The notes under the pieces are model-generated. The model saw nothing but the letters and a program-made list of their open reading frames with translations, was not told the DNA's origin and made no database searches. From Gemmatimonadota bacterium (GTDB taxonomy: Bacteria; Gemmatimonadota; Gemmatimonadetes; Gemmatimonadales; Gemmatimonadaceae): a DNA stretch of 37,727 nt. Location: the NCBI GenBank assembly GCA_016874035.1, contig VGVM01000024.1:1-37727 (forward strand), given 5' to 3'. The translations under genes were made by a program, and so were the position numbers. This document shows, in pieces, positions 1 to 37,727 of this stretch (position 1 is its first letter; each line of letters opens with the position of its first letter).

Positions 1-105
1 CGCGGCGGTCGTGGCGCACCGCCGCCGGACCTGCTCATGATTGGCGTCGTGGAGGAACCGCCGGCTGCATCCCGCGATGCCAAGGATGGCGACGCGCCGG
101 AGTAA
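1..105 (+). CDS. C-terminal end of an unidentified protein (partial)
   Basis: The first frame is open from the window edge to a TAA at 103-105 and encodes 34 residues ending in an acidic tail (…KDGDAPE). Its stop lies close to, or overlaps, the possible starts of the following glycosylase gene, the tight spacing seen throughout this window. Too little is present to identify a family, and it may be a chance open frame. Confidence 0.35.
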   Translation, partial: RGGRGAPPPDLLMIGVVEEPPAASRDAKDGDAPE

Positions 106-784
106 GCCGTCGCGCGTACGCGTGCGCGTGCCGACCGCACGCGCACGTCACGACCCTGCGCGACCCCTCAGCTGGTCGTTCTACGACCGGCCGACCGAAC
201 GTGTCGCCCGCGACCTGATCGGGCGTTGGCTTGAGTGCGCCGTTGACGGCATTCGCTGCCGTGGCCGCATCGTCGAAACCGAGGCCTACCTCGGCGAACA
301 CGATCCGGCGTGCCACGCGGCCGCGGGTCGCACGCCGCGTACCGAGGTGCTCTACGGGCCGCCCGGGACGGCGTACGTGTACTTCGTGTACGGCATGCAC
401 TGGTGCGCCAACGCCGTCACTCGCCGCAGCGGGCTGCCCAGCGCGGTACTGATTCGCGCGCTCGAGCCGCTCGAGGGGGTCGAGGCCATGCGTGCGCGCC
501 GCGTCCTGGCGAAACGGGATTCCGACCTCTGCAGCGGGCCCGGGCGGCTGTGCCAGGCGCTCGGGATCACGGGCCCACGCCACAACGCCGTGTCGCTGGC
601 GGCGTCAGGACTCAGGATCCTGCACGGCCACCCGGTGGGGCGCGCCGCGATCCTCGCCACGCCACGCATCGGCGTCAACGAGGCGGCCGACTGGCCGCTA
701 CGGTTTCTGGAACGGGATAATCCGCACGTCTCGGCGAGAGCCGAGACCGCGCGCTTCCTGCGGGCTACCAGCGTTCGTCGATAG
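77..784 (+). CDS. DNA-3-methyladenine glycosylase (AAG/MPG family)
   Basis: Base-excision repair enzyme of the AAG/MPG family, which removes alkylated purines such as 3-methyladenine from DNA. The family core starts at the segment SFYDRPTERVARDLIG. It is followed by the catalytic segment GRIVETEAYLGEHDPACH, whose VETEAY glutamate is the expected water-activating residue, then by YGPPGTAYVYFVYGMHWC and AVLIRALEP, all diagnostic of the family. The length (about 235 aa from this ATG) is slightly above the roughly 200 aa usual in bacteria because of an Arg-rich N-terminus. The start is uncertain: the frame is open from a TTG at 41, with ATG at 77 and 86 and GTG at 122 and 128. The core begins about residue 30, so any of these would work. 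It converges on the next gene, with 20 bases of 3' overlap. Confidence 0.9.
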   Translation: MPRMATRRSKPSRVRVRVPTARARHDPARPLSWSFYDRPTERVARDLIGRWLECAVDGIRCRGRIVETEAYLGEHDPACHAAAGRTPRTEVLYGPPGTAYVYFVYGMHWCANAVTRRSGLPSAVLIRALEPLEGVEAMRARRVLAKRDSDLCSGPGRLCQALGITGPRHNAVSLAASGLRILHGHPVGRAAILATPRIGVNEAADWPLRFLERDNPHVSARAETARFLRATSVRR

Positions 785-1439
785 CCGAGCCGAAGTTGTA
801 GCGCAGGCCCGCCTTCCAGACGTTGGTCATGCCCTCCCCGTTGACCAGCCAGCTCGAACTGCCCTTGGTGGGCATGATGCTGTACTGCAGGAACGGCGCC
901 CAGTTCCGGCGCACGTACATCATGCCGAGGTCGAGGAAGCTCTTGGCCTGGGCGCGCGCGTCATCAACGCGGGCCACGATGCTGTCGCGGGCGGCCGGGC
1001 TGGCGAACGAGCTGCCCTGCGCCGTGGCGTTCGGGACGAAGTTCATGGCATAGCCGACGCCGGCCCACGGGTGCATGTACTTGTAGCTGGGCAGGAAGAG
1101 CATGGCCGATGCGCCCACGCGGCGCATGTCACGCATGTCCACGCGCCGCGGTGCGCTCGTCGGGAAATCCGGCACCGTGCTGACCGCATTGAAGTACGAC
1201 TGTTCGGCGAACACGTTCAGCGCGAAGCGGCGGCGCGTGATCATCCAGTCCACGCCGAGCGTCGGGGCGGTCGTGCGGGCGATGGTGGTCGGGAACGATG
1301 TCTCGCCCCCGTACACGCCGAAGTACCAGGAGTTCTGGCCCAGGTCCCAGACCGCATTCCCCTGCGCCGCTGCAGGCGAGGCGGCGCCTGCGGTGAGCGC
1401 AGCGACGGTGAGGGCGACGACGAGTCTCTTAGATCGCAT
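765..1439 (-). CDS. Secreted outer-membrane beta-barrel-like protein, function unknown
   Basis: A 224-residue protein with a clear Sec signal peptide (MRSKRLVVALTVAALTAG, cleavage near AAAQ). The mature part is rich in alternating aromatic and polar residues (NSWYFGVYGGETSF, WAGVGYAMNF, WKAGLRYNFGSAIDERW). The last strand ends in an aromatic pattern resembling small OmpA/OmpW-like outer-membrane barrels. No enzyme motif is visible. The ATG at 1439 is preferred over an in-frame ATG 42 bases upstream because only the shorter form starts directly with the signal peptide. Its 3' end overlaps the convergent glycosylase gene by 20 bases. Barrel topology is inferred from pattern only. Confidence 0.7.
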   Translation of the reverse strand: MRSKRLVVALTVAALTAGAASPAAAQGNAVWDLGQNSWYFGVYGGETSFPTTIARTTAPTLGVDWMITRRRFALNVFAEQSYFNAVSTVPDFPTSAPRRVDMRDMRRVGASAMLFLPSYKYMHPWAGVGYAMNFVPNATAQGSSFASPAARDSIVARVDDARAQAKSFLDLGMMYVRRNWAPFLQYSIMPTKGSSSWLVNGEGMTNVWKAGLRYNFGSAIDERW

Positions 1440-1574
1440 ACTAAGACCTCTCGCGAGGAAGTTTCGGACTGGGATGGTCAACCGGTCGGGAAGCGCGCGG
1501 CCGCCCGACTGCTCAACAATCGGACGATGCAGGCCGGAAAGTGGTCACGCTTGGCCGGGGTCGCAACCGGGGGG

Positions 1575-2783
1575 CTACTTGACCACGCCGACGCGGGTAG
1601 CCACGTCGCGGATGGCCCGGACGGCGTACTCCAGGTCCGCCCGGCTGTGGGCCGCCGACACCTGGCAGCGCAGCCTCGCGGTCCCGTGCGGCACCACGGG
1701 GAAGCCAAAGCCGGTAATGAAGATGCCCTCGTCGAGCAGCATCCCGCTCATCTTGATCGCGTCGGCGGTCTCGCCGACGATGATCGGCACGATCGGGGTC
1801 TCACCATCGAGGGGCTTGAGTCCCGCCTCACGCAGCGCGCTCCGGAACCACGCCGAGTTTTCGCGCAGCGTGGTGACGCGCTCCGGATGCGCCTCGATGA
1901 ACTCGACCGCGGCGACCGCGCTGCACGCGACGGTCGGCGGGAGTGCGTTGGAGAACAGCTGCGGCCGGGCGCGCTGGATCATCATGTCGCAGAGCGCCGC
2001 CGGGCCCGCGATGAACCCGCCCGCCGCGCCGCCCAGCGCCTTGCCGAGCGTTGACGTGATCACGTCCACCTCGCCGACCACGCCGAAATGCTCGGCCGTG
2101 CCGCGCCCGGTCGCGCCCAGCACGCCGGTGGCGTGCGAGTCATCCATGATCAGCACGGCGTCATGGTCGCGCGCGATCTCGAGCAGCTGCGGCAGCTTGG
2201 CGATCGCGCCCTCCATCGAGAACACGCCGTCCGTCCAGATCAGCCGGCGCCGAGCCCCCTTGGCCGCCCGGAGCTTCTCGACGAGGTCATCCATGTCGGC
2301 ATGCTTGTACACGCCCGTCGTGCACTTGGTGATCGCCTTGGCGAGGCGCATGGAGTCAATGATGGACGCGTGGTTGAGCGCGTCGCTGAGCACGACGTCG
2401 CCTTCCTGGACCACCGTGGCCGTCATCGCTTCGTTCGCGTTCCACGCCGCCACGAAAGTCATCGCGGCGTCGGTGCCGACGAACCGGGCCAGCGCGGCCT
2501 CGAGCTCGCGGTGGATCGTGAACGTCCCGCAGATGAACCGGACGCTGCCCGTGCCGGCACCGAAGCGCTCCAGGCCCTCGATCCCGGCGCGCACGACCGA
2601 CGGCTCGTCGCACAAGCCGAGGTAGTTGTTGGAGGACAGGATCAGCACCTCGCCCCGTCCGTCCATCTGCACCCGCGCCGACTGCGGCGAGTCCAGGTAG
2701 TTCAACGTCTTGTACACCCGGTCGGCCCGAAGCTGCGCGATCTGCGCCTCGAGGTCGCCCCGAAATCCGGCGTTCAGCGTCAT
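1575..2783 (-). CDS. kbl: Glycine C-acetyltransferase (2-amino-3-ketobutyrate CoA ligase)
   Basis: Pyridoxal-phosphate enzyme of the alpha-oxoamine synthase family, 402 aa, close to the usual 397-400. It cleaves 2-amino-3-ketobutyrate with CoA to glycine and acetyl-CoA, the second step of threonine catabolism. Visible are GTGSVRFICGT (about 77-87), the cofactor-contacting DDSHATG (214-220), and STLGKALGGAAGG with the Schiff-base lysine at 248. The first gene of the pathway, tdh, lies directly upstream. Its TGA overlaps this ATG in an ATGA arrangement (2780-2783), which implies translational coupling. The same family contains BioF and HemA-like synthases, but pairing with tdh settles the role. 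Confidence 0.96.
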   Translation of the reverse strand: MTLNAGFRGDLEAQIAQLRADRVYKTLNYLDSPQSARVQMDGRGEVLILSSNNYLGLCDEPSVVRAGIEGLERFGAGTGSVRFICGTFTIHRELEAALARFVGTDAAMTFVAAWNANEAMTATVVQEGDVVLSDALNHASIIDSMRLAKAITKCTTGVYKHADMDDLVEKLRAAKGARRRLIWTDGVFSMEGAIAKLPQLLEIARDHDAVLIMDDSHATGVLGATGRGTAEHFGVVGEVDVITSTLGKALGGAAGGFIAGPAALCDMMIQRARPQLFSNALPPTVACSAVAAVEFIEAHPERVTTLRENSAWFRSALREAGLKPLDGETPIVPIIVGETADAIKMSGMLLDEGIFITGFGFPVVPHGTARLRCQVSAAHSRADLEYAVRAIRDVATRVGVVK

Positions 2784-3811
2784 TCGCTGATCTCGAAGAT
2801 CACCTTGCCGGCTTCGCCCGACTTGATCGCGGCGATCGCTTCCGCGTGCGCAGTGAGCGGGAACCGGTGCGTGATCGCAGGTCGCGGATCGAACTGGCCG
2901 CTTCGCAGGAACTGCGTCATCTGGATCCAGGTGTCGTACATCCGGCGCCCGACCACGCCATACACCGTCGTGCCCTTGAAGATCAGTTCCGTGGCGAGGT
3001 TGATCTCCATGGGTTTCGCGGGGATGCCGAGGATCTGCACGCGTCCGCCCAACCGCACGAGTTCGAAGGCCTGGTGCACGGCGGCCGGCACACCGCTCAT
3101 CTCGAGCACGACGTCCACGCCCAGGCCGTCGGTGGCGGCCCGCACGGCTTCGGGCGCTGCTGACGGTAGCACCGCGGCGTGCGCGCCCATCGCCTTCGCC
3201 AGCGCCAACCGTCGCGGGTTCACGTCGGTGGCGATGATCCGCGATGCGCCGGCCGCCTTGCAGATCCCGACCGCGAAGATGCCGATCGGTCCGCAGCCCG
3301 TGACGAGCACCGTGGCGCCGGGCAGCGACGTGCCGTGCAGCGCCGTGTGGAACGCATTGCCCATCGGGTCGTGGATCCCGCCGATTTCCAGCGAGACGTC
3401 ATCATCCAGGTGCCAGACGTTGGTCGCCGGCATCGCAATGAACTCCGCGAAGCATCCGTCGCGATCCACGCCGATGATCTTCGTGGACGGGCAGACATGC
3501 GAGTTCCCCGTACGGCAGAGGTGGCAGCGTCCGCACACGATGTGACCCTCCGCAGTCACGCGGTCGCCCGTCTTCACGTCGCTCACGAGGCGGCCCACTT
3601 CGGCGACCACGCCGGCAAACTCGTGGCCGACCGTGAACGGGGGCTTGCAGCGCCCCTGGGCCCAAGCGTCCCACTCGTGGATGTGTACATCGGTCCCGCA
3701 GACACCGGCGCGGTGGACGCGGATCAGGACTTCATCGTCGCGAATCGTGGGGACTGGGACATCGCGCAGGGTGAAACCGGGGGCCGCGGCGGACTTGACG
3801 AGCGCTTTCAC
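2780..3811 (-). CDS. tdh: L-threonine 3-dehydrogenase
   Basis: Zinc-dependent medium-chain dehydrogenase that oxidises L-threonine to 2-amino-3-ketobutyrate with NAD+. From the GTG at 3811 the protein is 343 aa, the family length. In that numbering the catalytic zinc ligands (Cys38, His63, Glu64) and the four structural-zinc cysteines (93, 96, 99, 107) fall exactly where they do in the E. coli enzyme. The nucleotide-binding motif is VTGCGPIGIF. The frame stays open to an ATG at 4021, but the extra 70 residues are low-complexity and resemble no dehydrogenase N-terminus, so the GTG is chosen. It forms a two-gene operon with kbl. Confidence 0.96.
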   Translation of the reverse strand: MKALVKSAAAPGFTLRDVPVPTIRDDEVLIRVHRAGVCGTDVHIHEWDAWAQGRCKPPFTVGHEFAGVVAEVGRLVSDVKTGDRVTAEGHIVCGRCHLCRTGNSHVCPSTKIIGVDRDGCFAEFIAMPATNVWHLDDDVSLEIGGIHDPMGNAFHTALHGTSLPGATVLVTGCGPIGIFAVGICKAAGASRIIATDVNPRRLALAKAMGAHAAVLPSAAPEAVRAATDGLGVDVVLEMSGVPAAVHQAFELVRLGGRVQILGIPAKPMEINLATELIFKGTTVYGVVGRRMYDTWIQMTQFLRSGQFDPRPAITHRFPLTAHAEAIAAIKSGEAGKVIFEISE

Positions 3812-4013
3812 TGGGATCGAACCTGGGGTGTCGTCGGTAGGGTACGCCGCGCGCGCGTACGGTCGCGCGCAGCGATCGTGAAACTCGCACCCGGCGCGCA
3901 TGCGCGGAAGGGACGCGGTGGTTGCGTTCTTCGTGTGCTTGTGCCGGGAGCAGCCGGGCCGCCAGACTGCACCGCAGCCCCAACCGCCTGGTCCCGGAAC
4001 CGTGAGGCCCCGA

Positions 4014-4472
4014 ATGTCCACGAAGCTGATCCGACGCGTCTCGCTGGCAGCCGTCGTCCTGCTATCCGCCGCATGCGCGTCCGTGCAATCGAAGGGCGCG
4101 CCGCCGCCATCGTTGTATGCCCGGCTGGGCGGTTACGAGGCGCTCGCGGCGGTGACCGATGACATCCTTGCGCGGGAGCTCAAGGACTCGGTGATCGCGC
4201 CCTTCTTCAAGGGGCTCGAGCCGGCCGACATGCAACGCATTCGCCAGCACCTGCTCGACCAGCTGTGCGCGGCGACCGGAGGACCGTGCTTCTACCCGGG
4301 CAAGCCCATGAAGGCGGTCCACGCGGAAATGGAGATCACGACGGACATCTGGAACACGTTCACGCGCCACATCGCCGAGACGCTCGATGCGTTCAAGGTT
4401 CCCGATCGCGAACGCAATGAGCTGGCGGCGATCGTGAACAGCATGAAAGCCGACATTGTCACAAAGCCCTGA
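4014..4472 (+). CDS. Truncated haemoglobin (group I-like) lipoprotein
   Basis: A 152-residue protein in two parts. Residues 1-21 are a lipoprotein signal with lipobox LSAAC (lipidated Cys21). Residues 34-150 match the truncated 2/2 globin fold: YARLGGYEALAAVTDD, PFF (63-65), then GGP..Y.GKPMK.VH with His103 as the expected proximal haem ligand, followed by W..F…L. Truncated globins bind O2, NO or other small ligands and are normally cytoplasmic; the lipobox predicts a periplasmic, membrane-anchored form. Cys85 and Cys92 flank the GG motif and could pair outside the cytoplasm. The ATG at 4014 has GTGAGG upstream. It converges on the SDR gene with only 12 bases between stops. Confidence 0.85.
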   Translation: MSTKLIRRVSLAAVVLLSAACASVQSKGAPPPSLYARLGGYEALAAVTDDILARELKDSVIAPFFKGLEPADMQRIRQHLLDQLCAATGGPCFYPGKPMKAVHAEMEITTDIWNTFTRHIAETLDAFKVPDRERNELAAIVNSMKADIVTKP

Positions 4473-4484
4473 GCGCCGGCTGAC

Positions 4485-5276
4485 CTAGAAGATCGTCCCA
4501 ACCTGCCCGCCATCCACCTGGATGGCGGTGCCGGTGACGAAGCTCGCCCGTTCCGACGCCAGGAACGCCACGACCGCCGCCATCTCGCGCGGATCGCCCG
4601 ACCGTCCGACCGGAATCCCCGCCGCGCGCGACGCCAGCAGCTCGGCGACCGGCCGGTTCTCGCGTTGGGCGCGCATTTCCGCCAGCTGCGTGGCGCGGGC
4701 GGTGTCGAAGTGCCCCGGCAGGACCGTATTCACCGTCACGCCGTCGCGGCCCACCTCGTTCGCGAGTGTCTTGGCGAACCCGAGCAGCCCCGCGCGCGCC
4801 GTGTTCGAGAGGATCAAGCCGGCCACCGGTTGCTTCGCCGCCATCGAGGTCAGGAAGATCACGCGTCCCCACTTTCGCTGCCGCATGTCGGGCACCACGG
4901 CGTGTGCCAGCCTGATGGATGCGAGCAGGTTCAGCGTGATCGCGGACTGATACTGCTCGTCGGTGGTCGCCTCGAACATCGTCGAGGGCGGGCCGCCGGC
5001 GTTCGCGATGCAGATATCCACGCGACCAAGTGCCTCGCGCGCGGTCGCAACGACGCGGGCGACGGCGGATGCGTCGGACAGGTCGGCGGCCACCGGAATC
5101 GCTCGCACGGCGTACTTCTCACGAATGTCTTTGCAGGCGTCATCCAGCTCTTTTTGGCGGCGCGCGACGAGCGCGACGTCGGCGCCTTCCGCCGCAAGCT
5201 CGCGTGCGATCGCGAGTCCAAGGCCGCTCGATGCACCGCACACGAGCGCGGTTTTCCCTCTGAGATTAAGTTCCAT
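4485..5276 (-). CDS. Short-chain dehydrogenase/reductase with altered active site
   Basis: A 263-residue SDR-fold protein resembling FabG-type 3-oxoacyl reductases. The N-terminal cofactor motif GASSGLG (14-20), the NAGG motif (92-95), the catalytic-position Ser144 and the C-terminal GTAIQVDGGQ are all present. At the positions of the canonical YxxxK catalytic pair the sequence reads SNTAR: Tyr becomes Ser157 and Lys becomes Arg161, at exactly the expected distance from Ser144. Activity by the usual mechanism is therefore doubtful. SDRs with a similar LSNT.RAG segment do exist in bacteria (from memory of the family). The substrate is unknown. The ATG at 5276 is chosen because MELNLRGKTALV is a typical SDR start. 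Confidence 0.85.
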   Translation of the reverse strand: MELNLRGKTALVCGASSGLGLAIARELAAEGADVALVARRQKELDDACKDIREKYAVRAIPVAADLSDASAVARVVATAREALGRVDICIANAGGPPSTMFEATTDEQYQSAITLNLLASIRLAHAVVPDMRQRKWGRVIFLTSMAAKQPVAGLILSNTARAGLLGFAKTLANEVGRDGVTVNTVLPGHFDTARATQLAEMRAQRENRPVAELLASRAAGIPVGRSGDPREMAAVVAFLASERASFVTGTAIQVDGGQVGTIF

Positions 5277-5541
5277 GCGCGTTAATCTGCACGCGGTCCT
5301 GTCCGCGCACGAGAGCATGCTTCATGCGTCCCGTTGCGTGCCGGGCGTGAAACGTTGCGGGATATCGGGTCGTCGTTTGGATAATGGAATGTGCGGTGGG
5401 CACTTGCGCGATTCCGCGACACATACAATTGTGTAGTCCATCAAGACAAGCACGAACGCGCGATTTGCTGTTTGTCGCGCACACAACTGAAGCGACGAAT
5501 CACGAACTCAAGGCGCCAGCAAATCGGCGCTGAACGACGGG
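5277..5541. other. Intergenic stretch without a recognisable gene
   Basis: No convincing coding frame is seen on either strand. The stretch should hold the promoter of the minus-strand SDR gene and of the plus-strand lysine-rich miniprotein. The only candidate elements I see are a TACAAT box at 5424-5429 inside the palindrome ACAATTGT and a GATAAT at about 5380; neither has a convincing -35 partner. Two copies of an nnACGAA heptad near 5497-5510 may be a remnant of the 7-base-phased arrays found elsewhere in the window. Confidence 0.4.
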
Positions 5542-5586
5542 CCGCGGAAACGCGGAACCGATCCCAGCGATCCACCGGGGGATCGC
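5542..5586 (+). ncRNA. Candidate structured leader: two hairpins before the miniprotein
   Basis: Two short perfect hairpins stand in the leader of the lysine-rich miniprotein. The first (5542-5555) is CCGCG-GAAA-CGCGG, a 5-bp stem closed by a GNRA tetraloop. The second (5567-5586) is GCGATCC, a 6-base loop, then GGATCGC. With the downstream terminator hairpin, which also has a GAAA loop, they would give a transcript of about 200-300 nt with three stems. This could be ordinary leader structure or a dual-function small RNA. The sequence is not a tmRNA, SRP or RNase P RNA that I recognise. Confidence 0.35.
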
Positions 5587-5619
5587 CAGGGCAATCCACT
5601 CCTTCACAGGAGCTGCACC

Positions 5620-5664
5620 ATGGCTGCCAAGAAGAAGACGAAGAAGGCGAAGAAGAAGAAGTAG
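5620..5664 (+). CDS. Lysine-rich miniprotein, 14 aa
   Basis: The ATG at 5620 encodes MAAKKKTKKAKKKK and ends in two consecutive TAG codons (5662-5667). An excellent Shine-Dalgarno, AGGAG (5609-5613), stands 6 bases upstream. Thirteen bases after the tandem stops begins a 21-bp terminator hairpin. Strong RBS, tandem stops and a dedicated terminator argue that this tiny frame is translated. Ten of 14 residues are Lys, all encoded AAG, giving a charge near +10. Such a peptide would bind nucleic acid, ribosomes or acidic surfaces non-specifically, and it resembles a detached histone-H1-like tail. It also resembles the Lys/Ala tail of the sigma factor at 13740. The function is unknown. Confidence 0.6.
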   Translation: MAAKKKTKKAKKKK

Positions 5665-5676
5665 TAGTTGCCTTCG

Positions 5677-5725
5677 AAACGCAGAAGGGGCATCGGCGAA
5701 AGCCGATGCCCCTTCTGCGTTTTCT
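5677..5725 (+). terminator. Strong intrinsic terminator with GAAA loop, possibly bidirectional
   Basis: An 18-bp GC-rich perfect stem (5680-5697 with 5702-5719) is closed by GAAA (5698-5701). It extends by three A-T pairs and is followed by TTTTCTT on the plus strand. It sits between the stop of the lysine-rich miniprotein and the stop (5738) of the convergent 63-aa gene. On the minus strand it is followed by a shorter T-run, so it can serve both. Confidence 0.9.
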
Positions 5726-5737
5726 TGGCGCCGAAAA

Positions 5738-5929
5738 CTACGCGACCGCGGTGAGCTCCTCGATCTCGGAAGCGTCCGGTACCGGCCCCCACACATATGC
5801 GGCAAACCTCGGCATCGGTTCGGCGCGATCGCCACGGGAAATCACGATGCCCATCGGCTCCGCGAACTCAAGTTCGGCGGTCTTTGTGTCGGTCCGGTGT
5901 TCGGTCTGTCGCTTGCGCACGGCGTCCAT
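5738..5929 (-). CDS. Small hypothetical protein, 63 aa
   Basis: A 63-residue frame (MDAVRKRQTEHRTDTKTAEL…IEELTAVA). About three quarters of its codons end in G or C, as expected for real genes in this genome. It is acidic at the C-terminus, with no cysteine and no membrane segment. A TATAAT box on the same strand at 5965-5970 would give a transcript starting about 28 bases before the ATG, though the -35 is poor and no classical Shine-Dalgarno is visible. The bidirectional terminator 5677-5725 lies just past its stop. No family is recognised. Confidence 0.5.
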   Translation of the reverse strand: MDAVRKRQTEHRTDTKTAELEFAEPMGIVISRGDRAEPMPRFAAYVWGPVPDASEIEELTAVA

Positions 5930-5964
5930 CCTGATTCGAGGAATCCCCGCCGGCGGCGCACACT

Positions 5965-5970
5965 ATTATA
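5965..5970 (-). promoter_or_regulatory. Candidate -10 box of the 63-aa gene
   Basis: A perfect TATAAT on the minus strand in an unusually AT-rich patch (5961-5972) of this GC-rich DNA, 35 bases upstream of the 63-aa gene's ATG. No good -35 hexamer is found 16-18 bases upstream of it. Confidence 0.4.
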
Positions 5971-6137
5971 TAGATGCTCGCGGAGGGGCGATGGATCCGG
6001 TATATGCACCCCGGATGCCACGCTGACACGACGCGCAACTTGTTTATTCGCAACGTATTACGGTTTAGGGCGTGCCGGCGGTCGCGCGGATGTGTGTGCA
6101 TCCAACACGTGCCAGATGCGGCCCGCGTGTCGTTTCG

Positions 6138-6917
6138 CTACGCTGCCGGCTTTCGCGCGACGAACGTTCGGGCGGGCCCTGGTTCCTGCACGAAACTCAC
6201 GGCCCAGTCCCGGTAGCGGTCGCGAAGCTCTTCTTCCGAGATCGCGACCTGGCCGGCGACGATCGTCTCGATCAGGTGAATCCCACCGCCGGTCGTGGCG
6301 ACCTGCCAGCTCGTGATCACGTCGTTGCGCTCGGCCTCCGACAAGTCCGAAAACGCCGCCGGTGTGCAGATCAGTGCGGCCACCTGCCCGTCGGGACTCC
6401 ATGAGCGGAGGTCGCCGGTCACGCCGGTGACACGAGTGCGAAGTCCGGCCTCTTCGGCGGCGGCCAGCACACGTTCCACGACATCGCTCTCCGGCTCCAC
6501 CGCGGTCACCGCGCATCCGTTGGCCGCGAGATACAGCGACGAGCCATGCACCCGCGCTCCGGACACCACGACCGGCGCCCGCAGCGACTCCGGGCTGATC
6601 GCGTGCGCCAGCGGCGTGTCCGCGCGCAGCCCCCAGTACTCCGGGCGTCGCGGCTCCGTCGCGTTGCGCGCGCGCCTCCGACGCCACGTCTCGAACGTCG
6701 GGAGCTTCAGCCGCTTGGCGATCAGCCGGTCCACCTCGACTGACAGCAGCAGGTCGCGCATCCCGAGCTGCAGTTCGCCTTCAAGCGCCGCGCTCGCCGT
6801 CTGCGCGATGCCGATCATGTGCGTGTACGAAACTGAGTCCTTGTACGCCTGCACCTCGCGTTCGATGTACGCGTCGTATTCGTGGCGGGGCGATCGCTGG
6901 GAGCGGATCTGGGTCAT
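6138..6917 (-). CDS. SAM-dependent methyltransferase-like protein, function unknown
   Basis: A 259-residue soluble protein. The N-terminal 90 residues are charged and mostly helical. The C-terminal half looks like a divergent class I methyltransferase fold: a strand and loop (VVVSGARVHGSSLYLA) in place of motif I, an acidic residue after the second strand (VTAVEPESD), a GDL motif, and a strand plus acidic loop (ALICTPAAFSDLSEAER) where the motor and catalytic regions would be. Motif I lacks the usual GxGxG, so SAM binding is inferred only. The substrate is unknown. It lies 140 bases downstream of rlmI on the same strand, separated by a modest inverted repeat, so it is probably a separate unit. 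Confidence 0.6.
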   Translation of the reverse strand: MTQIRSQRSPRHEYDAYIEREVQAYKDSVSYTHMIGIAQTASAALEGELQLGMRDLLLSVEVDRLIAKRLKLPTFETWRRRRARNATEPRRPEYWGLRADTPLAHAISPESLRAPVVVSGARVHGSSLYLAANGCAVTAVEPESDVVERVLAAAEEAGLRTRVTGVTGDLRSWSPDGQVAALICTPAAFSDLSEAERNDVITSWQVATTGGGIHLIETIVAGQVAISEEELRDRYRDWAVSFVQEPGPARTFVARKPAA

Positions 6918-6999
6918 GCCCGGACGCGGTGCGGGAGGTGTGAACGGGTGGGTTCGCCGCGAAAGCTAGGACCGCGAGGTCGCCATGCAAGGGATATGC

Positions 7000-7034
7000 G
7001 TCAGGCGGCCCGGGAACTCACCTGAGTTGCTGAC
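7000..7034 (-). terminator. Weak inverted repeat after rlmI
   Basis: AACTCA-CC-TGAGTT (7015-7028) is a perfect 6-bp stem nested in GTCAG…CTGAC (7000-7004 with 7030-7034). It lies just past the rlmI stop and has no U-run. It is a possible end point of the rho-ruvX-mltG-rlmI transcript. Confidence 0.3.
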
Positions 7035-7057
7035 GACGGACCGCCGGCCCGCGTCAC

Positions 7058-8224
7058 TCAGCCGATCGCTTCGAGCAGCACTCCCTTGAGGTAACCGGTC
7101 TCGGGAATCGTGACGACCTCAGGGTGATCCACCGGCTGGCCCGTGATGGCGCGGATCGCAAGCGTCCGGCCCGCATCGGCTGCTGCGTCGCGCACCATGT
7201 CGAGAAAGGGGCCCTTCCCGACGTGGTAGCTGCAGCTGGCAGTAAACAGCATCCCGTTGGGGGCGAGGAGGCGCATCGCGTGGACGTTCAGGTCATGGTA
7301 CGCCCGGAGGGCGCCAGCGATCGATCCGCGGTTCTTCGCCAGGGCGGGCGGATCCACGACGACGGTATCGTACCGCTCGCCGGATTTCAGCCGGTCTCGG
7401 ACAAAAGCGAACGCGTCGGCTTCCACGAACTCGATGTTGCCGACGCCGTTGAGCGCGGCGTTTCGCGCGCCGCGTTCGAGCGCCGCACCTGAGCTGTCCA
7501 CCGCCACCACGCGATCCGCAGCGCGGGCAAGGTGGAGCGCGAATGATCCATGATAGCTGAACAGGTCGAGCGCGCTGCCGCGCGCCACCGATGCCACGAG
7601 CCGTCTGTTCTCGCGTTGGTCCAGGAACGCTCCGGTCTTCTGGCCGTCGCGCGGCGTGACGAGGAGCCGCACGCCGGCCTCGGTCACTTCGATCTCGTCC
7701 GGCACGCCCCCGGCGAGCACGGTCACCTCGCGGGCGAGCCCTTCGCGGGTACGGACACTCGCGTCGTTGCGGGCGAGGATCCCCTCGCATCCCGTCGCCG
7801 CAACCAGCGCGCGCACCACGGCGGCCCGGCACGACTCGAGCCCGGCAGACAGCAACTGGACCACAAGCCAGCGGTCATAGCGGTCCACGACAAGCGACGG
7901 GAGCCGGTCGCCTTCCGCGTGTACCAGCCGGACGGCGTTCGTATCGCCTCCGATCGCGCGCCGGCGCGCCAGCGCCGCGCCGATCCGCGCGGCCCACCAC
8001 GCATCGTCCACGCGCGCCTTGGGGTCCGCCTCGATGTGGCGGATCGAAATCTCCGACGCAGGGCTCCACAGCGCCCAGCCGAGGCCCTTGCCGCGCTGGT
8101 CCTCCACGGGCACGACCCCGGCTTCCGTTGACGGCGCCCGCTCGATGTCCGAACGAAAGACCCACGGATGGCCGGCGGCGATGCGCTTGGCGCCTCGCGC
8201 GGATACTCGCGCCGTCTCGCTCAC
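7058..8224 (-). CDS. rlmI: 23S rRNA (cytosine-C5) methyltransferase, RlmI family
   Basis: A 388-residue class I methyltransferase of the RlmI/YccW family, which makes 5-methylcytosine in 23S rRNA. An N-terminal PUA-like domain (about 1-75) is followed by the RNase H-like linker domain and a Rossmann methyltransferase domain. That domain shows DGQKTGAFLDQR.NR (193-207), LDLFSYHGSFALHLA (SAM motif I), VDPPALAK (290-297) and the catalytic cysteine in SCSYHV (Cys331). The GTG start (8222-8224) overlaps the mltG TGA by 4 bases. It is the last gene of the rho operon. The exact modified position cannot be read from sequence. Confidence 0.9.
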   Translation of the reverse strand: MSETARVSARGAKRIAAGHPWVFRSDIERAPSTEAGVVPVEDQRGKGLGWALWSPASEISIRHIEADPKARVDDAWWAARIGAALARRRAIGGDTNAVRLVHAEGDRLPSLVVDRYDRWLVVQLLSAGLESCRAAVVRALVAATGCEGILARNDASVRTREGLAREVTVLAGGVPDEIEVTEAGVRLLVTPRDGQKTGAFLDQRENRRLVASVARGSALDLFSYHGSFALHLARAADRVVAVDSSGAALERGARNAALNGVGNIEFVEADAFAFVRDRLKSGERYDTVVVDPPALAKNRGSIAGALRAYHDLNVHAMRLLAPNGMLFTASCSYHVGKGPFLDMVRDAAADAGRTLAIRAITGQPVDHPEVVTIPETGYLKGVLLEAIG

Positions 8225-9318
8225 CTTGGCGACCGCGCCACCGTCGAGTCCGGCGCCGCCGCCTTCCTCACCATGCGGATCGCCGCCAGGTGCTCCGCGT
8301 ACGTTCGGCGGAACTCATGATGCCCGTCCGGCGCGGCCACGAAATAGAGGTACGGGACCTTCGCAGGAAACAGCGCCGCCTCGAGGCTCGCGGCGCCGGG
8401 CGCGCCGATCGGCCCCGGCGGGAGTCCGGGATTGCGATAGGTGTTGTACGGCGAATCCACGCGCAGGTCCTTGTACAGCACGCGGCCGGTCTGCCGGCCG
8501 AGCGCGTAGTCGATCGTCGGGTCGGCCTGCAGCGGCATGCGAATCCGCAGGCGGTTCGTGTACACGGCCGCGACCACGGGGCGTTCTTCGCCCTTTCGCA
8601 CTTCGCGCTCGACAATGGACGCCAAGGTCACCACATCGTGCCGCGTCATCTTGCGCATAGAGAGGATCGAGTCCCAGGCCGGCTTCCATGCCGTCTCGAA
8701 CCGCTCAACCATGAGGCGCACGGCGTCACGCGCCGAGATCCGGTCCGGAAACGTGTACGTCGCGGGGAAGAGGTACCCTTCGACCGTCGGTGTCGGGACG
8801 TTCAGGCGGTGGAGCAGGGCGGTATCCCGCACCGCCGCCGAAATGGAATCGGGCGTGAGGTCGAGCGACTCGACCAGCTCGGCCGAGATCTGCGCTATCG
8901 TCCACCCCTCGGGGATCGTAACCGTGTGAACGACGCCGCGGCCGGCGCGCATCGCACCGAGGATCTGCTCCCACGCCATGCCGTCCAGGAGCACGTACGT
9001 GCCCCAGCGCAGCGAACGGTCGGCACTTCGCAAGCTGGCGTAGCGACCGAACGCCCGGGCCGAGCGGATCACCCCTTGGGCCGCGAGCGACTCGGCGGCC
9101 TCGCGGAACGGCGCCCCTCGGCGGATGAACACGCGAACCTCACGTCCGCGCACGGGGACCCCCGGGATGCCGATGATCTCGACCGCGGCGAAGATCGCCA
9201 CGGCGATGGCCGCGCTCCACGCGAGCAAACGAGTCCCGCGGCCGATCCGCGCACCCCCGCGCGACCGCGCGCTCGTCGGCTTGCCGCCCGCTCCGCCCCT
9301 GGCTGCCTTGCGCGTCAC
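8221..9318 (-). CDS. mltG: Endolytic peptidoglycan transglycosylase MltG
   Basis: A 365-residue YceG/MltG family enzyme that cuts nascent glycan strands at the inner membrane and sets glycan length. A basic, Gly/Arg-rich cytoplasmic N-terminus is followed by one membrane segment (about 31-50), a LysM-like region (about 58-105), and the catalytic domain with PTVEGYLFPATYTF, whose Glu180 is the catalytic residue. The conserved FxxxWxPAWDSI, SIVEREV and DPTIDYALG follow. The GTG start (9316-9318) overlaps the ruvX TGA by 4 bases. The ruvX-mltG (yqgF-yceG) adjacency recurs in other bacteria. Confidence 0.95.
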   Translation of the reverse strand: MTRKAARGGAGGKPTSARSRGGARIGRGTRLLAWSAAIAVAIFAAVEIIGIPGVPVRGREVRVFIRRGAPFREAAESLAAQGVIRSARAFGRYASLRSADRSLRWGTYVLLDGMAWEQILGAMRAGRGVVHTVTIPEGWTIAQISAELVESLDLTPDSISAAVRDTALLHRLNVPTPTVEGYLFPATYTFPDRISARDAVRLMVERFETAWKPAWDSILSMRKMTRHDVVTLASIVEREVRKGEERPVVAAVYTNRLRIRMPLQADPTIDYALGRQTGRVLYKDLRVDSPYNTYRNPGLPPGPIGAPGAASLEAALFPAKVPYLYFVAAPDGHHEFRRTYAEHLAAIRMVRKAAAPDSTVARSPR

Positions 9319-9779
9319 CCCGCGTCTCCTGCTTCCGGAGCGTCCTCGGGCGTACGCAGGCCAACCTGGAGCGCGAACTGCAGCAGCACGGTCGCGGCGA
9401 CGGCATCCAGGTCGCCCTTCCGTCCCTTCGTGCTGCCGCCGAGTGCCTTGACCGCGCGCATCGCCGCGGTCGTCGTGAACCGTTCGTCCACGAGGCGGGC
9501 TTCCAGCCCCGTGCGTTTCGTGAGTTCTTCCGCGAGCCGCCGCGACTCAGCGGCGCGTGGGCCCTCCTCGCCGCGCCCGTCCAACGGCAGGCCGACGACG
9601 AACCCGCGCGCCTCGAGCGCCGTGGCCTTCTCGAGGATCGCCGTGATCGGAACCCGGTGACCGGCGCGCCGCTCGAGGAACCCCGCCGGCGAGGCGATCG
9701 TTCCCGTCGGGTCGCTGATCGCGATGCCGATACGGCGGTCCCCCAGGTCGATCGCCATCCAACGGCCCATCGCGCTCAT
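9315..9779 (-). CDS. ruvX: YqgF/RuvX family putative Holliday-junction resolvase
   Basis: A 154-residue RNase H-fold nuclease of the YqgF family, associated with pre-16S rRNA processing and proposed as a Holliday-junction resolvase. MAIDLGDRRIGIAISD carries the first active-site aspartate. FVVGLPLDGRG, VDERFTTTAA (Glu) and DLDAVAATVLLQ (Asp) supply the other family motifs. The ATG at 9779 overlaps the rho stop (ATGA, 9776-9779). ATGs at 9770 and 9758 are also possible, and the family core starts at the last. The C-terminus carries a short extra tail (TPEDAPEAGDAG). Confidence 0.92.
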   Translation of the reverse strand: MSAMGRWMAIDLGDRRIGIAISDPTGTIASPAGFLERRAGHRVPITAILEKATALEARGFVVGLPLDGRGEEGPRAAESRRLAEELTKRTGLEARLVDERFTTTAAMRAVKALGGSTKGRKGDLDAVAATVLLQFALQVGLRTPEDAPEAGDAG

Positions 9780-11032
9780 TCTCCCTCCGCCATCTTCGCG
9801 AAGAACTCCTCGTTGTCCTTCGTGCGCGCCATGCGCTTGAGCAGGAAGGCGATCGCGTCCTCGGGGGCCTGGTCGCCGAGGAAATGGCGGATCAGGAACG
9901 CGCGGTTCTTCTCCATGTCATTCAGGAGCAGCTCTTCCTTTCGCGTCCCGGACCTGAGCATGTCCACGGCCGGGTAGATCCGCCGGTTCGCGATTCCCCG
10001 GTCGAGCACCAGCTCCATGTTGCCCGTGCCCTTGAACTCCTCGAAAATCACCTCGTCCATCCGCGAGCCGGTGTTGATCAGCGCCGTGGCCACGATCGTG
10101 AGCGAGCCGCCGCCGTCAATGCGCCGCGCGGCCCCGAAGAACCGCTTGGGCTTCTCCATGGCCTTGGCATCCACGCCGCCGGACATGATGCGGCCCGAAA
10201 CCGGCATGACCGCGTTGTGCGCCCGCGCGAGGCGCGTGATCGAGTCGAGGAGGATCACGACATCGCGACCGGCCTCGACCAGCCGCTTGGCCTTCTCGAT
10301 GACCATCTCGGCCACCTGCACATGGCGCGCCGGGGGCTCGTCGAACGTCGAGCTGATGACCTCGGCGCGCGGAACCGATGCCCGGAAGTCCGTCACTTCC
10401 TCGGGTCGCTCGTCAATGAGCAGCACAAAGAGCACGACTTCCGGGTGGTTGTCGGCGATGGCGTTGGCCATCTGGTGGAGCAGGATCGTCTTGCCGGCGC
10501 GTGGCGGCGCGACGATCAGTCCCCGCTGGCCCTTGCCGATCGGGGCGATCAGGTCCACGACGCGCATCGAGAGCCCGCCACTCTTGCTTTCGAGCCGCAG
10601 CCGCTGGTCCGGGTAGCGCGGTCGCAGGTTGTCGAACGGGACGCGGGCGCCCAACGCCTCCTGCGCGAGGCCGTTCACCGAATCCACCTGCAACAGCGCC
10701 AGGTACTTCTCCCAGCTCTTGGGTCCGCGAACCGGACCGCGGATGGCGTCGCCGGTCTTGAGGCCGAGCCGTCGTATCTGCGACTGCGAGACGTAGACGT
10801 CGTCCGGCGCGGCGAGGTAGCTCGAGTCCCGGCTCCGCAGGAACCCGAAACTCTCCCGCCCGATCTCCAGCGTCCCCTCGGCCGACATGGGTTCGCCGCG
10901 CGCGATCAACGCCTTTGCGATGTGGTACACGAGGTCGCCGCGGCGGTGCGTGACGCCGTCGGGGAGTTCGAGTTCAGTCGCAAGCGCGAGCAGCTCGGAG
11001 GTCGGCTTGTTGCGGAGGTCGGCAGTATCCAT
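9776..11032 (-). CDS. rho: Transcription termination factor Rho
   Basis: A 418-residue hexameric RNA helicase that terminates transcription. The N-terminal Rho_N helical domain (about 1-45) is followed by the RNA-binding cold-shock-like domain with the RNP1 segment SFGFLRS (61-67), then the RecA-type ATPase with Walker A APPRAGKT (175-182), [15 protein letters not shown], the Q-loop region [18 protein letters not shown] and the R-loop region [20 protein letters not shown]. The length is that of E. coli Rho, without the long acidic or basic insertion found in Actinobacteria. It is first in the rho-ruvX-mltG-rlmI operon. Rho leaders are often autoregulated by Rho itself; that is known for the family and was not seen here. 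Confidence 0.98.
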
Positions 11033-11081
11033 CGGACGTCCGTGCGCGGAGGCGAACTGGCACGGGATTGGGAAACTGGGA

Positions 11082-11102
11082 GCACTGCGGCGATGGCAGT
11101 GC
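11082..11102. repeat. Short inverted repeat between tRNA-Arg(CCG) and rho
   Basis: GCACTGC (11082-11088) and GCAGTGC (11096-11102) form a perfect 7-bp stem with a 7-base loop. It lies in the 97-base gap upstream of rho and downstream of the tRNA group on the same strand. It could end the tRNA transcript or lie in the rho leader. Confidence 0.3.
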
Positions 11103-11129
11103 GGAGGAGTGGTGCGGGGGGAACCGTGA

Positions 11130-11203
11130 TGCGCGAGGCGGGATTCGAACCCACGACCTTCGGCTCCGGAGGCCGACGCTCTATCCAGCTGAGCTACTCG
11201 CGC
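11130..11203 (-). tRNA. tRNA-Arg (anticodon CCG)
   Basis: A 74-nt cloverleaf on the minus strand. Acceptor stem GCGCGAG pairs with CTCGCGC, discriminator A. The anticodon stem TCGGC/GCCGA has loop CTCCGGA, giving anticodon CCG for CGG codons. The T-loop is TTCGAAT. CCA is not encoded (TCA follows). Confidence 0.97.
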
Positions 11204-11258
11204 GGACTTCTCTTGCGCCGACCCACCGGCCTGGAAACCGGTACGTCGGTACGATCAG

Positions 11259-11332
11259 TCGGGGCGACTGGATTTGAACCAGCGACCTCCTGCTCCCGAA
11301 GCAGGCGCTCTACCGGGCTAAGCTACGCCCCG
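11259..11332 (-). tRNA. tRNA-Pro (anticodon CGG)
   Basis: A 74-nt cloverleaf. Acceptor CGGGGCG pairs with CGCCCCG, with the C1:G72 start typical of bacterial tRNA-Pro, discriminator A. The anticodon stem CCTGC/GCAGG has loop TTCGGGA, giving anticodon CGG for CCG codons. The T-loop is TTCAAAT. CCA is not encoded. Confidence 0.97.
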
Positions 11333-11384
11333 ATTCTGTCGTGTCGGCGTGGAAGGACTCTTGGGAACCGCGGTACCGCTACTA

Positions 11385-11458
11385 CGCGCTCGCAGGGACT
11401 CGAACCCCGAACCTTCTGATCCGTAGTCAGATGCTCTATCCAATTGAGCTACGAGCGC
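11385..11458 (-). tRNA. tRNA-Arg (anticodon ACG)
   Basis: A 74-nt cloverleaf. Acceptor GCGCTCG pairs with CGAGCGC, discriminator G. The anticodon stem TCTGA/TCAGA has loop CTACGGA, giving anticodon ACG. In bacteria A34 of this tRNA is normally deaminated to inosine by TadA, so it reads CGU, CGC and CGA. CCA is not encoded. Confidence 0.97.
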
Positions 11459-11500
11459 AGGGCCGAGAAAGCTACCACTCAGGCCGACAAACACAACTGC

Positions 11501-11577
11501 GAGTGATGGGTGATCGGTCATCGGTTGTCAGTGGTGGTGACCACAACCGATCACCGACCACCGATCACTCACATCCC
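11501..11577. repeat. Palindromic array in strict 7-base phase
   Basis: Eleven consecutive heptads. The five on the left (11501-11535) follow nRGTnnT, starting with GAGTGAT and including CGGTCAT and CGGTTGT. A hinge GGTGACC (11536-11542) follows. The five on the right (11543-11577) are near reverse complements: ACAACCG, ATCACCG, ACCACCG, ATCACTC, ACATCCC. The two halves can fold into a long imperfect hairpin. It lies just past the stop of the secreted repeat protein (11588, minus strand) and before tRNA-Arg(ACG). Confidence 0.75.
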
Positions 11578-11587
11578 GCAGTTGCCG

Positions 11588-13078
11588 TTACGGAAGCGGG
11601 GCGTACCGCACCCCCGCCACGCCTCCCTTCTCGAACTCGACGCTGAACGTTCCCGACTGGTTCGGCGGGACCGGTCCGACCTGCACCGAGCGCTTTTCGA
11701 CCACGGCACCCGTCTTGTCCAGGAACTCGAGTTCGAGCGTGAAGCTCTTCGCCGTCGTGTTGCGGTTCTCGATTTCCCCCTGGAGCGAGGTGGACGTTGC
11801 CCCACGGTCGAAGCTCGCGTACGTCACCTTGTGCTTCATGCCATCGGACTTCGCGCTGTAGGCGACGGCCGAGTCCGTGTACGCCTTCTTCATCGCCGCG
11901 TCCTTGGTGCTGTCGCTGAGACCCTTGTACGCGTAGGCGAACAGCAGGATGTTGTCCGGGTTCGACGGATCCATCGCAACCAGGCGTGCGACAACGGGCA
12001 GCATCTCCTGCGACCGCTTCAGGTCGAAGAGCGTCGCGGCGTAGTTGTACACGTAGTCGCGCGAATACGGGTTCGCGTTCGTGGCGGCCTTGAACAGGTC
12101 CGCCGCCTGGGAGCCGCGGGCCAGCCGGGTGGCCATCACGCCGGCCTGCGCCAGTGCGAGGTCGCCCATCTTGCCCATCACCGGCTTGACGATCTCGAGC
12201 ACTTCGAGCGCCGCCGTGCTGTCGCCACCCAGCGCCCAGCCCACGTTGATTCCGTTGACCGCGAACGGCGCTTCCGGGCTCTCCGGGTATTCCTTGATCA
12301 CGCGGACGTACACGGCAGCAGCGGCCTTGTAGAGCGCGGTCTTCCGCGCACCCTGGGCCTTCTCGGCAAACCCCTGCTGGATGCGACCGAGGTTGAACAT
12401 CAGGTTGGCGCGAGTCCTGGCGTTGGTCGTGTCGCCGCCCAGCTTCTCGACGGCGATTTCGAGGTACTTCACCTGGCCTTCCTCGTCGTTCTTCGCCTGC
12501 GCGACGCGCCAGAGCACGTCGTACGACTGCGGCGCCGCCTTCGACAGGATCATCGCGCGCTTGGCGTGGAGTTCGGCCGAATCGAGCTGGTTCGCCTGCA
12601 GCGCCTTGTAAGCCGCCTGGGCGCGGTTCGCGTACGGCTTGTACTCGCGCCACTGCGAAATCTCGTCCACGCATGCGGGCTTTGCCGTCTCTACGATCGT
12701 CAGCAGCGAGTCAGCCGCGACCACCAGGTCCACCGTCGCCGCCTTGTCGCCCGGCATGTTCAGGTTGCCGCGCGTCTGCACTTCGCCGCCGAACTCGATC
12801 GCCATGATCATGAACTGCGCGGCGAGATAGTCGCGGCCAATCGCGTTCTGGGCGGTCGCCTTGTCGAAGATGTTCTTCATGGCGTCGCGCACGCCCTTGA
12901 TGCCTTCGTCCGGCGTCTTTGCACTGACGACCTTCTGGCGGCCGATGGAGGCGAGGGCCAGCTGCTGCGGCTGCATCTGCTCGACTTCGCAGGCGGCGGC
13001 CTGCTGCGCGGCGGATGCGCCAAACGGGGCAGCGACGAGGAGCGCGAGCGGAAGCGAGCTACGGAGTGAACGAATCAT
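11588..13078 (-). CDS. Secreted TPR-like protein with C-terminal beta domain
   Basis: A 496-residue exported protein. A signal peptide (MIRSLRSSLPLALLVAAPFG, cleavage near ASA/AQQ) is followed by about 370 residues of Ala/Leu-rich helical pairs that read as degenerate tetratricopeptide repeats, for example YDVLWRVAQAKNDEEGQVKYLEIA and DLFKAATNANPYSRDYVYNYAA. The C-terminal 90 residues form a beta-rich domain (GEIENRNTTAKSFTLELEFLDKTGAVV…VPPNQSGTFSVEF) resembling FxLYD-type extracytoplasmic domains. This suggests a periplasmic scaffold or protein-interaction role; no catalytic motif is seen. The ATG at 13078 places the signal peptide at the N-terminus. It is flanked on both sides by tRNA groups on the same strand. 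Confidence 0.75.
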   Translation of the reverse strand: MIRSLRSSLPLALLVAAPFGASAAQQAAACEVEQMQPQQLALASIGRQKVVSAKTPDEGIKGVRDAMKNIFDKATAQNAIGRDYLAAQFMIMAIEFGGEVQTRGNLNMPGDKAATVDLVVAADSLLTIVETAKPACVDEISQWREYKPYANRAQAAYKALQANQLDSAELHAKRAMILSKAAPQSYDVLWRVAQAKNDEEGQVKYLEIAVEKLGGDTTNARTRANLMFNLGRIQQGFAEKAQGARKTALYKAAAAVYVRVIKEYPESPEAPFAVNGINVGWALGGDSTAALEVLEIVKPVMGKMGDLALAQAGVMATRLARGSQAADLFKAATNANPYSRDYVYNYAATLFDLKRSQEMLPVVARLVAMDPSNPDNILLFAYAYKGLSDSTKDAAMKKAYTDSAVAYSAKSDGMKHKVTYASFDRGATSTSLQGEIENRNTTAKSFTLELEFLDKTGAVVEKRSVQVGPVPPNQSGTFSVEFEKGGVAGVRYAPLP

Positions 13079-13191
13079 GGTTCGTTGCGGAAAGGGGAAC
13101 GGGTTGACGCGCATCCGGCTGGACTACTTACGCCGAGACGGGGTTCGACGCTTGGCCGCCGCGCAGTGCGTACTACCCCGCGGGAGGCCAA

Positions 13192-13265
13192 TGGGCGGTA
13201 CAAGACTCGAACTTGTGACCTCCACGATGTCAACGTGGCGCTCTAACCAACTGAGCTAACCGCCC
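13192..13265 (-). tRNA. tRNA-Val (anticodon GAC)
   Basis: A 74-nt cloverleaf. Acceptor GGGCGGT pairs with ACCGCCC, discriminator A. The anticodon stem CCACG/CGTGG has loop TTGACAT, giving anticodon GAC for GUC/GUU codons. The T-loop is TTCGAGT. CCA is not encoded. Confidence 0.97.
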
Positions 13266-13292
13266 AAAAACGCGACACATACTGCTACACAG

Positions 13293-13365
13293 AGCGGGAA
13301 ACGGGACTCGAACCCGCGACCCCAACCTTGGCAAGGTTGTGCTCTACCAACTGAGCTATTCCCGC
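13293..13365 (-). tRNA. tRNA-Gly (anticodon GCC)
   Basis: A 73-nt cloverleaf. Acceptor GCGGGAA pairs with TTCCCGC, discriminator U as usual for tRNA-Gly. The anticodon stem CAACC/GGTTG has loop TTGCCAA, giving anticodon GCC for GGC/GGU codons. CCA is not encoded. Confidence 0.97.
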
Positions 13366-13431
13366 GTGATCTGGGTCACCCTGAGGTGCCGATGACCGCA
13401 CGCTACCACTGACCGCTTCATCGCCGGCACG

Positions 13432-13504
<73 letters not shown>

Positions 13505-13590
13505 GATCCGGCGATACCGCGATGCTCCCGGATCGCCATGCCGAGCGCTTTCACGGGAATCCTCAAAGTACCGGGACGCCAAGTGAGAAT

Positions 13591-13633
13591 CAAGCAAATT
13601 TCGCTTGGCAAAATGCCAAAGTTGCGCTATGTT
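13591..13633 (+). promoter_or_regulatory. Promoter of the sigma factor gene with two overlapping palindromes
   Basis: The -35 TTGGCA (13605-13610), a 17-base spacer and the -10 TATGTT (13628-13633) form a good housekeeping-type promoter, predicting a leader of about 100 nt. TTGGCA-AAA-TGCCAA (13605-13619) is a perfect palindrome that starts on the -35. A second palindrome, CAAGC…GCTTG (13591-13607), abuts it. Both look like operator sites, but no regulator is identified. Confidence 0.6.
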
Positions 13634-13739
13634 TGGGCTCCTTTTGCTCCGCGCGTTGGTCGCGGATCCCTGGCCCGACTCGCCGCGACCGGTGCCAGCA
13701 CCTTGCAGTATCGTGCGGTCACCCGCTGGAGGCGTGGTC

Positions 13740-14969
13740 GTGGTGAAGTCGGCTCGTTCCAAGTCAACCAAGTCCAGCCCGGCGACGCCCAAGAAGGCGG
13801 CCGCGGCGAAAAAGCATACTCCCAAGTCCGCCAAGTCGGCCAAGAAGGCACCCGCCGGCAAATCGGCCAAGCCGTCGGCGCCGAAGTCCACGGCTTCCAA
13901 GGTCGCCCCTAAGGTCGCGCCCAAGCCAGCCCCCAAGGCAGCCACCAAGGCCGCCCCGAAGGCAGCCGCGCCCGCCCTCGCGCCGGGCGAAAAGCCCGCA
14001 ATGCGGATTCGCGGCCCTGCCGTGAAGCTCAATGTCACGGCTGAGCTCCCCGTCCCGGGCGCACCGGCTACGGTCGGGGTCGCAGACGGGAAGGGCAAGC
14101 GCCGCAGGAAGCAGATGCCGGCCGGTATCGGGCCGAGCGAGCCCGAGCGCGACATCCTTGACCAGTACCTCTACGAGGTGTCCACCTACCCGCTGCTCAA
14201 GGGACACGAGGAAATCGACATCGCGCGCAAGATTCGCGCGGGCGACGCCGACGCGCTCCAGGAGTTGGTCAAGCGAAACCTGCGCTTCGTCATCTCGGTC
14301 GCGAAGAAGTACCAGAACCGCGGCCTTCCGCTCATTGACCTCATCGGCGAAGGCAACGTGGGGCTGCTCACGGCGGCCCGGAAGTTCGACCCGGACCAGG
14401 GCGTCAAGTTCATCTCGTACGCCGTGTGGTGGATCCGGCAGGCCATCCTGTCATCCCTCGCGCGGCAGGGCCGCACCGTTCGCGTGCCGCTCAACCGCAC
14501 GGCCGATCTCTCGCGCATCATCAAGGCGTCGGAGATCCTGCGGCAGAAGCTGCGCCGGGAGCCCACGCCGGAAGAACTGGCCCAGCTTACGGGCCTGTCC
14601 GTGGATGTCGTGCAGTCGCTCGCGGCCCTGAACACGGGCGATGTGCGGCTCGACGCCCCGATGGACCCGGACGGCGATCGGTCCCTGATCGAGCGCTTCG
14701 TCGCCGACGAGATGCCCGACACCGAGGAAGAGGCGATGAACCGCTTCCTCAACGACGAGATCGAGGCGGCGCTCAACACGTTGCCGCCCCGCGACGCCAA
14801 GGTGCTCCGGCTCTACTTCGGCCTGGAGGGCGGGCGCGAGCACACGCTGGAGGAGATCGGCTCCATGCTCGGCGTCACGCGCGAGCGTGTGCGCCAGCTC
14901 CGGGATCGCGCGCTCAAGCGGCTGCGCGAAGGCGAGGTTGGGCGGGCGCTGGGGTCGTTCGCGGCATAA
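13740..14969 (+). CDS. RpoD-like group 1/2 sigma-70 factor with Lys/Ala/Pro-rich tail
   Basis: A sigma factor of about 409 aa. The core matches RpoD/SigA: region 1.2 (DILDQYLYEVSTYPLLKGHEE), region 2 with the -10-recognition segment (YQNRGLPLIDLIGEGNVGLL, KFISYAVWWIRQAI), region 3 (RTVRVPLNR, EILRQKLRREPTPEELA) and region 4 helix-turn-helix (HTLEEIGSMLGVTRERVRQLRDRALKRL). There is no region 1.1 and no large non-conserved insert. Instead residues 1 to about 90 are a Lys/Ala/Pro/Ser tail with KKA, SAKSAKK and PKAA motifs, like histone H1 tails. The GTG at 13740 is chosen because GGAGG (13728-13732) ends 7 bases upstream; an upstream ATG at 13605 lies within the promoter. It may be the principal sigma factor or a close paralogue. 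Confidence 0.92.
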   Translation: MVKSARSKSTKSSPATPKKAAAAKKHTPKSAKSAKKAPAGKSAKPSAPKSTASKVAPKVAPKPAPKAATKAAPKAAAPALAPGEKPAMRIRGPAVKLNVTAELPVPGAPATVGVADGKGKRRRKQMPAGIGPSEPERDILDQYLYEVSTYPLLKGHEEIDIARKIRAGDADALQELVKRNLRFVISVAKKYQNRGLPLIDLIGEGNVGLLTAARKFDPDQGVKFISYAVWWIRQAILSSLARQGRTVRVPLNRTADLSRIIKASEILRQKLRREPTPEELAQLTGLSVDVVQSLAALNTGDVRLDAPMDPDGDRSLIERFVADEMPDTEEEAMNRFLNDEIEAALNTLPPRDAKVLRLYFGLEGGREHTLEEIGSMLGVTRERVRQLRDRALKRLREGEVGRALGSFAA

Positions 14970-14977
14970 ACGACCAC

Positions 14978-15012
14978 AACGAGTGGCGGGTTTCGCGTTG
15001 CGAGTCGCCCGT
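14978..15012. repeat. Intergenic heptad array after the sigma gene
   Basis: Five consecutive heptads follow NNCGNGT with one mismatch: AACGAGT, GGCGGGT, TTCGCGT, TGCGAGT, CGCCCGT, with a sixth partial unit up to 15019. It begins 9 bases after the sigma factor stop. It shows the same 7-base phase as the arrays at 11501 and 25504, with a different consensus. Confidence 0.5.
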
Positions 15013-15042
15013 TCGAGTTGAACGGCAGGACGACTCACACTG

Positions 15043-15075
15043 ACGGCGGGTAGCGCGACGCGCGCTGCCCGCCGT
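15043..15075. terminator. Hairpin terminator between convergent genes
   Basis: A 15-bp stem (15043-15057 with 15061-15075), interrupted only by one G-U pair, with loop ACG. It lies between the stop of the sigma factor gene and the stop (15091) of the plug-only protein on the opposite strand. It has no strong U-tract on either side, so termination efficiency is uncertain. Confidence 0.7.
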
Positions 15076-15090
15076 TGTCGTTTGACCGGC

Positions 15091-15927
15091 CTAGTAGCCG
15101 TCCTTCGTCCAGACCAGGATCACGCCGCATCCCCGATTGAATCCTGCGAACTGCGGCGGGATCGTCGCGGGCCCGTTGTACACCTCGATTCCCATCAGGT
15201 TTCGTGGTGAGGGAAGCAGGTCGAGGTTGAACGGCGTGGGCATGGCGATGTTGTCCACGTACACCGTCATCGGACAGTATTGCTGCTGTGCGTCCGTGAG
15301 TGACCCGGCTTCCCGGCGGTTGAAGGCGTAGTAGTGCGGCAAGCCGCCGCTGAAGTTCTGCGCGGAGGGGCTCACGTTGATTGACGTGAACCGGCGCATC
15401 AGCTCGGTGGTGTACACGCTGTTGCGCCGATTGATCTCATCGGCGGTCATGAACTCGCCAAGGCCGCGCTTCCGGCGGTTGTCGAACTCCAGGTTTCGGC
15501 GGGATACAGCCGCCGCGGTCACGATTGCGGCATCGAGCATCGTCGGCGCGCGTTCGAGCGCATAGGACGGTCGCAATGTGTCGGACGCGAGGACCTCGAC
15601 GATCGTCGAGGTGGGTCGGTAGCCCGCACGCCGGATGATCAGCACATAAGGCCCCGCAGGGACCTGTGAAATGCGGAATCGTCCGTTCGGCCCGGTGTTC
15701 ACGCGGACGTTCGTGCTGAGGATCTTCACCTCGGCGCTTTGCAGCGGGTTCAAGGCCGAGTCGCTGATGAATCCGTCGATCGTACCGCTCGGCCGGCGGG
15801 CCGGCGGCTGGCCGACGGAGTCCGCCCGGCCGCCGGGAAGTCCACGCCGCACCACCTGGGCGTCCGCCTGGCCTGCCGCTGAAATCAGCCACGCGGCGGC
15901 GCCGCTCAACAGTCTGAGTCGTGTCAC
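15091..15927 (-). CDS. Plug-only TonB-receptor-like protein (carboxypeptidase regulatory domain + plug)
   Basis: A 278-residue exported protein. A signal peptide (VTRLRLLSGAAAWLISAAG, cleavage near ADAQ) is followed by a carboxypeptidase-type regulatory beta-sandwich (about 38-120: GTIDGFISDSALNPLQSAEV, GRFRISQVPAGPYVLIIRRAGY). Residues about 140-278 look like a TonB-receptor plug, with TADEINRRN, MTVYVDNIAMPTPFNLDLLP, IEVYNGPATIPPQF and the end CGVILVWTKDGY. SusC proteins continue here for about 700 residues of barrel; this one stops. Two Cys (in QQYCPM and RGCGV) may pair. It is a paralogue of the gene at 35970. The GTG at 15927 is about 7 bases from a TATAAT, suggesting a leaderless mRNA. 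Confidence 0.75.
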   Translation of the reverse strand: MTRLRLLSGAAAWLISAAGQADAQVVRRGLPGGRADSVGQPPARRPSGTIDGFISDSALNPLQSAEVKILSTNVRVNTGPNGRFRISQVPAGPYVLIIRRAGYRPTSTIVEVLASDTLRPSYALERAPTMLDAAIVTAAAVSRRNLEFDNRRKRGLGEFMTADEINRRNSVYTTELMRRFTSINVSPSAQNFSGGLPHYYAFNRREAGSLTDAQQQYCPMTVYVDNIAMPTPFNLDLLPSPRNLMGIEVYNGPATIPPQFAGFNRGCGVILVWTKDGY

Positions 15928-15933
15928 GAGGGA

Positions 15934-15939
15934 ATTATA
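15934..15939 (-). promoter_or_regulatory. -10 box of the plug-only gene, inside the upstream terminator tail
   Basis: TATAAT on the minus strand lies 7 bases from the GTG at 15927, so transcription would begin at or next to the start codon. It belongs to the T-rich tail (GTTTTATAATT) of the hairpin 15944-15979. No -35 hexamer is recognisable, since that region is the hairpin stem. Confidence 0.55.
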
Positions 15940-15943
15940 AAAC

Positions 15944-15979
15944 CGAAGGGCGGGCACCGTTCCCGGCACCCGCCCTTCG
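15944..15979 (-). terminator. Intrinsic terminator of SusC/SusD locus 1
   Basis: An 11-bp perfect outer stem (15944-15954 with 15969-15979), a small internal loop and a 3-bp inner stem closed by TTCC. On the minus strand it is followed by GTTTTATAATT. It begins 19 bases after the SusD stop (15998). Confidence 0.85.
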
Positions 15980-15997
15980 CGACCTGCGACCTGCTGG

Positions 15998-17536
15998 TTA
16001 CGGCGCGCAGCTGTTGCTGCTGCCCGGGCCAAGGATGCCGGTGGCACTGCCTGCCGCGGCGGCCAGGTTGCGGGCGTTGCATTCACCCTGCGGAATCGGC
16101 ATCACGCGTGCCACGAAGTTCTTGTTCGGGCCCGACGGGATGTCGATTGGCAGGAGGTTGAGCTTGTTGTACCGGCGCATGTCGATCCAGCGCTGCGCCT
16201 CCATCGCCAGCGAGTAGCGCTTCTCGTACAGGATTCCGGTGATGACCGCGTCATCCGACGACGCAGCCGTCAGCGTGCTGGCCGGCAGGCCGCCCGAGTT
16301 CTGGCGCACCTGGTTCAAGTCGGCGATCGCACCCGCCTTGTCGCCGGTACCCAACCGGGCTTCTGCGCGGAGGAGGATGAGTTCCTCGTTCCGGATCGTC
16401 GCCATGTTGGTGGTGGACGTCGGCCAGATGTTGTAGCCGTTGGTCGTCGGCTGGCTGACCGGTCCGTCGGCAGTCTGCAGGCCGGCACGGGACGGAAGGC
16501 CGCCGCGGTGCTTGGCGGTCATGCGATTGTCCGGGCTTCCATCCGCCTTCAACTCCGCGTTCTGCTGGAACGACATGTGGGCGTAGAAGTTCGAATTCGT
16601 CGCCGTCGAAAGGCCATTGGTGGCGTCGCCCGCGGCCGTGGAGAAGATCTGATACACACCGACATCGAACTGGGCGCGCGTGGTCGCCGTGGCGTTCAGG
16701 AATGAGCCCTGCAGCGCCGTCAGCGCCTGCTGCCACGCGCCTGTGCCGCCGCCGGAGGTCGCGTACCATGCCGCGGCGCGCGCCTTGAGTGCACGGTTGA
16801 ACTGCGCGAACGTGGCCGGTGTGTTGAACCCGGCAAACCCGGTGTGCAGCGTGAACGGGAATGCCGTGCCACCCGCCGCCAGGTTCGTGGCGCCGGCGTC
16901 GAACGTGGCCAGGATCCACTTGTACACCGAATCCCTCGTGACAAACGGCGCAACCGCCGTGAAGTCCTCAAGGATTTCGATCGGAGCGCCCAGCGTATCA
17001 CGGGTCCCGATCACCTGCATCATCGCGAACGCCTCGATCGTTCGCGCGAAGCCCCTGGCTGCGGACTTCTGCGCCGCGGTAAGCGCGGAGGCTTCAACGG
17101 CCTTGTAGTAGTTGAGCGCGTCGCGGCGGGCGTTGAAGCCCGGGCCCCAGAGGCCGGTGGCGAACCCGCTGGGATCGAGCTTTTGCACGCCGGCCACCGA
17201 GATGCCGATCAGGTAGCCGGTGGTATTCCGGCCTTCCGTCGGCGTGAGGTTGTACGACTCGCGCCCCAGGATGCCGAGAGGCATCGGGGCGCCCGTGACC
17301 AACCCGCGCAGGTCAGCGAGCAGCCCCGTGGCGAGCAGCTGGATCGAGGCCGGGTCGCCCTGGGCGCTCTCGACCGTGACCACGTTGGGGTTGGCGATGT
17401 TGAGGTTGTCCTTCGAGCACGCCGCAACCGCCGCGACAAGCCCGAAGGCCACTCCGAGTGAACGCATCCGCATCTGGGACATTCTCCGATAACCGTGGGG
17501 GCCCGGGCCCATGAGTGTTGATTTCTGGCGATTCAT
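15998..17536 (-). CDS. SusD/RagB-like outer-membrane lipoprotein (locus 1)
   Basis: Surface nutrient-binding lipoprotein that caps the SusC-type transporter encoded just upstream. The lipobox is VAAVAACS. SusD-like features are an N-terminal NIANPNVVTVESAQGDPASIQLLATGLL, the helical TPR-like core (ALNYYKAVEAS…RGFARTIEAFAMMQVI), the central TIRNEELILLRAEARLGTGDKAGAIADLNQVR and the C-terminal RYSLAMEAQRWIDMRRYNKLN. The C-terminus ends in a Cys-containing GSSNSCAP. The start is uncertain: the ATG at 17536 follows the SusC stop by 9 bases, but ATGs at 17482, 17473 and 17467 would give a more normal lipoprotein signal. The ligand is unknown; the neighbours include no glycoside hydrolase, so a peptide or other oligomer is as likely as glycan. 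Confidence 0.88.
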   Translation of the reverse strand: MNRQKSTLMGPGPHGYRRMSQMRMRSLGVAFGLVAAVAACSKDNLNIANPNVVTVESAQGDPASIQLLATGLLADLRGLVTGAPMPLGILGRESYNLTPTEGRNTTGYLIGISVAGVQKLDPSGFATGLWGPGFNARRDALNYYKAVEASALTAAQKSAARGFARTIEAFAMMQVIGTRDTLGAPIEILEDFTAVAPFVTRDSVYKWILATFDAGATNLAAGGTAFPFTLHTGFAGFNTPATFAQFNRALKARAAAWYATSGGGTGAWQQALTALQGSFLNATATTRAQFDVGVYQIFSTAAGDATNGLSTATNSNFYAHMSFQQNAELKADGSPDNRMTAKHRGGLPSRAGLQTADGPVSQPTTNGYNIWPTSTTNMATIRNEELILLRAEARLGTGDKAGAIADLNQVRQNSGGLPASTLTAASSDDAVITGILYEKRYSLAMEAQRWIDMRRYNKLNLLPIDIPSGPNKNFVARVMPIPQGECNARNLAAAAGSATGILGPGSSNSCAP

Positions 17537-17545
17537 GGTCGTGGC

Positions 17546-20500
17546 CTAGTAGCTCAGGTCAACGCTGAGGAAGAACTGCTTGCTCGGCGGATAGGGCCCG
17601 AGGTCTATGAACCGGCTGAAGTTGGTGTTGCCGAAGTTGTTGAACTCCGGGTCCATGCCCCAGTAATCCGAGAACATCGCCAGGTTGCGGGCCTGCATGC
17701 TGATCCGCATCTCGCGGGCACGGGCCAGGCTCGCCCACTTGCGCGGCGCATCGTACGACACCGTGAGCTCGCGGAACTTGAGGTAGGTGCCGTCGTCAAT
17801 GTACTGGGAGATGTCGCCGCGGCCGTGCGTGCTGAAACGGTACTGGCCGAGCTTCTGTGCCGGATCCGGCGAGGCATCCGCGTAGTCGCGCGACTGCCCG
17901 CCTTCGTCGAACAGGTTCTTCGTCAAGGCGGAGGTGTAGCCGCCGTTGCGCCAGTCGAGCAGCGCGGTGACGCTGAAGCGCTTGTACGTGACGGTGTTCA
18001 GGAACTGCGTCGTGTGGCGCGGCGCGGCGTCCGCGATCATCGAGTCGCGCGTCACGCTGCCGGTCACGGTCTCGAGCGGCGTGAGCTTGTGGCAGGGCTT
18101 GCCGTCGGCCCCGGTGTTCTGGGTGAACACGCCATTGACCGTCGTATTCAGGCAGCTGAACCGTTGGTTGCCCCAGATGAGCGTGGTGCGCTCGCCCACG
18201 GCAAACCGGTTCCGGCCGTAGGCCACGCCGAAGCCGCCCAGCGCGAACGACGGGATGCTCAGCTTCTCAAGCGTCTGCCGGTTCTTCTGGTACGTAGTCT
18301 TGAACGTCCACTCCAGGTCACGCCGCGAGATCGGCACGATCGTGATCGCCGTTTCAAAGCCCTTCGTGGCCATCTCACCGCCGTTGATCTGTTGCTGTGC
18401 GAGACCCGTGCTCGCGGCCAGCGGGAAGTTCACGAGCAGGTCCTTGATCGTGCGGTTGTAGAGCGTCGCTTCGAACCCGATGCGCTGGTTCCAGGCCGAG
18501 CCATCAATGCCATATTCGAGCTCATTCATGACTTCGGGCTTGATGATCGGGTTGCCGACCGTCGTAGCCGCGACGAGCGATGTGGCGCCGCCGATCAGCG
18601 CCCCCGCCCCGACCGTGACGTCACGCGAGCCATAGTTCGGCCGGTTGCCCGACTGACCCCAGGCCGCGCGGAACTTGATCTCGTCCACGCGGTCCGTGAG
18701 CTGGCGCAGCGGGTTCACCCAGCGGTAGCTCGCCGAGACCTTCGGATACTTGTAGAACTGCTCCCGGTCTCCGTTCGCGGTGCCGCGGTCAGCGCGGACG
18801 CTGCCGGCAACCGCGAGCTTCTCATCGAGGAAGATCAACTGTTCGTTGATGTACATCGACTGGTCGCGGAACTCGGTGATGAAGTTTCCGACCGCAACGT
18901 CCGAACCACCGATCGCGAGCCGTCGCCCGGGCAGCAGGCCGCGCGAACGGATGTTGTACTGCTGGGTGTGCTGCGTTTCGTACGTACCGCCCACGGAAGT
19001 CTGCGCGGAGTTCCAGAACTTCCAGCTCGGCGTCCACGTCCAGACGCCGTTGACACTCTGGTTGATGAACCGGCTCGTCGTCGTGCCGATCTGCGACGTG
19101 CCGGGGAAGCCGTCGGCCGGCTCGAACTGGAGGAAGCCCGGCGTGTACTGGTTCCCCTCGAACTGGAAGCGGTCAACGCCGCCGATGTACGACAGGCTGA
19201 TGCTGTGCTTGGCGTTCGAGAACGCCGCGTACCGGAGTTGGACGTTGCCCATCTGCCGCCAGGTGTCCTCGTTGTTCGTCATGTTCTCGAGGAGGTCGAA
19301 CGGGTTCGACGACGCCGTACCGCCGCCCTTCATGTGCATCCGGATGAAGCGCCCGGGCGCGACCCGCTGCGATATATCGTAGATCGCCGGGTAGTACCCG
19401 AAGGCGTACATCGGGCTGGTGCCGGAGTTGTCGTTGTTGCCGATGCCGTTCTGCGCAAAGCTGTGGGTGACATCGAGGCCGCCCGACGCCGTGAACTTCT
19501 CGCCGATCGTCTGGTCGATGTTCAGCTTGGCCGAGGTGCGGCGGGCGCCCGTGTTGTACTGGATGCCCTTGTTCTGCTTGTCGTTAATGCTGGCGTAAAA
19601 CCGCGTCGCGGCGGTCCCACCTGACGCGGACACGAGCGTCTCGTAGCCCGGATCCGTCGTGCCGTAGAGCTTGCCCTGCCAGTCATACCACTGACATCCG
19701 GCGTCCGTGCAGTTCGCGCGGGCGATCGAGTCGGCGACCGGCGACGCGCCGAGCCACGGCCGCACGTCAGCGTACGACGTAAACCGACGCGAGCTGGGGA
19801 GGCGCGTGGCGCGCTGCGTGCCGATCCGCTGCGTGACGTTGAAGCGGGTGGCGCCCGCCTTGCCCTTCTTGGTCGTGATCACGACCACGCCGTTCGTCGC
19901 GCGCGAGCCATAAATGGCGCTCGCCGCCGCGGACTTGAGCACTTCGATGCTCTCGATGTCGTTGGGATTGAGGTCGGCAAGGCGGTTGGTCGTCTGGTCT
20001 TGGGTCGAGCTCGTGGAGCCGCTCGAGCGGGAAATCGCCGCGAGGCCGCCGGCGACCGACTGGTTCGAGACCATGACGCCGTCTACGACGTAGAGTGGAT
20101 CGCCCTGGCCGAGGATGGAGGTCGCGCCGCGGATCTGGATCTGCATGCCGCCGCCGGGCGTGCCGGAGTTCTCGAAGATCTGGGCACCGGCGATCTTGCC
20201 GGCGAGGTTGCCTTCGAGCGACTTGGCCGGCGCCTTGATCAGTTCAGCCGCGGTGACCGATGCGATTGCCGTGGAGGCGTTGCGCTTGTCAACCGTCGTC
20301 GCCTGACCCGTGACGGTCACGCCTTCAAGCTGCAGGACGTCCTTCTCGAGGACGAAGTCCTGCGTGTTGCCCGCGACGCGCACCGACTGGCGCTTGAAGC
20401 CGATCGCGCGAATGAGGACCGAGGCTTCGCCTGCGGGGACGCGGAGTCGGTACATGCCCTGGGCGTCCGTTCGTACGCCGAGAGGCTGGCCGACGATGCT

Positions 20501-20635
20501 GACGATCGCTTCCGCGACCGGGAGCCCGCCTTCGAGTTGCGTGACCTTGCCGGTGATTTCCCGGCCCTGCGCGGCCGCGAGGGCCGGCAGCGCTACCGCA
20601 AGGAATGCGGCAGCGAACGTAGAGAACCTGCGCAC
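17546..20635 (-). CDS. SusC/RagA-type TonB-dependent outer-membrane transporter (locus 1)
   Basis: A 1029-residue transporter. A signal peptide (VRRFSTFAAAFLAVALPALA, cleavage near AAAQ) is followed by the carboxypeptidase-type regulatory domain (about 23-105: GREITGKVTQLEGGLPVAEA) and the plug, with VTVTGQATTVDKRNAS, SLEGNLAGKIAGAQI, PLYVVDGVMVSN, the SusC signature NDIESIEVLKSAAASAIYGSRATNGVVVITTKKG, and then a 22-strand barrel ending in FFLSVDLSY. There is no clear TonB-box or STN domain. The GTG at 20635 is selected because GGAGG stands 7 bases upstream; the open frame upstream is not signal-like. A TTGACA on the same strand at 20747-20752 is a possible -35. It forms an operon with the downstream SusD gene. 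Confidence 0.93.
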   Translation of the reverse strand: MRRFSTFAAAFLAVALPALAAAQGREITGKVTQLEGGLPVAEAIVSIVGQPLGVRTDAQGMYRLRVPAGEASVLIRAIGFKRQSVRVAGNTQDFVLEKDVLQLEGVTVTGQATTVDKRNASTAIASVTAAELIKAPAKSLEGNLAGKIAGAQIFENSGTPGGGMQIQIRGATSILGQGDPLYVVDGVMVSNQSVAGGLAAISRSSGSTSSTQDQTTNRLADLNPNDIESIEVLKSAAASAIYGSRATNGVVVITTKKGKAGATRFNVTQRIGTQRATRLPSSRRFTSYADVRPWLGASPVADSIARANCTDAGCQWYDWQGKLYGTTDPGYETLVSASGGTAATRFYASINDKQNKGIQYNTGARRTSAKLNIDQTIGEKFTASGGLDVTHSFAQNGIGNNDNSGTSPMYAFGYYPAIYDISQRVAPGRFIRMHMKGGGTASSNPFDLLENMTNNEDTWRQMGNVQLRYAAFSNAKHSISLSYIGGVDRFQFEGNQYTPGFLQFEPADGFPGTSQIGTTTSRFINQSVNGVWTWTPSWKFWNSAQTSVGGTYETQHTQQYNIRSRGLLPGRRLAIGGSDVAVGNFITEFRDQSMYINEQLIFLDEKLAVAGSVRADRGTANGDREQFYKYPKVSASYRWVNPLRQLTDRVDEIKFRAAWGQSGNRPNYGSRDVTVGAGALIGGATSLVAATTVGNPIIKPEVMNELEYGIDGSAWNQRIGFEATLYNRTIKDLLVNFPLAASTGLAQQQINGGEMATKGFETAITIVPISRRDLEWTFKTTYQKNRQTLEKLSIPSFALGGFGVAYGRNRFAVGERTTLIWGNQRFSCLNTTVNGVFTQNTGADGKPCHKLTPLETVTGSVTRDSMIADAAPRHTTQFLNTVTYKRFSVTALLDWRNGGYTSALTKNLFDEGGQSRDYADASPDPAQKLGQYRFSTHGRGDISQYIDDGTYLKFRELTVSYDAPRKWASLARAREMRISMQARNLAMFSDYWGMDPEFNNFGNTNFSRFIDLGPYPPSKQFFLSVDLSY

Positions 20636-20846
20636 GGAGATGCCTCCGAAGAAGTGGTGGGGTTCGCTCGCATGGCGCCACCACGACGCCGCGTCGAGCG
20701 GACCTTCCTCTGGATCCGTAGTGAAAGTCCGCCTCGCCAGCGCGTATGTCAAGTCACGACAGTTACTTGCATCCGCGCGATCTGGCACTCAAACCCGGTG
20801 ACGCGGGCGTGTCCGCGCGGGTACGGGGGTCTCGCGCCGACAACCT

Positions 20847-20852
20847 TATATT
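20847..20852 (+). promoter_or_regulatory. Candidate -10 box of the mlaF-like operon
   Basis: TATATT on the plus strand, 22 bases before the ATG at 20874, would give a leader of about 15 nt. The -35 region is G-rich and unconvincing. The 238-base gap 20636-20873 separates divergent units and holds no gene. Confidence 0.4.
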
Positions 20853-20873
20853 GGGCGAGCCACCTGCCGACCC

Positions 20874-21620
20874 ATGATCCAGTTCCAGAACATCCACAAG
20901 TCGTTCGGCGCCAAAGAGGTCCTCCGAGGCTTCACGCTTGAGGTTCGCGAAGGAGACATCGCGATCATCCTCGGCTACTCCGGGACCGGCAAGAGCGTCG
21001 CGATCAAGCACATCGTCGGCCTGCTCGAACCCGACGAGGGGACGGTGTTCGTGGACGGAAAGGAAGTGCCGGCGCTGTCGCGCCGCGATCTCTATGAACT
21101 CCGCTCCAAGATCGGGTATGTGTTCCAGTTCGCGGCGTTGTTCGACTCGCTGACGGTGGGCGAAAACGTCGCCATGGGCCTTCGAAAACAGGGACATCTG
21201 GAAGGCCAGGCGTTGGCGGATCGCGTCCACGAGGCGCTTGACCTGGTGGACCTGCCGGACGCCGCCGACCTCATGCCGAGCGACCTGTCGGGCGGCATGC
21301 GCAAGCGCGTCGGGATCGCGCGGGCGATCGCGCTCCGGCCCAAGTACCTCCTGTACGATGAGCCCACGACCGGCCTCGATCCGGTGACCGCTGCGGTGAT
21401 TGACGACCTGATGCTGCGCATGCAGCAGACCCTTGGCGTGACGAGCATCGTGATCACGCACGACCTGCGCACGGCGTGGAACATCGGGACCAGGATCGCG
21501 ATGCTGTACGATGGAAAGGTCCGCCAGGTGGGCACGCCGGATGAGATCAAGGCGTCGCACGACCCGATCGTGCGGCAGTTCATCGAAGGGCGGGCCAAGC
21601 CGGTCACCGGACTCGACTGA
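20874..21620 (+). CDS. ABC transporter ATPase, MlaF-like
   Basis: A 248-residue ATPase of the MlaF/Mkl family, which powers retrograde phospholipid transport that maintains outer-membrane lipid asymmetry. Visible are Walker A GYSGTGKS (34-41), the Q-loop [18 protein letters not shown], which is characteristic of MlaF, the signature [16 protein letters not shown], Walker [14 protein letters not shown] and the H-loop VITHD. MlaF, with its FQ..ALFDS Q-loop, is the closest family I recognise. The expected partner permease MlaE and MCE-domain protein MlaD are not adjacent, since upstream is a divergent SusC gene. The stop overlaps the next gene's ATG by one base (TGATG). Confidence 0.9.
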
Positions 21621-22072
21621 TGTCCGGGGCTCGCGTGCGCCACGAGAGTTCGGCCGGCGGCGTGGTGTTCCGCCGCGATGGCGACGCGACCTATGTGTTG
21701 CTGATCCGCGATTCGTACCGGAACTGGGGATTCCCGAAGGGGCACATCGAGCCCGGCGAAACCCCGGGCGCCGCCGCGGTCCGTGAAGTCGCGGAGGAAA
21801 CCGGCCTCACCTCGCTTGAACTGCTGGGCGAAGTGTCCACGATCGCCTGGACCTTCACGTTTCGTGGCGCGCGCGTGCGCAAGACCTGCCACTTCTTCGC
21901 GTTTGCGTCGGCGTCCGCCCGGGCGCGCCCGCAGCGCCGCGAGGGCATCACGTCGTGTCGCTGGGTGCGCGCGGACGAGGGCGTGCGCATGCTGTCGTAC
22001 CGCAATGCCCGCGGGGTGCTGAAGGAGGCGCTTGCGCTCGTCGGGCTGGCGCCGCCGGTGGCGGGCGCGTGA
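21620..22072 (+). CDS. Nudix hydrolase
   Basis: A 150-residue Nudix-fold pyrophosphatase. The Nudix box is complete at residues 41-63: Gly41, Glu47, then REVAEETGL (55-63), matching Gx5Ex7REUxEExGU. The preceding SAGGVVFRR…[16 protein letters not shown] resembles bacterial diadenosine-polyphosphate or MutT-like members. The substrate cannot be assigned from sequence. It is translationally coupled on both sides: one base of overlap with the ATPase and four with the regulator. Confidence 0.93.
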
Positions 22073-22884
22073 CCAACGCGCTGACCGCGGCCGGCGACCT
22101 CGCACCGCCGCTGACCGTCGCGGCATTCGTGACCCGCGATCGGGCGCGCGACATCGTGCACCGCGCGTTCCCGCGGCGGAAGGCGCACGTGATCAACTGT
22201 CGCACGGCCGCCGAAGTTCGCGAGGTCTTCAGCCGTGAGCTCGTGGATGCCGCAGTGGTGGACCTGGGAACGCCGACCGAAGAGACGTGGCGCGCCGCGG
22301 GGCTCGCCCGACACTTCCCCTGCGCCGGGTTCATCGGCCTGACGCCGATGCGCGCCGCCGACGGGCCATCCGTGGCGCGCTGCGCCGAGCTCGAGTTCGC
22401 CGATCTCTGCGCGGACGGGATTGATGACAGCGGGCTCGGACCCCAGATCCACGCGGCCGCGTTCACCACCCGCTTCGTCCGCGCGCTCGAACCCGCTGCG
22501 GAATCGCTCGGCCTCAACTCGGTCGCCCAGCGCCGCGCCTGGCGGGCGGTGGTGTCGTATGGTGGTCGGCCCGTGCGGACGGTGCGGCTTGCGGCCACGC
22601 TCCGCGTGACGCGCGAGCACCTGAGCCGGACGTTCGCCACGGCCGGTGCGCCGAACCTGAAACGGGTGATTGACCTGGTGCGGCTGATCGCGGCGAGTGA
22701 GCTGGCCAAGTGCTCCGGTTACGACCTCGCGGACGTGGCACGAGTGCTCCAGTTCGCATCGCTCTCGCATTTGACGACGACCGCGCAGCGGGTGTGCGGC
22801 GCGCGAGCCGCATCGCTCGCGCGGCTCCGGGCAGGGGACATTCTCGAGCGGTTCCGGGAAGGGCGGGGCCGGAGCCGGAAATAG
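22069..22884 (+). CDS. AraC-type HTH regulator with receiver-like N-terminal domain
   Basis: A 271-residue probable transcription factor. Residues about 15-130 alternate short strands and helices ([36 protein letters not shown]) like a response-regulator receiver domain. The aspartate in VVDLG is at a phosphoacceptor-like position, but the acidic pair at the first strand is missing, so it may be a pseudo-receiver. Residues about 170-250 form a double helix-turn-helix of AraC type: [20 protein letters not shown], then [27 protein letters not shown]. The GTG at 22069 overlaps the Nudix stop (GTGA). Its targets are unknown; the operon suggests envelope or stress control. Confidence 0.78.
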
Positions 22885-22914
22885 CGCCGGCCGCCGGGCC
22901 CGGGGCCCGGCGCT
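22883..22914 (+). terminator. GC hairpin after the regulator gene
   Basis: AGCGCCGG (22883-22890) pairs with CCGGCGCT (22907-22914), with further G/C pairing inside. It starts at the stop codon of the regulator gene. There is no U-tract, so Rho may be needed. Confidence 0.5.
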
Positions 22915-22962
22915 CGCCACCGTGGCGCTGGCTGCCGTCCCGCGCGATCTTCCTTGGCTCGC

Positions 22963-22998
22963 TTGCATCGCCCCCCGCTTGTGATATTTTTCACAAGC
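22963..22998 (+). promoter_or_regulatory. atpA promoter with Rex-like operator
   Basis: GCTTGTGA-TATTTT-TCACAAGC (22977-22998) is a perfect 8-bp inverted repeat around an AT-rich centre. Its central 18 bases match the Rex operator TTGTGAA-N4-TTCACAA with one mismatch; the TGTGA-N6-TCACA core also fits CRP/FNR-family sites. The centre forms an extended -10 (TG-A-TATTTT, -10 at 22985-22990), with TTGCAT (22963-22968) as a poor -35 at 16 bases. A protein bound here would block the promoter, 56 bases before the atpA ATG. Confidence 0.7.
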
Positions 22999-23053
22999 AC
23001 ATTTTGGCGCGACTGACCGCGCCTGCTGTCACCACACCGGTACGCCCCCAGAC

Positions 23054-24622
<1,569 letters not shown>

Positions 24623-24631
24623 GGGCGACGC

Positions 24632-26972
<2,341 letters not shown>

Positions 26973-26989
26973 TCCGACGACGGTGACGA

Positions 26990-27232
26990 ATGCTTAAGGT
27001 CAGCGTGATTTCCCCGGAGGCAACGCTCTTCGAGGGCGAGGCGCAGTCCGTCGTCGCCCCGGCGTTCGACGGCGAAGTGGGTATCCTCAGCGGTCACGCG
27101 GCCATGGTGACCGTGCTGGGGAATGGCTCGCTTCGGCTCGCGGATGGCACGGCGTTCCGGATCGAGGGCGGCTTCATGCAGGTCGCGGACAATGTCGTCC
27201 GCGTGGTGACGGAAAAGGCGACGAAGGTCTAG
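26990..27232 (+). CDS. atpC: F1Fo ATP synthase subunit epsilon, short form
   Basis: An 80-residue protein corresponding to the N-terminal beta-sandwich of epsilon: MLKVSVISPEATLFEGEAQSV, GEVGILSGHAAMVTVLGNG, FRIEGGFMQVADNVVRVVTE. The usual bacterial protein has 130-140 residues; here the C-terminal helical hairpin that inhibits ATP hydrolysis is absent. Short epsilon proteins are known from Bacteroidetes and Chlorobi, so this is not a broken gene. It starts 17 bases after atpD with only a weak ribosome binding site, and is followed by the terminator 27239-27268. Confidence 0.95.
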   Translation: MLKVSVISPEATLFEGEAQSVVAPAFDGEVGILSGHAAMVTVLGNGSLRLADGTAFRIEGGFMQVADNVVRVVTEKATKV

Positions 27233-27238
27233 CCCGTC

Positions 27239-27268
27239 GCCCGCGCCCGCTGTCAGCGGGTCGCGGGC
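27239..27268. terminator. Hairpin between convergent atpC and waaA
   Basis: A 13-bp GC stem with a single bulge (27239-27251 with 27255-27268) and loop GTC, 6 bases after the atpC stop. It overlaps the last codons of the convergent waaA gene. No U-tract on the plus strand. Confidence 0.7.
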
Positions 27269-28500
27269 ACCTGAAGGAACGGCAGGAGCAGTGCCGCCGA
27301 ACGGTCGGCGGCGCCACGGCCCTGTTCGATCACGGCCCGCGCGGCGGCGCCTGCGGCCGCCCCGGCTTCCGGGTTCGACAAGTACCGAACGAGCGCTTCG
27401 GCGCACGCGCGCGCGTCCTCGACGCGGGCTCCTGCGCCCGCCTGCTCGAGCAGCTGGGCGTCGCGGCTTTCGCTCGCGCGAGGGCCGAACAACACCGGCA
27501 ATGAATGTGCGGCGGGCTCGACGACCGAGTGCAGCCCGGCCGGCCGGAAGCCGCCACCGACGTACGCGACCTGACCAACAGCGTAGAGGTCCGCCAGCAC
27601 GCCGACGCGGTCAATCACGATCACATCGCAATCCGGCCTCGACTCGGCCGCCGTACTCACGCTCAGCGAACGGGCAGCGGCCCAGCGCCGCGCGCGGTCC
27701 ATTGAGGCGGCGTCTGGTTCGTGAGGCGCGAGAACCAGCCGCGCGGAGGGGATCGTGCGAAGAACGCGCTCCCACGCGGCGAAAAGCACATCCGTGTCCG
27801 AGTCCCACGTGGAACCGGCTACCAGGGTCGGTCGCCTGCTCGCCTGCGCGCTTCCAATCGCGCTGGCGAGCGCGCGCCCCGCGTTGCTGGGGGACGCCAC
27901 GCGTTCGAGCATCTGGTCGTACCGCACGTCGCCTGTGACGGCGATGCGTTCGGGCCGAACGCCGATCTGGGCAAGGCGTTGGGCATCGTCGGTGCTGACC
28001 GCGCCGACGGCGTCGAGCGTCGCGTACGCATCGGCAAGCAGCGCGTGGGCCAGCCCTGAGGCGCGGCCGGAGCCCGGGCGAACCGAGGCCGAGGTCAGCG
28101 CAACACGGATGCCGCGATCGTGCGCCTCCTCGACCAGCGCCGGCCACATGTCGAGCTTGCTGAACGCCAGTACGGTGGGGCGAACGGCATCGAGAACCGC
28201 GGTCGCGTCTGGTCCGCTGTCGAACGGCAGGTAGTCGGCGAAGTCGGCGCGAACGCTTTCCGCGAAGCGCGCGGCGCTGGGCGAGAAATACGTGTACACC
28301 ACCTGCACGTCCGGCAGCGTTTGGCGGACTCGCTCGATCACCGGCCGCGCCATCAGTCCTTCGCCGACCGAGGGCGCGTGGTACCAGAGCAGCGGGCGCG
28401 TCGGCTGGCGGCCTTCCGCGGCCCAGCGCACAAAGCGCTCGGTGCCTCCGGCGCGTGCACCGAGCGCGCGGACCAGCTTGGGCGCCTGCTCGACCGGCAC
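27253..28500 (-). CDS. waaA: 3-deoxy-D-manno-octulosonic acid transferase (Kdo transferase)
   Basis: GT30-family enzyme of the inner membrane that adds Kdo from CMP-Kdo to lipid A precursor, so the cell makes lipopolysaccharide. LLWYHAPSVGEG carries the catalytic Glu47. The acceptor-side domain has VYTYFSPSAARFAE and LDMWPALVEEA. The sugar-nucleotide side has VTGDVRYDQM, LVAGSTWDSDTDVL, LAPHEPDA, YVGGGFRPAGLHSVVEPAAHSLPVLFGP. The GTG at 28500 gives 415 aa and omits the usual N-terminal membrane anchor. The frame continues 25 codons upstream with an anchor-like LNPLLRLPYAAAARAASLLA, to a CTG at 28575 that overlaps the dsbA-like stop. The true start may therefore be CTG. Confidence 0.92.
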   Translation of the reverse strand: MPVEQAPKLVRALGARAGGTERFVRWAAEGRQPTRPLLWYHAPSVGEGLMARPVIERVRQTLPDVQVVYTYFSPSAARFAESVRADFADYLPFDSGPDATAVLDAVRPTVLAFSKLDMWPALVEEAHDRGIRVALTSASVRPGSGRASGLAHALLADAYATLDAVGAVSTDDAQRLAQIGVRPERIAVTGDVRYDQMLERVASPSNAGRALASAIGSAQASRRPTLVAGSTWDSDTDVLFAAWERVLRTIPSARLVLAPHEPDAASMDRARRWAAARSLSVSTAAESRPDCDVIVIDRVGVLADLYAVGQVAYVGGGFRPAGLHSVVEPAAHSLPVLFGPRASESRDAQLLEQAGAGARVEDARACAEALVRYLSNPEAGAAAGAAARAVIEQGRGAADRSAALLLPFLQVPATR

Positions 28501-28571
28501 GGTCGCGGCGACCCGCGCCAGGAGCGACGCGGCGCGTGCCGCGGCGGCGTACGGGAGCCGGAGGAGCGGGT

Positions 28572-29231
28572 TCAGGGCTTTCGTGCCGTCCGCGCGGCGG
28601 CCGCGAGCTCCGCGTCAATCACGCGTCGGAACTCCGCCAACGGTTGTGCGCCCTCGAATCGACTGCCTCCGATGAAGAACGTGGGCGTGGATCCCGTGCC
28701 GGCGCGGCTCATGCGAATTCGGTCCGCGTCCACCATGGCCGCGATCGCCTTGGACCCGATGCAGGTCTTGTACGCAGCCATGTCGAGGCCGACGGTCTTG
28801 GCCAGGGCTTCAAACGTCGCCGTCGCGTCCGTCATGTCCTTCCAGCGTTCCTGGCTGTTGAAGATCGCGTCCCCCAGTTGCCAGAACTTGCCCTGTGCCG
28901 AGCCGCACATGCTGGCGATGGCGGCGGGGCGGGCGTGGCGGTGGTTGCCAAGCGGGAAGTGCACAAAGGCGACGCGAACCTTCCCGGTGTTCACGTATTC
29001 GGTCTTGAGCGCGTTCCATGTCTTGGCGTGCCAGTCCTTGCAGAATGGGCACTGGTAGTCGCTGACTACGAGCATCCAGATGGGCGCCTTGTCGGAGCCG
29101 ATGATACGGCCGTTGTCGGCTACGGAGGCCGTCGGGTCGGGTGCGGATTGGGCGGCTGCCCCCGAAGGGGCGGCGAAGGCCGCCGCAACTGCCAGCGCGG
29201 CAAGCAGGGTACGGATGCTGGGTCGGGTCAT
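28572..29231 (-). CDS. DsbA-family thiol-disulfide oxidoreductase
   Basis: A 219-residue periplasmic thioredoxin-fold protein. A signal peptide (MTRPSIRTLLAALAVAAAFA, cleavage near AAAQ) is followed by VSDYQCPFCKDWH, with the active-site pair Cys61-Cys64 (CPFC), then a helical insert and the cis-proline loop STPTFFIGG. Two further Cys (SMCGS, KTCIG) lie in the helical domain and may form a second disulfide. It resembles the DsbA/DsbG-like and ScsC-like proteins that oxidise or isomerise exported proteins. No Shine-Dalgarno precedes the ATG. It is upstream of, and apparently coupled to, waaA. Confidence 0.9.
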   Translation of the reverse strand: MTRPSIRTLLAALAVAAAFAAPSGAAAQSAPDPTASVADNGRIIGSDKAPIWMLVVSDYQCPFCKDWHAKTWNALKTEYVNTGKVRVAFVHFPLGNHRHARPAAIASMCGSAQGKFWQLGDAIFNSQERWKDMTDATATFEALAKTVGLDMAAYKTCIGSKAIAAMVDADRIRMSRAGTGSTPTFFIGGSRFEGAQPLAEFRRVIDAELAAAARTARKP

Positions 29232-29495
29232 ATTAAGGTAGGGTCATCGGCGAGCGGGTGCGGACCAAGGTTGTACGCGGCCCCAGCCGGGCAAGTTCGC
29301 CGATCGGCGCGGTTGGCGCGAGCCGACCCTTGCGAAAGGTCGCGCCGACCGTGAGGTTAGTGCCCGAGTGAAGTACGTCGCAATGCGGTGACACAACGGT
29401 TTTCGGCCGGGTAATCTCGGCTAGACCGGACGCGTCCTGCGTTGCGGCGGTTTGTATTTGTTACCCCTACCCTTCATTATAGTAGAGGGAAAGCG

Positions 29496-32400
29496 ATGTC
29501 CAATCGGAACATGCGGTGGCTTGCCGCACTCAGCCTGGTTGTCGGACTCCCGGCAGTCGCGGTCGCGCAAAGCGCGACGCTCACGGGCAAGGTGACGACC
29601 GAAAGCGGCGTAGCGATGTTCGGCGCCGCGGTGGCACTGGACGGCATGAATATCCAGGTCGGCTCGAACCAGGCCGGCGTCTACACGCTGACCGTGCCCG
29701 CGGGGCGGGTGAATGGCCAGCAGGCCACCCTGCTCGTGCGTGCGATCGGTTACGCGCCACAGCGGCAGACAGTGACGCTGCGCGCCGGCAGCCAGACGTT
29801 TGACTTCGTCCTCAAGGAGGACGTGAACCGCCTGAACCAGGTGGTTGTCACCGGCGTCGCGGCGGGAACGGAGCAGAAGAAGCTGCCGTTCACGGTCGCC
29901 CAGGTGACCGAGGCGGACATGCCCGTTCCGGGCGCGAACGTGCTCAACAACCTTCAGGGCAAGATCCCCGGCGCGACGGTGATGAACTCGGGCGGTCGGC
30001 CCGGTTCCGCGCCGGCGATCATGCTGCGCGCCCCGCAGTCGCTGAACGCCTCAGCAGGTGGCCGCAGCCAGGAGCCGCTGCTGATCGTGGACGGCGTCGT
30101 ACAGCAGGGCAGCATGCGCGACATTGACCCGACCGACATCGAGAACGTGGAAGTCGTGAAGGGCGCCGCCGCGTCCACCCTCTACGGGTCCCGCGCCGCG
30201 CAGGGCGTGATCCAGATCACGACCAAGAGCGGCAAGAATCGCGGTGAGGGCGTGACGTTCAGCAGCCGCTTCGAGACCGGCGCCAGCGATATCGAAGGCA
30301 CGTACCTGTTTGCGCGCGACAACTTCCTGATCATGAGCCCGGAACGCGATCGCTTCTGCGTTGCCCGCGCGTCGGTGTACGTCCCGACGCGGGAAACGCA
30401 GGACTGCCTGCAGACCATGAACATCTATGACGAAGCGCTCCGCGTGAATGAAACGTCGGGCGACATCATCATCAACCCGCAGAACTTCCTCGGCGACGGC
30501 GGCATCGCGCTCGCGCCGCCGGCACTCAACCTGCGTGGCTTCTTCCAGGTGAACGCCTGGCCGACGACCTTCGATCCGGTCTCGCAGGTCGTGACGAACG
30601 GCCCGTGGAACAAGGCCTCGGTGGACATGACGGGCAAGTTCGGCCGGTCAAACTTCTTCACGTCCCTTGGCGATGAGCGCCAGCGCGGCGCCGTGGTGTA
30701 CCTCGACGGCCTTCACCGGAACAACGTCCGGCTGAACGTGGACCAGACAATGGGTGGCAACTGGACGACGGCGGTGCGCACCTACTACGCGCGCACGAAG
30801 CGCGCGACCGGCGGCGACAGCTTCTTCCGGATCACGCGCCAGTCGCCGTTCGCGGACCTGACGCGCCGCGACAAGTTCGGCCGCTTGTTCGTTCGCTCGG
30901 TCGTGACGAGCCAGGGCGGCCAGAACCAGAACCCGATCTACAGCTATGAGCAGGCGAATTCGGTCGCCGAGACCGATCGCTTCGTCGGGTCCGCGCAGGT
31001 GCGCTGGCAGCCGATGAGCTGGCTCGACGGCTCGCTCGACTTCGGCTACGACCGGAGCAACAATCAGGACCGAGGCATGACCGTTCGCGGATACCGGTTT
31101 ACGACGGTGTCCTCGACGACCTCGCTGGGGTCGATTTCTCGGTCGGACAGCTACAGCCAGTCGTACAACGTCGCGCTCAACTGGACGGCCCGTCGTGACC
31201 TGCTTTCGGACCTGACGGCGCGGCTCACGCTGCGCTCGACGTACGAGCAGCAGGATTCGCAGGCCGACGCGCAGTCGGGCGCAAACCTCGCGGTGCCTGG
31301 CGTCACCACGTCATCCGCCGCGATCGCGAACCAGGCGATTTCCTCCAGCGAGAGCACGCAGCGCGCGATGGGCTTCGTGGGATCGCTGAATCTCGACTAC
31401 AAGGATCGCTACATCGCCGAGTTCTCGGGACGCCGCGATGGTCTCTCGGTGTTCGGCGCGGCCAATCGCTGGCAGACCTACGGCCGCGCCTCGGCGGCGT
31501 GGCGCTTCTCTGAAGAAGGGTTCTACCCGGGGTTCCTCAAGTCGGTCAATGACTTCAAGTTCCGCTTCGCGGTGGGCCAGGCCGGCAACCGCCCGGGCAA
31601 CACCACGCAGTACGAGACGTTCACGATCGGCGCAGGCGGCGTGCTGACGCCGGCCACCCTCGGCAACAAGAACCTGCGCCCGGAAGTTGCGACGGAAACC
31701 GAGGCCGGCATTGACCTCGAGATCCTCAACAAGTACGGCGTGACGCTCACCTATGCACGCGCGGTGACCACCGACCAGGTGCTGCTCGTGGTGCCGCCGG
31801 CAGCCTCTGGGTTCAACAACCAGTGGCGGAACGCGGGTACGCTCGAAGGCACGACGTGGGAAACCAGCGTCAACATCCCGATCATGGAACGCCGCGACTT
31901 CACGTGGTCGTCGCGCGTGAACGCAGACCGTATCCGTTCCAAGATCAGCGCGCTGGACATCCCGCCGACGTTCTACGGCTGCGGCGGCGCGACCTGCAAG
32001 TACGAGGTCGGCATTCCGTTCCCGCAGATGTGGGGCCGTCGGCTCGTGCAGTCCTGCGCCCAGCTGCCGTCGGCATTCGTCGCGCGCTGCGGCGAAGGCC
32101 AGGAATGGCAGAAGAACGACGAAGGCCTGATCGTCTGGGTGGGTCAGGGCAACACGTACAAGGACGGCATCACGAAGAACCTGTGGCAGGCCGTGTTGCC
32201 GGCGGCGCAGGCGCCGTGGGGCATGGCCAACAGCTGGGGGATGCCGCTCGTCGTCCGCGATGACTCGGTTGCCGGCACGCCGAAGCCGGCGAAGTTGCTC
32301 CCGATCGGCCATGCGCTGCCCGACCTCCGCTGGTCGGTCGGCAACAACGTCACGTGGAAGAAGCTCTCGGCGTACGTCCTGATGGATGCCGTGAAGGGCA

Positions 32401-32831
32401 AGGACGTGTACAACGAGGAGCTCCACTGGTCGCGCGGTGACTTTGCGACCGAAGATTCAGACCAAGGCGGCAAGACGGTCGAGACGGCGAAACCGCTCGG
32501 CTACTACTGGCGTGTTGGCGCGCCGGATGCGACGGGCGTCGGCGGGCTGTATGACGTCAAGACGTCGGCCGCCCATGCCACGGAAGACGCCTCGTATCTC
32601 AAGATTCGCGAGATCAGCGTCGGTTACCGCCTTGGCAAGATCCTCAATACCGGCGACTGGACGGTGTCCCTGATCGGCCGCAACCTGAAGACATGGTCCA
32701 ACTACCGTGGCTTCGATCCGGAAGTGGGCGCGGGTGGTGGCAACAACGACTCGGCGATCTTGAACGCTTCCGATTCGTTCGGCTTCCCGAACCTCCGGTC
32801 CGTGTCCGTCACCTTCACCACCAGCTTCTAG
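29496..32831 (+). CDS. SusC/RagA-type TonB-dependent outer-membrane transporter (locus 2)
   Basis: A 1111-residue transporter. A signal peptide (MSNRNMRWLAALSLVVGLPA, cleavage near VAVAQ) is followed by the regulatory domain (about 26-110: ATLTGKVTTESGVAMFGAAV), the plug (VVVTGVAAGTEQKKL, VLNNLQGKIPGATVMNSGG, PLLIVDGVVQQGSM, DIENVEVVKGAAASTLYGSRAAQGVIQITTKSG) and a long barrel ending SVTFTTSF. Several Cys pairs in outer loops (FCVARA…DCLQ, YGCGGATCKY, QSCAQLPSAFVARCG) suggest disulfide-braced surface loops. The ATG at 29496 has GAGGG 6 bases upstream. A TATAGT (29478-29483) lies too close to give a leader containing that site, so the promoter is unresolved. It heads a six-gene same-strand cluster. 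Confidence 0.93.
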   Translation: MSNRNMRWLAALSLVVGLPAVAVAQSATLTGKVTTESGVAMFGAAVALDGMNIQVGSNQAGVYTLTVPAGRVNGQQATLLVRAIGYAPQRQTVTLRAGSQTFDFVLKEDVNRLNQVVVTGVAAGTEQKKLPFTVAQVTEADMPVPGANVLNNLQGKIPGATVMNSGGRPGSAPAIMLRAPQSLNASAGGRSQEPLLIVDGVVQQGSMRDIDPTDIENVEVVKGAAASTLYGSRAAQGVIQITTKSGKNRGEGVTFSSRFETGASDIEGTYLFARDNFLIMSPERDRFCVARASVYVPTRETQDCLQTMNIYDEALRVNETSGDIIINPQNFLGDGGIALAPPALNLRGFFQVNAWPTTFDPVSQVVTNGPWNKASVDMTGKFGRSNFFTSLGDERQRGAVVYLDGLHRNNVRLNVDQTMGGNWTTAVRTYYARTKRATGGDSFFRITRQSPFADLTRRDKFGRLFVRSVVTSQGGQNQNPIYSYEQANSVAETDRFVGSAQVRWQPMSWLDGSLDFGYDRSNNQDRGMTVRGYRFTTVSSTTSLGSISRSDSYSQSYNVALNWTARRDLLSDLTARLTLRSTYEQQDSQADAQSGANLAVPGVTTSSAAIANQAISSSESTQRAMGFVGSLNLDYKDRYIAEFSGRRDGLSVFGAANRWQTYGRASAAWRFSEEGFYPGFLKSVNDFKFRFAVGQAGNRPGNTTQYETFTIGAGGVLTPATLGNKNLRPEVATETEAGIDLEILNKYGVTLTYARAVTTDQVLLVVPPAASGFNNQWRNAGTLEGTTWETSVNIPIMERRDFTWSSRVNADRIRSKISALDIPPTFYGCGGATCKYEVGIPFPQMWGRRLVQSCAQLPSAFVARCGEGQEWQKNDEGLIVWVGQGNTYKDGITKNLWQAVLPAAQAPWGMANSWGMPLVVRDDSVAGTPKPAKLLPIGHALPDLRWSVGNNVTWKKLSAYVLMDAVKGKDVYNEELHWSRGDFATEDSDQGGKTVETAKPLGYYWRVGAPDATGVGGLYDVKTSAAHATEDASYLKIREISVGYRLGKILNTGDWTVSLIGRNLKTWSNYRGFDPEVGAGGGNNDSAILNASDSFGFPNLRSVSVTFTTSF

Positions 32832-32839
32832 GTCATACC

Positions 32840-32871
32840 AGCGGGCGGGGCCGATTTCGGTCCCGCCCGCT
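32840..32871 (+). terminator. Hairpin between the SusC and SusD genes of locus 2
   Basis: A 13-bp stem (32840-32852 with 32859-32871) with one G-U pair and loop GATTTC. It begins 9 bases after the SusC stop and 25 bases before the SusD ATG ends. No U-tract follows. It could act as a partial terminator or as a 3'-stabilising stem that sets the SusC:SusD ratio. Confidence 0.6.
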
Positions 32872-32896
32872 CGGTCCTCCCCCACAAGGAACCGCA

Positions 32897-34561
32897 ATGT
32901 CTTTCCGAATCCAACGCTTTGCTGTCGTGGCCGCGGCGGTCTTGGCCGCCGGCTGCTACAACCGCCGGGCCCTTGATGTCCCGAACGTGAACAATCCGGA
33001 CGTCGAACGCACTTACTCGACGCCGGCCGGTGTCGAGAGCGTGATCTCCTCGACATACCGCCAGGTCTGGGGCGCGATGGTCTCGTGCGGCGACTGCATC
33101 AACACGCAGGCGCACAGCTTTTCGCTCGAGAACTATTCCGAGCTCAACAACAACGTGATGAACATCCGCTCGATCGTGCCGCGTGGCCCGATCGGCAACG
33201 AGCGGAACGGCGCGGGCACCGGCGCGAACTACGCGCTGTTCCGCGACCTCTCGAAGGCGACGCGCAGCGCCGCGAACGGAATCCAGGCGCTCGAGCGACT
33301 GGTCAAGGCCAGCACGGCGGTCCCGCAGAACGGCCTTGGCTCAAAGGCGCAGGACGCGCGGGCGCGGGCGTTCGGCTTCATGTCGGCCGGGTGGGCGCTG
33401 GGCGGGCTCGCGATGGTGTACGACTCCGCCGCAATCGTGACGCCGTCAACTCCGGCGGACAGAACGCCTGGCTTGTCGCACTATACCGCGGTCACCACCG
33501 CGGCCCTGCTGATGCTCGATTCGGCGATCTACTGGGCCGGCCACCCCGACGCGACGATAGGCGCGAACGGGTTCCCGATGCCCACCACGTGGATCAACGG
33601 GAACGGGTTCACGCAGGCGCAGTTTGTCGCGTTCGTGCGCTCGCAGCGCGCCCGCGTGAGGGCTGCAGTCGCGCGGACGCCGGCGGAGCGTGCCGCGGTG
33701 AACTGGGCGACGGTCATCGCGGATGCGCAGGCCGGCATCACCGCCGACTTCCAGATCACGCTCAGCGTCGCGGCTGGCTGGTCGGGCAACGGACCATTCG
33801 ACACCAATGAGGCGTATTCGTCGGCGGCGCGCCACCAGGCGCCGCTCCTGATCTGGGGCATGGCCGACACCTCCGGTGCTTATGCCAACTTCATCGCGAC
33901 TCCATTCGGGACCCGCGACGGCACGTTCCTGATTCGCACGCCGGACACGCGGTTCCCGCAGGGCGCCACCCGTACGGCGCAGCAGACCGACACGCCGCAG
34001 CCGCTGCCGGCCCCGCGCTACGTGCGCAATCGTCCCACCGGCGAAGACGTGCCCGGCGCCGGGTACGGCAGCTCGCAGTACGAGTTCCGCCGCTGGATGG
34101 CCGTGAACCTCAACACCGGAAACGGTGTGTGGACGAACATGGCGAAGATCGAGCTCGACATGCTCGTCGCGGAAGGCCACATCCGCGCGGGCAACTTCGC
34201 TGCGGCCGCAACGTTGATTGACGCGGCGCGCGCGCGGCACGGGTTGCCGTCCATCGGCACCATCACCAGCGCGACGCAGCAGATCGCCGGCGGCAGCGCG
34301 TGCGTTCCGAAGGTGCCGCAGGCGCCGGCCTTCAACACAGTCGGCTGCGGCACGATCCTCGAGGCGATGAAGTGGGAGAAGCGCCTTGAGACGGCCTTCT
34401 CGTGCGCCTTCATCTGCTGGTACACGGATTCGCGTGGCTGGGGCGACCTCCCCGAAGGCACGGCGATTCAATGGCCGGTTCCGTATCAGGAAATGGACGC
34501 GCGGGTCCAGCCGTTCTACGGCATGGCGGGTCCGGCAACCAAGGGAACCTACGGCTGGTGA
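32897..34561 (+). CDS. SusD/RagB-like outer-membrane lipoprotein (locus 2)
   Basis: A 554-residue lipoprotein. Lipobox VLAAGC (lipidated Cys near residue 20), then YNRRALDVPNVNNPDVERTYSTPAGVESVISSTYRQVWGAM, a typical SusD N-terminus. The central region has the helical repeat core (ARAFGFMSAGWALGGLAMVYDSA). The C-terminal part has MAKIELDMLVAEGHIRAGNFAAAATLIDAARARHGLP and ILEAMKWEKRLETAFSCAFICWYTDSRGWGDLPEGTAIQWPVPYQEMDAR. The ATG at 32897 is preceded by AAGGA at 7 bases, so the longer open frame upstream is rejected. Its stop overlaps the next gene's ATG (TGATG). The substrate is not evident from the neighbours. Confidence 0.9.
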   Translation: MSFRIQRFAVVAAAVLAAGCYNRRALDVPNVNNPDVERTYSTPAGVESVISSTYRQVWGAMVSCGDCINTQAHSFSLENYSELNNNVMNIRSIVPRGPIGNERNGAGTGANYALFRDLSKATRSAANGIQALERLVKASTAVPQNGLGSKAQDARARAFGFMSAGWALGGLAMVYDSAAIVTPSTPADRTPGLSHYTAVTTAALLMLDSAIYWAGHPDATIGANGFPMPTTWINGNGFTQAQFVAFVRSQRARVRAAVARTPAERAAVNWATVIADAQAGITADFQITLSVAAGWSGNGPFDTNEAYSSAARHQAPLLIWGMADTSGAYANFIATPFGTRDGTFLIRTPDTRFPQGATRTAQQTDTPQPLPAPRYVRNRPTGEDVPGAGYGSSQYEFRRWMAVNLNTGNGVWTNMAKIELDMLVAEGHIRAGNFAAAATLIDAARARHGLPSIGTITSATQQIAGGSACVPKVPQAPAFNTVGCGTILEAMKWEKRLETAFSCAFICWYTDSRGWGDLPEGTAIQWPVPYQEMDARVQPFYGMAGPATKGTYGW

Positions 34562-35037
34562 TGATGCGGTTACGCCGCCGCGCGGCGGCCACGTTCGTGG
34601 TCGCCGTGTGGTCGGTGGCGGTGCAGGGCTGCTACCAGTCCCTGCCGTTGGAAACGGGAGTCGCGCCGTCGGCGCCCGAGCGCGTGGAGTTGGTGTTGAA
34701 CGACCAGGGTCGAGCAGCGCTTGCCGACCGGCTGGGACCGATGGTCGGGAAGGTTGATGGGCATGTTGTTTCGGCGACAGATGATCGGTACACCATTGCG
34801 GTTGCGCGGATTGCGATGCTGAACGGCAACTCGGCGACGTGGAATGGTGAGCAGGTCGAAGTCCTGAAGGCGTACACGGTCGGATATCAGGTGAAGAAGT
34901 TGGACAAGGTTCGGACGTTCGGATTGGCCCTTGTCGTTTCGGCAGGCGCGATCTTCGTTTTTGTAGGCAAGTCATTGCTTGGCGGCGGGACGGACGACAA
35001 GGAAGGGATTTCGGACCGCACCGAGCCAACGAGGTAG
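34561..35037 (+). CDS. Small lipoprotein with C-terminal membrane segment, unknown function
   Basis: A 158-residue protein. The N-terminal signal ends in a lipobox-like VQGC (Cys near 24). The middle (about 30-115) is a small beta-rich domain (VELVLNDQGRAALADRLGPMVGKVDGHVVSATDDRYTIAVARI). A hydrophobic segment follows (TFGLALVVSAGAIFVFVGKSLL, about 121-142). Its start overlaps the SusD stop, so it is translated with locus 2. Lipid anchor and membrane segment together are unusual; alternatively the Cys is not lipidated and the protein is a bitopic membrane protein. No family recognised. Confidence 0.72.
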   Translation: MMRLRRRAAATFVVAVWSVAVQGCYQSLPLETGVAPSAPERVELVLNDQGRAALADRLGPMVGKVDGHVVSATDDRYTIAVARIAMLNGNSATWNGEQVEVLKAYTVGYQVKKLDKVRTFGLALVVSAGAIFVFVGKSLLGGGTDDKEGISDRTEPTR

Positions 35038-35089
35038 CAGAGAAAGAGTTATGTTCCCCCACCACTTTTCAGGGTCTGGAGCCAGCCAG

Positions 35090-35941
35090 ATGCGTTCACT
35101 TCGTTTCGGATTCGCCGCCTTCTCCCTTCTCGCGCTCGGCGCGTGCAAGGACGACCAGAGTGGCACGCCGTCAGGGGCCGTCATTCCGCCGCTCGCCTTC
35201 GTCCGGTATTTCAACGCGGTCGGCGACACGCTCGCGCTGGACTTCCGGGCGATCGACCAGATCGAGTTCTCGCAGCCGTTCCTCGCGGTGCCGTTCCGCG
35301 CGATCGGCCTCGGGAACTACCAGGGCTATCAGGCCGGCAGCCGGCGGATTCGGATCTTCCCGAACTCGACCGACATCGCAACGGCCCAGGCCTTCCTCGT
35401 GGACACGACGCTCCAGCTGACGGCCGGGACGTATTACTCGGTCATCCATACCGGGTTTGCCCGCGCCGGCTCGACGCCCAAGCAGGGCCTGCGAGTGATT
35501 ACGGACGCACTGCCGACGCCCGGGGCGAACATCGCGATCCGCGTCGCCCATGTCGGCGCCGACCTTGGCCCGGTGGACATCTACATCACGGCCACGGCGA
35601 CTGACCCGCTTCCGGCAACGCCGACCTTCGCCAACGTCGCCTACGGGACGGTGCAGACGTACAGCACGCGCACTCCGGGTGCCTTCGTGATCCGCGGTTA
35701 CGCCGCCGGCACCACGACGCCCGCGCTGTTTACGCGTGCCGCTCCGCTTGCGCCGGCCACCGCGATTTCCGGCACCACGTATGTTGGCGGCGCCAATGCC
35801 GCGGGCACCGTGTTTACGGCGATGGTGTACAGTGCGGCGATCCTCGGCTCGCCCGCCCGCGTCAACGCCGGTACGGGCGTGAACACGACGCCGGCGGTTG
35901 TGTACTGGATCGACAAGGCTCCGCCGGGCATCGCGCCGTAA
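35090..35941 (+). CDS. DUF4397-like lipoprotein
   Basis: A 283-residue lipoprotein. Lipobox LALGAC (Cys near 19), then a domain resembling DUF4397: VRYFNAVGDTLALDFRAIDQ, a second copy-like segment AIRVAHVGADLGPVDIYITATATDPLPATPTFANVAYGTVQTY, and TFTAMVYSAAILGSP. DUF4397 proteins are extracellular beta-sandwich proteins of unknown function, often next to adhesion or transport genes. The ATG at 35090 has GGAG 8 bases upstream. Another ATG at 35051 is possible but would displace the signal peptide. It is followed by the hairpin 35974-36009. Confidence 0.78.
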   Translation: MRSLRFGFAAFSLLALGACKDDQSGTPSGAVIPPLAFVRYFNAVGDTLALDFRAIDQIEFSQPFLAVPFRAIGLGNYQGYQAGSRRIRIFPNSTDIATAQAFLVDTTLQLTAGTYYSVIHTGFARAGSTPKQGLRVITDALPTPGANIAIRVAHVGADLGPVDIYITATATDPLPATPTFANVAYGTVQTYSTRTPGAFVIRGYAAGTTTPALFTRAAPLAPATAISGTTYVGGANAAGTVFTAMVYSAAILGSPARVNAGTGVNTTPAVVYWIDKAPPGIAP

Positions 35942-35969
35942 GCGAGGTCGCCTGAGCGGGACAAGGTCT

Positions 35970-36761
35970 TTGCGAAGGTCGCCGGGGGGCAACGCCCTCG
36001 GCGGCCTTCTGCGTTTCCGGGATGTCCTTCGGGCCTGCCGGCTTGCCTGTTGGCTGGCCTGCACGGGCTGCGCCGTCTTCGCTGGTGCCGCGAGCGCACA
36101 GGTGATTCGCGGCACGGTAAAGGCCCAGGACAGCGAACTCGTGGTGCCCGGCGCGCGGGTCACCGTTACCGACACCGCGGACGCCGTGCTTGGTGAGGTC
36201 ACGACGGCTGGTGACGGAAAGTTCTTCCTTCGTTTCGCGGCGCCGGGCAGGTTCATCGTTACGGTCCGCAAGGTGGGCTGGAAGCCCTCGTTCACCGACC
36301 CAATTTCGGCTGCGCCGACGGACACGATGCTGGTGGATTTCCTCGTGCCGGCGGAGCCAACGACGCTGGATGCCGCGGAAATCCGGGCCAACGCCGTGAG
36401 CACCTTCAATTCGCGCGCCTTGAGCGACGCAGAGCGAAAGGGCTGGAAGGTGATTTCGCCGGCGACCGTGGACACGTACCGCGACATCGCGGGCAACTTC
36501 ATTGACCTCTTGCGCGAGTCGGGCACGACCGGGCTGAACCTCTCCACGCGCGACTGCATCCGGTCGATCCGCTACAACCGGTGCATGACGTATGTCCTGG
36601 ACGGCGTGCCCGCCGGCACATCGTTGTTCGTGCATCCGCGCGACATCTATTTCATCGCAGTGCTGTCCGCGACGCAATCGGCGTCCCAGTGGGGCGACAA
36701 GGCCCCGTGGGGCGCCATCGCGATCTACACCCGGATGCACGGAGACCGTCGCCGACCGTAG
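35970..36761 (+). CDS. Second plug-only TonB-receptor-like protein
   Basis: An exported protein of about 263 aa and a paralogue of the gene at 15091. A signal-like segment (LACWLACTGCAVFAGAASA, cleavage before Q) is followed by a carboxypeptidase-type regulatory domain (QVIRGTVKAQDSELVVPGAR, GKFFLRFAAPGRFIVTVRKVGW). Plug-like features follow: TLDAAEIRANAV, LSDAERKGWKVISPATVDTYRDIAGNFIDLLRES, YVLDGVPAGTSLFVHPRDIYFI and the end WGAIAIYTRMHG. There is no barrel. Two Cys (RDCIRS, YNRCMT) are close together. The start is uncertain: no ATG or GTG lies before the signal. A TTG at 35970 has AAGG upstream but sits against a hairpin; a CTG at 36009 is the next candidate. Confidence 0.7.
   Translation: MRRSPGGNALGGLLRFRDVLRACRLACWLACTGCAVFAGAASAQVIRGTVKAQDSELVVPGARVTVTDTADAVLGEVTTAGDGKFFLRFAAPGRFIVTVRKVGWKPSFTDPISAAPTDTMLVDFLVPAEPTTLDAAEIRANAVSTFNSRALSDAERKGWKVISPATVDTYRDIAGNFIDLLRESGTTGLNLSTRDCIRSIRYNRCMTYVLDGVPAGTSLFVHPRDIYFIAVLSATQSASQWGDKAPWGAIAIYTRMHGDRRRP
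35974..36009 (+). terminator. Hairpin after the DUF4397-like gene
   Basis: About 16 bp of GC stem with two G-U pairs and one bulge (35974-35990 with 35994-36009), loop AAC, followed by TGCGTTTCC. It could terminate the locus-2 transcript. It also lies over the apparent start region of the second plug-only gene. Confidence 0.5.
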
Positions 36762-36773
36762 CTTGCAGGGGCG

Positions 36774-37709
36774 ATGAAACACGTTCCCGCAGTGATGCAT
36801 CGGGAGGGGCTCGGCCCCTCGAGGGCGACGGTGGGGCTGCTGTCGCTGCGCGCTGTCGCGACCCTCGTGTGGGCCGGGCTCGCGGCGGCACCCGCAGCGT
36901 TCGCCCAGGGCCGCTCGGCGCCGATTGACGTTGGCGGCCGACTCATGGTGCCGCCGCCGAGCGGCTTCGTCAACGACTTTGCCGGCGTGGTCTCGCCGGG
37001 CGCGCGCGCTGCGATCGAGCGGCGCCTCGAACGGGTCCAGGCCGCCACGGGCGGCGAGATAGCCGTCGTCACGCTCCGCGACATCGGGGGCCGAAACGTC
37101 GGCGACGTCGCGCTTCGGATCGGCCGCGGTTGGGGGGTGGGCGCCGCCGCGGCGATCGGTGACCGCCGGAGGAACAGCGGGGTGGTCGTGCTGGTCGTGC
37201 CAAAGGAGACCAGCAGCGACGGCCGTGGCCACATCAGCATCCAGACCGGGCAAGGCGCCGAAGGCTTCATTCCCGACGCCGTGGCGGGTGACATCCGCCG
37301 CGAAGCGATCTCGTACCTGCAGCGGCAGGACTACAGCGGTGCGCTGAACGCGATTTCGCTCCGCCTGACCCAGCGATATGCCGCAGAGTTCGGGTTCGCC
37401 CTCGACTCGGCCGACACCGCGCCCGCTCGCCCACCTGACCCGCAGTCCTCGCCGCTGTTCACTGCCATGCTGGTCATCACGGTCGCCGTCGTGCTGCTCA
37501 CGTTCCGTGGGCGCAGGCACGGCGGGTTGTCGGCGTTCCTCGTGGGGCAGATGCTGGGCCATGCATTGGGCAGTCGTGGCCGGATAGGGCGGTATCGCAG
37601 TTACGGTGGCTTTGGGAGCGGATTCGGTGGCTCCGGCAGTTCGGGAGGTTTTCGTGGCTTCGGGGGCGGCGGCGGATTTTCGGGCGGGGGCTCCAGTGGG
37701 AGCTGGTAG
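36774..37709 (+). CDS. TPM-domain (YgcG-like) envelope protein
   Basis: A 311-residue protein. An N-terminal signal (hydrophobic stretch about 28-44, AAPAAFAQ) is followed by a TPM domain (about 60-200: FVNDFAGVVSPGARAAIERRLERVQAATGGEIAVVTLRDIGG, RNSGVVVLVVPKE, EGFIPDAVAGDIRREAI), a membrane segment (about 226-240: FTAMLVITVAVVLLTF) and a Gly/Ser/Phe-rich C-terminus ending SGGGSSGSW. The YgcG/TPM family is widespread and membrane-associated; roles in photosystem repair or phosphatase activity are reported for plant relatives, but the bacterial function is unclear. GCAGGGG precedes the ATG. It starts 12 bases after the plug-only gene and is probably co-transcribed with it. Confidence 0.87.
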   Translation: MKHVPAVMHREGLGPSRATVGLLSLRAVATLVWAGLAAAPAAFAQGRSAPIDVGGRLMVPPPSGFVNDFAGVVSPGARAAIERRLERVQAATGGEIAVVTLRDIGGRNVGDVALRIGRGWGVGAAAAIGDRRRNSGVVVLVVPKETSSDGRGHISIQTGQGAEGFIPDAVAGDIRREAISYLQRQDYSGALNAISLRLTQRYAAEFGFALDSADTAPARPPDPQSSPLFTAMLVITVAVVLLTFRGRRHGGLSAFLVGQMLGHALGSRGRIGRYRSYGGFGSGFGGSGSSGGFRGFGGGGGFSGGGSSGSW

Positions 37710-37727
37710 CGCGTTCACGAGCGGGGA

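Follow-up and report, generated by a model that had tools for sequence, protein, structure and literature searches.

The window analysed here, a stretch of 37,727 nucleotides, carries the genes for the F1 part of ATP synthase, and directly before atpA lies a palindrome which the preliminary description read as an operator of the redox regulator Rex laid over the promoter. Rex is an established NADH-sensing repressor. The locus raises the question of whether this palindrome is a Rex operator, a site for some other regulator of similar specificity, or no operator at all.

The palindrome matches the motif TTGTGAN6TCACAA without mismatch and the Rex consensus TTGTGAAnnnnTTCACAA with one; compared with Rex operator (ROP) palindromes like TTGTGAANNNNTTCACAA, the single difference is A to T at position 7. 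The sequence is thus as first described, and the perfect 8-bp inverted repeat claimed for it holds as well, with arms GCTTGTGA (22977-22984) and TCACAAGC (22991-22998) pairing at all eight positions around a 6-nt spacer, TATTTT, and CTTGTGATATTTTTCACAAG forming its centre (22978-22997). Perfect 8-bp inverted repeats with loops of 3-10 nt are common in the window (22 were found), so the significance is carried by the motif and not by the palindrome. The exact 12-base motif occurs once in the window, against about 0.00025 occurrences expected from base composition, and twice in the 3.08 Mb genome, before atpA and before rex, against 0.02 expected. With up to two mismatches allowed, the genome contains 29 sites versus eight for the reversed motif; most of the 29 are not claimed as targets, and many fall inside genes. 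The core of the site ends 57 bp before the atpA ATG, the start of an atpAGDC operon (Table 1); the ATP synthase is split, with the F0 genes located elsewhere in the genome (G000:C72). The short AtpC protein aligned with the N-terminal part of the epsilon models only. Further upstream, a 16-bp G+C-rich inverted repeat lacking a T run (22883-22914) lies directly 3′ of an AraC-like gene (22069-22884) and possibly marks the end of transcription of that gene.

Table 1. Features of the atpA promoter region and the F1 operon in the window.
Feature	Position	Strand	Evidence
-35-like hexamer TTGCAT	22963..22968	+	TTGCA-like element at fixed operator distance in relatives
Putative extended -10: TG (22982-22983) and hexamer TATTTT (22985-22990)	22982..22990	+	Conservation of TG and hexamer
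Predicted Rex operator TTGTGA-TATTTT-TCACAA (TTGTGATATTTTTCACAA)	22979..22996	+	Exact match to TTGTGAN6TCACAA, kept in relatives
Perfect 8-bp inverted repeat enclosing the operator	22977..22998		Arms complementary 8/8
atpA, F1 alpha, opening the predicted regulated operon	23054..24622	+	TIGR00962, 776 bits
atpG, F1 gamma	24632..25492	+	TIGR01146, 300 bits
atpD, F1 beta	25548..26972	+	TIGR01039, 815 bits
atpC, F1 epsilon, short (80 aa)	26990..27232	+	TIGR01216, 65.3 bits, slightly below the cut-off of 67.25

The preliminary description proposed looking for a rex gene, and a single one is present in the genome (C12:7178-7807). Its product is a full-length Rex regulator with both an N-terminal DNA-binding domain (PF06971, 63.2 bits) and a Rossmann NAD-binding domain (PF02629, 69.9 bits); it exceeded the cut-offs of the NCBIfam Rex models NF003995, NF003992 and NF003993, with a Rex match of 246 bits. 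Nearly its full length matches solved Rex structures, including 2dt5 (E 1.2e-46), 5zz5 and 1xcb, and it has the VRKDLS helix and the GxGxxG motif in common with 2dt5. An exact operator is located 19 bp upstream of the rex gene itself, and the autoregulatory site characteristic of a Rex regulon recurs in relatives: 40 of the 45 rex upstream regions fetched carry the site at no more than one mismatch, one does not, and the gene start could not be located in four.

Conservation before atpA, proposed as a further check on the Rex reading, is nearly complete, with the site kept in 66 of the 67 Gemmatimonadales genomes read that have rex. All 40 such genomes of family f1 carry it at no more than one mismatch (38 exactly), as do all 25 of those read in family f2 (20 exactly, two genomes being unread), while in family f3 it was found in one of two, at two mismatches. 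G038 carries rex but lacks the atpA site, and none was found in the 45 atpA upstream regions read from families f4 to f9. In a named set of 80 atpA loci, 74 of them read and possibly overlapping the first genome set, 21 of the 23 loci with AtpA at least 81% identical bear the site at no more than one mismatch.

The site also tends to co-occur with the regulator. Among the readable Gemmatimonadales without a detected rex, G081 and G050 lack the atpA site and G055 has it, G031 being left out of this count with only 55 bases of its upstream stretch read; the comparison of 66/67 rex-bearing with 1/3 rex-less genomes gives a Fisher p of 0.004, kinship ignored. Across the phylum, PF06971 is present in 109 of 121 genomes, and the exact motif is found in 103 of the 109 rex-bearing genomes versus two of the 12 rex-less ones (p 4e-9, kinship again ignored), with 358 occurrences in total versus two for the reversed motif. 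In G055, intact sites stand before atpA, nuoA and the F0 genes, and its rex is likely missing through an assembly gap; a DNA search for it using the rex region of G079 as query gave no match and is uninformative. Separately, genomes of genus g39 in the same class (L297-L307, L330-L339) contain 7-22 exact TTGTGAN6TCACAA sites each versus none reversed, and in one of these, G017 (L330-L339), 10 of the 21 exact sites read fall inside predicted ORFs.

Alignment of 67 atpA sites on the operator reveals two conserved islands separated by near-random bases, the operator itself and a TTGCA-like element 17 to 13 positions before it that is clear in f1 and weaker in f2. In the window this element is TTGCAT, whose first base, 22963, is the start of the feature as first described, and the spacer from -35 to -10 is 16 bp, compared with 17 bp in most relatives. 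The hexamer at the operator centre is mostly TATTTT, TAATTT, TTATTT or TAAATT and is preceded by TG in all 67 sites, giving the extended -10 pattern TGATAWWTT. At operator position 7, 61 of the 67 atpA sites have T, and the 40 operators of rex promoters have A (read by eye), likely because this T begins the -10 hexamer. The distance from operator to atpA ranges from 12 to 118 bases (approximate start), with the promoter-operator block staying fixed. A TTG at a suitable distance upstream was not found in eight of the 67 sites, and a consensus promoter scan at a strict threshold found no promoter at the window site; the case for a promoter, including the extended -10 originally placed under the operator, comes from conservation among relatives.

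This layout bears on the rival reading that the upstream gene ends in an RNA hairpin or terminator formed by the inverted repeat, or that the repeat is AT-rich core promoter sequence with no operator function. Such a reading would accommodate the frequency of 8-bp repeats in the window and a repeat spacer that is itself a conserved -10-like element, however a terminator search at the atpA site found none, and the operator arms are conserved as much as the -10, although a -10 needs no TCACAA arm. The rex-less G081 and G050 keep the -10-like hexamer but have lost the arms (read by eye), and the same arms, around different spacers, precede rex, nuoA and further operons, leaving a hairpin or plain promoter with a negligible probability.

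The reading as a Rex operator also predicts that the site recurs before other respiratory operons, a check that found it before nuoA, a cytochrome operon and a cupredoxin gene and, in relatives, before the F0 genes, as in a Rex regulon. The window genome has sites at one to two mismatches before nuoA (C13:16600), a plastocyanin-like protein (cupredoxin) at C2:26487, and an operon on C91 of multihaem cytochrome c/molybdopterin-type proteins, whose nearest NCBIfam models, QrcA and QrcB, scored below cut-off and which may encode an alternative complex III. A Rex-like site at one to two mismatches is also present between clpP and clpX (C8:45894); this unusual target was seen at L019:7895 in the window genome and at L283, L320 and L326 in three genus mates. 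Two-mismatch sites with G+C-richer spacers at SURF1 (C31:14972) and at a CRP-type gene (C99:4970) are not claimed as targets. In five genus mates, with target genes called by a purpose-written script, sites at no more than one mismatch lie before rex, atpA and the cytochrome operon in all five, between clpP and clpX in three, and near a cupredoxin gene and upstream of the F0 gene atpZ/I in two each.

The F0 operon carries a site at up to two mismatches, often CTTGCGAAAWWTTTCACAAG, in 23 of 26 rex-bearing genomes (30 genomes examined), in a scan that took in whole atpB loci of 2.2-3.7 kb, beyond their upstream parts. The window genome is among the three without one and retains a damaged half-site (L400:10467-10484), so F1 and F0 may be unequally controlled in this organism. 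The nuoA core GTGAAN4TTCAC is present in 19 of the 21 rex-bearing genomes read, six of the 30 nuoA starts surveyed being unlocated. Among rex-less genomes, G031 has a damaged nuoA site and an F0 site with two mismatches, G081 has neither site, and G050 has lost its F0 site.

A different regulator could in principle use the same sequence. Sites for CRP/FNR-type regulators have the layout TGTGAN6TCACA, which the half-sites and spacing before atpA also suit, and there is a single strong CRP-type HTH gene in the window genome, encoding a cNMP-binding HTH_Crp_2 protein (C99:5011-5688) with a two-mismatch site 24 bp upstream. When the HTH_Crp_2 profile was tested across ten genomes, however, the presence of such genes did not track the sites: they are kept in the rex-less G031, G081 and G050, where sites are lost or damaged, and G017 has 22 exact sites and a rex but no HTH_Crp_2 match over the cut-off. 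The persistence of CRP-type genes in rex-less genomes argues that the operator follows Rex. An exact site precedes rex itself, and the atpA site covers the -10, the position of a repressor, unlike the classical activator position of CRP. With a site distribution that largely follows rex and not HTH_Crp_2 genes, the CRP/FNR-type alternative raised in the preliminary description is disfavoured, and binding of such a regulator in place of Rex is improbable.

The site before atpA is most probably, at about 0.93, a binding site for the Rex repressor encoded in the same genome, forming part of the atpAGDC core promoter. A Rex operator merged with the F1 core promoter, belonging to a Rex regulon of respiratory genes in Gemmatimonadales, is well supported as a prediction from comparative sequence analysis. 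At low NADH/NAD+, a Rex dimer would occupy the palindrome, covering the -10 and the start region, where transcription is expected to begin near 22996-22998, and block RNA polymerase at atpA; with rising NADH, Rex would take up NADH and leave the DNA, allowing more F1-ATPase transcription together with that of the respiratory operons bearing the same site. Rex binding, repression and release by NADH at atpA are what we infer by analogy, the NADH-driven release of transcription following from Rex action elsewhere.

Rex control of atp genes is already known from Streptomyces avermitilis, where atpIBEFHAGDC, nuo, cyd and rex-hem are bound and repressed by Rex, whose hold on DNA is reduced by NADH (PMC5355995). 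The two systems are alike in having an operator of the type TTGTGATACGGTTCACGA at an ATP-synthase promoter and the nuo and rex operons in the regulon. They differ in that the S. avermitilis ATP synthase forms one operon with its atp operator between -35 and -10, covering the -35, whereas here the F1 and F0 operons are separate and the operator contains the -10. According to the same paper, Rex operators in Staphylococcus aureus and Bacillus subtilis follow a TTGTGAAWWWWTTCACAA-type consensus, from which the atpA site differs by T for A at position 7, the first base of the -10; the anaerobic targets quoted for these species are fermentation and nitrate-respiration genes, in contrast to the respiratory-chain and ATP-synthase operons found here. 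Oxygen limitation lowers atp expression in S. avermitilis whether or not rex is present (PMC5355995), so control of atp there does not lie with Rex alone, and the importance of Rex for atp in physiological terms may be slight. The site before atpA would be the same kind of switch in a little-studied phylum, given that it is kept in relatives and that the same motif precedes complex I, other respiratory genes and rex.

A search of an open-access literature library found no paper linking Gemmatimonadota with Rex, and the prediction would extend control of ATP synthase by Rex, known from actinobacteria, to this phylum. The evidence leans toward a broader picture for Gemmatimonadales in which a single NADH sensor would gate the chain of oxidative phosphorylation, made up of complex I, a quinol-oxidising complex resembling alternative complex III, a cupredoxin carrier and the two parts of the split ATP synthase, along with the protease partner ClpX, the F1 operator being fused to the -10 in a way that makes promoter and operator a single evolving unit. 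The rex-less genomes provide a natural experiment in which the operator arms erode and the -10-like hexamer stays, and cultured Gemmatimonadota would allow a direct test of the predicted regulon.
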